Source: Bacteroidales bacterium KHT7
GTDB lineage: Bacteria > Bacteroidota > Bacteroidia > Bacteroidales > Bacteroidaceae
Direction of reading: 5' to 3'
Assembly (NCBI GenBank): GCA_900102385.1
Contig: FNBQ01000009.1
Coordinates: forward strand, 7,583 to 71,582
DNA length: 64,000 bases
Under the pieces are notes generated by a model. The model made no database searches and was not told the origin of the DNA. It worked only from the letters and a program-made list of their open reading frames with translations. The position numbers and the translations under genes were made by a program. Positions 1 to 64,000 of this stretch are shown one piece after another (position 1 is the stretch's first letter; each line of letters starts with the position of its first letter).

Positions 1-60
1 ATTCTGAGAAACTTGAAATTTGAAAATTGAAAGTTTTGAATTTGTAATAAATTGCGCGGA
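1..60 (+). repeat. TTGAAA/AATTGA-type short repeats
   Basis: This AT-rich stretch is built from variants of TTGAAA and AATTGAAAG. The same kind of repeat occurs at about 54818-54898 (just before the largest 11-bp array) and, inverted, at 59826-59888. The left boundary is outside the window. Confidence 0.5.
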
Positions 61-66
61 AAATAT

Positions 67-90
67 TCTTTTGGTAAATACAAAATAGTG
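67..90 (+). repeat. 24-bp direct repeat, copy 1 (array leader)
   Basis: The 24 bases here (beginning TCTTTTGGTA and ending AAAATAGTG) recur identically at 370-393. Each copy lies directly against the start of an 11-bp repeat array (91-222 and 393-480), so it behaves like a leader or boundary of the array. Confidence 0.75.
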
Positions 91-222
91 GGTAGAAAGA
101 AGGTAGAAAGAAGGTAGAAAGAAGGTAGAAAGAAGGAAGCAAGATGGTAGCAAGACAGAAGATAGATTCAAGGTAGATTCAAGTAAGCCGGAAGGTACGG
201 GGAAGAGCTTATAAAGGTAGAC
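91..222 (+). repeat. 11-bp period tandem array A1 (12 units)
   Basis: Twelve consecutive 11-mers run without a phase slip: four copies of GGTAGAAAGAA, then diverged units such as GGAAGCAAGAT, GGTAGCAAGAC, TCAAGGTAGAT, TCAAGTAAGCC and GGAAGGTACGG. Columns 4-5 (AG) are invariant in all units and column 9 is nearly always G. This is one of five arrays of the same family in the window. There is no ORF and no spacer structure. Confidence 0.85.
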
Positions 223-369
223 TAATGGTTGAGAATCGGAATAGGTTAACTCTTAATATGAATTTACCAATGTAACAATTGGGGTTGGTATGGGTAACGT
301 GAAACTCTGTGGAAAGCCTAACTGCTATTTGACGTATAATTCAAAATTATAGAAAAAGTAAGCTTTTAG

Positions 370-393
370 TCTTTTGGTAAATACAAAATAGTG
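370..393 (+). repeat. 24-bp direct repeat, copy 2 (array leader)
   Basis: Identical to 67-90 over 24 bases; it abuts the next 11-bp array. Confidence 0.75.
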
Positions 394-480
394 TCAAGGT
401 ATATGCAAGGTATATGTTGGGTATATGTAAGATATATGCAAAGTATAGCCAGATTAGGTGATGGGTAGGTTGTGGTGAAG
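393..480 (+). repeat. 11-bp period tandem array A2 (8 units)
   Basis: Eight units in constant 11-bp phase: GTCAAGGTATA, TGCAAGGTATA, TGTTGGGTATA, TGTAAGATATA, TGCAAAGTATA, GCCAGATTAGG, TGATGGGTAGG, TTGTGGTGAAG. It shares the RAGRTA core with the other arrays. It is followed by a TTGAAAATT-type repeat and a GAAGTAAGCCGA segment that also occurs in the array at 54.9 kb. Confidence 0.8.
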
Positions 481-935
481 TTGAAGAAAGTTGAAAATTG
501 GGAGTGTGATTTAATTGACTGGAGGAATTGAAGTAAGCCGATAGCAAGGGCATAGTGGGAAGCCCGTTGCTCCTCCCTCCCAAATAAACTGCCAGTCGTT
601 TGTAAAATACTGGATACGCATAGAATAGTACAATGTCGTTGTAAATAAAGAACAGAAATATTGCGTTTTGAAAAACTTTACTGATATAAAAACACGTAGT
701 TTTCTTTATTTTATGATATGTTGTGCAGATTTTCTGCAAGCTTGTTTTGCCAAAGATGGGGCACTCCTTCAGAGTGCTTTTGGGCTTGTGCGCTATTTTC
801 CGCAGGTCGCTCCGACCTATGGTTACTGAGCGGAGACAACTTCAGCGTCTGTAAGCGCGTTTGGTGTAAGATTTCTTCGGGATGCCTTCGGGATTCGTTC
901 GGGATTGCAGAAGTTGGGAACAACGGCATCTTTAC
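481..935. other. Gene-free stretch with REP-like hairpins
   Basis: No credible gene is seen. The stretch contains a hairpin GCACTC-cttca-GAGTGC near 760-776, the palindromic segment AGGTCG-ctc-CGACCT near 805-819, and the 18-mer CTTCGGGATGCCTTCGGG near 875-892. The 18-mer recurs inverted near 55290, and the CGACCTATGG core recurs near 55343. Open frames here (for example 347-739 minus and 718-1035 plus) have no recognisable features and cross the hairpins, so they are not called. Confidence 0.5.
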
Positions 936-980
936 GAAAAAAGCGGAGGTTTCATGGCTTTGTGTGCCGAAACCTCCGCT
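936..980 (-). terminator. Intrinsic terminator of the Imm11-like gene
   Basis: Arms AGCGGAGGTTTC (942-953) and GAAACCTCCGCT (969-980) pair perfectly, 12 bp. On the minus strand the hairpin is followed by a T tract at 936-941. It lies just after the stop codon at 999. Confidence 0.85.
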
Positions 981-998
981 AATTCTTACAAAGGCATG

Positions 999-1556
999 TT
1001 ATTTTGTAACATACTTGTCTTTATTGAGACAATAGATTGGTCCGAATGTTACGCCAAAGTTCAACTTGCGTTTCTTAATCTCTTTGTAGAGTTTTGTGGA
1101 AACGATTAGGTCGTTGATAATGGGCTGCGAGTTGAAAACGTGAAGGTTCTTGACCTTCGCATAGTCTACACGCAACATGATTACCGAGCCGGTAAAATCA
1201 TTGAATACCGTATTCTCTTCGTCTATTACATCGTAAATCTTCTTGAAGTGTACGATGTAATATTGTCTGTCCCCATATTCCTTGCTTTTAACTGTAATGG
1301 GGATAAACTCAACAAATTCACGCTCTGCATACTGCTCAAGAAGCTCTTTAAGTTCTTCATTTACAAGTCTTACACAATGTGGCCCTCTGTCGTATGAAGG
1401 ATACATTCCGTCTTGTAGTTCGCATACAAAATCGTTGTTAATAACAACTTCTTCTGCGTCCCTGATATTGGGGCATAGGTCCCAGTTAGGAGAGGATATG
1501 TTTCCGGCTTTTTTATCCTCGCCGTTCATTAAAAACTCATAATAATTATCTGTCAT
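999..1556 (-). CDS. Imm11/DUF1629-like putative immunity protein
   Basis: This 185-residue cytosolic protein has no signal peptide or membrane segment. Its second half shows the pattern I associate with the Imm11/DUF1629 group: a helix ending in 'LKELLEQY', a segment 'EFIPITV' followed by 'QYYIVHF', an Asp-rich turn, then 'VFNSQPIINDLIVSTKLYKEI' and a terminal 'LNFGVTFGP'. The protein at 20790-21365 shows the same order of motifs with low identity. Proteins of this group neutralise polymorphic or T6SS effectors. It lies 35 bp downstream of the unknown 143-residue gene, probably in one transcript, and ends at a strong terminator. The family assignment is from memory of the pattern; the immunity role is inference, and no obvious toxin domain is visible nearby. 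Confidence 0.5.
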   Translation of the reverse strand: MTDNYYEFLMNGEDKKAGNISSPNWDLCPNIRDAEEVVINNDFVCELQDGMYPSYDRGPHCVRLVNEELKELLEQYAEREFVEFIPITVKSKEYGDRQYYIVHFKKIYDVIDEENTVFNDFTGSVIMLRVDYAKVKNLHVFNSQPIINDLIVSTKLYKEIKKRKLNFGVTFGPIYCLNKDKYVTK

Positions 1557-1591
1557 AGCTATTTGTTTTCTGTTTGTTATGTCGCAATCTG

Positions 1592-2023
1592 CTAATCTAA
1601 CTTGCAGCCCTTAACATTAACGAAGAAGTCGCGCACATCGGCGATGAAGCGTTCTCTGTCGAACTGCTTGCGTATCTTGGTTGGTACGTTCTGCGATTCG
1701 AGTTTTTGCATTATAGCCTTGCCGATGTATGTAGGCGTGGTTTCTCTGCTAACCTTGGTGAGTTCTGCCAATGGCATTGGAATTTCAAAGAATAGTGCCA
1801 TGACGTAAGCCTCATATGCATGTATTGGCATATATATTGGTCTTACTCTGCATTTGAATAATTCGGTATTAATAAACTCGAATGTGACTTTTTCAAGTTC
1901 CATGTCTGTTATATAACATCTACCTGATAGATGTTTATTTAGCTCTTTGCCTAAATGGTATATTCTACTCCTAAGATATTCATAATCGTAGTGATAGGCT
2001 TGGGGCGAAAATTCTATTTCCAT
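1592..2023 (-). CDS. Unrecognised 143-residue protein upstream of the Imm11-like gene
   Basis: I do not recognise this protein. It is soluble, with no signal peptide or Cys motif, and the C-terminal half is basic ('YIGKAIMQKLESQNVPTKIR' onward). The ATG at 2021-2023 is the only plausible start. It follows mutS by 68 bp, and that gap is filled by a 17-bp perfect hairpin; the Imm11-like gene follows after 35 bp. The pairing and order suggest a toxin/immunity or effector/immunity cassette inserted behind mutS, but no catalytic motif supports a toxin activity. It could equally be an unrelated lineage-specific gene. Confidence 0.55.
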   Translation of the reverse strand: MEIEFSPQAYHYDYEYLRSRIYHLGKELNKHLSGRCYITDMELEKVTFEFINTELFKCRVRPIYMPIHAYEAYVMALFFEIPMPLAELTKVSRETTPTYIGKAIMQKLESQNVPTKIRKQFDRERFIADVRDFFVNVKGCKLD

Positions 2024-2040
2024 GGCATTATAAATTAATT

Positions 2041-2085
2041 CTTGCCTTTATCGGATTATGTCGTGAGAAATCCGATAAAGGCAAG
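2041..2085. terminator. 17-bp perfect inverted repeat after mutS
   Basis: Arms CTTGCCTTTATCGGATT (2041-2057) and its exact complement (2069-2085) enclose an 11-base loop. It begins six bases after the mutS stop codon, as a terminator would, but neither side has a clear T tract. It may instead attenuate or protect mutS mRNA while letting transcription continue into the two small genes. Confidence 0.7.
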
Positions 2086-2091
2086 TGGTTC

Positions 2092-4713
2092 TTATTTTCC
2101 TCTTACAATCTTCTTAATCTCGTTAAGCTTGTTCAGAGCCTCGAGCGGAGTAAGATTGTTTACGTCTATGCCCAGAATCTCGTCGCGCACTTGGCAGAGC
2201 ACAGGGTCGTCAAGTTGGAAGAAACTCAGTTGCATTCCGCTGCTCTTCGACGGCTTGCTTATGCTCTTAGCCTTGCCGTTGCCGTCGCCCTGATACTTGC
2301 TTTCGAGTTCCTTCAGAATGGTGTTGGCGCGCGATACTATCTGCTTTGGCATACCAGCCATCTTGGCAACATGGATACCAAACGAGTGCTCGCTTCCGCC
2401 CTCAACAAGCTTGCGCAGGAAGATAACCTTGTTGTCAATCTCCTTAACCGCCACGTTGTAGTTCTTTATGCGCTTAAAGTTCTTGCACATCTCGTTAAGT
2501 TCGTGGTAGTGAGTGGCAAAGAGCGTGCGCGCGTTAGCCTTCTTGTTCTCGTGGATATACTCAACTATTGCCCATGCAATAGATATTCCGTCGTAGGTTG
2601 ATGTGCCTCGTCCCAGCTCGTCGAAGAGTACGAGCGAGCGTGATGTTATGTTGTTGAGGATGTTCGAAGCCTCGCTCATCTCTACCATGAAGGTCGATTC
2701 GCCCACCGAGATGTTGTCGCTTGCGCCCACACGCGTGAAAATCTTGTCTACCACGCCAATGCGCGCACTCTCGGCAGGCACAAAGCAGCCAATCTGAGCC
2801 AGAAGGGTGATGAGGGCTGTCTGTCGCAGAACCGACGATTTACCGCCCATGTTAGGACCAGTAATTATAAGAATCTGCTGTTTGTCGCTGTCGAGCAGAA
2901 TATCGTTGGCTATGTATTTCTCGCCAAGCGGAAGTTGCCTCTCGATAACAGGGTGTCTGCCTTGCTTTATGTCGATAACCAGACTCTCGTCAATCTCCGG
3001 GCGGATATATCTGTTCTCCTGCGCCGCTATTGCAAACGACAGCAGACAGTCGAGGTTGGCAAGCTGGGTGGCATTAACCTGAATGGCCGGAATATAGCCC
3101 GAGATGTCCTGCACAAGTTCGTTGAACAAGCGCGTCTCGAGCGTCAGAATCTTCTCTTCCGCGCCCAGAATCTTGTCCTCGTATTCCTTCAGTTCCTGAG
3201 TGATGTAACGCTCGGCGTTGGCAAGCGTCTGCTTTCTTATCCAGTCGGACGGTACGTTGTCCTTGTATGTGTTTCTGACCTCGATATAATAGCCGAAAAC
3301 GTTGTTGTAGCCTATTTTAAGGCTCGAAATGCCTGTAGCCTCAATCTCCCTCTGCTGAATCTGAAGAAGATAGTCCTTGCCCGAGAAGGCTATGCGTCGC
3401 AGTTCGTCCAGCTCTGCGTTGACCCCATCGGCAATAACGCCGCCTTTGGCAACCAGCAGCGGAGGGTCGTTTACAATCTCCTTGGCTATGCGCTCGCGAA
3501 TGATGGAGCAGTCGTTAAGAAGTTCGCCGATACGCTTCAGACGGTCGTTGGCAGAATGTTCGCACGCCGACTTTATCGGTTGCGTAGCCTGAAGCGCAAT
3601 CTTTAGCTGCACAAGCTCGCGCGGCGACACTCGCCCTGTGGCTACCTTCGAGATTATTCGCTCTATATCGCCCACAAGTTGCATCTGCTCGGTTATGCAC
3701 TCCTTGAAGTCTGGCTCGCGGAAGAAGTACTCGACCACGTCAAGGCGCTCATTTATCGCCGAAACGCTCTTGAGTGGAAATACTATCCACCTCTTCAACA
3801 TTCGGGCTCCCATGGGCGAAATAGTGCGGTCTATGACCGACAGAAGACTGTTGCCGCCCTCGTTCATGGTGTTCATCAGCTCCAAGCTGCGTATCGTGAA
3901 CTTGTCGAGGCGCACATATTTGTCCTCCTCGATACGCGAGATTGACGTGATGTGACCAATCTGTGTGTGCTGAGTCATCTCAAGATATTGCAAGATTGCT
4001 CCGGCAGCTACAATACCGTTGCGCAGATGCTCTATGCCGAATCCCTTCAGATTCTTTGTATCGAAATGCTTTATCAGCTTGTCGTATGCCTGCGACTCGG
4101 TAAACACCCAGTCGTCCATCTCGAAAGTGTACAGTTTTGAGTCGAACGTGCTCTGAAACAGCTCCTTGTATCCGCGTCTGAAGAGCACCTCTTTTGGCGA
4201 GAAGTTGCCAAGAAGCTTGTCTATATAGTCGGATGTGCCTTCGGCTGTAAGGAACTCGCCTGTAGAGATATCGAGGAAGGCAATACCGATTACGTTCTTG
4301 TTAAAATGAAGGGCTGCAAGAAAGTTGTTCTCGTCGTAGTTAAGAACATTGTCGCCCATAGCCACGCCCGGCGTTACAAGTTCGGTTATGCCACGCTTAA
4401 CCAGCTTCTTTGTCAACTTAGGGTCTTCGAGCTGGTCGCAGATGGCAACGCGATGTCCGGCGCGTATCAGTTTTGGCAGATATGTGTCGAGAGCGTGATG
4501 TGGAAATCCTGCCATCTCAATAACCGTTCCCTTGCCGCCGTTGTTACGCTTTGTAAGGGTTATGCCGGTTATGTCGGCAGTAGTAACTGCGTCTTCGCAA
4601 TATGTTTCGTAAAAGTCGCCGCATCTGAACAGCAGGATTGCATCGGGATTCTTGTCCTTCAAATCCATAAACTGCTTCATCATCGGAGTCATTACCACAT
4701 CTTCTCTTGCCAT
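2092..4713 (-). CDS. mutS: DNA mismatch repair protein MutS
   Basis: Recognises mispaired and looped bases and starts methyl-independent mismatch repair with MutL. The 873 residues match the usual length of about 850-870. The N-terminal mismatch-binding domain has the Phe-x-Glu mispair motif in 'GDFYETY' (about residues 32-38). The core/lever region ends in the ATPase domain with Walker A 'GPNMGGKSS' (around residue 620), the '[10 protein letters not shown]' signature, Walker B '[16 protein letters not shown]' and 'FATHYHEL'. A TAnnTTTG box (TATTTTTG on the minus strand, 4743-4750) lies about 35 bp upstream of the ATG. The gene is followed by a 17-bp hairpin. Confidence 0.97.
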
Positions 4714-4742
4714 TATTGTATTGTCTTTTTTTGTTTGAGCAA

Positions 4743-4792
4743 CAAAAATAATGCTTTTTGTTCGTTAGGGGAATAAAAATGCTATAATTTTG
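4743..4792. promoter_or_regulatory. Back-to-back promoters of mutS and a decayed plus-strand gene
   Basis: Minus strand: TATTTTTG (4743-4750) fits the Bacteroidetes -7 box for mutS. Plus strand: TAATTTTG (4785-4792) with TTTG at 4757-4760; the 24-bp spacer is longer than the usual 19-21. The plus promoter now has no intact gene behind it, only the remnant at about 4799-4933. Confidence 0.5.
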
Positions 4793-4798
4793 CGTTTG

Positions 4799-4933
4799 CT
4801 TAACAATTTTAGAATTAGTACACAGATAATGCCCCTCGGCTTTGAGTTTGGTGGCCGCAGGCTGAAAGGCTTCTTCGAAACAGGCTACGGCTATCAGGGA
4901 ATGTTTATTACTGGCGCACGATACGCCTTCTGA
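4799..4933 (+). pseudogene. C-terminal remnant of an outer-membrane beta-barrel protein
   Basis: A frame running to the TGA at 4931-4933 encodes about 40 residues ending in 'GYGYQGMFITGARYAF'. Alternating aromatic/Gly strands and a terminal Phe are the hallmark of the last beta-strands of an outer-membrane barrel. The frame starts only just downstream of a plus-strand TAnnTTTG box, so promoter and 3' end survive while the middle is gone. I read this as an internal deletion of a barrel gene. The piece from the in-frame ATG at 4829 could be expressed as a 34-residue peptide but would have no signal peptide. Confidence 0.5.
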
Positions 4934-5044
4934 TTTTTTCTAAACGTCATTTTCCGATTTCTTTTTGTTTCCAAACTAAAACGCTTTGCCGATGTTGAAA
5001 AACCGTCTGAAAATCATCGTTTTGTTTAAAACAAGGCTGAAATC

Positions 5045-5129
5045 TGTGGAAAACAACCGTATTTTCTGTTGATAACCGCCAAAATCCACACAAACAGACG
5101 ATTTCTGATTATCAACAGCGTGTTTATAA
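5045..5129. other. Cluster of DnaA-box-like 9-mers (possible oriC or part of it)
   Basis: Within 85 bp are TTATCAACA on both strands (minus 5067-5075, plus 5109-5117), TTTTCCACA (minus, 5045-5053; one mismatch to TTATCCACA), and two weaker matches (5082-5090, 5121-5129). AT-rich DNA flanks it at 4935-4990. The gap between mutS and lgt is otherwise non-coding. A near-consensus parS site 10 kb away is consistent with proximity to the origin. Gene direction does not switch here, which argues against; GC skew was not computed. Confidence 0.4.
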
Positions 5130-5152
5130 CTTTTTGTTTCTTGTGAAACAAT

Positions 5153-5187
5153 CGAGGGGAAACAATGTTTCACACCGTTTCCCCTCG
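5153..5187 (-). terminator. Hairpin terminator after lgt
   Basis: Arms CGAGGGGAAAC (5153-5163) and GTTTCCCCTCG (5177-5187) pair perfectly, with loop 5164-5176, 12 bp past the lgt stop codon. The T tract is weak. The loop and flank contain TGTTTCAC and GTGAAACA, which are half-sites of parS. Confidence 0.65.
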
Positions 5188-5199
5188 AACTATAAGTCT

Positions 5200-6093
5200 T
5201 TATTTCTTCTCGCCTAATTTCTTGCAGAGGCTTCCGCCCAACATGCAATAGAATCCGATTATGATGAATGGGATGCTGAGAATCTGTCCCATGTCAAACA
5301 ACATTTCGTTTTCGAAATCTTCTTGTACTTCCTTAACATACTCAACAAAGAAGCGGAACGTGAAGATAGAAGCAAGGCAGAATCCGAAGAAGAATCCCGT
5401 GCCAACCTTTTCTTCGTGTTTCTTGTAGAGGTAAAGCCCAGCCAAGAGAATGATGAAGTAGGCTATGGCTTCGTAAAGCTGTCCCGGATGTCGCGGAACT
5501 TCATCTACTCTGTGGAAGATAAACGCCCAAGGCACATTGGTAGGGCAGCCTATAATCTCAGAATTCATAAGGTTGCCCAGTCTGATGAAGCATGCCGTAA
5601 CCGGAGTGGCTATCGCAATGTTGTCGAGCACTCGCATAACGTTCAGTTTCGACCATCTTACATACAACAGCAATGCGATAATGATTCCTATTGTTCCGCC
5701 ATGACTTGCAAGTCCTTGATATCCAATAAGGTCCCATCCGCAGCCACCGTGCGTACATGGAATCCAGCCCAAGAACCATTGTGCGTGGTTAGGGTCGAAC
5801 ACCTCGCGTATTGGCAAAAACATCTCTATAAGATGGTTCGAGAAATATCCGAAGTCGTAGAACAGACAATGCCCCAGTCGTGCACCGATAAAGATGCCCA
5901 AGAAGCAGTATGTAAACAGAGGGTCGAACAGTTCTGGCTTTATTTTCTGCTTCTCGTACAGCCATTTAACTATGAAGTAACCCAGCGCAAGTCCCAAAAT
6001 CCAGCAAACGCCATAGTATCTTGCCGAGAAAGGACCGATGCGGAACAACTCAAGGTTGGGGTTCCAGTTTATGAAGTAAAGAAGATTCATCAT
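5200..6093 (-). CDS. lgt: Prolipoprotein diacylglyceryl transferase
   Basis: Transfers diacylglycerol from phosphatidylglycerol to the lipobox Cys of prolipoproteins, the first step of lipoprotein maturation in the inner membrane. The 297-residue polytopic protein carries the Lgt signature '[12 protein letters not shown]' (about residues 167-178), '[11 protein letters not shown]' with the conserved HGG, and 'HPGQLYEA'. Its length is slightly above average because of a cytosolic loop after TM2. It follows ychF with a 12-bp gap and probably shares its transcript. The many lipobox proteins in this window (GH105 fusion, PD40 lipoprotein, HmuY, calycin-like) would be substrates. Confidence 0.96.
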
Positions 6094-6105
6094 ACCGGCA
6101 AAGTT

Positions 6106-7209
6106 TTATACGTTGAAGCGGAAGTGCATGATGTCGCCGTCCTGCACAACATACTCCTTGCCCTCTACGCCAAGTTTTCCTGCCTCGCGAACGGCAGCCT
6201 CGCTTCCGTACTTGATGTAGTCTTCGTACTTTATCACCTCGGCGCGGATGAATCCCTTCTCGAAGTCGGTGTGGATAACGCCTGCACATTGTGGAGCTTT
6301 CCAGCCCTTGTGGAATGTCCAAGCCTTAACCTCCATCTCGCCAGCCGTGATGAATGTCTGAAGGTTTAGAAGGTGGTAGATTGAGTTGATAAGTCGGTCG
6401 CAGCCAGACTGTTTCAAGCCGAGGTCTTCGAGGAACATCTGCTTCTCTTCGTACGACTCGAGTTCAGAAATATCAGCCTCGGTCTGAGCCGAGATGACCA
6501 GAATTTCGGCATTCTCATCTTTTACAGCCTCTTTAACCTGCTCAACATATTCGTTGCCCGATGCCGCGCTCTTGTCGTCTACGTTGCAGACGTAAAGTAC
6601 TGGCTTTGAGGTAAGAAGGAAGAGATTCTTTGCAATCTCCTGCTCGTCCTCGCTCTCGAAAGAGACGGTACGCGCGCTCTTGCCTTCCATCAGAGCCTTC
6701 TGGTATGCAGCAAGCACTCCGTATTCTATTTTGGCATTCTTGTCGTTACCTATTTTGGCAATTTTCTCGACCTTCTTCAGTCTGTTTTCAACGGTTTCCA
6801 AGTCCTTTAGCTGAAGTTCGGTGTCGATAACTTCCTTGTCGTGAACTGGGTTCACCTTTCCGTCAACATGAACGATGTTATCGTTGTCGAAACAACGCAG
6901 AACGTGGATTATTGCGTCGGTCTCGCGAATGTTGCCAAGAAACTGGTTTCCAAGACCTTCGCCCTTGCTTGCACCCTTAACAAGACCTGCGATGTCAACA
7001 ATCTCGCAAGTGGCTGGAACGATGCGTCCCGGATGAACAATCTCTGCCAGCTTTGTGAGTCGCTCATCTGGTACAGATACCTGTCCGAGTTGTGCGTCGA
7101 TGGTACAGAAAGGGAAGTTTGCCGCCTGTGCCTTAGCACTTGACAAACAGTTGAATAGGGTAGACTTTCCCACGTTTGGAAGTCCTACAATACCTGCTTT
7201 TAATGCCAT
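6106..7209 (-). CDS. ychF: Redox-regulated ATPase YchF (Obg-like)
   Basis: A ribosome-associated P-loop NTPase of the Obg family that prefers ATP; linked in other bacteria to stress control and translation. The 367 residues carry G1 'GLPNVGKST' (about 8-16), G3 '[16 protein letters not shown]', 'NVDD' in place of the G4 NKxD motif as expected for YchF, and a C-terminal TGS domain with '[20 protein letters not shown]'. A TATTTTTG box on the minus strand (7249-7256) lies about 40 bp upstream. lgt follows directly. Confidence 0.96.
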
Positions 7210-7292
7210 ATTTTAGTCTTATTATTTTCTAATTAAAATTTCAGTTCGCAAAAATAGTAAAAAATAATGAATTCGGGGGTGGATAGTGCCAT

Positions 7293-10058
7293 TTAGTGTG
7301 CCTCCAGCCAGTTTTTGCCCCAGCCGCAATCAGCCTTCAACGGAACTTTCATCTTATAGGCATTCTCCATCTCCTCAATTACAATCTGCTCAACCTTCTC
7401 CTTCTCGTCGGGATATACGCTGAAGTTAAGTTCGTCGTGCACCTGAAGAATCATCTTTGAGCGGATTCCTTCTCTTTCGAAACGATTGTAAATATTTATC
7501 ATTGCCACTTTTACGATGTCGGCGGCACTACCTTGGATAGGTGCGTTTATGGCGTTGCGCTCGGCATATCCGCGAACAACCGAGTTGCCCGAATTGATGT
7601 CGGGCAGATAGCAGCGACGCTTGAAAATCGTCTCGGTGTACATCTTTTCGCGAGCCACCTCGATGCTCTTGTTCATGTATTCCTTAACGCTTGGGAAGGT
7701 GGTGAAATATCCGTCAATCAGTTCTTTAGCCTCGGCGCGCGGAACCATCATGCGCTCGGCAAGACCAAACACGCTGATGCCGTAGATAATGCCGAAGTTG
7801 GCAGTCTTTGATTTGCTTCGCTCCGTCTTTGTAACCTCGCTAACATCCTTTTTGTATATTTTTGCAGCCGTTGCAGCATGAATGTCGAGACCTTCGTTAA
7901 AACTCTCAATCATGTTGGCATCGCCGCTAAGATGTGCCATTATTCTAAGTTCAATCTGCGAGTAATCGGCAGAGAAGAACTGGCATCCTTCTTCGGGAAT
8001 GAATGCCTTTCTGATTTCCTTTCCGTTGTCGTCGCGGATAGGAATGTTCTGCAAGTTAGGGTTGCTCGAACTTAGTCTGCCTGTTACCGTAACAGTCTGA
8101 TTAAAAGAAGTATGAATCTTTCCCGTTCGCGGATTTATCAGTTCTGGAAGAGCCTCGATATATGTGCTGAGAAGCTTCTTCAGTCCGCGATAGTCGAGAA
8201 TACGCTCAACGATTTTATGCTTGCCTTTGAGCGATTGCAGAACCTCTTCGGACGTAACGTACTGACCAGTTTTCGTCTTTTTCGGTTTCTCTACAATCTT
8301 CATCTTGTCGAAGAGAATTTCGCCAACTTGCTTCGGCGATGAGATATTAAACTCCTGACCGGCAAGTTCGGTTATCTCCTTTTCGATATTTATGAGTTCT
8401 TCGGTGAATCTTTTTGCACTTTCCTTCAGAGATTCGGTGTCGAGACAAACGCCGTCGTATTCCATCTTTGTAAGAACAGGCACGAGAGGCATCTCGATGT
8501 TGTAGAACAAATCTTCACATTCTTTCTCCTTCAATTTGTCGGCAAGAATGTTTTTGAGTTTCAGAGTAACGTCGGCATCCTCGCAAGCATATTCGTAAAC
8601 GTCGTTTGGCGAGAGGTCGCGCATGTTCTTTTGGTTCTTGCCCTTTGCTCCGATAATCTCCTCGATGTGAATGGTGGTGTAGTTGAGCAGGGTAGAAGCC
8701 ATGTAGTCCAAGTTGTGACGCAACTCGGGTTGTATCACATAATGAGCCACCATTGTGTCGAACATCTTGCCCTTAACCTTGATGCCGTAGTTCATCAGAA
8801 CGAGCATGTCGTATTTCATGTTCTGACCAACCTTGCTGATTTCTTCATTTTCGAAGAACGGTTTGAATTTGTTGAGTGTCGTTTGCGCCTCGTCTCTGTT
8901 TTTGCTTAGCGGAACGTAGTAAGCCTCGTTTTCGGCAAAACTGAAGCTCATACCCACAATATCGGCGTTCATCGGGTCTGTTCCGGTCGTTTCGGTGTCG
9001 AAACAGACTTCTTTTTGTGACAAGATATTTCGCAAAAGCTTATCATCAATCTCTTGATTGTCAACAAGAATGTATTTATGTTCTATGTCTGAAAGTGTAG
9101 TTTGTTTGCTCTCGTTTTTTTCTTCTTGAACATCTGCCGCGAATCCGCCGAACAAATCGCCCTGAATCGGGCCTTTTTCGACCGCCTTCGGCTTAACGCC
9201 CAAAACCTTGTTTAGAAGTTTGCTGAATTCGAGTTCCTCAAAAAGTTTTCTCAACTCCTCCTCGTTCGGTTTGGCGATTTTCAGATTTTCCATGTCGAGA
9301 GTTATCGGAACATCTTTTCGGATTGTGGCGAGAACTCTCGAAAGCGAAATCAGCTCCTTGTTCTCTTCGACCTTTTTCTTCAGAGCACCCTTCAGCTGCT
9401 CGGTGCTGTTAAGAAGATTTTCGATGCTTCCAAATTCGCCGATGATTTTCTGTGCCGTCTTTTCGCCAACACCCGGACATCCCGGAATGTTGTCGGACGC
9501 ATCGCCCATAAGTCCGAGGAAGTCTATAACTTGGTCGGTATTCTCAATGCCGAATTTCTTCTTCACTTCCTCTATGCCCATAATCTCATAGCCGCCGGTA
9601 TGCTTTGGGCGGAACATCTTCACGTTTTCTGTAACCAACTGACCGTAGTCCTTGTCGGGCGTGAGCATAAACGTCTGGATTCCTTTCTCATCTGCCTGAT
9701 GCGAAAGCGTTCCGATAACGTCATCTGCCTCGAAACCAGCAACTTCCAGAATAGGAATGTTGTAAGCCTCGATAACCTTTTTTATTATCGGAACAGAAAG
9801 TTTTATATCTTCGGGAGTTGACTCTCTTTGAGCCTTGTAAGGTTCGTACATCTCGTGGCGGAATGTCTTTCCGCTTGGGTCGAAGGCGATGCCGATGTGC
9901 GTAGGATTCTCATTATTAAGAACATACTCAAGAGTATTGACAAAACCGAGTATTGCCGATGTGTTCAGCCCTTTTGAGTTTATTCTTGGAGTTCGTATAA
10001 GCGCGTAGTAGGCTCTGTAGATGAGCGCGTAGGCATCGAGTAAGAATAGTTTTTCCAT
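7293..10058 (-). CDS. polA: DNA polymerase I
   Basis: Repair and Okazaki-fragment polymerase. The 921 residues show three domains: an N-terminal 5'-3' exonuclease (about 1-290; 'AFDPSGKTFRHEMYEPYKA', 'GLMGDASDNIPG'), a 3'-5' exonuclease domain with the proofreading motif 'CFDTETTGTD' intact (about residue 350), and the polymerase with motif A 'DYSQIELRIMAHLSGD', the O-helix 'TANFGIIYG' and motif C 'LQVHDELN'. Proofreading residues appear present, unlike in some PolA lineages. It diverges from the polyprenyl synthase gene with an 82-bp gap from start to start. Confidence 0.97.
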   Translation of the reverse strand: MEKLFLLDAYALIYRAYYALIRTPRINSKGLNTSAILGFVNTLEYVLNNENPTHIGIAFDPSGKTFRHEMYEPYKAQRESTPEDIKLSVPIIKKVIEAYNIPILEVAGFEADDVIGTLSHQADEKGIQTFMLTPDKDYGQLVTENVKMFRPKHTGGYEIMGIEEVKKKFGIENTDQVIDFLGLMGDASDNIPGCPGVGEKTAQKIIGEFGSIENLLNSTEQLKGALKKKVEENKELISLSRVLATIRKDVPITLDMENLKIAKPNEEELRKLFEELEFSKLLNKVLGVKPKAVEKGPIQGDLFGGFAADVQEEKNESKQTTLSDIEHKYILVDNQEIDDKLLRNILSQKEVCFDTETTGTDPMNADIVGMSFSFAENEAYYVPLSKNRDEAQTTLNKFKPFFENEEISKVGQNMKYDMLVLMNYGIKVKGKMFDTMVAHYVIQPELRHNLDYMASTLLNYTTIHIEEIIGAKGKNQKNMRDLSPNDVYEYACEDADVTLKLKNILADKLKEKECEDLFYNIEMPLVPVLTKMEYDGVCLDTESLKESAKRFTEELINIEKEITELAGQEFNISSPKQVGEILFDKMKIVEKPKKTKTGQYVTSEEVLQSLKGKHKIVERILDYRGLKKLLSTYIEALPELINPRTGKIHTSFNQTVTVTGRLSSSNPNLQNIPIRDDNGKEIRKAFIPEEGCQFFSADYSQIELRIMAHLSGDANMIESFNEGLDIHAATAAKIYKKDVSEVTKTERSKSKTANFGIIYGISVFGLAERMMVPRAEAKELIDGYFTTFPSVKEYMNKSIEVAREKMYTETIFKRRCYLPDINSGNSVVRGYAERNAINAPIQGSAADIVKVAMINIYNRFEREGIRSKMILQVHDELNFSVYPDEKEKVEQIVIEEMENAYKMKVPLKADCGWGKNWLEAH

Positions 10059-10118
10059 TTATTTTAACTTTGAGATGTAAAAGTAACTAAAAAATATGAT
10101 TTACAATCATTTTATTAG

Positions 10119-10126
10119 TAAATTTG
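10119..10126 (+). promoter_or_regulatory. TAnnTTTG box setting the ispB-type start
   Basis: TAAATTTG predicts transcription from about 10132, which excludes the upstream in-frame ATG at 10096 and supports the ATG at 10141 with a very short leader. Confidence 0.6.
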
Positions 10127-10140
10127 CAACTATTATATTT

Positions 10141-11115
10141 ATGGATCAGATTAGTTTTATAAGAAAACCCGTTGAGAAAGAGTTAGAGGCGTTTAATGTT
10201 GTCTTTGACAAGTGCTTTGTGCATGATAATAATCTGATAAATAAGATTTTACAATTCATTCATCAGAAAAAGGGAAAGCAGATGCGCCCCATTCTGGTTC
10301 TCTTGACAGCAAAACTTAACGGTGAGATAAACGACAAGACTCTGTATTCGGCAGTCACTCTCGAACTGCTGCATACGGCAAGCCTTGTGCATGATGATGT
10401 GGTTGATGAAAGCGACAGACGAAGAGGACAGAGAAGTGTTAACTCTCTGTTTGATAATAGGTTGTCTGTTCTTATGGGCGATTATCTTCTCTCTTCGGCT
10501 CTTCTTAATTCGGCCAAGACAAACGACTGCCGCATCGTAAACATCATTAGCATCCTCGGACAGCTGTTGGCAGAAGGCGAGATAAAACAGATTGAAAACA
10601 TCGACAACAAGGATATTTCGGAAGAGAAATACCTCGATGTAATCGAGAAGAAAACAGCTGTTCTCTTTGCGGCAAGTGCCGAAATGGGGGCGGTAAGTGT
10701 CGGAACATCCGACGAAAATATCGCTAAAATACGCGATTTTGGCCGACTTCTGGGCATCTGCTTCCAGATAAAAGATGATATTTTCGACTACATTTCATCG
10801 TCCGAAATAGGCAAACCTACGGGCAACGATATGCGCGAAGGCAAGCTTACTCTGCCTGCCATTTATGCCGTTAATAAGAGCACAGATGCTGCATATCGCG
10901 AGCTTGCGATGAAGGTAAAAAGCCTCGAATCTACCGAAGAAGAGCGCGAAAAACTGATGGATTTTGCCATAAAAAATGGCGGAATAGAGTATGCCGAATC
11001 GGTAATGAAACAGTACGAACAGAAGGCGAAAGATATTCTCGATAGCTTCCCTAAAAGCGATATTCGCGATTCGCTTTTCGAATATCTCGACTTCGTAACA
11101 AACCGTAATTTATAG
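10141..11115 (+). CDS. ispB: Polyprenyl (octaprenyl-type) diphosphate synthase
   Basis: A trans-prenyltransferase that extends FPP with IPP to the long-chain diphosphate used for the menaquinone side chain. The 324 residues carry both Asp-rich motifs: 'LVHDDVVDESD' (FARM, about residue 84) and 'IKDDIFDY' (SARM, about 212), with 'GKLTLPAI' after it. The start at 10141 is chosen over 10096 because a promoter box (10119-10126) lies between them. Exact chain length cannot be read from sequence, so IspB is the generic name. It is convergent with deoC across a shared terminator. Confidence 0.92.
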   Translation: MDQISFIRKPVEKELEAFNVVFDKCFVHDNNLINKILQFIHQKKGKQMRPILVLLTAKLNGEINDKTLYSAVTLELLHTASLVHDDVVDESDRRRGQRSVNSLFDNRLSVLMGDYLLSSALLNSAKTNDCRIVNIISILGQLLAEGEIKQIENIDNKDISEEKYLDVIEKKTAVLFAASAEMGAVSVGTSDENIAKIRDFGRLLGICFQIKDDIFDYISSSEIGKPTGNDMREGKLTLPAIYAVNKSTDAAYRELAMKVKSLESTEEEREKLMDFAIKNGGIEYAESVMKQYEQKAKDILDSFPKSDIRDSLFEYLDFVTNRNL

Positions 11116-11130
11116 TATTTCAGAAATAAA

Positions 11131-11165
11131 AAAACGGGGCTAAATTGCGTATTTAGTCCCGTTTT
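11131..11165. terminator. Bidirectional terminator between ispB and deoC
   Basis: Arms 11131-11145 and 11151-11165 (AAAACGGGGCTAAAT and its complement with one G-T pair), a 5-base loop, and A/T tracts on both sides. It serves both convergent genes. Confidence 0.88.
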
Positions 11166-11204
11166 TCGTCTTTAAATCAAAAGATTTTATCGCTAATGCT
11201 TCGA

Positions 11205-12092
11205 TTAGAAATAATTCTCTGTATCCTTTGTTAATTCCTTGTAGATAAGGTTTGCCAAACTGCTTGTTCCTAGGCGGAACATCTTGTTGTTAACCCACTC
11301 ATTGCCAAGAACTTCCTTAACGATGGTGTAGTAGGTTAGGGCATCGTCGATAGTTTTCATGCCGCCAGCAGGCTTAAATCCAATCTGAATGCCAGTCTTC
11401 TCCTTGTATTCCTTGATAGCCTCGCACATAACGTAAGCTGCCTCTGGAGTGGCTGCAGGAGAGATTTTTCCGGTAGATGTCTTGATGTAATCGGCTCCGG
11501 CATACATTGCGATGATGGCTGCTTTCTTGATGTTTTCAGCGGTTTTCAACGCGCCAGTCTCGAGGATTACCTTAAGCGATTTCTCGCCGCAGATAGCCTT
11601 CAATTCAGAAATTGTGTCGGCAACACCCTCATAATCACCAGCCAAGAACTGACCAACAGGCAGAACGATGTCGATTTCTGTTGCTCCGTCCTTAACAGCA
11701 AGGGCTGTCTCGGCAACCTTAACCTCTTGGAATGTCTGTGAAGAAGGGAAAGCGCCTGATACACAAGTGATTTCTACGCCGTCAACCTCGAGTGAATCGG
11801 CTACGATTTTAGAGAAATTAGGGTAGACGCAAATGGCTGCAACGTGTCCCAAATCGGTGTGGTCGGCATCGAAACTGTTTACTTTCTCAACCATTTTCAA
11901 GATGCTCTCGTCGCTGTCGGTACAGCTCAAAGAAGTAAGTTCGATGCTGTTGAACAAGAACTTCATTGTCTCTGGAGTGCGGTTTTCAGCCAGTCTTTCG
12001 CTGATAATTCTCTCAACCTTAGCCTTTACAGCCTCGTCGTTGAGTGCAGTATTATACTGCTTTAAAGCTTCCTCGTACTTGTTTGTATCCAT
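11205..12092 (-). CDS. deoC: Deoxyribose-phosphate aldolase
   Basis: Cleaves 2-deoxyribose-5-phosphate to acetaldehyde and glyceraldehyde-3-phosphate in deoxynucleoside catabolism. The 295-residue TIM-barrel protein has the Schiff-base lysine in 'GADYIKTSTGKISPAAT', the proton-relay region 'IGFKPAGGMKT' and the phosphate site 'FRLGTSSLANL'. It is at the longer end of the DeoC family, with an N-terminal helical extension as in other Bacteroidetes. It is the last gene of the run uvrC-dtd-mazG-deoC, starting 2 bp after the MazG-like gene stops, so it is almost certainly cotranscribed. Confidence 0.95.
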   Translation of the reverse strand: MDTNKYEEALKQYNTALNDEAVKAKVERIISERLAENRTPETMKFLFNSIELTSLSCTDSDESILKMVEKVNSFDADHTDLGHVAAICVYPNFSKIVADSLEVDGVEITCVSGAFPSSQTFQEVKVAETALAVKDGATEIDIVLPVGQFLAGDYEGVADTISELKAICGEKSLKVILETGALKTAENIKKAAIIAMYAGADYIKTSTGKISPAATPEAAYVMCEAIKEYKEKTGIQIGFKPAGGMKTIDDALTYYTIVKEVLGNEWVNNKMFRLGTSSLANLIYKELTKDTENYF

Positions 12093-12094
12093 AA

Positions 12095-12418
12095 TTATTT
12101 CAGTTTTGTATTATTCAAATGTCTTTCTTTATCGCGCGATGTTTTCTTCTCAAGATTCTTTTTAAAAGCCTCTGTAAGGTCTACGCCCGTCTGGTTGGCA
12201 AGACATATCAGAACCCACAAAATGTCCGCCATTTCATCGTCTAAATCGTGCTTTTCGCCCTCTTTGAACGACTGTTCGCCGTATGTCCTTGCCATTATTC
12301 GTGCCAGCTCGCCCACCTCTTCGGTAAGGCAAGCCATGTTTGTAAGCTCGTTGAAGTATCTCACGCCGTACTGGCGAATCCACTCGTCAACTTGCTTCTG
12401 AGCCTCTTCTATCGTCAT
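12095..12418 (-). CDS. MazG-like nucleotide pyrophosphohydrolase
   Basis: A 107-residue all-alpha NTP pyrophosphatase. The metal-binding signature is visible as 'LTEEVGELARIMAR' (EExxE, about residues 31-44) and 'DLDDEMADILWVLICLANQ' (ExxD, about 57-75). Family members hydrolyse (d)NTPs or odd nucleotides to the monophosphate. It lies between dtd and deoC with 2-bp gaps on each side, giving a translationally coupled group devoted to sanitising nucleotides and tRNA charging. The precise substrate is unknown. Confidence 0.88.
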   Translation of the reverse strand: MTIEEAQKQVDEWIRQYGVRYFNELTNMACLTEEVGELARIMARTYGEQSFKEGEKHDLDDEMADILWVLICLANQTGVDLTEAFKKNLEKKTSRDKERHLNNTKLK

Positions 12419-12420
12419 TT

Positions 12421-12873
12421 TTATTCCTTATTTTTGCTATCCATAATGATGGTTACCGGGCCATCGTTAAGCAACTCAACCTTCATGTCTGCGCCAAATT
12501 CGCCTGTGCCTATCGGTTTGCCCAGTTCGTTCTCCATTATCTCGCAGAATTTGTTGTAGAGAGGTATTGAAATCTCGTGTTTGGCGGCTCTGATGTACGA
12601 AGGACGGTTGCCTTTCTTGGTCGATGCCATGAGCGTAAACTGACTTACTACGATGATTTCGCCGCCGATATCGAGGACTGATTTGTTCATTACACCGTTT
12701 TCATCGTCAAAAATACGCATGTTTACAGCCTTTTTACAGAGCCATTCGGCGTCTTCTGGAGTGTCGGCTTCCTCTATTCCGACAAGGATAAGCAAGCCCT
12801 TTCCGATAGCCGATTTTATGCTGTTGTTGATGGTTACGCTTGCTTTCGAAACCCTTTGTATAACAACTCTCAT
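12421..12873 (-). CDS. dtd: D-aminoacyl-tRNA deacylase
   Basis: Hydrolyses D-aminoacyl-tRNA and glycyl-tRNA(Ala), protecting translation from mischarging. The 150 residues match the Dtd length. Signatures are 'MRVVIQRVSKASV' at the N-terminus, the catalytic 'SQFTLMAST' (about 77-85) and the C-terminal Gly-cisPro motif in 'NDGPVTIIMDS' (about 136-146). It follows uvrC by 63 bp and precedes the MazG-like gene by 2 bp. Confidence 0.96.
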   Translation of the reverse strand: MRVVIQRVSKASVTINNSIKSAIGKGLLILVGIEEADTPEDAEWLCKKAVNMRIFDDENGVMNKSVLDIGGEIIVVSQFTLMASTKKGNRPSYIRAAKHEISIPLYNKFCEIMENELGKPIGTGEFGADMKVELLNDGPVTIIMDSKNKE

Positions 12874-12936
12874 TTCAATGTTTTATTTACAAAGATAAAC
12901 AATATTCTATATAGATGCTATTTTTATGCAGAAAAT

Positions 12937-14769
12937 TTACTCTTTTTGAGTGCCGAAATACTTCACGATAATGCCAGCCTTGCTCTCTCCAACGACAGTT
13001 TTCAAGTTGCCGAAAGACGCTTCTTTTATGCGTTTTACGCTCTTGAAATGCTTCAGAAGGGCACTTTTTGTCTTTTCTCCGATGCCTTTTATGTCGTCGA
13101 GTTCCGATTTTGTCTGTGCTTTGCTTCGCTTATCCTTATGGAAAGTGATGGCATATCGGTGAACTTCGTCTTGAATCTGTGTAAGAAACTTGAAAAGACG
13201 CGACTTTATATCGATTCCAATTGTTGCCGGAGGGTTGCCGAAGAGCAGTTCTGACGTGCGGTGTTTGTCGTTCTTTGCAAGTCCTGCGATGGCTATATCA
13301 AGGTGTAAAACATCCTCTACAACGCTTCTTATTGCCTCCATCTGTCCCTTTCCACCATCGGCAATAATGAGGTCGGGCAGAGGCTGATTCTCCTCTACAA
13401 GACGCGAATATCGGCGAAATACCACCTCGCGCATAGATGCGTAATCGTCAGGACCTTCAACCGTTTTTATATTGAATTTGCGGTAATCAGACTTGCTTGG
13501 CTTTGCTTTTTTGAATACAACGCAGCCCGCTACGGCATATTCGCCCGAAATATTCGAGTTATCGAAGCATTCTATGTGCATTGGCAGCTGTTTTAGCTTC
13601 AGTGCGTCTTGTAGTTCCTTCATCAGGCTGGTGCTCTTTTGCTCTGGATTTAGCTTTTCTGCGCGCTTTAATCGGTCGAACTGGTATTGCTTTACGTTCA
13701 TTTCCGACAGGCTGAGAAGCTTCTTTTTATCGCCTCTTTGCGGCACGGTAAACGTTACATTGTTCAGTTCCGACTCAATTTCGAAAGGTACGATAATCTC
13801 TTTTGAGGTGCTTTTATAACGCTCGCGCATCTCGATTATACCCATTAAAAGCAGTTCTTCTTTGGTTTCATCGAGCCTTTTTTTGTACTCAAAAGTGAAA
13901 GCTTGGTTAATTGCGCCATTGGTGATATGCAGGTAATTTATAAATGCATTATCCTCGTCAATGCCGATTGAGAACACATCTATATTATGCAAAATCTGAC
14001 TTACAACCTCGCTTTTTGCCCTGTAATTTTCGAGAATCATGTATTTTTTTTTGATGATTTCAGCCTCTTCAAAACGCATTTCTTCCGAAAGCTGAAGCAT
14101 CTTTTCGTACATTTCTTTCTCTATTTCGTGCGTGTTTCCTTTCAGAATTTCTTTAATCTGACGGATATTTTCGATGTATTCTTCGTGACTTTGTTTCGCT
14201 ATGCAAGGTCCTAAACAGTTCTTGATATGATACTCCAAACAAGGCGAAAACTTGCCGGATTTTATGTTTTCTGGAGATAAAACAAGGTTACAAGTCCGCA
14301 AAGGATATAGCTTTTTTATTAGCTCAAGAAGCGTGTACATTGTCGAAATATGCGAGTACGGACCGTAGTAGGTTGCGCCATTTCTTTCTGTTTTCCGGGT
14401 GCTAAAAACGCGTGGAAAATACTCGTTGCTTACGCAAATAGAAGGGTAGGTTTTGTCATCTTTTAGCAGAATATTATACCTCGGCTTGTACTTTTTTATG
14501 AGGTTATTTTCGAGTAAAAGAGCATCTTCTTCGGTGTTTACAACCACATATTTCAGGTCTCGAATCTTGCTTACAAGCATCCTCGTTTTGTTCGAAATCT
14601 GGTTCTTGTTAAAGTAAGAACTAACCCTTCTTTTTAGATTTTTTGCCTTGCCAACATAGATGATTTCTCCCTCCTCGTTGAGGTACTGATAGCATCCCGG
14701 ACACTCTGGTAAATTGTGTACGATGCCCATGATATAATCCCTGTAAGAAGACGCTTTCTGCTCGCTCAT
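12937..14769 (-). CDS. uvrC: Excinuclease ABC subunit C
   Basis: The dual-incision nuclease of nucleotide excision repair. The 610 residues show an N-terminal GIY-YIG domain ('CPGCYQYL...IIYVGKAKNLKRRVSSYF', about 18-50), a UvrB-interacting UVR motif near residue 205 ('EKMLQLSEEMRFEEAE'), the RNase H-like 3' domain ('ECFDNSNISGEYAVA', 'DLIIADGGKGQ') and a C-terminal helix-hairpin-helix ('DDIKGIGEKTKSALLKHF'). It heads the uvrC-dtd-mazG-deoC run and lies 125 bp after mnmG, with the parS-like site in between. Confidence 0.97.
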   Translation of the reverse strand: MSEQKASSYRDYIMGIVHNLPECPGCYQYLNEEGEIIYVGKAKNLKRRVSSYFNKNQISNKTRMLVSKIRDLKYVVVNTEEDALLLENNLIKKYKPRYNILLKDDKTYPSICVSNEYFPRVFSTRKTERNGATYYGPYSHISTMYTLLELIKKLYPLRTCNLVLSPENIKSGKFSPCLEYHIKNCLGPCIAKQSHEEYIENIRQIKEILKGNTHEIEKEMYEKMLQLSEEMRFEEAEIIKKKYMILENYRAKSEVVSQILHNIDVFSIGIDEDNAFINYLHITNGAINQAFTFEYKKRLDETKEELLLMGIIEMRERYKSTSKEIIVPFEIESELNNVTFTVPQRGDKKKLLSLSEMNVKQYQFDRLKRAEKLNPEQKSTSLMKELQDALKLKQLPMHIECFDNSNISGEYAVAGCVVFKKAKPSKSDYRKFNIKTVEGPDDYASMREVVFRRYSRLVEENQPLPDLIIADGGKGQMEAIRSVVEDVLHLDIAIAGLAKNDKHRTSELLFGNPPATIGIDIKSRLFKFLTQIQDEVHRYAITFHKDKRSKAQTKSELDDIKGIGEKTKSALLKHFKSVKRIKEASFGNLKTVVGESKAGIIVKYFGTQKE

Positions 14770-14868
14770 GATAGTGTGGTGTTAAAGTATAACTTCAGCA
14801 AAAAATGCTTTAATAAACTTTTGTAACTTCTTGATTTGACGGATGGTTATAAGTTTTGTGAAACAAAT

Positions 14869-14884
14869 TGTTTCACGTGAAACC
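14869..14884. other. parS-like ParB binding site
   Basis: TGTTTCACGTGAAACC matches the ParB site consensus TGTTTCACGTGAAACA at 15 of 16 positions, including the central palindrome. A further half-site GTGAAACA lies immediately to the left (14858-14865). It sits between mnmG and uvrC, outside both coding regions. parS sites usually cluster near oriC. No parA/parB gene is in the window. Confidence 0.72.
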
Positions 14885-14894
14885 CAGCCTAAAA

Positions 14895-16766
14895 TCACCT
14901 TCCGAGGAGCACGAGCAGGATGTTGATATCGCTTGGTGAAACGCCCGGAATTCGACTTGCCTGAGCCAGAGATTCGGGGTCGATTTTCGTGAGCTTCTGG
15001 CGAGCCTCAGTCGAGAGATTCTGAATCTCGTTGTACTTGAAGCGACCCTTGATTTTGATGTTCTCGAGACGCTGCATTTTGTCCGCCACAAGTTTCTCTC
15101 GTTCGATGTAACCTTTGTATTTTATCTGTATCTCGGTGGCTTCGATAATTTCGTCTTTTCTGTCATCAATCTTGTCGAGGAGATTTCTGAAAGATTCGAT
15201 TTGCGAAGATATGTTTTCGATGCCAATCTGAGGGCGGCTAATCAAATCGATTAGCTTGCAACCTTGCTTGATTGGGGTAGCGCCAACTTGCTCAAGAAAC
15301 GGATTTATTCTGTCTGGTTTGATTGAGAAATTTTGGCAGAATTCAACGATGTCGTTCATCTGTTTTTCTTTCTTCTTGAAATACTTAAAACGGGCAGAAG
15401 TTGCAAGTCCGATGTTGAATGCTTTTTCTGTCAAGCGAGCATCTGCATCGTCTTGTCTGAGCAAGATTCTGTATTCGGCTCTCGAAGTAAACATTCGGTA
15501 AGGCTCGTCCACACCCTTTGTGACCAAATCGTCGATGAGAACGCCAATATATGCTTCGTCGCGTCCGAGAGTGAAAGTCTTGTTTCCGCTGCAACGCAGA
15601 GCTGCGTTTATTCCGGCAATTGTTCCTTGGCCGCCAGCTTCCTCGTAGCCAGTTGTGCCGTTAACCTGTCCGGCAAAGAACAAACCTTTCAGAATCTTCG
15701 ATTCGAGCGTGTGCGTGAGCTGCGTAGGGTCGAAGAAATCGTATTCAATTGCATATCCCGGGCGATAGAGCTGGATATTCTCAAAAGCTGGAATCTTTTT
15801 CAGGGCGTTTAACTGAATTTCTATCGGAAGCGATGACGAGAAACCGTTCAGATACATTTCCTGTGTTGTTTCGCCTTCGGGTTCGAGAAATAGCGGATGC
15901 TGCTCCTTGTCGGGGAATGTTACGATTTTTGTCTCGATGCTCGGACAGTATCTCGGACCGATACTCTTGATTTGACCGTTGTAGAGAGGGGAGTCGGGCA
16001 GACCTTCGTTCAGAATTCTGTGAACTTCTGAATTTGTGTAGCAAGTCCAGCACGGAAGTTGCTTCAGTTTTCGCGATTCGCCCATGTAAGAGAACTTGTG
16101 AAAATCGTTTTCGCCGTCCTGAACCTCCATTCTCGAGAAATCAACGCTTCGCGCATCAATTCTTACCGGAGTTCCAGTCTTCATTCGTGCCGCGTTGATG
16201 CCGTGAGCAGTTATCGATTCAGTAAGATGATATGAGGCAGGCTCGGCAACTCTTCCGCCCGGAACTTGTGTTCTTCCGAAGTGCATTAGTCCGTTAAGGA
16301 ATGTTCCTGCGGTGAGAACGACCGATTTCGCATAGAATTCAACATCGAGAATCGTCTTTACACCAACGATTTCATCGCCCTTTACTATTATTTCCTTTAC
16401 AACATCTTGCCAGATGCTGAGGTTTGGTGTGTTTTCGAGAATCTCGCGCCATGCCCAGATAAACTTGCCACGGTCGCACTGTGCTCTTGGACTCCACATT
16501 GCCGGACCTTTAGAGCGGTTAAGCATTCGGAACTGAATGGCTGTACGGTCGGTGACGATGCCCATGAATCCTCCGAGAGCATCGATTTCGCGGACAATCT
16601 GTCCTTTTGCGATGCCTCCGATGGCAGGATTACAGCTCATCTGTCCGATTTTGTTCATGTCAATGGTAATAAGGCAAGTTTTGGCTCCCATATTGGCGGA
16701 GGCTGCCGCTGCTTCGCATCCAGCGTGTCCTGCGCCGATAACAATCACATCAAATTTAAATTCCAT
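14895..16766 (-). CDS. mnmG: tRNA uridine-5-carboxymethylaminomethyl modification enzyme MnmG
   Basis: The FAD-dependent partner of MnmE in forming cmnm5U34 in tRNA wobble positions. The 623 residues have the dinucleotide-binding 'VIGAGHAGCEAAAASANMG' at residues 10-28, 'GYEEAGGQGTIAGINAALR' (about 353-371), and the C-terminal helical domain for tRNA/MnmE contact. A TATTTTTG box on the minus strand (16789-16796) lies 23 bp upstream. The gene often lies near oriC in bacteria (old name gidA), which fits the nearby parS-like site. Confidence 0.97.
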   Translation of the reverse strand: MEFKFDVIVIGAGHAGCEAAAASANMGAKTCLITIDMNKIGQMSCNPAIGGIAKGQIVREIDALGGFMGIVTDRTAIQFRMLNRSKGPAMWSPRAQCDRGKFIWAWREILENTPNLSIWQDVVKEIIVKGDEIVGVKTILDVEFYAKSVVLTAGTFLNGLMHFGRTQVPGGRVAEPASYHLTESITAHGINAARMKTGTPVRIDARSVDFSRMEVQDGENDFHKFSYMGESRKLKQLPCWTCYTNSEVHRILNEGLPDSPLYNGQIKSIGPRYCPSIETKIVTFPDKEQHPLFLEPEGETTQEMYLNGFSSSLPIEIQLNALKKIPAFENIQLYRPGYAIEYDFFDPTQLTHTLESKILKGLFFAGQVNGTTGYEEAGGQGTIAGINAALRCSGNKTFTLGRDEAYIGVLIDDLVTKGVDEPYRMFTSRAEYRILLRQDDADARLTEKAFNIGLATSARFKYFKKKEKQMNDIVEFCQNFSIKPDRINPFLEQVGATPIKQGCKLIDLISRPQIGIENISSQIESFRNLLDKIDDRKDEIIEATEIQIKYKGYIEREKLVADKMQRLENIKIKGRFKYNEIQNLSTEARQKLTKIDPESLAQASRIPGVSPSDINILLVLLGR

Positions 16767-16913
16767 AAGTCCGATTTTAATATTAGCGCAAAAATAAACA
16801 AAATTATTTTCTTTTGAAATGTGTAGTTTGCAAATACGAGTGTTAAACGCTTTTTTTTAGGTCGGGATTGATTTTTTACCTTATATATTCCGTAAAATTT
16901 CATTTTTTTAGTA

Positions 16914-16921
16914 TACTTTTG
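16914..16921 (+). promoter_or_regulatory. TAnnTTTG box of the frdCAB operon
   Basis: TACTTTTG predicts a start near 16928 and a leader of about 55 nt before frdC. No clear upstream TTTG is seen at the standard spacing. Confidence 0.55.
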
Positions 16922-16983
16922 CGCAAAGAAGGCAAGAACAAATTTGTATTAATAATAAAATAACTTTAAATTTTTAATCATTT

Positions 16984-17658
16984 ATGTGGTTAATTGATTC
17001 TTCAATTGGACGTAAGGTTGTGATGTCTGTATCGGGCATTGCCCTTATCTTGTTCTTGACGTTCCATGCGTCAATGAACGTAGTAGCATTGTTCTCTGCT
17101 GAGGGCTACAACATGATTTGTGAGTTCTTGGGCGCAAATTGGTATGCTGTTGCAGCTACTATTGGACTTGGCGCACTGGTAGTCGTTCACTTCGTTATGG
17201 CTTTCATTTTGAATTACCAGAACAGAAAGGCTCGCGGAAACAATGCTTATGCTGTTACAAACAAGCCAGAGAAGGTTGAGTGGGCTTCACAGAACATGCT
17301 TGTCCTTGGTATTATCATCATTCTTGGTATGTTGCTGCACTTGTACAATTTCTGGTACAATATGATGTTTGCAGAGTTGGCTGGCATCGCTGGTCCTTTC
17401 GACACTCCAAAGCCATCTGACGGCTATGCATTCATCGAGCAGACATTCAAACAGCCTGTTTACTCAGTAATCTATGTACTATGGCTTATTGCCTTGTGGT
17501 TCCATCTTACACACGGCTTCTGGAGCGCAATGCAGACTCTTGGCGTTAGCGGTAAGATCTGGTTCAACCGTTGGAAGATGATTGGTTATGTATTCTCAAC
17601 AATCATTATCCTTATGTTCCTTGCAGTAGTTGTTAAGTTCTCAATATTTGCTGCTTGA
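16984..17658 (+). CDS. frdC: Succinate dehydrogenase/fumarate reductase cytochrome b subunit
   Basis: Membrane anchor of complex II, passing electrons between menaquinol and FrdB. The 224-residue protein has about five hydrophobic segments with His residues suited to heme ligation ('FLTFHASMNVV', 'VVHFVMAF', 'MLLHLYNFW', 'FHLTHGFWSAMQ'). This is the single-subunit diheme type of Bacteroidetes. First gene of frdCAB. Codon use is noticeably biased (CGT, GGT and similar), as in highly expressed genes. In Bacteroidales this complex usually works as fumarate reductase in anaerobic respiration to succinate. Confidence 0.94.
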   Translation: MWLIDSSIGRKVVMSVSGIALILFLTFHASMNVVALFSAEGYNMICEFLGANWYAVAATIGLGALVVVHFVMAFILNYQNRKARGNNAYAVTNKPEKVEWASQNMLVLGIIIILGMLLHLYNFWYNMMFAELAGIAGPFDTPKPSDGYAFIEQTFKQPVYSVIYVLWLIALWFHLTHGFWSAMQTLGVSGKIWFNRWKMIGYVFSTIIILMFLAVVVKFSIFAA

Positions 17659-17694
17659 TAGTTTTATTCATTCATTTTAATTCGAAAAATCATT

Positions 17695-19674
17695 ATGTCA
17701 ACAATAGATTCAAGAATTCCAGAGGGTCCAGTAGCAGAAAAGTGGACCAATTACAAGGCACACCAGAAATTGGTGAATCCTAAGAACAAGCTTCGTCTTG
17801 ATGTAATCGTTGTAGGTACAGGTCTTGCAGGTGCATCTGCAGCCGCTTCTCTTGGCGAGATGGGCTTCAACGTACTGAATTTCTGTATTCAGGATTCTCC
17901 ACGCCGTGCTCACTCTATCGCTGCACAGGGTGGTATCAATGCTGCAAAGAACTATCAGAACGACGGTGACTCTGTTTACCGTTTGTTCTACGATACTGTA
18001 AAGGGTGGCGACTATCGTGCTCGCGAGGCTAACGTTTACCGTTTGGCTGAGGTTTCAAACAACATCATCGACCAGTGTGTTGCTCAGGGCGTTCCATTCG
18101 CTCGCGAATATGGCGGTATGCTTGCAAACCGTTCATTCGGTGGTGCTCAGGTATCTCGTACATTCTATGCAAAGGGTCAGACAGGTCAGCAGCTTCTTCT
18201 TGGTGCATACTCAGCACTTAGCCGCATGGTCGAGGCAAAGAAGGTAAAGCTTTACACTCGCTACGAGATGGAGGACGTTGTTATTGTTGACGGTCGTGCT
18301 CGCGGTATCATTGCCAAGAACCTTATAACTGGTAAGCTTGAGCGTTTCTCTGCAAACGCAGTTGTAATTGCAACCGGTGGTTACGGAAATGCTTACTTCC
18401 TTTCAACAAATGCTATGGGATGTAACTGTACAGCAGCTGTTCAGTGCTATCGTAAGGGTGCTTACTTCGCAAACCCTTCTTATGTACAGATTCACCCAAC
18501 TTGTATCCCAGTTCACGGAAACAACCAGTCAAAGCTTACTCTGATGTCAGAGTCATTGCGTAACGATGGTCGTATCTGGGTTCCTAAGAAGCTTGAGGAT
18601 GCTAAGAAGCTTCAGTCAGGCGAGATTCAGGGTAGCGATATTCCTGAGGCAGACCGCGACTACTACTTGGAGCGTCGTTATCCTGCATTCGGTAACCTTG
18701 TTCCACGCGACGTTGCATCACGTGCAGCTAAGGAGCGTTGCGACAAGGGCTTCGGCGTAAATAATACAGGTCTTGCAGTATTCCTCGACTTCTCTGAGTC
18801 TATCCAGCGTCTTGGTATCGACGAGATTCGTGCTCGTTACGGTAACTTGTTCGATATGTACGAGGAAATCACCGACGTTAATCCGGGCGAGCTTGCAAAG
18901 ACTGTCGATGGCGTAGAGTACTACAACCCAATGATGATTTATCCTGCTATCCACTACACAATGGGTGGTATCTGGGTTGACTACGAGCTTCAGACTTCAA
19001 TCAAGGGATTGTTCGCAATTGGTGAGTGTAACTTCTCAGATCATGGTGCTAACCGCTTGGGTGCCAGCGCGTTGATGCAGGGCTTGGCTGACGGTTACTT
19101 CGTTTTGCCTTACACAATCCAGAACTATTTGGCAGACCAGACAATCTGGCCACGTCTTTCTACAGATCTTCCAGAATTTGCCGAGGCAGAGAAGAACGTA
19201 GACGAGGCTATCGATAAGTTGATGGCTATCAAGGGTAAGCGTTCTGTAGACTCTATCCACAAGGAGCTTGGTCACATCATGTGGGAGCACGTTGGTATGG
19301 GACGTACAGCCGAGGGCTTGAAGGAAGGTCTTGAGTTGTTGAAGAAACTTCGCAAGGAGTTCGAGACAAACTTGTTCATTCCGGGCACAAAAGAGGGCTT
19401 GAACGTAGAGCTTGACAAGGCTATCCACTTGCGCGACTTCATCACAATGGGCGAACTTGTAGCATACGATGCTCTTTCTCGTAACGAGAGCTGTGGTGGT
19501 CACTTCCGTGAGGAGTACCAGACAGAAGAGGGCGAGGCTAAGCGTGACGATGAGAACTACTTCTATGTAGGTTGCTGGGAGTATCAGGGCTCTGACGAGG
19601 TTGCTCCAACACTTATAAAGGAGCCGCTTCACTATGAGGCTATCAAGGTACAGACTCGTAACTACAAGAACTAA
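17695..19674 (+). CDS. frdA: Fumarate reductase/succinate dehydrogenase flavoprotein subunit
   Basis: Catalytic subunit interconverting fumarate and succinate. The 659 residues carry the FAD-binding '[20 protein letters not shown]' (about 40-59), the covalent-FAD region '[18 protein letters not shown]' with its His, the substrate-site 'VQIHPTCIP', and '[19 protein letters not shown]' near residue 440. The C-terminal helical domain is complete. It is 36 bp downstream of frdC and 35 bp upstream of frdB. It has the same strongly biased codon use as frdC. Confidence 0.96.
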
Positions 19675-19709
19675 TTTAATTTGTCGAACAAACTTAAAGA
19701 TTAAACAAA

Positions 19710-20468
19710 ATGGCTAAAAATATAAGTTTTACTATAAAGTATTGGAAGCAGAATGGTCCTAAGGACAAGGGACACTTCGATACACATGAGATGAAGAACG
19801 TGCCAGACGACACTTCTTTCCTTGAAATGCTTGATATGCTTAACGAAGAGCTTATCAACGAGGGTCAGGAACCATTCGTATTCGACCACGACTGTCGCGA
19901 GGGTATCTGCGGTATGTGTTCTCTTTACATCAACGGTACTCCACACGGAAAGACTGAGCGCGGCGCTACAACTTGCCAGTTGTACATGCGTAAGTTCAAC
20001 GATGGCGACGTTATTACTGTAGAGCCTTGGCGTTCAGCAGGTTTCCCTGTAATAAAGGACTGTATGGTTGACCGCTCTGCATTCGACAAGATTATTCAGG
20101 CAGGTGGTTACACTTCAGTTCGTACTGGTCAGCCACAGGATGCAAACGCAATCCTTATCCCTAAGCAGGATGCCGACGAGGCTATGGACTGCGCAACATG
20201 TATCGGCTGCGGTGCTTGCGTTGCTGCTTGTAAGAACGGTTCCGCAATGTTGTTCGTATCTTCAAAGGTTAGCCAGTTGGCATTGTTGCCACAGGGCCGT
20301 CCAGAGGCTGCAAAGCGTGCTAAGGCAATGGTTGCGCGTATGGACGAGCTTGGCTTCGGTAACTGTACAAACACACGCGCATGCGAGGCTGTTTGTCCTA
20401 AGTGCGAGTCAATCTCTAACATCGCTCGTCTTAACCGCGAGTTCATCAAGGCTAAATTGAACGACTAA
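19710..20468 (+). CDS. frdB: Fumarate reductase/succinate dehydrogenase iron-sulfur subunit
   Basis: Electron wire of complex II between FrdA flavin and the membrane cytochrome. The 252 residues contain a plant-type 2Fe-2S motif '[15 protein letters not shown]' (about 64-78), then the bacterial ferredoxin-like part with '[14 protein letters not shown]' (about 158-171) and 'CEAVCPKC' (about 231-238). Last gene of the operon, followed by an intrinsic terminator at 20493-20525. Confidence 0.96.
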
Positions 20469-20492
20469 AAGTACGTCAATGTCATAAAATAG

Positions 20493-20525
20493 AAGGCTTT
20501 GGAGTAAAATCCAGAGCCTTTTTTT
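20493..20525 (+). terminator. Terminator of frdCAB
   Basis: Arms AAGGCTTTGGA (20493-20503) and TCCAGAGCCTT (20510-20520) with one G-T pair, a 6-base loop, and a T run from 20519. Confidence 0.9.
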
Positions 20526-20553
20526 GTTTTTATCAAAATAATATTTACTTTTG
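20522..20553 (+). promoter_or_regulatory. Consensus promoter of a putative small RNA
   Basis: TTTG (20522-20525), a 20-bp spacer, then TACTTTTG (20546-20553): an ideal Bacteroidetes sigma-ABfr promoter. It predicts a transcript starting at the G run at 20559-20560. The -33 box overlaps the T tract of the frdCAB terminator. Confidence 0.75.
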
Positions 20554-20558
20554 CATTT

Positions 20559-20659
20559 GGGGGTTGTACTTTTTTTGTATGCTTTCTTGAGCACATCCGT
20601 GCAGACAAGGGCGGGAGATGTTTTTGCTATACTCCTTTTGTGGTACAATCCCCTTTTTT
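20559..20659 (+). ncRNA. Putative ~100-nt structured small RNA
   Basis: The predicted 5' end GGGGGTTGTACT (20559-20570) pairs over 12 bp, two of them G-T, with GGTACAATCCCC (20642-20653), which is followed by six T. So the two ends of the transcript form the closing stem, and the 3' side doubles as a terminator. Inside are GTATGC/GCTATAC and a tight hairpin GCAC-atcc-GTGC (20591-20602). It lacks the GGAAG tetraloop of SRP RNA and is too short for RNase P or tmRNA. The end-to-end pairing recalls 6S-like or Bacteroidales-1 RNAs, but I cannot confirm a family. An open frame across it starts only at TTG and is not called. Confidence 0.5.
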
Positions 20660-20789
20660 CGTTGTCTACTTACAAGCATAGCTTACGCTTGATTAAGGAC
20701 GAGAGACCGAGGCGAATTCTCAGTTTTGTACTAAGAAAAAAGATTCCTCCAAGGAACTCACAAGTGGGGGATGTTGTTAAAGATTTGCC
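20660..20789. other. Short intergenic stretch
   Basis: I see no gene or clear element between the putative small RNA and the stop codon of the Imm11-like gene. Confidence 0.4.
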
Positions 20790-21365
20790 CTATTTATCTT
20801 CGTATATATGTATCTGAGGCTTAAAATTAGATTCTTTTATTTTTTTGTATTCCTCAATTGAACATCCGAAAGTTTCTTTCAATTCTATATTTGAGATTTT
20901 ACTTTTCAGCAATGCGTCCTTAATCTCTTCCGAAACAATTATAAATGCCGTATTTTCAATACCGAAAATTGAGATTGATTTATCATTGATTCCAAAATAA
21001 CAAGGGTCGTCATACATAGATACCACATCATCTTTATTCCAAAAAGGATATGTCTTTAAATTGTATATAACATAATATTGCTTTTCTACACCATCAATCT
21101 TAACAGGGTAGCATTTGTCTGACATATCGACAAATTGAGACAAAACATCAATGATTTTTTGAGAATAAAACTCCCAACCGACTCCGTAATATCTGATAAT
21201 ATCATAGTCTTTTTTGCCAATAGCAACTTTAAAGCACACATCATCAGGCAGTTTTTCTGTCTGAGTTGGATCTAAGCATTTATCCAGTATATCGTAAGAG
21301 GTTTCAGATGTAATCTCTAACATACTTCTTTTGAAACGATGGGAAAAATAGTAAAATGAAATCAT
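20790..21365 (-). CDS. Imm11/DUF1629-like putative immunity protein
   Basis: A 191-residue soluble protein. The start at 21365 (ATG) is preferred to the upstream TTG; an ATG at 21323 ('MLEITSE') is also possible. The C-terminal part follows the Imm11/DUF1629 order: 'KIIDVLSQF', 'CYPVKIDGVEKQYYVIYNLK', an Asp-containing loop, 'ISIFGIENTAFIIVSEEIKDALLKS' and a final 'ELKETFG'. It resembles the gene at 999-1556 in motif order, not in close identity. AT-rich with different codon use from frdCAB beside it, suggesting acquisition. No toxin gene is adjacent, so it is an orphan if it is an immunity protein. Confidence 0.5.
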   Translation of the reverse strand: MISFYYFSHRFKRSMLEITSETSYDILDKCLDPTQTEKLPDDVCFKVAIGKKDYDIIRYYGVGWEFYSQKIIDVLSQFVDMSDKCYPVKIDGVEKQYYVIYNLKTYPFWNKDDVVSMYDDPCYFGINDKSISIFGIENTAFIIVSEEIKDALLKSKISNIELKETFGCSIEEYKKIKESNFKPQIHIYEDK

Positions 21366-21512
21366 TTTTATATGCAATTAAAAAAGTGTTTGTAATAACA
21401 GAATCCCAAGTGTCAGAGATTTTGCTATTACAAAAATACGTTAATTATTTAAGAAACAATAGTAATTGGTGATAATAGAGCACGTTTTTCGCCATTCGGA
21501 AGAAAAATACAT

Positions 21513-21520
21513 TAGTTTTG
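21513..21520 (+). promoter_or_regulatory. TAnnTTTG box almost touching the AraC start codon
   Basis: TAGTTTTG ends five bases before the ATG at 21525. With the usual 5-7 base distance, transcription would start at or within the start codon, implying a leaderless or near-leaderless mRNA. Confidence 0.5.
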
Positions 21521-21524
21521 TAGA

Positions 21525-22346
21525 ATGATTCAAGATGATTTTAAATTTTACAAGCCTTGCAGAATGTTGCAGCCCTTTGTACGCTTCTATTGGACTTTCA
21601 GAAGTAATATGAGGCTGAATACGCTATCTTTTCCCCTCGGGTGTACACAGATTATCTTCCACAGGAAAAAGCCGCTCTATATCCCCGAATTTTGCGTCAC
21701 GCAGGATTGGCTTACAATCAGCGGACAGGTTAACTTTTCGTCTCATCTGTGTTCCGAAGGCGATTTGGATATGATTGTCGTCGTTTTTCATCCTCATGCC
21801 ATGAGCGCGTTTCTTAACGTTCCGACGTCGCTCTTCTATAATATTGAAACATCTGGCTACAATCTTGACGACCGAAGTCTGAACGAACTTACGGAACGGA
21901 TTTTCGACAGCAAGAGCGATGAAATCGCCATAAATCTCATCGAAAACTGGCTTCTGGCACGACTTGCCGGCTGTAAGACCGAAACGCTTCGTAAAATCGA
22001 CCGGATTGATGCTTCCGTGCGGCAGATTCTCGGCTTTCCGCAGACAACGGTGGGCGATTTGGCATCAGTTGCATGCCTTGGCAAGAAACAGTTCGAGAGA
22101 GAATTCAGTTCTCTCGTCGGTATCAATCCTAAGGAATATGCCCGAATCGTCCGCTTTCAACGGGCTTTGTCTTTGATGCAGAATCATTCTTGCCAGAGCG
22201 TAAATCTGGCTCAGATAGCCTACGCAAGCGGATATTCAGACCAGTCGCACTTTTGCCGCGAATTCAAGCATTTCAGCGGTTGCACGCCAGCTACTCTGCT
22301 GAAAGACACGGCTCTGCACTCAGATTTGTTTGCAAATCCCGTCTGA
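21525..22346 (+). CDS. AraC-family transcriptional regulator
   Basis: The 273 residues combine an N-terminal ligand-sensing region of the DUF6597 type ('FYKPCRMLQPFVRFYWTF', 'FPLGCTQIIFH') with a C-terminal AraC DNA-binding domain of two helix-turn-helices: 'TVGDLASVACLGKKQFEREF' (about 168-187) and the signature 'IAYASGYSDQSHFCREFKHFSGCTPATLL' region (about 228-256). It lies 74 bp upstream of the CatA-like acetyltransferase on the same strand and is the natural candidate to control it. The ligand is unknown. Confidence 0.88.
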   Translation: MIQDDFKFYKPCRMLQPFVRFYWTFRSNMRLNTLSFPLGCTQIIFHRKKPLYIPEFCVTQDWLTISGQVNFSSHLCSEGDLDMIVVVFHPHAMSAFLNVPTSLFYNIETSGYNLDDRSLNELTERIFDSKSDEIAINLIENWLLARLAGCKTETLRKIDRIDASVRQILGFPQTTVGDLASVACLGKKQFEREFSSLVGINPKEYARIVRFQRALSLMQNHSCQSVNLAQIAYASGYSDQSHFCREFKHFSGCTPATLLKDTALHSDLFANPV

Positions 22347-22420
22347 ATGTCTCTTTTGTTCTATCCCGATTCTGATGCTTCGGCTAATTTTGCAGCCTAA
22401 TTCATCAAAAAAGAATCAGA

Positions 22421-23050
22421 ATGAGTATGAAAGAAGTAAATCCGCAGGAAACAACCAGAGGTTGTCAGTTCGAAATCTGGAAGAACGCGCCAAACCCGAT
22501 GGTGACATTCGTGAAAAGAATGGATGTGACGAATCTCGTAAGGAAAAGCAGAAGGAAACATCTGAAATTCAATATGCTGCTCGACTATTGCATTGGCAAG
22601 GCGGCTCTCAGTCAGAAGGAGTTCAGGCTATTGCCCGTAGGCGATAAACTGATGGAGTTTGACAAAATTGCTATAAACACAATTGTGAAGAACCGCACGG
22701 GTGAGGTGAGTTCGTGCGACATCGAGTTTGATGGCGATTTTGAGAGATATTGCGGGGATTATATGCGATACACAGCAGAAGTGGCGGAAACATGCGCTAA
22801 CCGCGATTTGTCGGACGACTGTATGGTAATTGGCACTTCAGCAATTGTTGATACAGAATTGGTTTGTGCCGGAGGTATGTATAGCGGAATATTTAATAAT
22901 CCGTTTATCATGTGGGGACGCTATTCACGTCGTTTCTTTAGATTCTATCAGAACATTTCGTTCCAGTTTCATCACACGCAGATGGACGGTGCGCATGCGG
23001 CACGCTTTCTCAATGCTATTCAGAACGAGATTGACGGGCTGAAAGTGTAA
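22421..23050 (+). CDS. CatA-like O-acetyltransferase (chloramphenicol acetyltransferase fold)
   Basis: The 209 residues match type A chloramphenicol acetyltransferases in length (about 210-220) and carry the catalytic signature HHxxxDG as 'FHHTQMDGAHAARF' (about residues 186-199) near the C-terminus. Many CatA-like members in gut anaerobes are not proven to act on chloramphenicol, and the Thr/Gln/Met inside the motif differs from classical enzymes (HHAVCDG), so the acceptor is uncertain. The start at 22421 is preferred to a second ATG at 22427. It is downstream of the AraC regulator and followed by an 11-bp repeat array. Confidence 0.8.
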   Translation: MSMKEVNPQETTRGCQFEIWKNAPNPMVTFVKRMDVTNLVRKSRRKHLKFNMLLDYCIGKAALSQKEFRLLPVGDKLMEFDKIAINTIVKNRTGEVSSCDIEFDGDFERYCGDYMRYTAEVAETCANRDLSDDCMVIGTSAIVDTELVCAGGMYSGIFNNPFIMWGRYSRRFFRFYQNISFQFHHTQMDGAHAARFLNAIQNEIDGLKV

Positions 23051-23129
23051 TGTACGTCCACGTTCGGCATAAATTCATAATGCTCCTATTCTGGCAATGA
23101 GATATTTCGTTATTGCATCAATATACGTA

Positions 23130-23195
23130 TCTCGAACCTACCATCTTGCTACCTACTTACTATCTACTTGCTACCATCTTGCTATCTCGAACCTT
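23130..23195 (-). repeat. 11-bp period tandem array B (6 units)
   Basis: Six units in exact phase on the plus strand: TCTCGAACCTA, CCATCTTGCTA, CCTACTTACTA, TCTACTTGCTA, CCATCTTGCTA, TCTCGAACCTT. In the purine-rich orientation these read as TAGCAAGATGG and the like, the same words as in array A1 (138-155). It lies between the convergent CatA-like gene and dprA. Confidence 0.8.
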
Positions 23196-23299
23196 GAAAG
23201 TGGCTTTTTGCCGTTTTTTCTGTATGATAATTCATTGCTTTGTATATTGTTGCGAAAATGCTTATGCCAAACTTGCGTGTGGAGAGGGTATATAAAAAC

Positions 23300-23333
23300 A
23301 AAAAGAGAAGCTCTGTGCAGCTTCTCCTTTTTG
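23300..23333. terminator. Bidirectional intrinsic terminator
   Basis: Arms GAGAAGCT (23305-23312) and AGCTTCTC (23319-23326), a 6-base loop, with A5 before and T5 after. It ends the minus-strand ORF-free unit that starts near 23576. Confidence 0.85.
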
Positions 23334-23576
23334 TCTTTAACCTCGTAATCCAAATTGAGTGTTAAACAAATTAAGATATCCATCACTCTGAATCTTTTCC
23401 TTTTTAGAATTACCTAATAAAACGTTGCTTTTGTTTTTGCGTTTACCTATATCTTCTTTCTTATCCAAAATCTTTTACCTTTGATTTTACCTAATTGTTA
23501 CCACAATCTTTAAACCTATCTTCGCTTTACCTGTTTTATATTTTTTAGTTTCTTGGTTCTGATTTTGTTTTGTTTT
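23310..23576 (-). ncRNA. Putative ~265-nt ORF-free transcript
   Basis: A consensus promoter (23583-23613, minus strand) and the terminator at 23300-23333 bound this unit. All three sense frames are closed, and no frame has a start codon with an ORF of useful length; a 45-codon open stretch before the terminator lacks a start. The RNA would be very A/purine-rich and repeats GGTAA-type words (about eight times) at irregular 11-19 nt spacing, with one 33-nt gap. It could be a small RNA or a relic of the 11-bp repeat family under a live promoter. Confidence 0.4.
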
Positions 23577-23582
23577 CTGATG

Positions 23583-23613
23583 CAAATATATGGGTTAAAA
23601 TATTGACAGCAAA
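23583..23613 (-). promoter_or_regulatory. Consensus promoter reading away from dprA
   Basis: On the minus strand TTTG (23610-23613), a 19-bp spacer and TATATTTG (23583-23590): an exact Bacteroidetes promoter. It lies in the dprA 3' flank and fires away from dprA. Confidence 0.7.
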
Positions 23614-23688
23614 ATTTTTGGAGCGCGATTTTTCGCTGTTTCCGAAGAAAGAACAATTTGTTCAATATCTGAACAATTAGTCCTATTT

Positions 23689-24807
23689 TCAGAGTCTGAT
23701 AAGCCTGTAGTTTCCGCCGTTAAGGCATTTTGTCACACCCTTCATCTCGAGTTCAAAAAGAACCACGCTAACCTCGTGGACCGGAATATTTGTCTCGACG
23801 GCAATCTGATTTATCTGTTTACTGTCGCAATCTTTCAGAACGTTGCAAACGGCCTGCTCGTTTTCCGAAAGTTCGATGAACAATTCTTGCTGAACCGATT
23901 TCTTCTTTGCAGGACGAGCGTTCCATCGCATCAGTTTAACCAAGTCGTCGGCGCAAGTAATCATATTTGCATGGTTTTCCTGAATCAGACGGTTGCAGCC
24001 AGCCGAGTTCTCGTCGGTAACCCTTCCGGGAAAGGCGCAGACATCGCGGTTGTAGCTCTCGGCAATATCTGCCGTGATAAGACTGCCGCCCTTGCTCTTG
24101 CTCTCGATTATTACCGTAACGTCGGCCAGTCCGGCAACAATCCGGTTTCTTTTTACAAAGTTGAACTTGTCGGCATTCGTGCCCGACATGTATTCGGTAA
24201 CCAGTCCGCCTTGCCCAAGCATCTTTATAGCCGTGGAGCGGTGCGACGACGGGTAAATCTGGTCGAGACCGTGAGCGAGCACTCCAATTGTGTCGATACC
24301 GCTGTCGAGTGCATTCCTGTGTGCCTCGATGTCAATTCCGTAGGCAAGTCCGCTGATAATCTGAACATCGGGCACGGCTTCCCTCAAATCCGACACAAAC
24401 CTGCGGCATAGTTCCTTTCCGTATTCGGTGCAATGGCGGGTGCCAACGATGCTTATGCTCTTGGGCGGCGTTAGGCTTGCATTTCCCTTGTAGTAGATGA
24501 GCAGGGGCGCGTCGCTGCAATCCTTCAGCCTTTGCGGATAGTCCGAATCGCCGATGGAAAGGCATCTTATCCGTTTCTCGTCGGCAAACTTCAGTTCCTT
24601 TTCCGCCCGTGGCAGATAATCGTTGTGTGACGAGAGCGTTTTTATCAGAAGTTCTGATGCGTTTGGAAGATAATCCTTTATGTAGCCGATGTTATTGAAA
24701 AGTTCGGTAGCCGAACCGAATGTTTCGTAGAGAATTTTTGCATTGCTTGAGCCAAGTTTCGGTAGTAGCGTCAGCGTCATGACATTCAGTATTTCTTGGT
24801 CGTTCAT
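23689..24807 (-). CDS. dprA: DNA-processing protein DprA
   Basis: Binds incoming single-stranded DNA and loads RecA during natural transformation. The 372 residues show an N-terminal helical (SAM-like) domain, the DprA Rossmann core with 'SIVGTRHCTEYG' (about 118-129), 'SGLAYGIDIEAHRNALDSG' (about 153-171) and 'GSLITADIAESYNRDVCAFPG', and a C-terminal winged helix ('INQIAVETNIPVHEVSVVL'). It diverges from topA; minus-strand TATATTTG (24855-24862) is its likely -7 box. Confidence 0.94.
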   Translation of the reverse strand: MNDQEILNVMTLTLLPKLGSSNAKILYETFGSATELFNNIGYIKDYLPNASELLIKTLSSHNDYLPRAEKELKFADEKRIRCLSIGDSDYPQRLKDCSDAPLLIYYKGNASLTPPKSISIVGTRHCTEYGKELCRRFVSDLREAVPDVQIISGLAYGIDIEAHRNALDSGIDTIGVLAHGLDQIYPSSHRSTAIKMLGQGGLVTEYMSGTNADKFNFVKRNRIVAGLADVTVIIESKSKGGSLITADIAESYNRDVCAFPGRVTDENSAGCNRLIQENHANMITCADDLVKLMRWNARPAKKKSVQQELFIELSENEQAVCNVLKDCDSKQINQIAVETNIPVHEVSVVLFELEMKGVTKCLNGGNYRLIRL

Positions 24808-24924
24808 AACGATAAAAAGATAAAGGTTTTATGAGTTAAATTAAAATCTATTCGCAAATATACACATTATATTTATTTTTTTCATACTTTTGCCACGAAA
24901 AATAAAAACAGAGAAATCAAAAGA

Positions 24925-27285
24925 ATGAAAAATCTGGTAATTGTAGAGTCTCCTGCCAAGGCGAAGACTATCGAGAAGTTTCTGGGAAAAGATTACAAGG
25001 TGATGTCGAGCTATGGACATATCCGCGACCTTAAAAAGAAGGAGTTCAGTATTGACGTAGACACATTTACTCCGAATTATGAAATTCCTGAAGACAAATA
25101 CAAGATAGTAGAAAGCCTGAAGGAAGAGGCTAAGAAGGCAGATACTGTGTGGCTTGCATCCGATGAGGACCGCGAGGGAGAGGCTATTTCATGGCACTTG
25201 TACGAGGTGCTCGGACTAACTCCCGAAAAGACAAAGCGCATTGTATTCCACGAAATTACAAAGCCAGCCATTCTTAAGGCTATCGAGAATCCGCGCGAGA
25301 TTGACATCAACTTGGTAAAGGCACAGCAGGCGCGTCGCGTGCTCGACCGCATAGTGGGCTTCAAACTGTCGCCTGTGCTTTGGCGAAAGGTAAAGCCGCA
25401 GCTTTCTGCCGGACGCGTGCAGAGCGTTGCCGTTCGTCTTATCGTAGAGCGCGAGCGCGAAATCAAGAACTACAAGGTTGAGTCGGCATTCCGCGTTGTT
25501 GCCGTGTTCCTCGTTCCCGACGGAAACAGAACCGTTGAGATGAAGGCGGAACTTTCAACCCGATTCAAAACCCAAAAGGAAGCCGAAGACTTCCTGAAGG
25601 AATGTGAGGCGGCAGAATACACCGTAAGCGACATCGTAACAAAACCGCTGAAGAAATATCCGGCTGCACCTTTCACTACATCAACATTGCAGCAGGAGGC
25701 TGCGCGCAAACTCGGTTTCTCTGTATCGCAGACAATGAGCGTTGCGCAGAAGTTGTACGAATCGGGACTTATAACATACATGCGAACCGACTCGGTAAAC
25801 CTCTCGGCTCTGTGTATAAATGCCTGCAAGCAGGTTATCTCTGAAAAGATGGGTGAGAAGTATCTTCACTCTCGCCAGTTTACAACTAAGATTAAGGGCG
25901 CGCAGGAGGCTCACGAGGCCATCCGCCCAACATATATGGAGAACAATGCCATCGACGGCAATTCTCAGGAAAAACGCCTGTACGACTTGATTTGGAAGCG
26001 TACTCTCGCATCGCAGATGGCTGAGGCCGAGATGGAGAAGACAACCGTTACGATAAAAATCTCTAACCGTGCCGAGACATTCGTTGCCAACGGCGAGGTT
26101 CTTGTATTCGACGGTTTCCTGAAGGTTTACCGCGAGTCGAGCGATGAGGACGCAAGCGAGGACGAGAGCACAAGCCTTCTTCCGCCGCTTAGCAAGGGCG
26201 AAGACCTTAAGCGCAAGGAAATCGTGGCAATGGAGCGTTTCACTCAGCATCCGCCACGCTATACCGAGGCAAGCCTCGTTCACAAGATGGAGGAACTTGG
26301 CATCGGCCGTCCGTCAACATATGCTCCTACAATCTCAACAATCCAGCAGAGAGAGTATGTAGAGAAGGCTGACCAGCAGGGAACTCCGCGCGATTATGCC
26401 GTCCTCACACTCAACGAGAAGGGCATCACATCCGAAACAAAGCAGGAAAATACTGGATACGAGAAGGCAAAGCTCGTTCCGACAGATATAGGAACGGTTG
26501 TAAACGACTTCCTTTCTGAGCATTTTACATCTATCCTCGATTACAACTTTACGGCAAACGTAGAGAAGGATTTCGATGAGGTGGCAGAGGGAAGCATTGA
26601 ATGGACCGACCTTATGCGCCGATTCTACGGCGATTTTGAACCGATGGTAGAGAAGGCTTCACATCTTCAGAGCGAGCACAAGGTTGGCGAGCATGAACTT
26701 GGCGTCGACCCAGCCAGCGGCAAGCCTGTATTCGTCAAAATCGGCCGCTTTGGCCCTGTGGTTCAGATTGGAACAGCCGAGGACGAGGAGAAGCCTCGCT
26801 TTGCCCAGATGAAGCCGGGACAGAGAATGGACACAATCACTCTCGAAGAGGCTCTCGACCTGTTCAAACTGCCGCGAATCCTTGGCGAGTTTGAGGGCAA
26901 GACGGTAAAGGTAGGCACAGGCCGATTCGGACCATACGTTTATCACAACGGCGTGTATGTGTCTGTTCCGAAGGATTTCAACCCGATGACATTGGCTCTG
27001 CATACAGCCATCGACCTTATCGAGGCTAAGCGCAAGGCCGAGGCTGAGAAGCATATCAAAAGTTTCGACGAAGAACCGAAACTCGAGATTCTGAACGGCC
27101 GATTCGGACCGTATATCGCCTACGACGGCACAAACTATCGTCTGCCAAAGACGGTTGAGAAGCCTGCCGAACTGACTCTTGAGCAATGTATGGAGATTAT
27201 CAAGGCTCAGCCTGCATCGGGAGCCAAGAAGACAAGAACGACAGCCCGAAAGACAACAACACGCAAGACGGCTGCTAAGAAATAA
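24925..27285 (+). CDS. topA: DNA topoisomerase I
   Basis: A type IA topoisomerase relaxing negative supercoils. The 786 residues begin with the Toprim motif 'LVIVESPAKAKTIEKFLG' and include 'DEDREGEAISWHL', the active-site Tyr in 'GLITYMRTDSVNLS' (about residue 287), and repeated 'RFGPYV'-type Toprim_C repeats instead of zinc fingers toward the end. The tail is a Lys/Arg/Thr-rich stretch ('TARKTTTRKTAAKK') for DNA contact. -7 box TACTTTTG at 24885-24892. aroK follows 4 bp later. Confidence 0.96.
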   Translation: MKNLVIVESPAKAKTIEKFLGKDYKVMSSYGHIRDLKKKEFSIDVDTFTPNYEIPEDKYKIVESLKEEAKKADTVWLASDEDREGEAISWHLYEVLGLTPEKTKRIVFHEITKPAILKAIENPREIDINLVKAQQARRVLDRIVGFKLSPVLWRKVKPQLSAGRVQSVAVRLIVEREREIKNYKVESAFRVVAVFLVPDGNRTVEMKAELSTRFKTQKEAEDFLKECEAAEYTVSDIVTKPLKKYPAAPFTTSTLQQEAARKLGFSVSQTMSVAQKLYESGLITYMRTDSVNLSALCINACKQVISEKMGEKYLHSRQFTTKIKGAQEAHEAIRPTYMENNAIDGNSQEKRLYDLIWKRTLASQMAEAEMEKTTVTIKISNRAETFVANGEVLVFDGFLKVYRESSDEDASEDESTSLLPPLSKGEDLKRKEIVAMERFTQHPPRYTEASLVHKMEELGIGRPSTYAPTISTIQQREYVEKADQQGTPRDYAVLTLNEKGITSETKQENTGYEKAKLVPTDIGTVVNDFLSEHFTSILDYNFTANVEKDFDEVAEGSIEWTDLMRRFYGDFEPMVEKASHLQSEHKVGEHELGVDPASGKPVFVKIGRFGPVVQIGTAEDEEKPRFAQMKPGQRMDTITLEEALDLFKLPRILGEFEGKTVKVGTGRFGPYVYHNGVYVSVPKDFNPMTLALHTAIDLIEAKRKAEAEKHIKSFDEEPKLEILNGRFGPYIAYDGTNYRLPKTVEKPAELTLEQCMEIIKAQPASGAKKTRTTARKTTTRKTAAKK

Positions 27286-27289
27286 GTCC

Positions 27290-27817
27290 ATGAAGAGAGT
27301 AATATTCGTAGGCTACATGGGGGCTGGCAAGACAACCATCGGCAAAGCCCTGTCTGACCAACTGAAGATGACATTCTTCGACCTCGACTGGTATATCGAA
27401 GACCGCTTTCATCGCAAGATAACCGAGATTTTTGCCGAGAAAGGCGAGAGCGGATTCCGCGAGATTGAGCGAAACATGCTTCACGAGGTTGCCGAATTCG
27501 AGAATGTGATAATCTCGTCGGGCGGCGGAACGCCATGTTTCTTCGACAACATGGAATACATGAACCAGCAGGCGATGACGGTCTATCTCAAGGCAAGTCC
27601 CGAGGTCCTGTGCCATCATCTTGAATACGGAAAAAGCAAGCGTCCGCTGCTAAAGGACAAGACCGAAGAAGAGATGCTCTCGTTCATAACCGAGTCGCTC
27701 AAAGTGCGCGAACCGTTCTATAGCAAGGCAAAACATATATTCAACGTCGACCCGCTCGACACCATCGCCGACGTAAAACTGTCGGTTGGTAAAATTGTCG
27801 ATTTGCTCGGTTTGTAG
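27290..27817 (+). CDS. aroK: Shikimate kinase
   Basis: Phosphorylates shikimate at the 3-OH with ATP in chorismate synthesis. The 175 residues have Walker A 'GYMGAGKTTIG' (about 8-18), the shikimate-binding 'FFDLDWYIE' (about 31-39, DxD) and 'SSGGGTPCF'. The start at 27290 lies 4 bp after the topA stop, so the gene is coupled to topA; longer upstream frames overlap topA and are rejected. Confidence 0.94.
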   Translation: MKRVIFVGYMGAGKTTIGKALSDQLKMTFFDLDWYIEDRFHRKITEIFAEKGESGFREIERNMLHEVAEFENVIISSGGGTPCFFDNMEYMNQQAMTVYLKASPEVLCHHLEYGKSKRPLLKDKTEEEMLSFITESLKVREPFYSKAKHIFNVDPLDTIADVKLSVGKIVDLLGL

Positions 27818-27877
27818 GTAGGCACAATTGCATGAACTGAAACTATATTATTTACAATTTTTATTTGACACAGAAAA

Positions 27878-29773
27878 ATGAGAAAATGGCGTGTTGAGGA
27901 TTCTTCTGAACTCTACAACATTTGTGGTTGGGGTGTGAATTATTTCAACATCAATGAGAAAGGTCACATGGTGGTTACTCCGCGTAAGGATGGAGTTGAG
28001 GTAGACCTTAAGGAACTGATGGACGAGCTGTCGCTGCGCGATGTGTCGGCTCCGGTGCTCGTACGATTCCCCGACATCCTTGATAATCGTATCGAGAAGA
28101 CTGCAAACTGTTTTGCCAAGGCTGCAAAGGAGTACAACTACAATGCAGAGAACTTCATCATCTACCCAATCAAGGTAAACCAGATGCGCCCTGTTGTTGA
28201 GGAGATTATCGGACACGGCAAAAAATATAACCTCGGTCTTGAGGCAGGCTCAAAGCCTGAACTTCATGCCGTTATCTCCGTAAACATGGACAGCGACTCG
28301 CTGATTGTGTGCAACGGATACAAAGACCAAAGCTACATCGAACTCGCCATTCTGGCGCAGAAGATGGGAAAGCGCATCTTCATAGTGGTTGAGAAGATGA
28401 ACGAACTCGAACTTATTGCACAGGCTGCCAAGAAGTTCGATGTGCGTCCAAACATCGGAATACGCATCAAACTGGCTTCTTCGGGAAGCGGAAAGTGGGA
28501 AGAGAGCGGCGGCGATGCCAGCAAGTTCGGACTTACCTCGAGCGAGGTTCTGAAGGCTCTTGAGATTCTTCAGGAGAAAGGACTTCAGGATTGCCTGAAA
28601 CTCATTCATTTCCACATCGGAAGCCAGATTACAAAGATTCGCAGAATACAGACTGCCCTTCGCGAGGCTTCGAACTTCTATGTTCAGCTCCGCAAGATGG
28701 GCTATGGCGTGGATTTCGTTGACTGCGGCGGCGGCTTGGGCGTTGATTACGACGGAACACGCTCTTCTAACAGCGAAAGTTCGGTAAACTACTCAATTCA
28801 GGAGTATGTAAACGACTGCGTCTACACGTTTGTCGAGGCGGCTGACAAAAACGGCGTTCCTCATCCAAACCTTATCACCGAGGGCGGTCGCTCGCTTGCC
28901 GCTCATCATTCGGTACTGATAATGGAGGTGCTCGAAACGGCTTCTCTGCCTGAGATGCCTGAGGAATACGAGGCAAATCCAGAGGCTCACAAACTTGTGC
29001 GCGATATTTACGATATTTGGTGTCATCTAAGCACTCGCACGATGCTCGAGGACTGGCACGATGTTCAGCAGATTCGCGAGGAGGCACTCGACCTGTTTGC
29101 CCACGGCTTGGTTGATTTGAAGACTCGTTCGGACATCGAGCAGATGTACTGGAGTGTTTGCCACGAAATCAACTCGCTGGCACAGAGCCAGAAACACATT
29201 CCAGACGAGTTGCGGAAAATCGACAAACTGCTTGCCGACAAGTATTTCTGCAACTTCTCGCTGTTCCAGTCGTTGCCTGATTCGTGGGCGATAGACCAGC
29301 TTTTCCCAATCGTTCCTATCCAGCGGTTGGACGAGAAACCAACGCGCAACGCCACTATTCAGGATATAACTTGCGACAGCGACGGTAAAATTGCCAATTT
29401 CGTAACATCAAACTATAATTCGCACACTCTGCCTGTGCATCCTCTAAAGAAGGGCGAGCCGTACTATCTCGGCGTGTTCCTCGTCGGAGCATATCAGGAG
29501 ATTTTGGGTGACTTGCACAACTTGTTCGGCGACACCAATGCCGTCCACGTTTCTGTTGATAAGGACGGGTACAAGATAAATCAGATTATCGACGGCGAAA
29601 CCGTAGACGAAGTGCTCGACTACGTTCAGTATAACACAAAGAAGATGGTTCGCACACTCGAGACATGGGTTACAAAGGCCGTGAAAGACGGCAAAATCTC
29701 ACTCGAGCAAGGCAGAGAGTTCTTGAACAACTATCGTTCGGGACTTTACGGTTACACTTATTTGGAAAAGTAA
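27878..29773 (+). CDS. speA: Biosynthetic arginine decarboxylase
   Basis: A PLP-dependent enzyme making agmatine from arginine, the first step of putrescine/spermidine synthesis. The 631 residues carry the PLP lysine in 'IIYPIKVNQMR', the alanine-racemase-fold barrel with 'FHIGSQITKI' and the phosphate-binding 'VDCGGGLGVDYDG', and the C-terminal beta domain. It lies 4 bp upstream of argB. The pair joins arginine synthesis and its consumption for polyamines in one transcript. Confidence 0.95.
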   Translation: MRKWRVEDSSELYNICGWGVNYFNINEKGHMVVTPRKDGVEVDLKELMDELSLRDVSAPVLVRFPDILDNRIEKTANCFAKAAKEYNYNAENFIIYPIKVNQMRPVVEEIIGHGKKYNLGLEAGSKPELHAVISVNMDSDSLIVCNGYKDQSYIELAILAQKMGKRIFIVVEKMNELELIAQAAKKFDVRPNIGIRIKLASSGSGKWEESGGDASKFGLTSSEVLKALEILQEKGLQDCLKLIHFHIGSQITKIRRIQTALREASNFYVQLRKMGYGVDFVDCGGGLGVDYDGTRSSNSESSVNYSIQEYVNDCVYTFVEAADKNGVPHPNLITEGGRSLAAHHSVLIMEVLETASLPEMPEEYEANPEAHKLVRDIYDIWCHLSTRTMLEDWHDVQQIREEALDLFAHGLVDLKTRSDIEQMYWSVCHEINSLAQSQKHIPDELRKIDKLLADKYFCNFSLFQSLPDSWAIDQLFPIVPIQRLDEKPTRNATIQDITCDSDGKIANFVTSNYNSHTLPVHPLKKGEPYYLGVFLVGAYQEILGDLHNLFGDTNAVHVSVDKDGYKINQIIDGETVDEVLDYVQYNTKKMVRTLETWVTKAVKDGKISLEQGREFLNNYRSGLYGYTYLEK

Positions 29774-29776
29774 AAG

Positions 29777-30544
29777 ATGGAAAAGTTAACAGTCATAAAG
29801 GTCGGCGGAAAAATCGTCGAGGAGGAAGAAAGCCTACAGCAACTTCTGAAGGATTTTTCGGCAATCGAAGGATATAAAGTCTTGGTTCACGGCGGAGGCC
29901 GCTCGGCAACAAAGATTGCCGCACAACTCGGTATAGAGAGCCAGATGGTAAACGGACGCAGAATAACCGATGCCGAGATGCTGAAAGTCGTTACAATGGT
30001 TTACGGCGGATTGGTGAACAAGAATATCGTGGCAAAACTTCAGGCATGCGGCGTAAATGCCTTGGGACTCACCGGAGCTGACATGAACGCCATCAGAAGC
30101 CACAAACGCCCGGTAAAGGACGTAGACTACGGCTTTGTGGGCGATGTTGATGAGGCTAACGGAAAGATGCTATCAACCCTCATTCAGCAGGGAATCGTTC
30201 CGGTGATGGCACCGCTTACACACGACGGCAACGGCAATCTGCTAAACACAAATGCCGATACCATCGCAGGCGAAACGGCAAAAGCCCTGTCTAAGTTCTT
30301 CGACGTAACCTTGGTTTATTGTTTCGAGAAGAAAGGCGTTCTTCGCGATGCCAACGACGATGACAGCGTTATTCCTCACATCACAGAGCCCGAATTCAAG
30401 CAACTCGTTGAGCAGGGAATCGTTGAAGGCGGAATGATTCCGAAACTTGAAAATGCTTTCAACGCGATTCACAGCGGCGTGAAGAAGGTGAATATAACCC
30501 TCTCTACAGCCATCGACGGAAAGCACGGAACCATAATCGAATAA
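29777..30544 (+). CDS. argB: Acetylglutamate kinase
   Basis: Phosphorylates N-acetyl-L-glutamate in arginine synthesis (some Bacteroidetes use N-succinylated intermediates, so the exact acyl group is open). The 255-residue amino-acid-kinase-fold protein has 'VIKVGGKIVEEEES' at the start, 'VLVHGGGRSATKIAAQLG' (about 36-53), and 'NTNADTIAGETAKAL' (about 157-171). The N-terminal helix of the arginine-inhibited hexameric forms is absent. Coupled to speA and followed by a hairpin terminator. Confidence 0.93.
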   Translation: MEKLTVIKVGGKIVEEEESLQQLLKDFSAIEGYKVLVHGGGRSATKIAAQLGIESQMVNGRRITDAEMLKVVTMVYGGLVNKNIVAKLQACGVNALGLTGADMNAIRSHKRPVKDVDYGFVGDVDEANGKMLSTLIQQGIVPVMAPLTHDGNGNLLNTNADTIAGETAKALSKFFDVTLVYCFEKKGVLRDANDDDSVIPHITEPEFKQLVEQGIVEGGMIPKLENAFNAIHSGVKKVNITLSTAIDGKHGTIIE

Positions 30545-30563
30545 AAAAAATTAAAAAAATATT

Positions 30564-30600
30564 GCGGACGGGTGTAACTTCTGTTATTCCCGTCCGTCTT
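30564..30600 (+). terminator. Terminator after argB
   Basis: Arms CGGACGGG (30565-30572) and CCCGTCCG (30589-30596) with a 16-base loop; only a short T-rich tail. It separates speA-argB from the sigma factor. Confidence 0.65.
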
Positions 30601-30613
30601 GCATATAGGGACG

Positions 30614-31129
30614 ATGAAAAATGAGATAAGTTTCAAGAACGATGTGCTGCCACTGAAGAACAAACTTTACAGGTTGGCACTCCGAATCACGATGGACACT
30701 GGTGAGGCGGAAGATGTGGTACAGGACACTCTCATAAGGGTTTGGAACAAACGCGATGAATGGGACGAACTCGAATCGATTGAGGCTTATTGCATGACCA
30801 TCTGCAAAAACCTGTCTCTCGACAGACACGAGAAGAAAGATGCCCAGAACATTCAGTTGGATGAGGCTCTTCACGATTCTGCCGAGATAAGCGACAATCC
30901 CGAGTCGAGCCTCGAACTGAAGGATAGGGTTGAGCTGGTTCACAGACTCATAAACAGTCTGCCGGACAAACAGAAAATCGCCATCCAGTTAAGAGAAATC
31001 GAAGGCAAGAATTACAAGGATATCGCCGACATAATGGGCATAACCGAAGAAGATGTAAAAGTGTCAATCTTCAGAGGACGCCAGAAAATAAAACAAAAAT
31101 TTTTAGAATTCGAAAATTATGGACTATAA
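30614..31129 (+). CDS. ECF-type RNA polymerase sigma factor
   Basis: The 171 residues hold sigma region 2 ('LALRITMDTGEAEDVVQDTLIRVW', about 20-43) and region 4 ('LINSLPDKQKIAIQLREIEGKNYKDIADIMGITEEDVKVSIFRGRQKI', given in outline, about 117-163). It lacks regions 1 and 3, as ECF factors do. The ATG at 30614 is preferred to a TTG at 30599. Its last 11 bases overlap the start of the next gene, a probable anti-sigma factor. No SusC/SusD or other obvious target lies nearby. Confidence 0.92.
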   Translation: MKNEISFKNDVLPLKNKLYRLALRITMDTGEAEDVVQDTLIRVWNKRDEWDELESIEAYCMTICKNLSLDRHEKKDAQNIQLDEALHDSAEISDNPESSLELKDRVELVHRLINSLPDKQKIAIQLREIEGKNYKDIADIMGITEEDVKVSIFRGRQKIKQKFLEFENYGL

Positions 31130-31628
31130 ATACATACATCAACTTTTGGAGCGCTATTGGAAGTGCGAGACTACAATAGAGGAGGAGCAGATTCTGCGCA
31201 CATTCTTCAGTCAGGGAGAAGTGCCTGTTGAGTTGCTGCCTTACCGCTCGCTTTTCGTGTACGAGAAGGAGCAGCACGACTTGCAGCTCGGAGTTGATTT
31301 TGACGAGCGCGTTATGGCCGAGATTAACAAGACAACAGTTAAGGCACGCAAGGTATCGTTTGCCAGCAGCATGAAGCCTTTCTATAAGGCTGTGGCTGTG
31401 GTTGCGGTGTTCCTCACGCTCGGTATTGCGGCAGAGAAGGCTATCGATAAGAACAATGCCGAGAACGATTACAGCAGCGTTGTAGACAAGGCCGGATATG
31501 CACGACAGAGCCATATCGTAAACGAAGAGCCATCGTCGCTGATGATGGTTTCGGAAGGTCTCAACAAAACAATTGACGGAGATTCTGTTACTTCGGTAAA
31601 CGTCGAGAAAAACGGGGTGAAGGAGTAA
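31119..31628 (+). CDS. Probable membrane-anchored anti-sigma factor
   Basis: A 169-residue protein: a helical cytosolic N-terminal part ('QLLERYWKCETTIEEEQILRTFF'-type, as in Bacteroidetes anti-sigma proteins), one hydrophobic segment near residues 88-103 ('AVAVVAVFLTLGIAAEKA') and a polar C-terminal region of about 65 residues outside the membrane. It overlaps the sigma gene by 11 bp, so it is translationally coupled. No zinc motif (HxxxCxxC) is present. The role is inferred from arrangement and topology. Confidence 0.7.
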   Translation: MDYKYIHQLLERYWKCETTIEEEQILRTFFSQGEVPVELLPYRSLFVYEKEQHDLQLGVDFDERVMAEINKTTVKARKVSFASSMKPFYKAVAVVAVFLTLGIAAEKAIDKNNAENDYSSVVDKAGYARQSHIVNEEPSSLMMVSEGLNKTIDGDSVTSVNVEKNGVKE

Positions 31629-31751
31629 CACTACCAAAGATATTTCTATTTGCTTTTTAAATATATAGTGCTTAATAAAACAATCTTTTTTCGGAAGCTG
31701 TGAAGCTTCGAACTCTCTCTCAAATTTTCATAACAAAAATTACTACAAGTA

Positions 31752-31789
31752 GTAAGCTCTTTCTAACAGAAGGAGCTTACTTTTATTTT
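31752..31789 (+). terminator. Terminator after the sigma/anti-sigma pair
   Basis: Arms GTAAGCTC (31752-31759) and GAGCTTAC (31773-31780), followed by TTTTATTTT. It lies only 10-20 bases before the next start codon. Confidence 0.8.
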
Positions 31790-31798
31790 AGAACCAAC

Positions 31799-32503
31799 AT
31801 GAACGAATATAGTTTCATCGACGATGAATTGGGCATTATTTCGGTCTGCCCTAATCCGAAGGCGAGATATCGCATCGTTATGCGTGCGGTAGACGGCGGA
31901 ATTAGGGTTACATGTCCGCTACATTCAACGCGGAACGATGTGCTGAACGCCATCGACAAATTGCGCGGTTCGTTGCTGAAACTGAAAAGCCGAAAGCCGC
32001 GCGAAACCGTCATCGATGCATCTTTCGGCATACAGACAGACTGTTTTTCGCTGCGTTTCGAGCCGATAAAGTCGGAAAGCTACCAAATTCGCGTTAAAAT
32101 GGGCGAGGCGATACTCTTCTACCCGCAGGGCGAAACATTCGCTCCAGAGCGCCAGAAATGGCTCAGGGAGGCAATATTGAACGTACTCAGGGCAGAGGCT
32201 AAGCTGTTTCTGCCAAAAATGCTGCACGAATTGGCCGAAAAGCACGGTTTCATCTATTCGGGCGTGACGATAAAGGCTAACCGAAGCAATTGGGGGAGTT
32301 GTTCTGTAAGGAAGCACATAAATCTGTCGCTCTATCTGATGCTTCTGCCCAAGCATCTGATTGAGTACGTTCTTCTGCACGAATTGTGCCACACGGTGGA
32401 GATGAACCACGGAGCGCGTTTCTGGACTTTGCTTGACAAGTGCATAGGAGGAAACAGCAAAGCCGTACGAAACGAGCTTAAATCGTTCCATACGGCTTTG
32501 TAG
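31799..32503 (+). CDS. YgjP-like (DUF45) zinc metallopeptidase
   Basis: The 234 residues show the YgjP/WLM-like gluzincin signature 'LHELCHTVEMNHGARFW' (about 191-207) with HExxH as HELCH and the third His after it, plus 'NRSNWGSCSVRKHINLS' upstream. Function in the family is unknown; it is often beside restriction or repair genes elsewhere. The ATG at 31799 is preferred because a terminator lies just before it; the upstream in-frame extension runs through that hairpin. A 10-bp stem (32458-32467 with 32491-32500) is embedded in the last codons. Confidence 0.85.
   Translation: MNEYSFIDDELGIISVCPNPKARYRIVMRAVDGGIRVTCPLHSTRNDVLNAIDKLRGSLLKLKSRKPRETVIDASFGIQTDCFSLRFEPIKSESYQIRVKMGEAILFYPQGETFAPERQKWLREAILNVLRAEAKLFLPKMLHELAEKHGFIYSGVTIKANRSNWGSCSVRKHINLSLYLMLLPKHLIEYVLLHELCHTVEMNHGARFWTLLDKCIGGNSKAVRNELKSFHTAL
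32458..32500 (+). other. Hairpin inside the last codons of the YgjP-like gene
   Basis: CAAAGCCGTA (32458-32467) pairs with TACGGCTTTG (32491-32500), with a second inner stem AACGA/TCGTT. It ends directly at the stop codon. There is no T tract, so it may protect the 3' end or slow ribosomes more than terminate. Confidence 0.55.
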
Positions 32504-32580
32504 CGTGATGTTCTTAGTTTGTATCTTTTCGCTAAATAAAACGATAAGCAGATATGGCTTGTGTGTGGTGGTTTGTTTCT

Positions 32581-32745
32581 CTGTTTCTTCTCTGTTTCTT
32601 CTCCGTTTCTTCTCCGTACCTTCCCCGTTGCTACTCCGAAGCTACCCCGAAGCTACCCCGTTCCTACCACAAATCTACTCCTAACCCTCCGGCTTACTTT
32701 CCCGAACCTTGCCCGTACCCTGAAGCAACCTTGAATGTTGCTTCT
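32581..32745 (-). repeat. 11-bp period tandem array C (15 units)
   Basis: Fifteen units in unbroken phase on the plus strand: CTGTTTCTTCT twice, CCGTTTCTTCT, CCGTACCTTCC, CCGTTGCTACT, CCGAAGCTACC twice, CCGTTCCTACC and so on to ATGTTGCTTCT. The reverse complement shares CGGGGTAGC and AAGTAAGCCGG words with array D. It lies between the convergent YgjP-like gene and the M16 peptidase gene. An open frame across it (32554-32808) is an artefact of the low complexity. Confidence 0.85.
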
Positions 32746-32827
32746 CTGGCTCTTTCCTGCATAACGGTTAGGATGTTTTGCATATTGTTACTTGGGCTTT
32801 TGTGGTGAAAACAATGGTAATAAAAAA

Positions 32828-32863
32828 AGGCTGGAATCCCTACAAGGATTTCAGCCTAATTTT
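32828..32863. terminator. Bidirectional terminator before the M16 gene end
   Basis: Arms AGGCTGGAATCC (32828-32839) and GGATTTCAGCCT (32846-32857) with one G-T pair, flanked by A7 and T6. It terminates the minus-strand CPBP-M16 operon. Confidence 0.88.
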
Positions 32864-32901
32864 TTGCTCTTTGCTGATGTTTTCAGCAGACTGCAATAGT
32901 C

Positions 32902-35712
32902 TTATTCAGGAATCATAACCACCTCAATCATGTTGTTGGCATCGATTACCGATTTTGTAAACGACTTGATGTCGTCGGTTGTAATCGACTTAATTACCTT
33001 GTCGAAATCTGTGCGCACGTCGAAGCCGTACAGAAGTTTGTCGGTCATCAGGCTGAGCCAATAATTGTTATTCTTCAAACTCTGCTTGTTATCCTTGATA
33101 AGGAATTCCTTAACCTTGTCGAGTTCAATCTGGTCAACCTTTTCGGTCATTCCCTTCAGAATTTCTTTAAGTTGATTTACGGTTTCCTCATATCCGTCGG
33201 GATTTGAAGCCGTGAAAATCTGGATTCTTGCCTCTGGCTTGAAGTCGAAGCTAACGCCGCTTGCTGCGCTTGGCGAGTATGATTTTCCGTTCTTTTCTCT
33301 GATTTCATCAAGACATCTCTTGCTCAGAATCTGTCCGGCGATGTTTGCAAGAAGTCGGTTGCGTGTGTTGTACTCGCATGGAGCCATCCACACGAGGGCT
33401 GTCGTTGCCTGCGGAATCTCCATCTTGCGCTTGAAGATGTTGCTTCGCACGCCCTTGTGAGTGTAAAGCTTGCGGTCTATCGCCTTTTCTCTGTCCTTAG
33501 ATGCAGGAAGGGAAGCGATATACTTCTGAACGTATGATTTGAGCGAATCTTCCTCGAAGTTACCGATAACTACGAAATGGAAATCGGCTGCGTTTGCAAA
33601 ACGCTCCTTCTGAATTTCGAGCATACGGTTGTAGTCAGCCTTCTTTATCATCTCGGCAGTAAGGTTCTGTATGCGCGGATTGTTGTCGTAGAGCGTCTTT
33701 GTGATGCTGTCGTTGAAGGCCGTCATTGGGTTGGCTGCGCGATTGGCAATAACGGTGTGCAGAGTGCTCATTTCCGAAGCATAGTTTACAGGGTCGGCTT
33801 TAACGTTGGTGAAATACAGATAAGTCATCTGGAACATAGTCTCCAAGTCTTTTGGAGTTGACGTTCCAGAGATTGACTCCTTGTTAGTACTCATATTTAC
33901 GCCCACGTTTACCTGCTTTCCGCTGAGTGCCTTCTGAAGCTCGAGATTGCTGAAGTTGCCGAGTCCGGATGCGTTGATGCCTTGGTCGAACAGGTTGATA
34001 GTGTTGATTTCATTTGTGTCGTACATGCTTTCTCCGCCGTGGCTTACGGCTGCAAAGCGAACCTCGTTGTCCTTGAAATCAGTCTTGCGGACGTAGACCT
34101 TGCATCCGTTGCTAAGAGTCCAAACCTTGAAGTCGTAATCAGCCTTTTCTTCCTTTACGATTTTGCCTTCGGCAGGCATCTGGCTTATTAGCGGCTCGTT
34201 CTTTGAATTGTCTACCCAAGCCGTCAAATCTTCGTTTCTTACAGATTTCAGAGTCTCCTTAAGACTTTCGTCGTCAGGATAGTTGACTCCTTCTTTCTCT
34301 GGAAGAAGGCTCATCACTACCATATTCTTGTCGGCAGTTGGGTTGAAGAGCATCTTGCAATACTCGTTTATTGCCTCTACCGGAATCTGCGGCGCAATGT
34401 TGGTTAGCAGCGAGTAGCGGTCTTCGATGCTAAGGATTGGCTCGCACGATAGGAAGTTGCGGATGTATGCTCCGGTGTAAGAGTTGTTCTCCTGCTTGTT
34501 GCGGTTGGTATAGCTGCGCTCCAGTCCGCCAAGATAGTCCTTACGTGCGCGGTCGTATTCGGCTGCGTTGAAGCCGTGCTTCCACATTCGCAGCACCTCG
34601 CGGTAGATGGTTTTGTAGCAGTCTTCGAGTTTGCCTTCCTTTGCAACGGCGTTAATCTCGACAGCCTCTTTTGTGCGGTTTGACAAAAGGAAGCCGCCGT
34701 TAGACAGTCCGGCATACACGAAAGGAACATCGGGATTCTGCGACATCTCTTGGAAACGGCTGCTCATCATCGATGAAATTATGCTCTGATAGTAGCGTTC
34801 GATGATGTAGGCAACGTTGTTCTTTGCGCTGTCGGGAGTAACCGAATGTTTGAACATTACGCATGCCACAATGTTAGTCTGCTCCTTGTCCTGTCCGCTG
34901 GCAACAATCATATCGTCGTTGTCGGCAACAGGGAAGTAGACTCTCTCTGCCGCGTTCTTTGCTACTTTGTAGCCGCCGAAGAGTTCTTTTATCTTAGCCT
35001 CGATGTGATCTACGTCAACATCGCCAACCACCACGATTCCCTGAAGGTCGGGGCGATACCATTTCTGATAGTACTTTCGCAAGTCCTTGGCTGGGAAGTT
35101 GTCTACAATGCTCATCTTTCCGATAGGCAGACGATTGGCATACTTGCTGCCCGGATAGAGTTTTGGCAGAATCTTCTCAATTATTCTCATCTGCGCGCCC
35201 GTTCTTACTCGCCATTCCTCGTGAATAACGCCACGCTCTTTGTCAATCTCCTTTTTGTCGAGAGTGAGCGCGCCTGCCCAGTCGCTCAGAACCAAAAGGC
35301 ACGAATCCACTGCGCCTTGGCGCATCGTAGGCACGTTTGTTATGTTGTAGACTGTTTCGTCTACGCTGGTATAGGCGTTCAGATTCTGACCGAACTTTAC
35401 GCCGATGGTTTCGAGATACGAAATCAGATTGTTGCCCGGAAAATGCTTTGTTCCGTTAAAGCACATGTGCTCAAGAAAGTGAGCCAGACCGCACTGGTTG
35501 TCTTCCTCCTGAATAGAACCGACTTTCTGCGCTATGTAGAAATCGGCCTGATGCTCTGGATAGGCATTGTGTCTGATGTAATAAGTAAGACCGTTGTCGA
35601 GTTTGCCGATTCGCACGCCTTTGTCGACAGGTAGCGGAGGTAATTCCTGTGCCATTGCGCCCGACGACAGCGCGCCAAGTGCTATGGCTAATACGAGTTT
35701 TTTCATTTTCAT
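32902..35712 (-). CDS. Secreted M16-family zinc metallopeptidase
   Basis: A 936-residue protein with a Sec signal peptide ('KKLVLAIALGALSSGAMAQ'; the true start may be the second Met) for export to the periplasm. The M16 inverted zinc motif HxxEH is 'HFLEH' in 'GLAHFLEHMCFNGTKHFP' (about residues 82-86), with the downstream Glu in the following helix. A second, inactive M16-like half follows as in pitrilysin-type proteins. Likely degrades peptides in the periplasm. It starts 1 bp after the CPBP protease stop codon, so the two membrane/periplasmic proteases form an operon. Confidence 0.93.
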   Translation of the reverse strand: MKMKKLVLAIALGALSSGAMAQELPPLPVDKGVRIGKLDNGLTYYIRHNAYPEHQADFYIAQKVGSIQEEDNQCGLAHFLEHMCFNGTKHFPGNNLISYLETIGVKFGQNLNAYTSVDETVYNITNVPTMRQGAVDSCLLVLSDWAGALTLDKKEIDKERGVIHEEWRVRTGAQMRIIEKILPKLYPGSKYANRLPIGKMSIVDNFPAKDLRKYYQKWYRPDLQGIVVVGDVDVDHIEAKIKELFGGYKVAKNAAERVYFPVADNDDMIVASGQDKEQTNIVACVMFKHSVTPDSAKNNVAYIIERYYQSIISSMMSSRFQEMSQNPDVPFVYAGLSNGGFLLSNRTKEAVEINAVAKEGKLEDCYKTIYREVLRMWKHGFNAAEYDRARKDYLGGLERSYTNRNKQENNSYTGAYIRNFLSCEPILSIEDRYSLLTNIAPQIPVEAINEYCKMLFNPTADKNMVVMSLLPEKEGVNYPDDESLKETLKSVRNEDLTAWVDNSKNEPLISQMPAEGKIVKEEKADYDFKVWTLSNGCKVYVRKTDFKDNEVRFAAVSHGGESMYDTNEINTINLFDQGINASGLGNFSNLELQKALSGKQVNVGVNMSTNKESISGTSTPKDLETMFQMTYLYFTNVKADPVNYASEMSTLHTVIANRAANPMTAFNDSITKTLYDNNPRIQNLTAEMIKKADYNRMLEIQKERFANAADFHFVVIGNFEEDSLKSYVQKYIASLPASKDREKAIDRKLYTHKGVRSNIFKRKMEIPQATTALVWMAPCEYNTRNRLLANIAGQILSKRCLDEIREKNGKSYSPSAASGVSFDFKPEARIQIFTASNPDGYEETVNQLKEILKGMTEKVDQIELDKVKEFLIKDNKQSLKNNNYWLSLMTDKLLYGFDVRTDFDKVIKSITTDDIKSFTKSVIDANNMIEVVMIPE

Positions 35713-35713
35713 G

Positions 35714-36538
35714 TTATTCTTCGTTTGGTACTATGTTTTCTTCTATTGTTATTTCAGGGTGATTGTCAAAATGTCTGTTAAGCCAGAATGTGAGAACCGC
35801 AAACGCAACTGTGCTTACAATCATGGCGATGACAAAATTTGTTGTGCCAAGAGTCTCGATGAGAGTTTCGTCGCTGTCGGACGTAGCTATGCTGACAATA
35901 GCAATACCGTTGTTTAGAATATGGCATACGATTCCCGGCATCACGCTGCCCGTGCGGTAGTAGAGCCATCCGAGGAAAAGCCCCATGGCGAAGGCAAACG
36001 GAATCTGTGCAGGATTAAGGTGTATTATGCCAAACAGCATCGCACTGGCAATGATGCAGTGCCAAGCCTTGTATCCGTTTCGGTGCAGATATCCCTGAAT
36101 GGCATCGCGGAACGTAAGTTCCTCGCATATCGGGGCAAGAATTACAATCGTTATTATTCCCGGAATGCTTGTAGCCATGCTCTTGTATAATTCCATGTTG
36201 TTGTCTTGCAGTTCTGCCAGTTCTGAAATTCCGTTAACAACGAATATGCCGAATAAAACGGCAGGAATGCAGGCAAGCAGATGCTTTGCTTCAATCTCCT
36301 TCCACGTATGAATGGTGCTGTTTACCCATCTGGTCTTCATCAAAATGCCAATCATGCAAATGTTGAATGCTATGAGTGCGCAGGCATAAATGGTTGGGTC
36401 TATATCTGTCGACGGAACATTTGGTCTGCCCGTCATTCCCTTCATCACATTTCCGAAAGAACTCAGCAGCACTGCCGGTATGGTGAAGAAAAGCTGCAGT
36501 AAGAAAAAAAATGATACAACCGAAATTATTCTTTTCAT
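35714..36538 (-). CDS. CPBP-family intramembrane metalloprotease
   Basis: A 274-residue polytopic protein with the CPBP (Abi/CAAX) motifs: 'EELTFRDAIQGYL' (EExxxR, about 148-160), 'FGIIHLNPAQIPFAFAMGLFLG' (FxxxH, outlined, about 180-200) and 'VCHILNNG' (HxxxN). The family includes CAAX-type prenyl endopeptidases and bacteriocin self-immunity proteins; the substrate here is unknown. The ATG at 36538 is preferred to a start 30 codons upstream that lies beyond the -7 box TACATTTG (36564-36571, minus strand). Confidence 0.88.
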   Translation of the reverse strand: MKRIISVVSFFFLLQLFFTIPAVLLSSFGNVMKGMTGRPNVPSTDIDPTIYACALIAFNICMIGILMKTRWVNSTIHTWKEIEAKHLLACIPAVLFGIFVVNGISELAELQDNNMELYKSMATSIPGIITIVILAPICEELTFRDAIQGYLHRNGYKAWHCIIASAMLFGIIHLNPAQIPFAFAMGLFLGWLYYRTGSVMPGIVCHILNNGIAIVSIATSDSDETLIETLGTTNFVIAMIVSTVAFAVLTFWLNRHFDNHPEITIEENIVPNEE

Positions 36539-36643
36539 TTTGCTGTTTTTATTAAAAAGTAGACAAATGTAATTATTTAGTGTGTATTTCTGATATTTTT
36601 CTACTAATATTTTCTGAAATTCTGACAAAAAAATAAAATGTGC

Positions 36644-36651
36644 TATATTTG
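36644..36651 (+). promoter_or_regulatory. TAnnTTTG box of the GH105 gene
   Basis: TATATTTG predicts a start near 36658 and supports the ATG at 36682. Confidence 0.55.
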
Positions 36652-36681
36652 CGATTGCTAAAATATAACAAATACTATATA

Positions 36682-38988
36682 ATGAAAATCAGATTTTTGA
36701 TGCTATGTCTCATCGTGCCGTTGTTATCGTGCGCAAAGCCCGATAATGCAGCCGATGTAAGAAAAATCATTGCCAAGGTAAACGATTATTGGCAGAAGAA
36801 CAACAAGCCCGAAGTCCGTTCGTTTTGGGACAATGCTGCCTATCACACGGGCAATATGGAAGCATACAGACTAACAGGCAACAAGAATTACCTGAATTAT
36901 TCGCTTAAATGGGCCGAATTCAACGAGTGGAAGGGGGCAAAAGGCAACGACCGCTCAAAATGGAAGTACACCTACGGTGAAAAGGACGATTTTGTTCTTT
37001 TCGGCGACTGGCAGATTTGCTTTCAGACTTATGCCGATTTGTACAACATCATGCCCGAAGACAAACGCATAAGACGCGCTCGTGAGGTTATGGAATACGA
37101 GATGTCTACCGCAAAGCACGACTATTGGTGGTGGGCCGACGGACTCTACATGGTTATGCCGGTAATGACCAAGATGTACAAGATTACCGGAAACAAAAAG
37201 TATATAGACAAACTGCACGAGTATTTTCTGTACAGCGACAGCATAATGTACGATTCAGAAACCGGATTCTACTATCGTGATGCAAAATACACTTATCCGA
37301 AGCACAAGAGCACGAACGGAAAGAAAGATTTCTGGGCGCGCGGCGACGGATGGGTTCTGGCTGGATTCGCAAAGGTTCTGCAGGACCTTCCGCAGGACTA
37401 CAAGTATCGTAAATTATTCATAGACAGATATAAACGATTGGCAAAGGCTGTTGCCGAGTCACAGCAGCCGCAAGGCTATTGGACGCGCAGCATCCTCGAC
37501 CCCGAACATGCACCGGGAGCAGAGACAAGCGGCACGGCATTCTTTACTTACGGATTGTTCTGGGGAATAAACAACGGCTATCTCGACCGTGAAACATATC
37601 TGCCAGTTGCGATGAAAGCGTGGAATTTCCTGAAAAACACCGCGCTTCAGAAAGACGGTCGCGTAGGCTACGTTCAGCCGATAGGCGAGAAAGCCATTCC
37701 GGGACAGGTGGTCGACGCCAATTCGACAGCCAACTTTGGTGTGGGAGCATTTCTTCTGGCATCGTGCGAGTACGTCCGTTTTCTCGAGGCTGAGGCTCCT
37801 AAGGCAAACAACGACCGCCAGTACTGGACTAATCTTCTGTACAAAATGGCAAAGCCAATTCTAAGCAACATGGCAGAGGGCAATCTGCAGAAGAATATGC
37901 AGGTTGAGGTCAGCCCAAGTTTCGACAAGCGCGACAAACGTGTTACTTACATGGAGGCTTTCGGAAGGCTGATGGCCGGTCTTGCTCCGTGGCTCTCGCT
38001 GCCCGATGACGATACAGCCGAGGGAAAGCAGCGCAAGCAACTTCGTGAGTGGGCTTTGAAGAGTTATGCCAATGCCGTGAATCCCGAGAGTCCCGACTAT
38101 CTGCTATGGCGAAAAGAAGGTCAGCCGCTGGTCGATGCCGCCTATATTGCCGAGAGTTTCTTGCGCGCCTACGACCAGTTGTGGATTCCGCTCGATGAAA
38201 CCACAAAGAAACGCTATCTCGAAGAATTCTCATTGCTAAGACGAATTGACCCGCCTTACACAAACTGGCTTCTGTTCTCATCAACAATCGAGTCGTTTAT
38301 GGCAAAGGCTGGCGGTGAATTCGACGGTTATCGCATAAATTCTGCCATCCGCAAGGTCGAAGAATGGTATGTCGGCGACGGATGGTATTCTGACGGACCG
38401 ACGTTCGCGTTCGATTATTACAGCAGTTTTGTGTTCCACGCAATGTATCTCGAAACTCTCAGGGCAATGACCGAATCGCATTACGGTTCGCGACTGAAAT
38501 ATACCGATTATTACGCCCGTGCCGAGAAACGTGCCCAGAAATTCAGCCTCATTTTGGAAAGAATGATTTCGCCCGAAGGCACATTCCCTGTCTTTGGTCG
38601 CAGCATACCTTACCGAATGGCCTGTCTTCAGCCTCTGGCTCTCATGGCTTGGTACGACAAACTTCCTGCCGGAATGTCGCGCGCTCAGGTTCGTTGCGCA
38701 CTTACAGCCGTGATGCACCGGATGTTCGATGGAAAGGAGAATTTTAACGAAGGCGGATTCCTGACTATCGGCTTCTGCGGACGACAGCCAAATGTTGCCG
38801 ATTGGTACACAAACAACGGAAGTCTGTACATGACATCGCTCGGATTTCTTCCGCTTGGACTGCCGGCAACGCATCCGTTCTGGACTGATGCCGCCGACGA
38901 CTGGACAAGCCGTAAGGCATGGGGAGGCGAGCCGTTCCCGAAAGACCATCAATGGAAAGATGAAATCGTAACAAAAGACTTATGGTAA
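36682..38988 (+). CDS. Lipoprotein fusion of GH105 unsaturated glycuronyl hydrolase and DUF2264
   Basis: The 768 residues begin with a lipobox signal ('LIVPLLSCAK', Cys near residue 17). Residues about 30-375 match the GH88/GH105 (YteR-like) alpha/alpha-barrel, with 'YWWWADGLYMVMPVMTKM' and 'FWARGDGWVLAGFAKVL' carrying the expected Asp residues. Residues about 385-765 match DUF2264 ('GRLMAGLAPWLSLPDDD', 'DGWYSDGPTFAFDYYSSFV'), a family usually found as a separate protein. GH105 removes unsaturated uronic acid from oligosaccharides made by polysaccharide lyases. The next gene overlaps by 7 bp. Product likely surface or periplasmic; the substrate (rhamnogalacturonan, ulvan or similar) is inference. 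Confidence 0.85.
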   Translation: MKIRFLMLCLIVPLLSCAKPDNAADVRKIIAKVNDYWQKNNKPEVRSFWDNAAYHTGNMEAYRLTGNKNYLNYSLKWAEFNEWKGAKGNDRSKWKYTYGEKDDFVLFGDWQICFQTYADLYNIMPEDKRIRRAREVMEYEMSTAKHDYWWWADGLYMVMPVMTKMYKITGNKKYIDKLHEYFLYSDSIMYDSETGFYYRDAKYTYPKHKSTNGKKDFWARGDGWVLAGFAKVLQDLPQDYKYRKLFIDRYKRLAKAVAESQQPQGYWTRSILDPEHAPGAETSGTAFFTYGLFWGINNGYLDRETYLPVAMKAWNFLKNTALQKDGRVGYVQPIGEKAIPGQVVDANSTANFGVGAFLLASCEYVRFLEAEAPKANNDRQYWTNLLYKMAKPILSNMAEGNLQKNMQVEVSPSFDKRDKRVTYMEAFGRLMAGLAPWLSLPDDDTAEGKQRKQLREWALKSYANAVNPESPDYLLWRKEGQPLVDAAYIAESFLRAYDQLWIPLDETTKKRYLEEFSLLRRIDPPYTNWLLFSSTIESFMAKAGGEFDGYRINSAIRKVEEWYVGDGWYSDGPTFAFDYYSSFVFHAMYLETLRAMTESHYGSRLKYTDYYARAEKRAQKFSLILERMISPEGTFPVFGRSIPYRMACLQPLALMAWYDKLPAGMSRAQVRCALTAVMHRMFDGKENFNEGGFLTIGFCGRQPNVADWYTNNGSLYMTSLGFLPLGLPATHPFWTDAADDWTSRKAWGGEPFPKDHQWKDEIVTKDLW

Positions 38989-40268
38989 ATTTCAGATATC
39001 TTCTTTTCGCCGTACTTCTGTCAATGCCTGTGGTTTCATCGGCGCAGAAGTTGGTTCCGGTTGCCAAGGCATACAGTCAGACATCGGTGAATACGGCAGT
39101 TTTTCGCAATAATTCGCTCGTAACGCACAAAGGCTGGCAATATATCGCCTTTTACGATGCCGACGGATATCTTACTCTTGGCAAGCGAAAACAGGGCAAG
39201 GACAAATGGCAGATTGAACGTTCGCAATATCGCGGAAAGGTGCAGGATGCCCACAACGTAATAAGCATCATGCTCGATGGGAACGGATATATTCACGTCT
39301 CGTTCGACCATCACGGAAATGCCCTGAAATATTGCCGGAGTGTTGCGCCTTATTCGCTGAAATTAGGCGATTTGATGCCGATGACGGGCGTCGATGAGAA
39401 GGACGTTACTTATCCCGAATTCTACTATCTGAAAGGCGGCGACCTTTTGTTTGCCTACCGTTCGGGCGCATCTGGCAGAGGAAATCTTGTGATGAATCGC
39501 TACGATGCCAAAAGTCAGAAATGGACTCGCCTTCAGGATATTCTGATTGACGGCGAGAAAAAACGCAATGCATATTGGCAGCTTTATGTCGATGGAAAGG
39601 GCACAATTCATGTGTCGTGGGTGTGGCGCGAGACGTGGATGGTTGAGACAAACCATGACCTCTGCTATGCCAAGAGTGACGACGGCGGTAAGACGTGGAA
39701 GCGTTCGGACGGCTCGCTCTATCAACTGCCAATAAACAAAGACAATGCCGAATATGCCTGCATCATTCCGCAGAACAGCGAGTTGATAAACCAGACGAGT
39801 ATGTCGACCGATGCCGATGGGAATCCGTATATCGCGACATACTGGCGCAGCGCAGACAGCGATGTTCCACAGTATCGCGTTGTGTGGCACGATGCGTCGG
39901 GCTGGCACAATCAGCAGGTTTCCGACCGAAAAACACCTTTCACGTTGAAAGGGGGCGGAACAAAGATGATTCCAGTGGCGCGTCCGCGAATGGCGGTCGA
40001 TGGAAACAAGGCTTTTTACATTGTTCGCGATGCCGAACGCGGAAGCAAAGTGTCGATGTATTACACCGACGATATTCATTCGGGCAAGTGGCAACTTTCC
40101 GATTTGACCGATTTCACCGTAAACGCATGGGAACCGAGCATCGACAGCGAACTTTGGAAACAAAAGCGCAGACTTCAGATTTTTGTACAGAACACCATGC
40201 AGGGCGACGGTGAGAAAACCGTCAGAACCGAACCGCAGATGGTTTGTGTTCTTGAAGTGGAGAAGTGA
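38982..40268 (+). CDS. Secreted BNR_4-type beta-propeller protein, possible polysaccharide lyase
   Basis: The 428 residues have a cleavable signal ('LLFAVLLSMPVVSSAQ'), then repeated beta-propeller blades with Asp-box-like 'SDDGGKTWK' and 'DGNGYIHVSFDHHG'. I associate the conserved 'DAHNVISIMLDGNG' plus 'SFDHHG' pair of His residues with BNR_4 proteins, a fold that includes ulvan-type lyases (PL24/PL25). A lyase would generate the unsaturated ends that the upstream GH105 enzyme removes, which fits the 7-bp overlap of the genes. Lyase activity is inference; a non-catalytic or hydrolase role is possible. Confidence 0.7.
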   Translation: MVNFRYLLFAVLLSMPVVSSAQKLVPVAKAYSQTSVNTAVFRNNSLVTHKGWQYIAFYDADGYLTLGKRKQGKDKWQIERSQYRGKVQDAHNVISIMLDGNGYIHVSFDHHGNALKYCRSVAPYSLKLGDLMPMTGVDEKDVTYPEFYYLKGGDLLFAYRSGASGRGNLVMNRYDAKSQKWTRLQDILIDGEKKRNAYWQLYVDGKGTIHVSWVWRETWMVETNHDLCYAKSDDGGKTWKRSDGSLYQLPINKDNAEYACIIPQNSELINQTSMSTDADGNPYIATYWRSADSDVPQYRVVWHDASGWHNQQVSDRKTPFTLKGGGTKMIPVARPRMAVDGNKAFYIVRDAERGSKVSMYYTDDIHSGKWQLSDLTDFTVNAWEPSIDSELWKQKRRLQIFVQNTMQGDGEKTVRTEPQMVCVLEVEK

Positions 40269-40295
40269 AATATGCGACAGTCTTGCTAATTTGTT

Positions 40296-40303
40296 GTATC
40301 TTT
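40296..40303 (+). promoter_or_regulatory. TAnnTTTG box of the esterase gene
   Basis: TATCTTTG, with the ATG at 40329 about 25 bp downstream. It rules out the in-frame start at 40302, inside the box. Confidence 0.5.
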
Positions 40304-40328
40304 GCCATCGTTTTTATACGAATTTAAG

Positions 40329-41246
40329 ATGAAAAGATACACTTGCATCGTGCTCGCCGCCTTCCTGATGTTCGGGAAGGGCACGGCAGAGGCTCAGAAC
40401 GGATACAACGTCGAGAAACTGAACCGCATTCAGAAACTGTGGGCATCGCTCAATCCAAAGAGCGTAACCCTAACGCCATATCTTGCCGAGTACGACGGAA
40501 AGCCACACACGGCAATCATCGTATGTCCCGGCGGCAGTTACAGTTGGCACGACACCGAGACCGAGGGCACGGGGGTGGCAAAATGGCTTCAGAAGAACGG
40601 AATATCGGCTTTCGTGCTAAATTATCGCGTGGCAACGGGCTTTGCCTACGCTTCGCACTATCGTCTTCTGTTCCGCGGAAACAGATTTCCCGATGCATTT
40701 GTCGATGTTCAGCGCGCCATTCAGTTTGTGCGCAAGTATGCAGCGGTCTATTCGGTTAATCCGAACGATGTGGGTGTTATGGGTTTCTCTGCCGGTGGAC
40801 ATCTGGCAATGGCATCGGGCGAGTATTTCAATACCGATTATGCTGGATTGGGCTGGCTCGAAAGCCGTCGTCCCGATTTTGTCGTGCCTGTTTATCCTGT
40901 TGTTACCTTTACAGACAAGCGATACATGCACAAGCGCAGCCGAAAGGGACTGATAGGCGAGTGGCACACAAAGGAGATGAACGATTCGCTGTCGATTGAG
41001 CATCATGTAAAGTACGACACTCCGCGCGCTTTCATCGTAAATTGTGTTGACGACCCTATCGTGAAGTATCAGAACAGCGAACTGCTCGACTCGGCTTTGA
41101 CGGCAAAGGGCATAGAGCATCGTTATATTCAGTATAAGACAGGAGGTCACGGCTTCGGGGCAAGCGACGAGAAGGGTACGGAAGAATGTCGGCAGTGGCG
41201 AGGTGAGTTCCTTGAATGGCTGAAATCATCGGGCAGGGCACGTTAA
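40329..41246 (+). CDS. Secreted alpha/beta-hydrolase esterase
   Basis: The 305 residues have a signal peptide ending near 'GTAEAQ', the oxyanion region 'VCPGGSYSWHD', the nucleophile elbow 'GFSAGGHLAMASG' (Ser near residue 158), a candidate catalytic Asp in 'VDDPIV' and His in 'GGHGFG'. This resembles the carbohydrate-esterase-like (BD-FAE/acetylxylan esterase) group of gut Bacteroidetes. Next to GH105 and BNR_4 genes it would remove acetyl or other acyl groups from the same glycan. It has its own -7 box, so it may be separately expressed. Confidence 0.85.
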   Translation: MKRYTCIVLAAFLMFGKGTAEAQNGYNVEKLNRIQKLWASLNPKSVTLTPYLAEYDGKPHTAIIVCPGGSYSWHDTETEGTGVAKWLQKNGISAFVLNYRVATGFAYASHYRLLFRGNRFPDAFVDVQRAIQFVRKYAAVYSVNPNDVGVMGFSAGGHLAMASGEYFNTDYAGLGWLESRRPDFVVPVYPVVTFTDKRYMHKRSRKGLIGEWHTKEMNDSLSIEHHVKYDTPRAFIVNCVDDPIVKYQNSELLDSALTAKGIEHRYIQYKTGGHGFGASDEKGTEECRQWRGEFLEWLKSSGRAR

Positions 41247-41282
41247 ATGTGCCTTTTTTGTTTCGTTCTTCTCAAATATTTG

Positions 41283-41290
41283 TAATTTTG
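41283..41290 (+). promoter_or_regulatory. TAnnTTTG box of the BASS transporter gene
   Basis: TAATTTTG, predicted start near 41297, with the ATG at 41346 downstream. Confidence 0.5.
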
Positions 41291-41345
41291 CAGTTTAGTG
41301 AGGCTTGTCAGAAGCCTCTGGAATAGTTTATTAACGAGAAAGATA

Positions 41346-42356
41346 ATGTTTAAGTTGCTTCAGATTATCAGCCGCTGGCTTGCGTCGTACACTTCGGTTT
41401 TCGTCATTGCCGTGGCTGTGGTTGCCTTTTTTGTGCCCGATGTTTTTTTGTGGATTAAGGGCGATGTCTCTTCGGTTATATTGGGTATCATCATGCTCAC
41501 GATGGGACTTACCCTCACAACCAACGATTTCAAGATTCTGTTTTCGCGTCCGCTCGATATTTTCATCGGAGCGTGCGCACAATTCACCATAATGCCGTTG
41601 CTAGCATACACGCTCTCGCACGTTTTCGGGCTAAATCCTTATCTCACAGCCGGAATAATCTTGGTAGGCTGCTGTCCGGGCGGCGTTTCGAGCAACATCA
41701 TGTCGTTTCTTTGCAAAGGCGATGTAGCCTTCTCTGTTGGAATGACAACGGCTTCTACACTTCTTGCGCCCATTGTCACCCCGCTGCTGGTGCTCTGGCT
41801 TGCCGGCACGCAGATTCAGGTTGATGCGTTGGGAATGTTCTGCAATATTCTGCTCGTAACAATTTTGCCTGTTTCCATCGGATTTGCCTGCAACGTGTTG
41901 CTTGGCAATAAGCCCGTTTTTAAGGATTTGCAGAGCGTTATGCCCGGCATCAGCGTCTTCTGCCTCGGATTGATTGTTAGCGGCGTTGTGAGTTCAGTAA
42001 AACCTCAGCTTGTCGAAAACGGAATACAACTGTTTTTGCTTGTAATGGTTGTCGTTTTCTGTCACAACACCTTAGGATATTGCCTCGGATATGGCGTTGG
42101 CACTCTCTGCGGCTTCAGCAAACCTAAAAAGAGGACAATCTCGATAGAGGTCGGAATGCAGAATGCTGGAATGGCAACGGTTCTTGCCACGTCGTTCTTT
42201 GCAAATCCCGATATTCTGGCTCATACGCCCAAGGCAATCCTCTGCGTGGTGCCGTGTGCCGTAAGTTGCGCCTATCATTCAATCTCGGGCACCGTGCTTG
42301 CCGGAATTTTCTTGAAGTACGACAGATTTGTAGAAAGGAAAAATCAAAAACAATAA
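41346..42356 (+). CDS. BASS-family sodium-dependent organic-anion transporter
   Basis: The 336 residues contain about nine to ten hydrophobic segments and BASS-family motifs: 'LTMGLTLTTNDFKILFSRP' after TM2, 'GCCPGGVSSNIMSFLCKGDVAFS' (outlined; crossover motif with sodium-site residues, about 110-132) and 'EVGMQNAGMATVLA' (about 259-272). Family members import bile acids, pyruvate, pantoate/ketopantoate and others with Na+; the substrate cannot be set here. The start at 41346 is chosen over 41298, which sits at the predicted transcription start. ybeY follows after 4 bp. Confidence 0.87.
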   Translation: MFKLLQIISRWLASYTSVFVIAVAVVAFFVPDVFLWIKGDVSSVILGIIMLTMGLTLTTNDFKILFSRPLDIFIGACAQFTIMPLLAYTLSHVFGLNPYLTAGIILVGCCPGGVSSNIMSFLCKGDVAFSVGMTTASTLLAPIVTPLLVLWLAGTQIQVDALGMFCNILLVTILPVSIGFACNVLLGNKPVFKDLQSVMPGISVFCLGLIVSGVVSSVKPQLVENGIQLFLLVMVVVFCHNTLGYCLGYGVGTLCGFSKPKKRTISIEVGMQNAGMATVLATSFFANPDILAHTPKAILCVVPCAVSCAYHSISGTVLAGIFLKYDRFVERKNQKQ

Positions 42357-42360
42357 AGAT

Positions 42361-42777
42361 ATGATTAGTTATCAGACAGACGGCGTAAAGATGCCGGCAA
42401 TAAAGCGTCGCGAAACAACGGCGTGGATAAAGAAGGTGGCAGCCAGTCACGGACGTAAGGTGGGCGATATTGCCTATATCTTCTGCAACGATGAGAAGAT
42501 TCTTGAGGTGAACCGCCAGTATCTTCAGCACGATTATTATACTGATATCATCACGTTCGACTACGATGAGGACGATGTCATCAGCGGCGACCTCTTTATC
42601 AGTCTCGATACCGTTCGCACCAATGCCGAGCAGGTTGGAGCAACCTACGAGGAGGAACTTCACCGCGTTATTATCCACGGAATACTTCACCTTTGTGGAA
42701 TAAACGACAAAGGACCCGGCGAGCGCGAAATAATGGAAGAGAACGAAAACAAGGCATTGGCTATGTTGAAAGAATAA
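42361..42777 (+). CDS. ybeY: rRNA maturation endoribonuclease YbeY
   Basis: A zinc-dependent RNase for 16S rRNA 3' maturation and ribosome quality control. The 138 residues carry the signature 'RVIIHGILHLCGINDKGPGE' (about 100-119) with two His ligands; the third ligand position, normally HGxLHLxGYDH, reads 'INDKGPGE' instead of 'YDH', a variation common in this phylum. 'NRQYLQHDYYTDIITFDY' precedes it. It is coupled to the transporter and followed by a strong terminator. Confidence 0.92.
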   Translation: MISYQTDGVKMPAIKRRETTAWIKKVAASHGRKVGDIAYIFCNDEKILEVNRQYLQHDYYTDIITFDYDEDDVISGDLFISLDTVRTNAEQVGATYEEELHRVIIHGILHLCGINDKGPGEREIMEENENKALAMLKE

Positions 42778-42780
42778 AGT

Positions 42781-42818
42781 AAAATCCCTCTCTGCTGAAA
42801 TTTGCAGAGAGGGATTTT
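42781..42818. terminator. Bidirectional terminator, ybeY and S41 protease
   Basis: Fifteen-base perfect arms (42781-42795 and 42804-42818), an 8-base loop; A/T at the stem base, shared by convergent genes. Confidence 0.88.
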
Positions 42819-42839
42819 GCTTTTATGTGAAAACGACTT

Positions 42840-44420
42840 CTATTTCTTACTAAGCAACTCGATTGCCTTTTGAACCGTGGCGTTGTTTGCGTTCATTATC
42901 TCGAAGTATTCGCTCATGTCGAAGAGGTCGCGAGCTACGAGAGCCTTTACTTGCAGCGCGAGCGATTCCTTAGCCTTAGTCCATTCGTCGTCGGTGCAGG
43001 TAATCTTCTGCTCTGCGGCTTTCTCCCGAATCTCCTTCAGAATCTTCTCGGTTTCATCGTATTTCTTCATGAAAGCCTTGAAGTTAGGATATTTGCTGTT
43101 CATCGACTTACGGTTCTTGTCGATGTACTGAAGAACCACGTTGTACAGAACGCTGTGCGCAGCCACCTCACGATGATATCGGGCATATTTCATTGTGTCG
43201 AGAGGAATGAAATAGTCGGGCATTATTCCGCCGCCGCCATATACCGTGCGCTTTTGTTTGAGCGTTGTGAACTTCAGACTGTCTACAAGATGGATGCTGT
43301 CGATGTTCGTAAATTCGCCCTTGTTAAAGCGGTGGATGATGTCCTTGTGATAATCCTCGCTGTTACCCTTCTCGTAAGGCTTCTGGATGCATCGTCCTGA
43401 AGGCGTGTAGTAGTGTGCCACGGTAAGACGAATCATTGAGCCGTCGGGAAGGTCGATAGGACGCTGTACAAGCCCTTTTCCGAAGGTTCGTCGGCCTACA
43501 ACCAAGCCGCGGTCGTGGTCTTGTATTGCTCCTGTCAGAATCTCGGCTGCTGAGGCTGAATATTCGTCAACCAGTACCACGAGCGGAATCTTCTGGTATT
43601 TGCCCTCGCCGTTAGCCTTGAAACTTTCGTTTCTGACTGCTCTTCCGTGCGTGTAGACAATCATCTCGTCCTTGGCAAGGAACTCGTTTGTTATGTCTAC
43701 CGCAGCGTTCAGGAAGCCTCCGCCGTTGCCCTGAAGGTCGATAATCAGTTTCTTCATTCCTTTTTTTGAAAGGGCTGTGAGAGCGTTGTGAACCTCTTTT
43801 ATCGTTTCGAGTCCGAAGCTGCCGAACTTGAGATATCCTATTTCTGGAGTAATCATGTAGTAGGCATCTACGGTTGTTACCGGAATCTGAGCGCGTGTTA
43901 CGATGAAATCAGCAATTCCGCTTACTCCGCGGCGCACGATGCCGATTTTTACCTTTGTTCCGCGAGGACCTCGCAGACGCTTCATTATGTCTTCTTTCGG
44001 CATTTTTACGCCTGCTATAGCTGTGTCGTTCACCATTACGATGCGGTCGCCGGGAAGGATGCCCACTTTCTCCGAAGGGCCTTTGCTCACGGTTTGTATT
44101 ACGAGCAGGGTGTCTTCTGCCATGTTAAACTGAACGCCGATGCCGTCGAACGAGCCTTTCAGCGGTTCGTTGAACCTCTTCACCTCCTCGGGAGTGGCGT
44201 AGGTTGAGTGAGGGTCGAGTTGGTTGAGCATTCCCTTTATGGCATCCTCAACGAGCTTTGTCTCGTCAACCTTGTCAACATACATGTGGTTAATCAGATA
44301 TTCGGCAATCTGCAACTTGCGCATGTTCGTAGCGTTGCGGTCGTTCGTTATTATCTGAGTCTGCTGTGCCATCATGGTATTGGCGGCCAGCACGAGTAGT
44401 GCAATTATTATCTTTCTCAT
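42840..44420 (-). CDS. C-terminal processing peptidase (S41 family)
   Basis: A 526-residue periplasmic serine protease. It has a signal peptide ('[13 protein letters not shown]'), a PDZ domain (about 95-180, '[16 protein letters not shown]', '[10 protein letters not shown]') and the S41 core with the nucleophile in '[21 protein letters not shown]' (outlined, about 290) and the Lys base in '[10 protein letters not shown]' (about 316). It resembles CtpA/Prc and may trim or degrade periplasmic or envelope proteins. It starts 4 bp inside the coaD stop (ATGA overlap), so it is translationally coupled to coaD. Confidence 0.93.
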
Positions 44421-44872
44421 TCTTTATTATCGGGTTGTGGCAGGAACGCGCTCACGTCCTTGCCGAAGCTTATAAGTTCTCTTACCACGCTCGAGCTTAC
44501 GCTTGTAAGTTCCGGCTCGGTAAAGAGCAGAATTGTCTCTATTCCTGCCAGCTTGCGGTTTATGTCGGCAATGGTTTCTTCGTATTCAAAGTCCTTTACG
44601 CATCTTATGCCTCGGATTATGAACTGCGCGTCCATTCGCCGTGCAAAATCGACGGTAAGGTCGTTGTACGACGCTATTTTAACCCTTGGCTCGTTCTTGT
44701 ACAGTTCGCGAAGCGTTTTCTCCCTTTCTTCGATCGAGAACATCGTTCTTTTGTTCTCGTTGTATCCTATGCCTATCACGAGCTCGTCGATAAAGGTTAT
44801 GGCACGCTTCACGATGGATGCGTGCCCTATGGTAAACGGATCGAATGTTCCGGGGAAGATAGCTCTTTTCAT
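44417..44872 (-). CDS. coaD: Pantetheine-phosphate adenylyltransferase
   Basis: Joins ATP and 4'-phosphopantetheine to dephospho-CoA. The 151 residues have the nucleotidyltransferase motif '[15 protein letters not shown]' (TxGH-type, about 8-22) and the ISSTxxR-like '[13 protein letters not shown]' (about 127-139). Sits between parE (22 bp upstream) and the S41 protease (4-bp overlap). Confidence 0.95.
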
Positions 44873-44894
44873 TCGTTTTCTTCGGATTGTTTTG

Positions 44895-46892
44895 TTAGAA
44901 TTTCTCGCCTTCCGAGAGCAGTTCCTCTTCAGGACGGTCTTCCTCTATAACGAGGTTGTCGATGATGAAGTTCTGTCTTTCCGACGTGTTCTTGCCCATG
45001 TAGTATTCGAGCAGTTCCTGAACTTGGTCGCTCTTGTGCAGCGAAACCGGTTCGAGTCTGATGTCGGGACCGATGAAGTTCTTGAACTCGTCTGACGAAA
45101 TCTCTCCCAGACCTTTGAATCGGGTTATCTCCGGGTCTGGTCCGAGAAGTTCGATGGCTTCGGCTCTTTCTTCGTTAGAGTAGCAGTAGAGCGTGATGAA
45201 CTCGTTCTCTTTCTTTCTGCCTTTCTTATCTTCTTCCTTGCCCTTGAGTTTTGCCTCGAGTTTTGGCATGTTAGCCTTCTTTATCTTGCTCTTCTTGTTT
45301 CTTACGCGGAAGAGCGGAGTCTGAAGAATGAACACATGACCTTTCTTTATCAGTTCGGGGAAGAACTGAAGGAAGAATGTAATCATGAGCAGGCGGATGT
45401 GCATTCCGTCTACATCGGCATCGGTTGCCACGATAACCTTGTTGTATCTCAGTCCTTCAAGGCCGTCCTCGATATTTAGCGCAGCCTGAAGAAGGTTGAA
45501 CTCCTCGTTCTCGTATACCACTTTTTTGGTCAGACCGTAGCAGTTCAGCGGTTTTCCGCGAAGGCTGAATACGGCCTGCGTGTTAGGGTCGCGGCTCTTG
45601 GTGATGCTTCCGCTGGCAGAATCGCCCTCGGTGATGAATATTGCGCTTTCTTCAAGAAGGTCGCCTTTGGCATCGTTCAGGTGAACGCGGCAGTCGCGCA
45701 GCTTGCGGTTGTGCAGATTGGCTTTCTTGGCTCTCTCGCGTGCAATCTTAGCCACGCCAGCCATAGCCTTGCGCTCCTTTTCCGATTCCGAAATCTTCTG
45801 AATCAGAACCTCGGCAATATCCGGATTCTTGTGAAGAAAGTTATCTACCTGTTCGTGAACGAAATCGCCTACATATTTGTCGATGCTCACGCCGCCGTTA
45901 GGCTCCATGGTGAGCGAGCCGAGCTTGATTTTAGTCTGGCTCTCGAACATCGGTTCTTCCACGTTGAGCGCGATGGCTGCAACGAGTCCGTTACGGATGT
46001 CGCCGTAGTCGAAGTTCTTGTTAGAGAAGTCCTTGATTGTCTCGGCAATGTGCTTTTTGAAAGCCGACTGATGTGTTCCGCCAAGGGTCGTGTGCTGTCC
46101 GTTTACGAACGAGTGATACTCTTCGCCGCTCTGGTTTGAGTGCGTGAAGGCAATCTCGATGTCTTCGCCCTTAAGGTGAATGATAGGGTAAAGACCGTCG
46201 TTCGTCATGTTGTCGTTAAGCAAATCTTCCAGACCGTTGCGCGACAAGATGCGCCGGCCGTTGTACATAATTGCAAGGCCGGTGTTGAGGTATGTGTAGT
46301 TGCGCAGCATAACCTCGATGAATTCGCTGTGAAACTGATAGTCCTTGAACAGAGTGTTGTCGGGCTCAAAGAAGATGTACGTTCCGTTCTCGTCCTGGGT
46401 ATCCTCGGTCTTGTCGGATGTCAGCACGCCTTTCTCGAACGTTGCCGTGCGCACTTTTCCGTCGCGGTACGAGCGCACCTCGAAGTGCGAACTAAGGGCG
46501 TTTACCGCCTTTGTTCCCACGCCGTTCAGGCCGACGCTCTTCTTGAACGCCTTGCTGTCGTATTTTCCTCCGGTGTTGAGTACGCTTACCGCCTCGATGA
46601 GTTTTCCCTGCGGAATGCCTCGTCCGTAGTCTCTCACGCTTACGCGCAGATTGTCTTCTACGTTAATCTCGATGCGCTTTCCGGCGTTCATCTTGAACTC
46701 GTCGATACAGTTATCAACGATTTCTTTCAGCAGGACGTAAATTCCGTCTTCTTGGTGACTTCCGTCGCCCAGTTTTCCGATGTACATTCCGGGACGTGTC
46801 CTGACATGCTCCATGTCCGACAGGTGGCGGATGTTGTCATCTGTATAATTAACAGTTTGTTCTTGGCTTGGAATTATTTCTTCTTCTGCCAT
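44895..46892 (-). CDS. parE: DNA topoisomerase IV subunit B
   Basis: ATPase subunit of the chromosome-decatenating type II topoisomerase. The 665 residues have GHKL motifs ('[10 protein letters not shown]', 'DYGRGIPQG', '[13 protein letters not shown]'), the transducer domain and the Toprim motifs 'EGDSASG' (about 423) and '[10 protein letters not shown]'. Called ParE and not GyrB from its length, a shortened C-terminal region and the coaD/S41 context seen in Bacteroidales; GyrB is the alternative. The matching parC is not in the window. Confidence 0.88.
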
Positions 46893-46921
46893 TTACTTAA
46901 TAAATCTTTTTGGTTTATAAT

Positions 46922-48061
46922 CTATAGTGGCTTGGTATAGCAGCGGCGGCGCTTCGGAATCTCGGGGTTGAGATATGTCCACTGTGCCAGACCTTTGGTG
47001 TTTTCTTCGAGTTGAGGGTTTGTCTCTGCCCACTTGAATCCCATCTTCTGGTAAACCGGAATGAGGTCGTTGAATAGCAGAGAGTTGATTCCCTTGCCCT
47101 GATATTCGGGTAAAACTGCAATCAGTAGAAGTTCAACGCCGTCTTCGTGCTTCCATTTGAGTGATTTCAGAATGTGGAACCATCCGAATGGGAACAGTTT
47201 TCCTCTTGATTTCTGAAGAGCACGCACGATTGATGGGATTGAGATTCCCACGGCGATAAGTTCGTTTGTCTCGTCCGATTCAACGAGCGTAATCATGCGC
47301 ATGTCAGCCATTGGCAGATATTCCTTGACGTACTGGTCAATCTGCTTCTGCGTAAGCTTAGAGAAACCGAACAGTGGTGCGTATGCCGCATTCAGCACGT
47401 TGAAAATCTTCTGTCCGTAGCCCTTCTTGAAGATGTCGTCGTTGCCGTTCAGTTTCTTGATGTGCAGTTTGTATCGCTTAAGTGTGAGTTCGCTCACACG
47501 CGCATATTTCTCTGGAATATGGTCGGGCACCTGCATCTTCATCTCCATCCAGTCGGCATCCTTGTTGTATCCCAGTTCTTCGAGGAACTTAGGGTAGTAT
47601 GGATAGTTGTAGATGGTTGACATTGTGCCGAGTTTGTCGAAGCCCTCGATGAGCATTCCCTCGCGGTCGAAGTCGGTGAATCCCAGCGGACCCTGAATCT
47701 CGTTCATTCCGTGCTGTCTGCCAAATTCCTCAACCTTTTCGAGCAGAGCCTTGCACACGTTGATGTCTTCAATAAAGTCAATCCATCCGAATCTTACTTT
47801 CTTCAGGTTCCACGTTTCGTTGGCTCTGTGGTTTACTATCGCTGCAACTCGACCGGCCACTTTCCCGTCCTTGTAGGCAAGAAACAGTTTGGCATCGCAG
47901 AATTCGTACGCCGCGTTTCCCTCAGGAGAGAATGTTTTCATCAAGTCCGAATGTAATTCCGGAACTGCGTAAGGATTATCCTTATACAGGTCGTAATTAA
48001 AGCAGATGAAGGTATCGAGATCTTTCTTCGAAGATACCTCTCTAACAGTTATCGATGACAT
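46922..48061 (-). CDS. GNAT-fold acetyltransferase-like protein
   Basis: A 379-residue cytosolic protein. The C-terminal part has GNAT elements ('LLIAVLPEYQGKGINSLLFNDL', about 328-349, with the acetyl-CoA-binding QGKG turn), and the N-terminal half looks like a second, diverged GNAT domain ('DGKVAGRVAAIVNHRANE'). This long form is widespread in Bacteroidetes with unknown substrate. Minus-strand TATATTTG at 48093-48100 is a likely -7 box. parE follows by 29 bp, so this gene may head the parE-coaD-S41 transcript. Confidence 0.78.
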   Translation of the reverse strand: MSSITVREVSSKKDLDTFICFNYDLYKDNPYAVPELHSDLMKTFSPEGNAAYEFCDAKLFLAYKDGKVAGRVAAIVNHRANETWNLKKVRFGWIDFIEDINVCKALLEKVEEFGRQHGMNEIQGPLGFTDFDREGMLIEGFDKLGTMSTIYNYPYYPKFLEELGYNKDADWMEMKMQVPDHIPEKYARVSELTLKRYKLHIKKLNGNDDIFKKGYGQKIFNVLNAAYAPLFGFSKLTQKQIDQYVKEYLPMADMRMITLVESDETNELIAVGISIPSIVRALQKSRGKLFPFGWFHILKSLKWKHEDGVELLLIAVLPEYQGKGINSLLFNDLIPVYQKMGFKWAETNPQLEENTKGLAQWTYLNPEIPKRRRCYTKPL

Positions 48062-48110
48062 TATATTCTTGTATTGTTTTTTTGTTAGGGGGCAAATATA
48101 CTTAATTTTT

Positions 48111-49322
48111 TTATTTCTTACTGCACCTTATAATTGTTTTTTTGTTGCTTGCCGTGGTGGTGGCAAACAAATACACGCTTCCACCGTCTTTGAGCTTCAG
48201 CCTTTTTTTAAGTTCCTCGGCTGTGCTCGGAAAGTTGCGCACGGTTATGTTTGCTTGGCTTATGCCGTTGGTAAGTTCTTTCAGCTCTTTTTTGCCGAAC
48301 GAGCAGAAGCCGTCGACCTTGAATATTCGTCCCGGAAAATCCTCGGCGAGTGCGTTGCTTGTGTAAAGCTGACTGTTGTGGTGCAACTTCGTAACGCCGA
48401 ATCGGGCGGCGAGCGAGCGGTTCAGTCCTGCTTTCAGAATGGCTGAGTTAGGCTCGTACAGAAATGCGCCGATTTCATCGGTTACGGGGCAGTCGCTCTC
48501 TTGTTCTTTGCTGATGGTTGAGGCGTAGAATTGCGCGTTTCCATCGGCTGAAATGTTGAATGCGTGGATAGGAATGTCGTCTGCGGCTATGTTGCGTCCG
48601 TCTTTGCTCAGAATAAGCAGAAGTTCCTTACATTCGTTGCGTACGGCAACAACGTGAATTTGGCAGACGCTCCCCAGTTTCTGAACCGCCTGAAAAAGGT
48701 CGAGCATCGGCGATAGTTTAATCATGGCATAGTCCGATTTGTCGAGAATGAGCGGTTCCAACGCTATGATGTTCGGCTCACATTCCTCTATCAGAACCGT
48801 CTTTTTGCCCGACGCGCTCCGTCTTGCCGGGTCGAGATAGAGCCAATTCACCGGTTCCATCGTTTCGAGATGCTGGCATCCGTCGGTATTGATGATTTCG
48901 ATATGTTTGAGGTTCAACAGGTTGAAGTTCGACTCGGCTGTTTTACATAGATGCTCCTGCCGTTCAACGTAAGTTCCTTTCTTGAACATCGACCCGATGA
49001 AACTGCAATCTATGCCGAATCCACCGGTCAAATCAGCCATCGAGTTGTTGAGGCTGCTGTCAGAGGTGTTTATCTCGGCAATAACCCTCTGCTTGTATCG
49101 TGCCGTCTCCTCGCTCGAACATTGCTCCATAGACAGGTGCGGTGGATAGACGATGCCCTTTGTTGCTGCCCATGTGGGAATCTTGTGCTCAGCAATCTGC
49201 CAGCCCTCAATCTGCTCCAAGGCATACTGAAGGTTGATGTTCTTGTTTTTTGCCGATTTCAACGCAAGTTCGCGCACATTGTCGTGCTTGTGCTGCTCGA
49301 TGAATTCTAATGTCTCCTGCAT
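48111..49322 (-). CDS. Class I SAM-dependent methyltransferase with THUMP-like domain
   Basis: The 403 residues carry a Rossmann methyltransferase core in the middle: motif I 'MADLTGGFGIDCSFIG' (about 99-114), an acidic loop 'TYVERQEHLC', and the catalytic-type 'NWLYLDPARRSASG' (about 160-173). The C-terminal part has the THUMP-like RNA-binding pattern ('ALAEDFPGRIFKVDGFCSFG'). Probably an RNA methyltransferase; the target is unknown. It starts 13 bp after the M15D dipeptidase gene. Confidence 0.82.
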   Translation of the reverse strand: MQETLEFIEQHKHDNVRELALKSAKNKNINLQYALEQIEGWQIAEHKIPTWAATKGIVYPPHLSMEQCSSEETARYKQRVIAEINTSDSSLNNSMADLTGGFGIDCSFIGSMFKKGTYVERQEHLCKTAESNFNLLNLKHIEIINTDGCQHLETMEPVNWLYLDPARRSASGKKTVLIEECEPNIIALEPLILDKSDYAMIKLSPMLDLFQAVQKLGSVCQIHVVAVRNECKELLLILSKDGRNIAADDIPIHAFNISADGNAQFYASTISKEQESDCPVTDEIGAFLYEPNSAILKAGLNRSLAARFGVTKLHHNSQLYTSNALAEDFPGRIFKVDGFCSFGKKELKELTNGISQANITVRNFPSTAEELKKRLKLKDGGSVYLFATTTASNKKTIIRCSKK

Positions 49323-49335
49323 CTTTCTTCGGGAT

Positions 49336-50013
49336 TTACGGAATAACCTTGTATTTCAGAGCCTTGCATTGTGCCCTTGTTTTGAAGTTGAAGTGCCACC
49401 ATTCCGAGTTCAGGACGTGGAAACCGGCGGCTGTCATGGCGTTGCGCAGAATGCGGCGGTTGGCAACCTGCTGTTTTGTCAGAATCTTCTGCTGAATCAT
49501 CTGCTGTTCGGTGCTAACATGCGCCTCTTTGCCAAGATGGTCAACGCACGTTCCCATGTCGAGCTCCTTGCCGTTCTTGTCTACCACGGTAATGTCTACC
49601 GCCAGACCGAAGTTGTGAAGTCCTCCGCCGTGTGCCGGATTGCTCACATATCGCTGCTTGTTGGTATTCTCGACCACCTTCCACATCTGCGCCTGGATGT
49701 GCATAGGGCGGGCCGCGTCGCACACCTTCAGGTTGTAGTCGGGATATTTCTGATGTAGGATTTTCTGCGCTTTCATCAGAGCCTTTGCCGCCTCTTTCTC
49801 GAGATAAGCCTCTTTCAGGTCGGTATATAGCACTTTTCCCGTGAAGTTGTCGGCGCGCGAGTACATCAAGTCTACGACTATCGTCTTGTCCAAAGTGTGA
49901 ATATTAACATATCCTTGCTTTTCGAGTTCCTGCGCTGTCTTGCTCAGTTTCTGTGCATTGCAGAAGATAGCTGACGATGATAATGCGGCAAAAATCAGTA
50001 TTTCTTTTAACAT
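49336..50013 (-). CDS. D-alanyl-D-alanine dipeptidase (M15D, VanX/DdpX-like)
   Basis: The 225 residues have a signal peptide ('LIFAALSSSAIFCNAQ') and the M15 zinc site: His and Asp in 'NPAHGGGLHNFGLAVDITV' (SxHxxGxAxD type, about 131-149) and 'EWWHF' (about 205-209) with the base Glu and third ligand. 'DAARPMHIQ' is the substrate-binding Arg region. It hydrolyses D-Ala-D-Ala; with no vanHA genes nearby, a housekeeping role in peptidoglycan recycling is likelier than glycopeptide resistance. Likely -7 box TAATTTTG on the minus strand at 50039-50046. Confidence 0.9.
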   Translation of the reverse strand: MLKEILIFAALSSSAIFCNAQKLSKTAQELEKQGYVNIHTLDKTIVVDLMYSRADNFTGKVLYTDLKEAYLEKEAAKALMKAQKILHQKYPDYNLKVCDAARPMHIQAQMWKVVENTNKQRYVSNPAHGGGLHNFGLAVDITVVDKNGKELDMGTCVDHLGKEAHVSTEQQMIQQKILTKQQVANRRILRNAMTAAGFHVLNSEWWHFNFKTRAQCKALKYKVIP

Positions 50014-50089
50014 TTTGAATATGATTCTTATTTTCTTGCAAAATTAGCAACTTTTAGGGAAATGCCCCAAGCAAATAGGGATTTTCTTC

Positions 50090-50119
50090 TTTGTCGTGAA
50101 AAATGATGTTGTAATTTTG
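50090..50119 (+). promoter_or_regulatory. Near-consensus plus-strand promoter
   Basis: TTTG (50090-50093), an 18-bp spacer, TAATTTTG (50112-50119). It fires rightward into a stretch with no gene on that strand, ending at the hairpin at 50253-50314. Confidence 0.55.
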
Positions 50120-50125
50120 CGTGCA

Positions 50126-50314
50126 AAACAAGGATTAAAAACAGTTTTTATGATTGTGGTTTCTATAGAATTCAAAAAAGAATAAAAGGTATTATTAGGG
50201 TATTATTGGATTGATTAGTGATTTACAAGATTTGTAAGATTGAATGATTAGAAAAAGCTTCACATTTCTGCCGATCGTGAGATTAGCGTTATTGTGAAGC
50301 TTTTCGTTTTTTTT
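50126..50314 (+). ncRNA. Putative ~185-nt small RNA
   Basis: Bounded by the promoter at 50090-50119 and a 12-bp stem with T8. The only ORFs are of 11 and 17 codons (starts at 50150 and 50244). It contains the direct repeat GTATTATTAGG/GTATTATTGG and ATTGATTAG/ATTGAATGATTAG. It lies between divergently placed dipeptidase and convergent flavoprotein genes. The evidence is only the promoter-terminator pairing. Confidence 0.35.
50253..50314. terminator. Bidirectional terminator, flavoprotein gene and small RNA
   Basis: Arms AAAAGCTTCACA (50253-50264) and TGTGAAGCTTTT (50293-50304); T8 at 50307-50314 on the plus strand and T5 on the minus strand. The plus-strand T run overlaps the stop codon of the flavoprotein gene. 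Confidence 0.8.
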
Positions 50315-51527
50315 AGTCGTTGCATATTCCGTGTGCTGCCGCGTAGCCCATAGTCCATGCCGCCTGAAGGTTGAAGCCGCCGGTTATGGCATCTACGTCG
50401 GTAACCTCGCCGGCAAAGAACAGACCTTTGTATTTCTTTGCTTCGAGCGTTTCTTGGTTTAGATTGCTGAGTGCAACGCCGCCGCACGTCACAAATTCTT
50501 CCTTGAACTTGCTTTTCCCCGTAACCTGATACTCGTCGTTGGTGAGATGATGCACGAGCATGTTAAGCGACTTGCCTTGGAGTTCCTTCCATCGCATCTC
50601 GGGCGAGATGTGCGCTCTGTCGAGCAGATGTTTCCATAGACGGGCATTCAGCTCGGTTGGATATGCTGATGAAATCTGCTTTTTTTCGTTCTTTGCCGCC
50701 ATGCTTCGAAGCATATTTGCCGCGGTTTCATCGTTCTGTCCGTTGAGCCAGTTTATGCTTACCGAGGCTTTGTAGTCCGATTCTGCCAGAATACGCGCGG
50801 CAGCAGCCGACAGTTTGAGCGTTGCCGGACCGCTTATTCCCCAATGCGTTATCAGCAGCGCGCCTTGCGATTTTATCTTTGTGCCTACGAGCGTTATCTG
50901 CGCGTTCTCAACCACGGTTCCCATAAGCGATTTCAGACTCTCATCGTTTATGTTAAGAGTGAAAAGGCTTGGAACAGGCTGAACGATGTCTAAGTCGAAT
51001 CCGCTAAGCATCTCGAAGCCTTTGGCTGTCGGATGGCCTCCGGTGGTTACGAGGATTTTGTCGGCAGAGAGCGTTCCACCGTTCGTCTCAATCTCGTATC
51101 TGCCTTCGTTAAAATGGATGTTTTTCGCCTCCGTGCCGGTGAAAAGCCTTATTTTATGCCGTTCCATTAGTCTGAGCAGAGTGCCTACAATCTCCATGGC
51201 GTTCTGCGACTGCGGAAAAACGCACTCATCGTCTTGTGTAACCAGCTGCACGCCTTCGTTCTCGAACCACGCGTAGGTATCGGCATACGAAAACGTGTGA
51301 AACAGCCTTTTCATCAGTCTGAAACCACGCGGGTAGACTTGCTCAAGGCTCTTTACGTTGGCAAACGAGTTTGTGAGGTTGCATCGCCCTCCGCCGGTTA
51401 TGGCAACCTTGGCGAGAGGCTTGCTGTGCTTCTCAATAACGGTTACTTGTGCCGATGGATTCAGTCTTTTTATTTCGATAGAGGCAAAGCAACCTGCTGC
51501 CCCGGCTCCGATTATTACGATGTTCAT
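50313..51527 (-). CDS. BaiN/HI0933-family NAD(P)/FAD-dependent oxidoreductase
   Basis: The 404 residues begin with 'MNIVIIGAGAAGCFASIEIKR', an FAD-binding Rossmann motif, followed by 'SKPLAKVAITGGGRCNLTN' characteristic of HI0933/YhiN-like flavoproteins, 'KILVTTGG' and a C-terminal 'GLFFAGEVTDVDAITGGFNLQAAWTMG' (outlined). The family is named from the BaiN bile-acid reductase, but most members have unknown substrates. The ATG at 51527 is preferred; the in-frame extension upstream overlaps the -7 box TATTTTTG (51554-51561, minus strand). Confidence 0.9.
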   Translation of the reverse strand: MNIVIIGAGAAGCFASIEIKRLNPSAQVTVIEKHSKPLAKVAITGGGRCNLTNSFANVKSLEQVYPRGFRLMKRLFHTFSYADTYAWFENEGVQLVTQDDECVFPQSQNAMEIVGTLLRLMERHKIRLFTGTEAKNIHFNEGRYEIETNGGTLSADKILVTTGGHPTAKGFEMLSGFDLDIVQPVPSLFTLNINDESLKSLMGTVVENAQITLVGTKIKSQGALLITHWGISGPATLKLSAAAARILAESDYKASVSINWLNGQNDETAANMLRSMAAKNEKKQISSAYPTELNARLWKHLLDRAHISPEMRWKELQGKSLNMLVHHLTNDEYQVTGKSKFKEEFVTCGGVALSNLNQETLEAKKYKGLFFAGEVTDVDAITGGFNLQAAWTMGYAAAHGICND

Positions 51528-51701
51528 GTGCGCGATTCTGCTTTTGTTTTCTGCAAAAATAAGCATTTATGTGCATTTTGTTGCAATCTGCAAGTTTTTA
51601 ATTTGCCTGTCGTTGAGGCTGATGTAGGGCTTGTAACAACTGTTTTTCCGTGAAATATTCATCTTTAGAACATTCTTGGCACTTTTTTGTAACAACGCAA
51701 G

Positions 51702-51732
51702 TTTGTGCATCGGGGCGAAATGAATAAATTTG
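51702..51732 (+). promoter_or_regulatory. Consensus promoter of the DUF6057 gene
   Basis: TTTG (51702-51705), a 19-bp spacer, TAAATTTG (51725-51732); predicted start near 51738, 15 bp before the ATG. Confidence 0.75.
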
Positions 51733-51752
51733 CGCATATTTGAAAATCTCTG

Positions 51753-53357
51753 ATGAATATTAAGAATTTTGGCAATTATCTGGGTCGCAACAGCAGAATT
51801 GTTCTTGCCGTTGCCATGTTTGTCGGCGTGTTCTTGTTTTGGTTTGTGCGCTATCCTTATGCGTTGTCGTATCAGGAGCAGAACCAACTTTTTTTGTATA
51901 CCGCCGATTATCTCGTGTCGGATGTGAGCAAGATGGGCGGGCTTGCTGCCTATTTGGGCGAATTCATCGTTCAGTTCTACTACGTTGAGTGGCTTGGAGC
52001 GGCTATGCTGGCACTCGTCTATGTGCTGCTTTACGTCCTGCTTTCACGCGTGATGAAACCGTCGTTCGCTCTTGTTCCGTGCGTGCTGATGCTTTGGCAT
52101 TATGGCGACGAGAACGTCCTTCTTGCCTATATGATGGCGGCGATTCTTTCGCTTGCAGCATATCTCGCCATGAAAAAAATGCCGGTTTATTCGGATGTAG
52201 TCGTTGTTCCGGCGTTGTTCTGGCTTGCCGGACCGATGGCTTGGCTTTACGTCGTGCTTCGGTCAATCCGGCAGAAACTGTACTTCGGACTGGCTCTTGC
52301 GGCATATTCCGCAATCGTGGCGGCGGTACTTGCCTTTGTCGTTCTGCTACAATATCCCGTTCAGTCGGCTTTCTTCGGAATTGGCTATCATGCCGTGCCG
52401 ATGACATATCCTGCGCTACAGTTTGTAATTCCTCTGGCGGTCGTTCTGCTTTCCCTTGCATCAGAAAAGTTGCAGAATGTAAGATATCTGGACTGTGCGG
52501 CACTTCTTTCGGCTGTTGTCCTATCTTTTTATGCCGATAAAATCGGCTTCGACAAGGAGAAATACGAGGTTCTGAAACTCGACTATCTGGTAAGAAACGA
52601 GCGATGGAACGACATAATTTCGCTTTCAGAGAACCATCAGATGCAGAACAACTACGGCTCGGTGTGCGTAAATCTGGCACTTGCCAAGACAGGGCAGTTG
52701 CCTTACCGCATGTTCACGTTCTACCAGAGCGGTCCTGATGCCTTGGCTATGGGCTTTGAGCGCGACAATCTGACGTGCATCCCTACAATGGAGACGTTCT
52801 ATCATCTTGGAATGGTAAACGAGTGTATGCGATATGCCTTCGACATTCAGGAAAGCATCTTGACGGGCAAGAGCAGCGGACGAATGACCAAGCGTATTGC
52901 CGAGTGTTGCCTTGCCAACGGCTGGAACGATGTGGCGCAGAAGCATCTTGGTATGCTCAGACATTCGCTTTTCTATCGCTCGTGGGCAGAGAAGGCCGCC
53001 GTGAGCCCTCATCTTAAAGCGTTCAGATACAAGGACGATTTTCTGTATAACTACAACGAGATTGACAAGATGTTCGGAATGTTGTTCCAAAGCAATCCGA
53101 AGAACAAGATGGCGCTCGAATACTTCTTGGGTCAGACGCTCCTTAACTGCGATGCGCAAGGATTCATGCAGTATCTGGGCTGGGCTGGTCAGTACGGCGG
53201 CTATGGAGAAATGCCCGAGGGTTATGCCGATGCCGTGCGTTGTATTCAGCAGAGAGGAAACGTAAGGTACTCAAACTATGCCGACTATCTGCACTCGTTC
53301 ATGCAGAGGGCTCAGGAGATGGGCGTAAATATTAACGAAAACAATTCAGTACACTAA
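51753..53357 (+). CDS. DUF6057-family polytopic membrane protein
   Basis: A 534-residue protein. The N-terminal half has about eight to nine hydrophobic segments (from 'IVLAVAMFVGVFLFWFV' near residue 18 to about residue 260), and the C-terminal half (about 275-534) is soluble and helical, with short tetratricopeptide-like stretches ('NDIISLSENHQMQNNYGSV', 'CLANGWNDVAQKHLGM'). The family is Bacteroidetes-specific with unknown function. It is 5 bp upstream of the CxxCH/PD40 lipoprotein gene; this conserved-looking pairing suggests an envelope complex. Confidence 0.82.
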   Translation: MNIKNFGNYLGRNSRIVLAVAMFVGVFLFWFVRYPYALSYQEQNQLFLYTADYLVSDVSKMGGLAAYLGEFIVQFYYVEWLGAAMLALVYVLLYVLLSRVMKPSFALVPCVLMLWHYGDENVLLAYMMAAILSLAAYLAMKKMPVYSDVVVVPALFWLAGPMAWLYVVLRSIRQKLYFGLALAAYSAIVAAVLAFVVLLQYPVQSAFFGIGYHAVPMTYPALQFVIPLAVVLLSLASEKLQNVRYLDCAALLSAVVLSFYADKIGFDKEKYEVLKLDYLVRNERWNDIISLSENHQMQNNYGSVCVNLALAKTGQLPYRMFTFYQSGPDALAMGFERDNLTCIPTMETFYHLGMVNECMRYAFDIQESILTGKSSGRMTKRIAECCLANGWNDVAQKHLGMLRHSLFYRSWAEKAAVSPHLKAFRYKDDFLYNYNEIDKMFGMLFQSNPKNKMALEYFLGQTLLNCDAQGFMQYLGWAGQYGGYGEMPEGYADAVRCIQQRGNVRYSNYADYLHSFMQRAQEMGVNINENNSVH

Positions 53358-53362
53358 GAAAA

Positions 53363-54829
53363 ATGAAGAAGATATATCTACTCGCCATCGTAGCCCTGCT
53401 TTCATCGTGCATGAAGCAGGTCGAGAATCCGACGGAGAGCGGCACGCAGCCCGAGATTTTTCCCGATTATGTGGGCGTAACCATTCCTGCAGGCATCGCG
53501 CCGATGGATTTCGGAATGAAGGACGATGCTTTTACGCTCGTTGATGTGGTAGCCACCGGAAGCAAGGGAGGAGAACTGCACGTTCAGGGCGAATATGCCG
53601 ATTTTGACGTGGAAGATTGGCACGACCTTACCGAGCGTAACATAGGCGGACAGATTTCGTTCGTGGTGTCGGCTCTGAAGAATGGCAGATGGACGCGCTA
53701 CAAGAGCTTCGTGATGAACGTGAGCCGCCATCGTCTCGACGACTACGGAATAACATACCGCCGTATTGCTCCGGGCTACGAGTGCGGCGGCGACATAGGC
53801 ATCTACCAGCGCGACATCCACACATTCGACGAGGAGGCTATGTTTACCGTCGATGCCGTTCCGGGGCAATGTATGAACTGCCATACAGCCAACCGCGCAA
53901 GTGCCGACGAGTTTCTGTTGCACGTCCGCGGCGAGAAGAGCGGAACGATGCTTCAGCAGAACGGCAAACAGACGTGGCTTAACACCAAGACCGACAGCAC
54001 CAAGGCAAACATGAGTTACAGCTATTGGCATCCGTCGGGCAACTATATCGTTTCGTCGGTAAACACTATATTTCAGGCATTCTTCGTCGGCAACAAACGT
54101 CGGATAGAGGTCTACGACCTTATAAGCGACGTTCTGGTTTACGATGTAAAGAAGAATCAACTCTTGCTCGACAATCGTCTGCAAACGCCCGATTTCGAGT
54201 CGTATCCTTCATTCTCTGCCGATGGAACCGCCATTTTCTTCAGCACGTCAAAACTATGCAACGTGCCTGTCGATTACGAGAAGATGAAATACAGTCTTTG
54301 CAAAATAGACTTCGACCCGGCTAACGGAACGTTTGGCGAGAGGGTAGACACGCTCCTCAACGCCGAGGCTCTCGACAAGAGTTTCACCTTCGCCCGTCCG
54401 TCGTTCGATGGCAAGTGGCTGATGTATAATGCCATGGACTGCGGAAACTTTCCGGTAAACCACAAGGAGTCCGATTTGTGGATAATGGACTTGCGCAACG
54501 GCAACACTCGCGCCTTGAAAGAGGTTAATAGCGATGATGCCGAGAGTTTTCACAACTGGAGCAGTCAGAGCCATTGGTTTGTGTTCTCAAGCCGTAGGAT
54601 AGACGGAATGTACACCAACGCTTATTTCGCATGCATTGGCGACGACGGAAAGGCTACAAAGCCGTTCCTGCTGCCGCAACGCAACCCTAAGAAGCATTAT
54701 CGCGAGTCGCTCGACTCGTACAACTGTCCCGAGTTTACAAAGACAAAGGTCTGTTTCGATGCCCGACAAGCCGGAAGCGAATGTCTTGGCGGCAATAGAA
54801 AGCAGGTTGATTTAGCAATTCACAATTGA
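53363..54829 (+). CDS. Lipoprotein with CxxCH heme motif and PD40/TolB-like propeller
   Basis: The 488 residues start with a lipobox signal ('LLAIVALLSSCMKQ', Cys near residue 16). One c-type heme motif CxxCH is present as 'GQCMNCHTANRAS' (about 170-182). After it come WD40-like/PD40 blades ('SYSYWHPSGNYIVSSV', 'SYPSFSADGTAIFFST', 'ARPSFDGKWLMYNA', 'SQSHWFVFSSRRIDG'). A propeller plus a possible heme suggests an envelope redox or sensing role, but no c-type maturation gene is visible here. The last codons run into the TTGACAATT-type repeat, which supplies the stop. Confidence 0.75.
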   Translation: MKKIYLLAIVALLSSCMKQVENPTESGTQPEIFPDYVGVTIPAGIAPMDFGMKDDAFTLVDVVATGSKGGELHVQGEYADFDVEDWHDLTERNIGGQISFVVSALKNGRWTRYKSFVMNVSRHRLDDYGITYRRIAPGYECGGDIGIYQRDIHTFDEEAMFTVDAVPGQCMNCHTANRASADEFLLHVRGEKSGTMLQQNGKQTWLNTKTDSTKANMSYSYWHPSGNYIVSSVNTIFQAFFVGNKRRIEVYDLISDVLVYDVKKNQLLLDNRLQTPDFESYPSFSADGTAIFFSTSKLCNVPVDYEKMKYSLCKIDFDPANGTFGERVDTLLNAEALDKSFTFARPSFDGKWLMYNAMDCGNFPVNHKESDLWIMDLRNGNTRALKEVNSDDAESFHNWSSQSHWFVFSSRRIDGMYTNAYFACIGDDGKATKPFLLPQRNPKKHYRESLDSYNCPEFTKTKVCFDARQAGSECLGGNRKQVDLAIHN

Positions 54830-54898
54830 CAGTTGAAAATTCTTTTGAATTGACAGTTGACAATTTTATTTAATTGAAATTTGGAGCTTGAAAGTTGA
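54818..54898 (+). repeat. TTGACAATT-type repeat overlapping a stop codon
   Basis: Variants of AATTGACAGTTGA repeat here, beginning within the last codons of the PD40 lipoprotein gene (stop TGA at 54827-54829 is part of the repeat). The related repeat at 59826-59888 begins at the stop codon of the TonB receptor gene. Confidence 0.6.
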
Positions 54899-54906
54899 TT
54901 ATTCGT

Positions 54907-55246
54907 ATCAAGGTAGATTTTACATAGAGGCAAGCTATATTGAAGTAAGCCGACGGTAAGCCGAAAGTAAGGGGATGCCAAGGGAGTACCAAGCCGAAAG
55001 GTATGGAGTAGTTACGTTCAAGGTACGTTCAAGATACGGAGAAGTAAGCCGGAAGATACGGGGTAGCTACGGGGTAGGAACGGAGTAGCTACGGGGAAGG
55101 TACGTTTAAGATACGTTCAGGGTTCGTTCAAGTTACGTTCAAGATACGTTCAAGCAAGCCGGAAGTTACGTTCAGGGTACGGAGAAGGTTCGGGCAAGTA
55201 AGCCGGAAGGTTCGGACAAGATACGAAGAAGATATAAGGTGAGAAG
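54907..55246 (+). repeat. 11-bp period tandem array D (about 31 units)
   Basis: From 54928 to 55246, 29 consecutive 11-mers follow without any insertion or deletion (one 10-base slip lies before, at 54918-54927). Typical units: GTTCAAGATAC, GTTCAAGGTAC, GGGGTAGCTAC, GGAGTAGCTAC, CCGGAAGTTAC, GGAGAAGTAAG. Column 7 is almost always G and column 10 usually A. Units diverge strongly in sequence while the phase is preserved. No ORF. This is the longest array of the family. Confidence 0.9.
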
Positions 55247-55279
55247 GTTGAAAAAATCGGAGTGTAAGCAGTAGTAGGC

Positions 55280-55560
55280 AGAACTAAGGAAACCCGAAGG
55301 CATCCCGAAGGATTAGCCACAAGTAAAGCCGAATTTGCCGCTCGACCTATGGTCGCTCTTGCTACCGAAGGGACGCAAGAATTTGGCTGAGAACAAAATC
55401 GGGAATTTGCAATTCCCACCGCTAAAAAACAAGTAATGCGAAGCCGAAGGGACGCAAGAATTCCCACCGCTGAAGAAATCTGTAACGCACAAATATCGTA
55501 TTCTTACATAACCTCTTGTCGCTGAGCGACAATGCGAGTTGCAAGCTTTCGAGTTCGCAT
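55280..55560. repeat. REP-like hairpins and 19-bp direct repeats
   Basis: A 19-bp direct repeat (CCGAAGGGACGCAAGAATT at 55364-55382 and 55444-55462) and AATTCCCACCGCT (55411-55423, 55459-55471). Small palindromes CGACC-tat-GGTCG (55343-55355) and TTGTCGC-tga-GCGACAA (55516-55532). The segment CCCGAAGGCATCCCGAAG near 55290 is the inverse of an 18-mer near 875 in the first repeat island. No gene is seen. Confidence 0.6.
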
Positions 55561-55701
55561 AAATTTTTTGGTTTGACACAAATTAAATTGGGAAAAGGTG
55601 TTTCATTTCCAAAAAGTAGGATAAGAAGAAATAAAGAAAATTCGGCAGAACGGAGCGTGGGTTATTATGTCACGGCAGATGTGATTTTCTACTCTGTTAA
55701 T

Positions 55702-55852
55702 CCCAAATCGGTCATTAGAAATTTTGCCTTACATAATGTTCAGATAAGTATTCGGAGCCTATGAAAATATAAGCGAAAAGTGCTAATGATTGACTCTGAA
55801 TATTAAACCAACTTACATTTTGCTACTTATTTTTTCTAATGACCGTTTTGGG
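55702..55852. mobile_element. MITE-like or IS-relic inverted repeat element
   Basis: Imperfect terminal repeats: CCCAAATCGGTCATTAGAAA (55702-55721) and, inverted, TTTCTAATGACCGTTTTGGG (55833-55852), 18 of 20 matching. They enclose 111 bp with no ORF. A minus-strand TACCTTTG box lies just to the right (55892-55899) and would transcribe through the element, as in the leaders of Bacteroidetes transposase genes. No transposase is present. Confidence 0.5.
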
Positions 55853-56290
55853 TTTAATTCCATCCTATATGATTTCTCGTTTATTACCTTGCAAAGGTAC
55901 TCATTTTTTATCGAGAGTAAGGCATTTGTTTACCGTTTCGCGCGTAATTTTAAGCAAATTTTATCTAAAAATACATCTTTTGGAGAGTAAAAGTTCCGTT
56001 AATTGAAGTTTTTTGAGTACTTTTACAATATGCAAATTGAAAATTGCATAGAATGACGTAGATGTATAACTGACGTATCATCAGGAGAAGTGTTTTACTT
56101 CTTGCATGTGACATTCGGAAAATTGCCAATTAGAAGAATGTGTCCCATTAGCAAGTTAGTGAAATGCTTGCGCCTTAGCAGGTGCAGGCTTTCCTTATTT
56201 GTGGGACTTAGGTGTTTGGCGATACCTCCGAATGTGCAAATACAGGATTGTTTGCACCTTTTCTTTTGTGTGTCGCAAAACAGGTAACGA
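55853..56290. other. AT-rich intergenic stretch
   Basis: Apart from the minus-strand TACCTTTG box (55892-55899) and small palindromes (ATGCAAATT/AATTGCAT near 56030-56050), I see no gene. A frame at 56090-56287 starts only at TTG and has no protein-like features. Confidence 0.4.
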
Positions 56291-56542
56291 ATGAAAAACA
56301 TTGGAATAATTGCAGCAGGAATTGTGATTTTCGTCCTTGTAGTTTTCTTGATTACCATAAACAATTGGGACAAGAAAATAGAACGGGGAGAGAGTATACA
56401 ACAGAGTGAGGAAGGAGATGCTATTGCGAAATTTTTCCTATACCTCTTTGTTGTTGCCTTTATTGTGTTTAACATTGTTGTAATGAAAGATTGCTCTGGG
56501 GGGAGTAATATTCCATTTGAAGAAACCATAAGACATAATTAA
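56291..56542 (+). CDS. Unrecognised small two-TM membrane protein
   Basis: The 83 residues contain two clear hydrophobic helices (about 4-22 'IGIIAAGIVIFVLVVFLIT' and about 48-65 'FFLYLFVVAFIVFNIVVM') separated by a charged 25-residue loop. I do not recognise a family. It is the first of four same-strand, AT-rich genes; the next starts 9 bp after its stop. The base composition is clearly more AT-rich than the flanking PD40 and HmuY loci. Confidence 0.6.
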   Translation: MKNIGIIAAGIVIFVLVVFLITINNWDKKIERGESIQQSEEGDAIAKFFLYLFVVAFIVFNIVVMKDCSGGSNIPFEETIRHN

Positions 56543-56551
56543 TTATTGAAT

Positions 56552-57739
56552 ATGAGAAAAGTTGGTATTGTATTGTTAGTTTTTGCCATAGGGAATCTAC
56601 TTGTGGCTATTATTGCTTCCGTTAGTGGCGAGACTTATGCCGCCGGGAGTAAGTTTTCGAGTTCTCTTTTGTTGGGAGCGATAGGCGGACTTCTATGTTA
56701 TTTTGGTGGCAAGAAAGACACATCTAATCAAGAAAACATAAATAGAAGTTCACCTCAAGAATCCTCAATTGTCAAAGAAAGTCCATGGCAGGAATACGAA
56801 AGGCTTAATCCAACAAAAGCGAAGGCAATTGAAGAAATCACAGAAAGGAAGATGTCTTTGCAGAGTGAAAGAGATGTGCAAGAAATTATATCATCAATGG
56901 AAAGATGGGCTAGAAACATTGGCTGTCAAATACAAGAAATAAAAACAAAGTTTCTGCAAACATATCAATCCACATTTGACAATGCCGACACAAAAGAAAT
57001 CTTGGAACATTTGAAAAACACGAAACTGAAAGAAGAAGCTAATCGCTTCAATATATCTACTCAGAATACTTGTACGCATTTTATGATTAAGTGGCTCACA
57101 GAAATTTTGCAAAAAGAAGCCGCCTTATCAGCAAATAATCACATAAATTATCGCAACAAGATGTCCGCAAGAGATTTGGTGATAAGTGAAAATGCAAGCC
57201 TTCAGTTTGTCCAGAACCCCAACACTGGCAAAATCTTCTTTGTCTGCGGTAGTAAAAAGGGATATGTTAGTCCAGCAGCACTGGAAAATATGGAAACAGG
57301 ATCACTCGATGATTTCTATTATGCAGAGGTGAGCAATAATAAAGGTAATTATGTGCCGTGTCTCATGTTAGTGAATAAACAAAAGGTTATACATTCTCTT
57401 AATGTAGAAGCAGACCATCCAGTCAGTAACGGAGTATATACAGATTACACGGGTGAAGAAATTTTGAAAAAGGAGTTGGAAATTAGAAATCGTTTGTGTT
57501 TTTTAATGAAATACTTTATTCAAACAGAATATTGTGAACTCAACGAGTTCCAAGAACTAGAAGATTTAGCCATCCCTATAGCAAATGCAAAGTCGTGTTA
57601 TGAAGATAATGAAAGCATGATAGATATTTGCAAAAAATATGGGTTGGATTATGCAAACATTCTGGATAATGCAACCTCCTTAATAGTTGAGGAATATATT
57701 TCACTTAAAAGTAAGTCTGACGACGATTTACCATTTTAG
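56552..57739 (+). CDS. Unrecognised membrane-anchored protein with long soluble domain
   Basis: The 395 residues begin with two hydrophobic helices (about 3-22 and 36-50, joined by 'GETYAAGSKFSS'), then a 340-residue polar region. That region has a helical segment (about 70-195, with coiled-coil-like 'SERDVQEIISSMERWARNIG'), a beta-rich stretch with 'GKIFFVCGSKKGYVSPAALENM', and a helical, acidic C-terminus ending 'SDDDLPF'. I find no catalytic motif and no family. The ATG at 56552 is preferred to a TTG at 56546. It sits between two small two-TM proteins, so the three may form one membrane assembly. Confidence 0.65.
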   Translation: MRKVGIVLLVFAIGNLLVAIIASVSGETYAAGSKFSSSLLLGAIGGLLCYFGGKKDTSNQENINRSSPQESSIVKESPWQEYERLNPTKAKAIEEITERKMSLQSERDVQEIISSMERWARNIGCQIQEIKTKFLQTYQSTFDNADTKEILEHLKNTKLKEEANRFNISTQNTCTHFMIKWLTEILQKEAALSANNHINYRNKMSARDLVISENASLQFVQNPNTGKIFFVCGSKKGYVSPAALENMETGSLDDFYYAEVSNNKGNYVPCLMLVNKQKVIHSLNVEADHPVSNGVYTDYTGEEILKKELEIRNRLCFLMKYFIQTEYCELNEFQELEDLAIPIANAKSCYEDNESMIDICKKYGLDYANILDNATSLIVEEYISLKSKSDDDLPF

Positions 57740-57749
57740 CATTTGACGT

Positions 57750-57983
57750 ATGAGTAAATTTGAAGTTATATTGGCTGTTATATGGGCTATTATTGTCCTC
57801 ATAATAGTAGGCATTCCTCTTTTTCTATTGATAGCAGGACTTGTGAAAAATGAAATTGACAAAGTAGAGAAAGAAAGCATGGGAATAGTAGGGTGGATAA
57901 TTGCAATACTCATTACTTGTGCCATATTCTATGCCCTATTCTTTGCTGATGAATGCAACATTGAACATTTTAGACATACTTAA
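57750..57983 (+). CDS. Unrecognised small two-TM membrane protein
   Basis: The 77 residues have two hydrophobic helices (about 6-31, 'ILAVIWAIIVLIIVGIPLFL' in part, and about 45-66, 'GIVGWIIAILITCAIFYALF') with a charged linker 'VKNEIDKVEKESM'. No family recognised. It starts 11 bp after the previous gene and shares the two-TM plan, not the sequence, of the protein at 56291. Confidence 0.6.
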   Translation: MSKFEVILAVIWAIIVLIIVGIPLFLLIAGLVKNEIDKVEKESMGIVGWIIAILITCAIFYALFFADECNIEHFRHT

Positions 57984-58070
57984 AGATGACCGCATTAGAT
58001 TATATTTTTTTACTGTCAAATGCCCCAATAAATAAGACTGTTTTGACCCCAAATATCAACTTTTACATAT

Positions 58071-58904
58071 ATGAACACAGAATTTGCAAACATTTACGAA
58101 AACTTGAAACTGACGATTAGTCAGAATATAGCCTTTGAAGGTTCTGAAGATGATTTATGTATTGAAGATGCATCGTTTATAATGAATGCCCTAAGCCAAC
58201 TTGAAATAGAGCAAGGCTATGTGTTGGGACTTTATCCCCATGGATATAGTTTTGGAGAAATAGATAGCAATTATAGGAACTACTACACAATGCCATACGT
58301 CCATAAAGAGAATGCCACGAAATTCTTCTCTCCAGAGCTAAAAACAACCCAACCTCCGAAGAAGACTTGGCTCCAGAGATTGCATTTGGCAAAATGTGAA
58401 CCATGGAAAAAGGAGTATTATTCCTTAGATGAGTATTCCCCTGACATGCTAATTCCAGAACTCTTAATAGATGTATTGGCTAAGAGTGTGCCTTCGCCTT
58501 TGGAGTATGTTAGAATAAATCGTGAAGAAGAAGCTATTTGGGAAGTTTTCTTATTGGACAAATTGAAACATTTTCTGCCAACTTTCAATCATGGGAACTA
58601 TATCCGCCGAAATTTGATATGTGCCCCTTCAGACATAGACCGATTGCCGAACTATATTAAGGATTATATCGCACACTGTTGTCGTATGCATGATGTTGAG
58701 AAAATATTCCCTAAAGTAGAATTCTCTGATGACAGAATTTTGGTTACATGCTGCTATTTCAATCAGCAAAAAGGACTGATTATGTGGGAAACTTCTTACC
58801 GATGGACAGAGATGGGAGACGGAAAGGGAAAAGTAGAAAGACTTTCAGTTCCACATAACATTGAGGACGTTCTTGTCCCTGTAAAAGAAATTGTAAGATA
58901 TTAA
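58071..58904 (+). CDS. Unrecognised 277-residue soluble protein
   Basis: No signal peptide or membrane helix is seen. The protein has a helical start, a middle with several aromatic and Pro residues ('TTQPPKKTWLQRLHLAKCEPWKKEYY'-type, about 105-130), and a beta-rich end ('DDRILVTCCYFNQQKGLIMWETSYRW'-type). I do not recognise a family. It lies 87 bp after the two-TM gene and ends before a long hairpin. It shares the AT-rich composition of the cluster and is its only clearly cytosolic member, so it could be a partner or substrate of the membrane proteins. Confidence 0.6.
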   Translation: MNTEFANIYENLKLTISQNIAFEGSEDDLCIEDASFIMNALSQLEIEQGYVLGLYPHGYSFGEIDSNYRNYYTMPYVHKENATKFFSPELKTTQPPKKTWLQRLHLAKCEPWKKEYYSLDEYSPDMLIPELLIDVLAKSVPSPLEYVRINREEEAIWEVFLLDKLKHFLPTFNHGNYIRRNLICAPSDIDRLPNYIKDYIAHCCRMHDVEKIFPKVEFSDDRILVTCCYFNQQKGLIMWETSYRWTEMGDGKGKVERLSVPHNIEDVLVPVKEIVRY

Positions 58905-59029
58905 AAAGTATTTCCACTCAAGACATTGCGACACAATCAGAGGGAGTGTAAGTAGAACTGTATTAAGGCATTTTTAGAGAATCCGCCCTGTTTAGAATCA
59001 AGATTAGATAAAGATATATTATCAGAAAA

Positions 59030-59078
59030 AAGTACGGCATCTTAAACAATACCGAAGTATTGTAAAAGATGCCTACTT
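59030..59078. terminator. Long hairpin at the end of the unknown cluster
   Basis: Arms 59030-59052 and 59057-59078 (AAGTA.CGGCATCTT..ACAATAC with its complement, a few mismatches) around the loop CGAA. No T tract, but placed between convergent genes. Confidence 0.6.
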
Positions 59079-59130
59079 GGATTTATATAAGGTAATGTGT
59101 CTATTTTGTGTTACTTGAGATTCTTTAGTT

Positions 59131-59658
59131 TTACTTATTTGCGTTTTCTGTTTTCTCGGTTTTCTTGCCGTTCTTTTTGCCGTGAGGGACGTTTATCTTT
59201 CCTGGGTTCTGTCCGTTTCTGCCAAAGGCAAAGGCGTTGGCGTTTCGGTACATTTTCTCAATCTGCTTCTGGTTCAGAATCTTCGAGAAATCTTTGTAAT
59301 ATTTCTCTTTGATGTCGAGAGCCTTGCGTTCGTTGGCGAAACTCTCCTTTATTCTTTCGGCAATCTGCTCCTCGGTCATCTCTTGCTTTGCCTCCTTAGG
59401 ATTGTTGCCGTCGCGCATCATTCGTCTTTCGGGGCGTACAGCCTGTAGCTCAGTAAGATACTGTTTGTAGAGCGGAATGAACTTCTCGCTTGTCTTGTCG
59501 TCGAGCAGAAGTGTTTCTGACATCTTCTTGGCTCTTTGTTCAGTCATCTGTTCGGCCGATGGTCTTTCGCGCATCTGTCGTGCGTTGTCGTTCTTCTGTG
59601 CGTTTGCTGTGATTACTGTAACGAATGCAGCAGCGAGGAAAAAAAGTCTTGTCTTCAT
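59131..59658 (-). CDS. Periplasmic Spy/CpxP-like protein
   Basis: The 175 residues have a signal peptide ('RLFFLAAAFVTVITANAQ') followed by an all-helical, highly charged chain with repeats of the form 'TSEKFIPLYKQYLTELQ' and 'NQKQIEKMYRNANAF', resembling the Spy/CpxP-type helical hooks of Bacteroidetes. Such proteins are stress-induced periplasmic chaperones or sensors. The C-terminal tail is Lys/Asn-rich. A consensus promoter (59713-59743) gives it its own transcript, separate from the TonB receptor by a terminator. Confidence 0.7.
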   Translation of the reverse strand: MKTRLFFLAAAFVTVITANAQKNDNARQMRERPSAEQMTEQRAKKMSETLLLDDKTSEKFIPLYKQYLTELQAVRPERRMMRDGNNPKEAKQEMTEEQIAERIKESFANERKALDIKEKYYKDFSKILNQKQIEKMYRNANAFAFGRNGQNPGKINVPHGKKNGKKTEKTENANK

Positions 59659-59712
59659 TGTTGTTAAAATTTAGTATTGTAAAAAATGTAGATTTGTTTG
59701 CTTTAACTGCTG

Positions 59713-59743
59713 CAAAGATATAGGGAGAAAAATCCTAAGCAAA
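59713..59743 (-). promoter_or_regulatory. Consensus promoter of the Spy-like gene
   Basis: On the minus strand TTTG (59740-59743), a 19-bp spacer, TATCTTTG (59713-59720). Confidence 0.75.
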
Positions 59744-59772
59744 TGTAAAATCCCTAATTATCAGAAGGAAAA

Positions 59773-59809
59773 TCCCCATTTCTGTTTTTTGATAAAACAG
59801 AAACAGGGA
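59773..59809 (-). terminator. Terminator of the HmuY/TonB receptor operon
   Basis: Sixteen-base arms (59773-59788 and 59794-59809, with one G-T pair) and a 5-base loop; TTTT follows the stem on the minus strand. Confidence 0.75.
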
Positions 59810-59825
59810 TTCCTCGAAAGAAAAT

Positions 59826-59888
59826 TGTCAATTGTCCATTGTCAATTCTGAATTTTCAACTTTCAAGTTTAAATTTTCAATTTACAAG
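59826..59888 (-). repeat. TTGACAATT-type repeat at the TonB receptor stop codon
   Basis: On the minus strand the repeat begins right at the receptor's TAA (59882-59884) and reads as AATTGAAAATT, CTTGAAAGTTGAAAATTC, AATTGACAATGG, ACAATTGACAATT. The same family lies at 54818-54898. Confidence 0.6.
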
Positions 59889-61816
59889 TTCCAGCTCATG
59901 CCAACCATAAGGTTGCGCCCGGTTGTAAGCGGAGCGTTGTAATAGTAGTATTTAGGCTTGTAGCCCAGCAGATTGTCGAGCGCAAGGTTTAGGCTGATGC
60001 CCTTGGCAAACTGCTGCGACAGACTGATTTTCCAGAGCGAGTAGGCTGGATATTCGATGTTGTACACAACGTATGATGTTATGTCCAGTTCCTTGTTGTT
60101 CAGGGCCGACAAGTATCTGCCGCTTAGAGTTGCCGTAAAATCGTATTTCTTGCAGAACTTACGGGTGTAGTTCAGTTTGAATGTGGCAGAATGAGGACGC
60201 GCCGGCAGATAAGGCGTGAGGCTCGTGCCTTTCGACTCCTCTCTTGAATAGGCATAACTCAACTTTGCGCCCAGTCCGCAAGCCCATTGCGTCTGTGCCG
60301 TTAGTTCGCCTCCGTAGATGCTCAGGTTGCTTATGTTCATGTACTTCATGTATTGCTGGTTACTTTCGGCATCGGTTTGTGGCGACGACGTTGTTATGCG
60401 GTTGCTCACCTTGTTGTAGAAGCCCGTAACGCTAAGCGTGTAGTGGCTCAGGTAGAACTCTGCCGAGGCGTTGAAGTTGTGGCTCGTCTCGGGCCTCAAA
60501 TCCTTGTTTCCGCGGATGTAGATGCTGCCTGTGCCGAGCATGTCGAAGTTCATGAAACGCTCTTTCAGGGTAGGCGTGCGGAATCCTTCGCCATACGACA
60601 CGCGGAATGTCTGACGGCTGCTTGGCTTGTAGCAGATGCCCAGTTTGGTTGTGGCACGACTCGTCTTCCCGTTGCTGAAATAGTCGAATCTTACCGCGCC
60701 GATTACTTCCCATTGGCGGTTTATCTCCCAATCGTCCTGAACAAAGACGTTGGCTGATTTCTGAACCTTCGCCCCATCGTCGAACTGATAACTGCTAAGA
60801 TAGTCGCGCATGAACTCGCCTCCTGCGGTAAGCGTGTTGCACGTGCCGAACGAGTGGTTGTAAAGTCCGCGCACAATGTTCTGCACGTTGCTGTAGTCGC
60901 GAATGTCGAGTTTCGCCAGTTTCTGAAAATCGCTCTTGTCGTACTGGTCGAAACTGTACGAAACCTCGATGTCGTCGTTTTCAGAAATGCGGTATTTGGC
61001 GCGCAGACCAGCCGAGTAGTCGCGATAGCGGTCGGGCAGAAGAGGGTTGAAGAGCCTCTCCCTGAAGAAATATCCGGCTCTTGCCGTTATCTTCAGCCCG
61101 TCGCAAGGCTTTAACACAAGATGGTCTTTAAAGTTCCATGTCCTTCCGCCGTAAACGCTGCTCACGATGTTCGACGACAGACCGCCCTCGGCGCTATGCA
61201 CATCGTAGGTGTCTATTCTCGTATGCTGAACGCTCAGATTGTTGGTTGCGATGCCTTTGCTTATGCCTATGCCTGCGCCGTAGCGTTGCTCGTTGTGCGC
61301 CGCTATGCGCGCGTTGGCGTTTATCTTGAATAGCGATTTCTGTTTGTCCTTAGTAATGATGTTTATAACGCCGCCGTTCGCGCTCGAGCCGTAGAGAGCC
61401 GAGGCTGCGCCCTTAACAATCTCTATTCGCTCAACGTTGCTCATGTCTATGCGCTGAAAATCGGTATTGTCCATTGTTTCGCCGGCAAGCCTCTCGCCGT
61501 CAATCAGGAACAGCACGCCCTGACCGCTGAAGCCAGCCATGTTCATGTTTACCTGCTGACTCATGGAATAACTGAACTCAACGCCCGGAATCTCCTGCTG
61601 AAGAAGGTCGCTTATGTTCGTTGCATCGCTCTCTTTTATGTCCTTTGCCGAGATAAGACGCGTCTGGATAGGCGTTTCGGCAAGAACCTTGAGCGTGCGA
61701 GTGCCAGTAACCACAAACTCCTCCATCTGCACAGAGTCGGCATATTCGGTCTGCGCGCCTGCGTTGGCTGCAAATGCAAGCAGACAGGCGAGCGCGATGT
61801 ATTGTCTTTTATTCAT
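59882..61816 (-). CDS. TonB-dependent outer-membrane receptor, HmuR-like (heme)
   Basis: The 644 residues have a signal peptide, a plug domain ('EFVVTGTRTLKVLAETPIQ', about 33-51; 'IEIVKGAASALYGSSANGGVINIIT', outlined, about 133-157) and a 22-strand barrel ending 'MVGMSWNL'. The barrel holds 'GFRTPTLKERF' and 'GNKDLRPETSHNF', counterparts of the FRAP and NPDL boxes of heme receptors. It overlaps the hmuY-like gene by 8 bp, which makes heme or a heme-like ligand the best guess. TonB/ExbBD are not in the window. Confidence 0.88.
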   Translation of the reverse strand: MNKRQYIALACLLAFAANAGAQTEYADSVQMEEFVVTGTRTLKVLAETPIQTRLISAKDIKESDATNISDLLQQEIPGVEFSYSMSQQVNMNMAGFSGQGVLFLIDGERLAGETMDNTDFQRIDMSNVERIEIVKGAASALYGSSANGGVINIITKDKQKSLFKINANARIAAHNEQRYGAGIGISKGIATNNLSVQHTRIDTYDVHSAEGGLSSNIVSSVYGGRTWNFKDHLVLKPCDGLKITARAGYFFRERLFNPLLPDRYRDYSAGLRAKYRISENDDIEVSYSFDQYDKSDFQKLAKLDIRDYSNVQNIVRGLYNHSFGTCNTLTAGGEFMRDYLSSYQFDDGAKVQKSANVFVQDDWEINRQWEVIGAVRFDYFSNGKTSRATTKLGICYKPSSRQTFRVSYGEGFRTPTLKERFMNFDMLGTGSIYIRGNKDLRPETSHNFNASAEFYLSHYTLSVTGFYNKVSNRITTSSPQTDAESNQQYMKYMNISNLSIYGGELTAQTQWACGLGAKLSYAYSREESKGTSLTPYLPARPHSATFKLNYTRKFCKKYDFTATLSGRYLSALNNKELDITSYVVYNIEYPAYSLWKISLSQQFAKGISLNLALDNLLGYKPKYYYYNAPLTTGRNLMVGMSWNL

Positions 61817-62567
61817 ACGGATAAATGTAGTCGATGGTTAGATATCCCTTCAGATTGTTAGGGCTGATATAGTTGGCAAGATGCAGAGCCGCCATCGTTC
61901 CGTCGTGAAGACGCACGATGTAGACCTTTCCCGAAGGATGATATGTTGGCGGCGGAGTGGTGATGTCCATCACCAGCCATTTGCCCAAGACAGGGTTGCT
62001 GAGGCTGTTCTGATAGCCTATGTAGTAGGAGAGCATCCCCGAAATGTCGGTCATCACGCTGTTCTCGTTCCACACATCTTCGGTAAAGACAACGTTACTG
62101 AATTCCGATGCCGCCGGAAGGTCGTCGAGCGATGTGAATTCAGTCTCGTATGCGCCGCCGTTTTTTATTCGTGAGTCAAACTTATGCACGGCAAAATCCC
62201 AGTCCGACGGCTCGGGCATGGCATCGGTCTTGACAAGTTTCTTGAATGTATAGGTGTCGTTCTTCAAATCTACTTCGTGATACGTTATGCCCGATTTGCC
62301 GTCCCATTCGCCCGTGAGCAACGTAGGAACATCCATAGCCGTAACGCTGCGGTCGTGCAGGTTGATGTAATGCCATTTGTCGAATGTCGAAGCATTAACG
62401 ACGATGCGTCCGCGGCGGGTCGAAGGGTTGTATTCGCCCTCCGAGACGTTGCCCTCCGAAGGCTCGTCGTACACTCCGTCGAACAGTCCGTTGCACGATG
62501 ATAACAGAAGAAGCGACAATGTTATTGCCGCTCCTTCTATAGTATTTGTTATTTTTTTGTTCCTCAT
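61809..62567 (-). CDS. HmuY-family heme-binding lipoprotein
   Basis: The 252 residues have a lipobox signal ('SLLLLSSCNGLF', Cys near residue 25). The body matches HmuY: 'FDKWHYINLHDRSV', 'SDWDFAVHKFDSRIKNGGA' (about 121-139, the family's DWDIAFHR-like motif) and 'YHPSGKVYIVRLHDGTMAALHLANY'-type C-terminal strands. HmuY proteins take heme from host or other sources and pass it to the TonB receptor. It overlaps the receptor gene by 8 bp and shares a TAATG junction with the upstream calycin-like gene, so the three are translationally coupled. Confidence 0.88.
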   Translation of the reverse strand: MRNKKITNTIEGAAITLSLLLLSSCNGLFDGVYDEPSEGNVSEGEYNPSTRRGRIVVNASTFDKWHYINLHDRSVTAMDVPTLLTGEWDGKSGITYHEVDLKNDTYTFKKLVKTDAMPEPSDWDFAVHKFDSRIKNGGAYETEFTSLDDLPAASEFSNVVFTEDVWNENSVMTDISGMLSYYIGYQNSLSNPVLGKWLVMDITTPPPTYHPSGKVYIVRLHDGTMAALHLANYISPNNLKGYLTIDYIYPYE

Positions 62568-63427
62568 TATTTCGATGTGAAAACGACTGTGATTGCCATC
62601 GGCATCTTTCCAGCCTGAACGTTGAGTTTTACGTTAGCCTTGCCATCTTTCAGAGTTCCCGAAACAATCTCGCCGGTAATATCCATGGTCTCGGTCTTGG
62701 CTGTAAACTGCATTGGCTTCATGCTTATTGTGCCGTCCTCGAGTTCCTCAATCTCGATGTTCTCGATTGTGAAGGCTGGGATTGTCATCGTATTGTATTC
62801 AACTGCGCCGATTGTAGCGTTGATGTGGTTCTTGTCTGTGGCAGTAACGGTAATGTTCTGCTCCTTGTTTCCAAGAGAGTTGCCCATAACCTGAAGGTCT
62901 GCATCGCCCTTGTATGAGCCTGCAACCTTCTCGGCCAATGTAAGAGGCTCTGAAGAGTAGTTAAGGATAAGGGTGAATGGCATAGTGCCGACCTTTGTCA
63001 TCACGATGCTGAATGTAAGAACACCGTTCTCGATAGAACCGCTATAAGTACACTCTATATCGAAAGAACCGCTCTTTGACTTTGTTGTTTCCTTCTGCTC
63101 GAAGGTGATTTTGCCGTTAGAGCTGCTTGTAACCTTTGCGCCTGTAACGCTGAAAGCCTCGAAAGTGATAGTATTTCCGCCAGTTGTAGGGCTCTCGAAC
63201 TTGTCAACCAGAATGTCGATTGTCTTGTTGTCTGTATTTGTTACTGTTGCCTTTACTGCGATAGGATTATACAGAATTTCTGGCATATCCTTTACGCTTG
63301 GAGTGAGATAGCCGTTGTACGAAGTTGTCTCTACGTTAGGTGTCTCTTCATCGTCTCCGCATGAGATGAAGGCTGATGATGTAATGACCATGAATATAGC
63401 CATCAGAATGAATTTCAGTTTGCTCAT
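62567..63427 (-). CDS. Calycin-like beta-barrel lipoprotein
   Basis: The 286 residues have a lipobox signal ('ITSSAFISCGDDEE', Cys near residue 23) and two tandem calycin-like beta-barrel domains, the first about 40-160 and the second about 165-286 ('VAGSYKGDADLQVMG', 'TVTATDKNHINATIG', 'TMDITGEIVSGTLKDGKANVKLNV'-type strands). The family is frequent beside HmuY genes in Bacteroidetes and is thought to bind small ligands. The ATG at 63427 is chosen over an upstream start that overlaps the -7 box TACTTTTG (63458-63465, minus strand). First gene of the operon. Confidence 0.83.
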   Translation of the reverse strand: MSKLKFILMAIFMVITSSAFISCGDDEETPNVETTSYNGYLTPSVKDMPEILYNPIAVKATVTNTDNKTIDILVDKFESPTTGGNTITFEAFSVTGAKVTSSSNGKITFEQKETTKSKSGSFDIECTYSGSIENGVLTFSIVMTKVGTMPFTLILNYSSEPLTLAEKVAGSYKGDADLQVMGNSLGNKEQNITVTATDKNHINATIGAVEYNTMTIPAFTIENIEIEELEDGTISMKPMQFTAKTETMDITGEIVSGTLKDGKANVKLNVQAGKMPMAITVVFTSK

Positions 63428-63529
63428 TTTATTATAATGTTTTTTAATTTGCAGTTGCAAAAGTAAATAGATATATTTATATACACAATCCTTATTTTTA
63501 GGGATGTATTGTATAAAAATATTGCTAAT

Positions 63530-64000
63530 TTAATTCTTCTTTATCGGCGTTTTGCCCATCGATGCAGCTTTTTTCAGCATAAGGTCGAGGGCGGCATCGT
63601 GCTCGTTCGGAATCTTTCCGTCGAGGATGGCATTCTTTACCGTATCCTTCAGCGTCTTAATCCACGGACCGGGAGTCTCGCCGAAAATCTCCATAATCTC
63701 GTTGCCGTCAACTGGTGGCTGGAAGTTGCGTATCCGGTCTTTCTCCTCCAAGTCGACAAGTTTCTGCCTTACAAGCTTGAAGTTATCGAGGAAGTGCTGC
63801 TTTCTGGCTTCGTTCTTGCTTGTGATGTCAGCCTCGCAGAGCATCATAAGGTCGTCGATGTCGTCGCCAGCCTCGAACAGAAGTCGGCGCACCGCGCTGT
63901 CGGTAACCTCCTCGTCGGCAATGACGATAGGGCGCATGTGCAGACCAACGAGCTTCTTTACATACTTCATCTTTTCGTTCATCGGCAGCTTCATGTTCCT
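63530..64000 (-). CDS. CCA tRNA nucleotidyltransferase / poly(A) polymerase-type, C-terminal part (runs off window)
   Basis: Only the last 157 codons or so are visible; the frame is open to the window end. The HD-domain tail '[21 protein letters not shown]'-type region, then '[26 protein letters not shown]' (outlined) and '[24 protein letters not shown]' (outlined) match the C-terminal part of Bacteroidetes CCA-adding enzymes with an HD domain. The catalytic nucleotidyltransferase head must lie beyond 64000. It adds or repairs the 3' CCA of tRNA. Confidence 0.85.

Follow-up and report, generated by a model that had tools for sequence, protein, structure and literature searches.

BrickBuilt elements of Porphyromonas gingivalis, a member of the order Bacteroidales, are dispersed intergenic sequences in which imperfect tandem direct repeats of variable unit number are combined with a leader and a tail; their unit measures 23 nt, they occur in 19 copies per genome, and ISPg1-like terminal inverted repeats have been reported for them, as have repeats of 22, 23 and 41 nt for the species (PMC4596501). 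REPs are palindromes of 20-40 bp with a GTAG or CGTC tag, which are often accompanied by RAYT transposases (PMC3733652). Plasmid centromere iterons of the ParR/parC type are recognised by an adaptor of the ribbon-helix-helix class. In plasmid centromeres, the repeats serve as binding sites, those of parC being 10 bp long and bound by ParR and those of pSM19035 being heptads bound by omega (PMC5016525).

The window analysed here, a stretch of 64,000 nucleotides, covers positions 7583-71582 of contig C44 of a 3.79-Mb rumen Bacteroidaceae genome (G000), which was set against a separately assembled genome (G001), the only other one of the same genus that was compared. The units of a minisatellite usually stay constant in length as well as in sequence; here, at dozens of loci in two species, the length is kept and the sequence is let go. 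An initial annotation had described five intergenic arrays of differing 11-mers in the window and had taken their constant spacing to suggest selection or a mechanism acting on the period.

Arrays of the window and their unit

The features of the window are as follows.
69 to 90, + strand: leader L1 (TTTTGGTAAATACAAAATAGTG) of array A1, an exact copy with 0 expected by chance
91 to 222, + strand: array A1, 12 units of 11 bp; lag-11 identity 0.69 against a shuffle maximum of 0.49, and unit layout
372 to 393, + strand: leader L1 of array A2, an exact copy
394 to 480, + strand: array A2, about 8 units; lag-11 identity 0.64, and a tail motif common to other arrays
870 to 906, - strand: short run of CCGAAGGAATC-like 11-bp units; lag-11 score 16.5 against a shuffle maximum of 14.2
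23130 to 23195, - strand: array B, about 6 units, between convergent genes; lag-11 identity 0.58, and orthologous alignment
32581 to 32745, - strand: array C, 15 units, between convergent genes; lag-11 identity 0.64, and alignment with G001
54816 to 54877, + strand: AT-rich flank with a 7-bp period ahead of array D; found by Tandem Repeats Finder and like the flanks at other elements
54907 to 54944, + strand: third leader type with weak first units (ATCAAGGTAGATTTTACATAGAGGCAAGC...), common to locus L062 and found in a variant form at other elements
54945 to 55246, + strand: array D, core of a 29-unit run, downstream of a + strand gene; lag-11 score 72

All five arrays are real, each exceeding 2,000 dinucleotide shuffles of its own sequence: lag-11 identities of 0.69 (A1), 0.64 (A2, 393-480), 0.58 (B), 0.64 (C) and 0.57 (D, 54928-55246) stand against best shuffled values of 0.49, 0.51, 0.49, 0.44 and 0.36, respectively, and the values at lags 8-10 and 12-14 are far below that at lag 11 throughout. 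The excess over shuffled sequence is also seen in the lag-11 scores (A1 54, A2 28, B 19, C 55, D 72), the maximum over 40 shuffles of the whole window being 14.2. Tandem Repeats Finder likewise assigns period 11 to each of the five arrays, although it splits them into fragments owing to the differences between units. The words that had been noticed to recur between arrays are present. B and C lie between convergent genes and D downstream of a + strand gene. The purine-rich strand is the + strand in A1, A2 and D and the - strand in B and C. At the edges of B and D the units are weak, and the last units of A2 merge into a tail motif (GCCAGATTAGGTGATGGGTAG), which also follows some other arrays. 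The run at 870-906 possibly belongs to the same family, its score lying just over the shuffle maximum, and similar short runs occur elsewhere. A further array (TCGTAGGAACG seven times) lies just left of window position 1 and is interrupted by an assembly gap (N). As a separate observation, an Imm11-like immunity gene (999-1556, - strand) adjoins A1 and A2, and several related Imm11-like copies are present in the counterpart of this region in G001 (C1, approximately 53000-54700).

Written on the purine strand, the unit follows the profile NNV-WRG-N-WW-SR, which summarises 1,571 units of 464 kinds. Positions 4, 8 and 9 are A or T, position 5 is mostly A and position 6 mostly G, and positions 1-3 and 7 are open. 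When a profile trained on one species was run over the other, unit matches in intergenic DNA were spaced by 11 bp 771 times, by 10 bp only twice and by 12 bp four times, and spacings of 22 and 33 bp were found 671 and 588 times; within genes, the same scan gave no peak at 11 or 22. Minor spacing peaks at 4 and 7 bp arise because the unit is self-similar at a shift of 4. Pairs of TCCAAGGTAC in the whole genome are likewise spaced by 11 or 22 bp, apart from pairs that span N runs. The initial description of arrays that never lose phase holds almost without exception; however, a single 4-bp slip occurs in one array (L062:16611-16815), so the phase lock is very strong, yet not absolute.

Distribution and anatomy in the two genomes

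The five loci noted at the outset were too few, as the family extends through the whole genome. In a sample of 1.82 Mb from G000 and G001, 93 period-11 stretches with a total of 13.1 kb reached a lag score of at least 20, and 93 arrays fit the unit profile; these densities are approximate, because sampling was partly aimed at pattern matches. At the same threshold, periods 8, 10, 13, 16 and 17 gave zero arrays in the sample, and period 7 formed the second class after 11. None of the 93 arrays lies inside a called gene, the calls being made with a simple hexamer model built for this analysis. A coding repeat was rejected on this count and because a reading frame would not survive indels of 11 and 22 bp. 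The gaps between convergent genes are enriched in arrays (18 of 57 as opposed to 137 of 932; odds ratio 2.9, p = 7e-4), and some arrays sit between divergent genes. With respect to co-directional genes, the purine strand is the sense strand in 23 cases and the antisense strand in 14, and array polarity showed no association with the leading strand or GC skew (p = 0.84).

Judged from pattern matches in the genome collection, the family appears to be specific to this genus and to run through both genomes. A two-unit pattern gave 125 forward and 124 reverse matches in G000 and 140 and 112 in G001, and only chance-level matches in 99 other genomes of the order. An exact three-unit pattern was found in the collection only in a MAG from water-buffalo rumen (RGIG8161, JAFZWM01, "Bacteroidaceae bacterium") and in one contig of a rumen Ruminococcus MAG (L037, CACWTQ010000164.1). 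This contig is probably mis-binned, because 606 bp near its array are 98% identical to G000; similarly, the last 116 bases of an IMG/VR contig (L053) consist of the hairpin leader and an array, and the arrays in these "viral" and "Ruminococcus" contigs probably reflect mis-assembly or mis-binning at repeats. No match was found in phage and plasmid collections, and a phage or plasmid origin was rejected, as was a CRISPR array, since the units are contiguous, degenerate and 11 bp long without spacers, as opposed to constant repeats with unique spacers.

The elements are modular, comprising a leader, 11-bp units, sometimes a tail, and, around many of them, AT-rich flanks with a 7-bp period. Leader L1 is present in 63 copies in G000 and 27 in G001, with at most one copy in each of the 99 other genomes, and in 31 of 35 sampled copies it directly precedes an array on the same strand. 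The hairpin leader (GAACAATTTCGTCAGAAATTGTTC) and the third leader type precede other arrays. N runs and contig ends are frequent in homogeneous arrays (left of the window in C44; C29, C39 and C41 of G000; ends of several contigs of both genomes), and because they fall within the arrays, the true lengths there are probably greater than assembled. It is conceivable on this ground that the arrays are products of sequencing or assembly, with lengths under-estimated at such places, but the probability of this is practically negligible: orthologous arrays carrying species-specific substitutions occur in two separately assembled genomes, which refutes an artefact of one assembly.

Other repeats were seen alongside. 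A repeat of approximately 150 bp with inverted ends (CCCAAATCGGTCATTAGAAA ... TTTCTAATGACCGTTTTGGG) lies at window positions 55703-55851 and at loci of contig C23 of G000; it resembles a classical MITE, and a copy in G000 (L067) is missing at the orthologous site in G001 (L040). An AT-rich family with a 7-bp period (AATTCAC and TTGAAAA types) occurs at 8-48, 54816-54877 and 59823-59887 of the window and at many other loci, with some species differences being multiples of 7. A repeat around GACGCTGAAAGCGTC, accompanied by further GC-rich inverted repeats and with 12 copies of its core in the sample and 0 in genes, is found in intergenic DNA (L061:6430-7702, L065:4634-6691).

Change between the species and its possible causes

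The gene flanks of the two species are approximately 92% identical. In the aligned orthologous arrays, 26 substitutions in 968 bases and 13 gaps were counted, compared with 165 substitutions in 3,565 bases and 44 gaps in the aligned flanks; on these substitution counts, the letters of the arrays are no more mutable than their surroundings. The gaps differ in kind. Among the 13 array gaps, eleven have a length divisible by 11, and the last two, of 10 and 1 bases in one array, sum to 11, whereas only one of the 44 flank gaps is a multiple of 11 and most are of 1-5 bases. Array lengths differ between the genomes by whole units of 11 or 22 bp. Of the two proposals of the initial annotation, a mechanism acting on the period receives direct support from these gaps; selection does not follow from them, since whole-unit slippage also keeps the period.

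Whole loci turn over quickly, a point against an essential role. Array B is kept in G001 with 1 base different, array C is missing there together with its intergenic stretch, and the site of array D carries another type of array; conversely, a G001 contig (C18) has two arrays at a place where the corresponding G000 site is without any. In one orthologous array, the leader and first units are retained and the continuation is different. A run of approximately 13 units is common to array D and L062:16254-16464, and a second long run to L061 and L063; arrays have therefore been copied between loci.

The letters of the unit also carry some pattern. Single differences between units whose two neighbours are identical are unevenly spread over the positions (49 events, p = 2e-4), position 7 being the commonest. 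Among rare one-step variants, 13 of 20 at positions 4, 8 and 9 are exchanges between A and T, compared with 0 of 48 at positions 1-3 and 7, a contrast that is partly due to base composition; overall, the rare variants are only mildly uneven (p = 0.06), and units passing from one array to another could give the appearance of constraint. These data suggest a loose motif to which the unit is kept, with A and T swapping at positions 4, 8 and 9 and G or C seldom appearing there. Such interchange would be easier to reconcile with a readout of double-stranded DNA, through the minor groove or shape, than with an RNA motif.

On balance, we consider it probable that the arrays are copies of a genus-specific dispersed intergenic element, composed of leader, 11-bp units and sometimes a tail, in which change by whole units locks the period and a weak constraint may act on the motif. 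The arrays grow and shrink by whole units, for which replication slippage or unequal recombination is the most likely process; since change comes in whole units, the period stays constant even as the letters drift. Paralogous copies and presence/absence differences show that leader-array modules are copied between loci and lost or exchanged at a site. The simplest source of the constraint would be a putative DNA-binding protein with one low-specificity site per helical turn. Against the constraint, the weak part of this reading, stand the p = 0.06 for unevenness, the possible mimicry by unit exchange and the contribution of composition; against the reading as a whole, it can be held that no transposase, recombinase or binding protein linked to the element was found and that turnover is fast.

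Much of the same evidence would also be produced by a purely neutral minisatellite, in which slippage alone fixes the period, the motif reflects common ancestry, and neither function nor selection bears on the unit. Whole-unit indels would suffice to preserve the period, rapid turnover would be expected, and the rare variants are nearly uniform over positions. However, the arrays contain fewer short phase-breaking indels than the flank rate would lead one to expect (about 12 gaps, from flanks richer in homopolymers), and positions restricted to A and T (4, 8 and 9) would be hard to reach by drift, so we regard this explanation as a serious one that nevertheless falls short of being probable. 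That the array is the passenger of a MITE, a non-autonomous transposable element moved in trans by a transposase recognising leader and tail, appears unlikely. Leader and tail motifs are present, the element is present or absent at orthologous sites, and BrickBuilt provides a precedent (PMC4596501), but the two presence/absence sites that were inspected showed no constant ends, terminal inverted repeats or target duplication, arrays of one kind are preceded by three different leaders, and a REP-type tyrosine transposase occurs in G000 only. With two PF01797 matches in G000 and zero in G001 despite its many arrays, a REP with RAYT transposase is not supported.

The excess of arrays between convergent genes could point to a transcription terminator or another element acting at the RNA level, for example through Rho loading on the pyrimidine-rich strand with its conserved C every 11 nt, a spacing within the range of Rho-binding sites. 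This is highly improbable, given that there is no orientation preference with respect to co-directional genes (23 sense, 14 antisense), that arrays are also present between divergent genes and that interchange of A and T would be odd in an RNA motif. The folding of both strands is ordinary (z -0.9 and -1.2) and no Rfam match was found, so that a structured RNA is not supported either. Intrinsic curvature, the DNA property proposed initially for examination, is not supported as the main feature: in a prediction with wedge values, the end-to-end ratio of the arrays was 0.947 compared with 0.973 for phase-jittered copies, so that they are barely more curved, and that of a phased A-tract control was 0.35.

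Periods in other genera and relation to known elements

The closeness of the period to one helical turn, remarked on in the initial annotation, gained unexpected support from lightly sampled relatives, as unrelated repeats at 22, 22/11 and 21 bp were found in three other genera. Among 20 relatives scanned, several carry degenerate repeats with a 22-bp period. With more sequence, the lag score showed period 22 alone in G012, 11/22/33/44 in G011, 21/22/42-44 in G003 and little in G024. In a whole-genome search for motif pairs that allowed a free gap of 0-30 bases, the spacing was exactly 22 bp in 34 of 37 pairs in G012, with variable letters between, 22 bp in 15 of 15 in G011, and 21 bp in 21 of 22 in G003, with nearly constant letters between; the G012 pair is essentially absent from 60 other genomes. 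Of 56 arrays in noncoding sequence from the 20 relatives, 27 show a period of 11, 22, 33 or 44, and shuffled sequence yields about one array altogether, although these counts are biased because four genera were sampled more after the first signs. In G011 and G012, inspection by eye made dyad axes at 11-bp intervals within the 22-bp repeats look likely, but computation did not confirm them.

These periods in unrelated sequences would be expected if a conserved DNA-architectural system of the Bacteroidaceae read spacing instead of sequence, at one or two turns and with a motif that differs by genus, and selected for helical phasing. We nevertheless hold such selection to be distinctly unlikely, as few genera were sampled, some of them more heavily owing to first results, the period is 21 in one genus and 11 or 22 in others, the further genus of G024 did not bear the rule out, no candidate protein emerged, and the arrays turn over fast. 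A family-wide rule of helical periods is thus possible, a live hypothesis and not a result. If the period itself were selected, the arrays would allow DNA architecture to be read from the intergenic sequence of bacteria and would point to a nucleoid-organising factor. If slippage alone is responsible, they are still an abundant new repeat family, which breaks short-read assemblies and would be suited to strain typing.

No 11-bp family of this sort was found in the open-licence literature. However, the initial statement that no described element has these properties does not stand, since intergenic elements with a leader and an imperfect minisatellite were already known in BrickBuilt (PMC4596501). 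The arrays resemble REP/BIME sequences in being high-copy, intergenic and mosaic and in lying between convergent genes (PMC3733652), but the 11-bp unit is not palindromic, since its profile correlates with its own reverse complement at no more than 0.24 whatever the register, and arrays occur in G001, where no RAYT was detected. With plasmid centromeres they share tandem direct repeats of about one helical turn, degenerate units and, in principle, the possibility of cooperative binding (PMC5016525); centromeres, however, comprise one or few sites beside a par operon, whereas here dozens of chromosomal sites lie beside unrelated genes and turn over fast. The tandem repeat regions of Borgs are also many and fast-evolving within one lineage, but they are reported to arise independently and to lie also within genes (PMC9879509), in contrast to the one dominant, degenerate and exclusively intergenic unit length seen here. 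The family is most like BrickBuilt of Porphyromonas gingivalis, with which it shares the intergenic and dispersed position, imperfect direct repeats, leader and tail, variable unit number and the order Bacteroidales. The sequence relation between the two was compared by unit length alone, which is 23 nt in BrickBuilt and 11 bp here; the 19 copies per genome of the former are opposed to at least 60 leader-bearing elements, and terminal inverted repeats like those of ISPg1 were not found at the two presence/absence sites (PMC4596501). Relative to BrickBuilt-like elements, three things are new: a unit of 11 bp, a greater number of copies and a phase lock of this strength.
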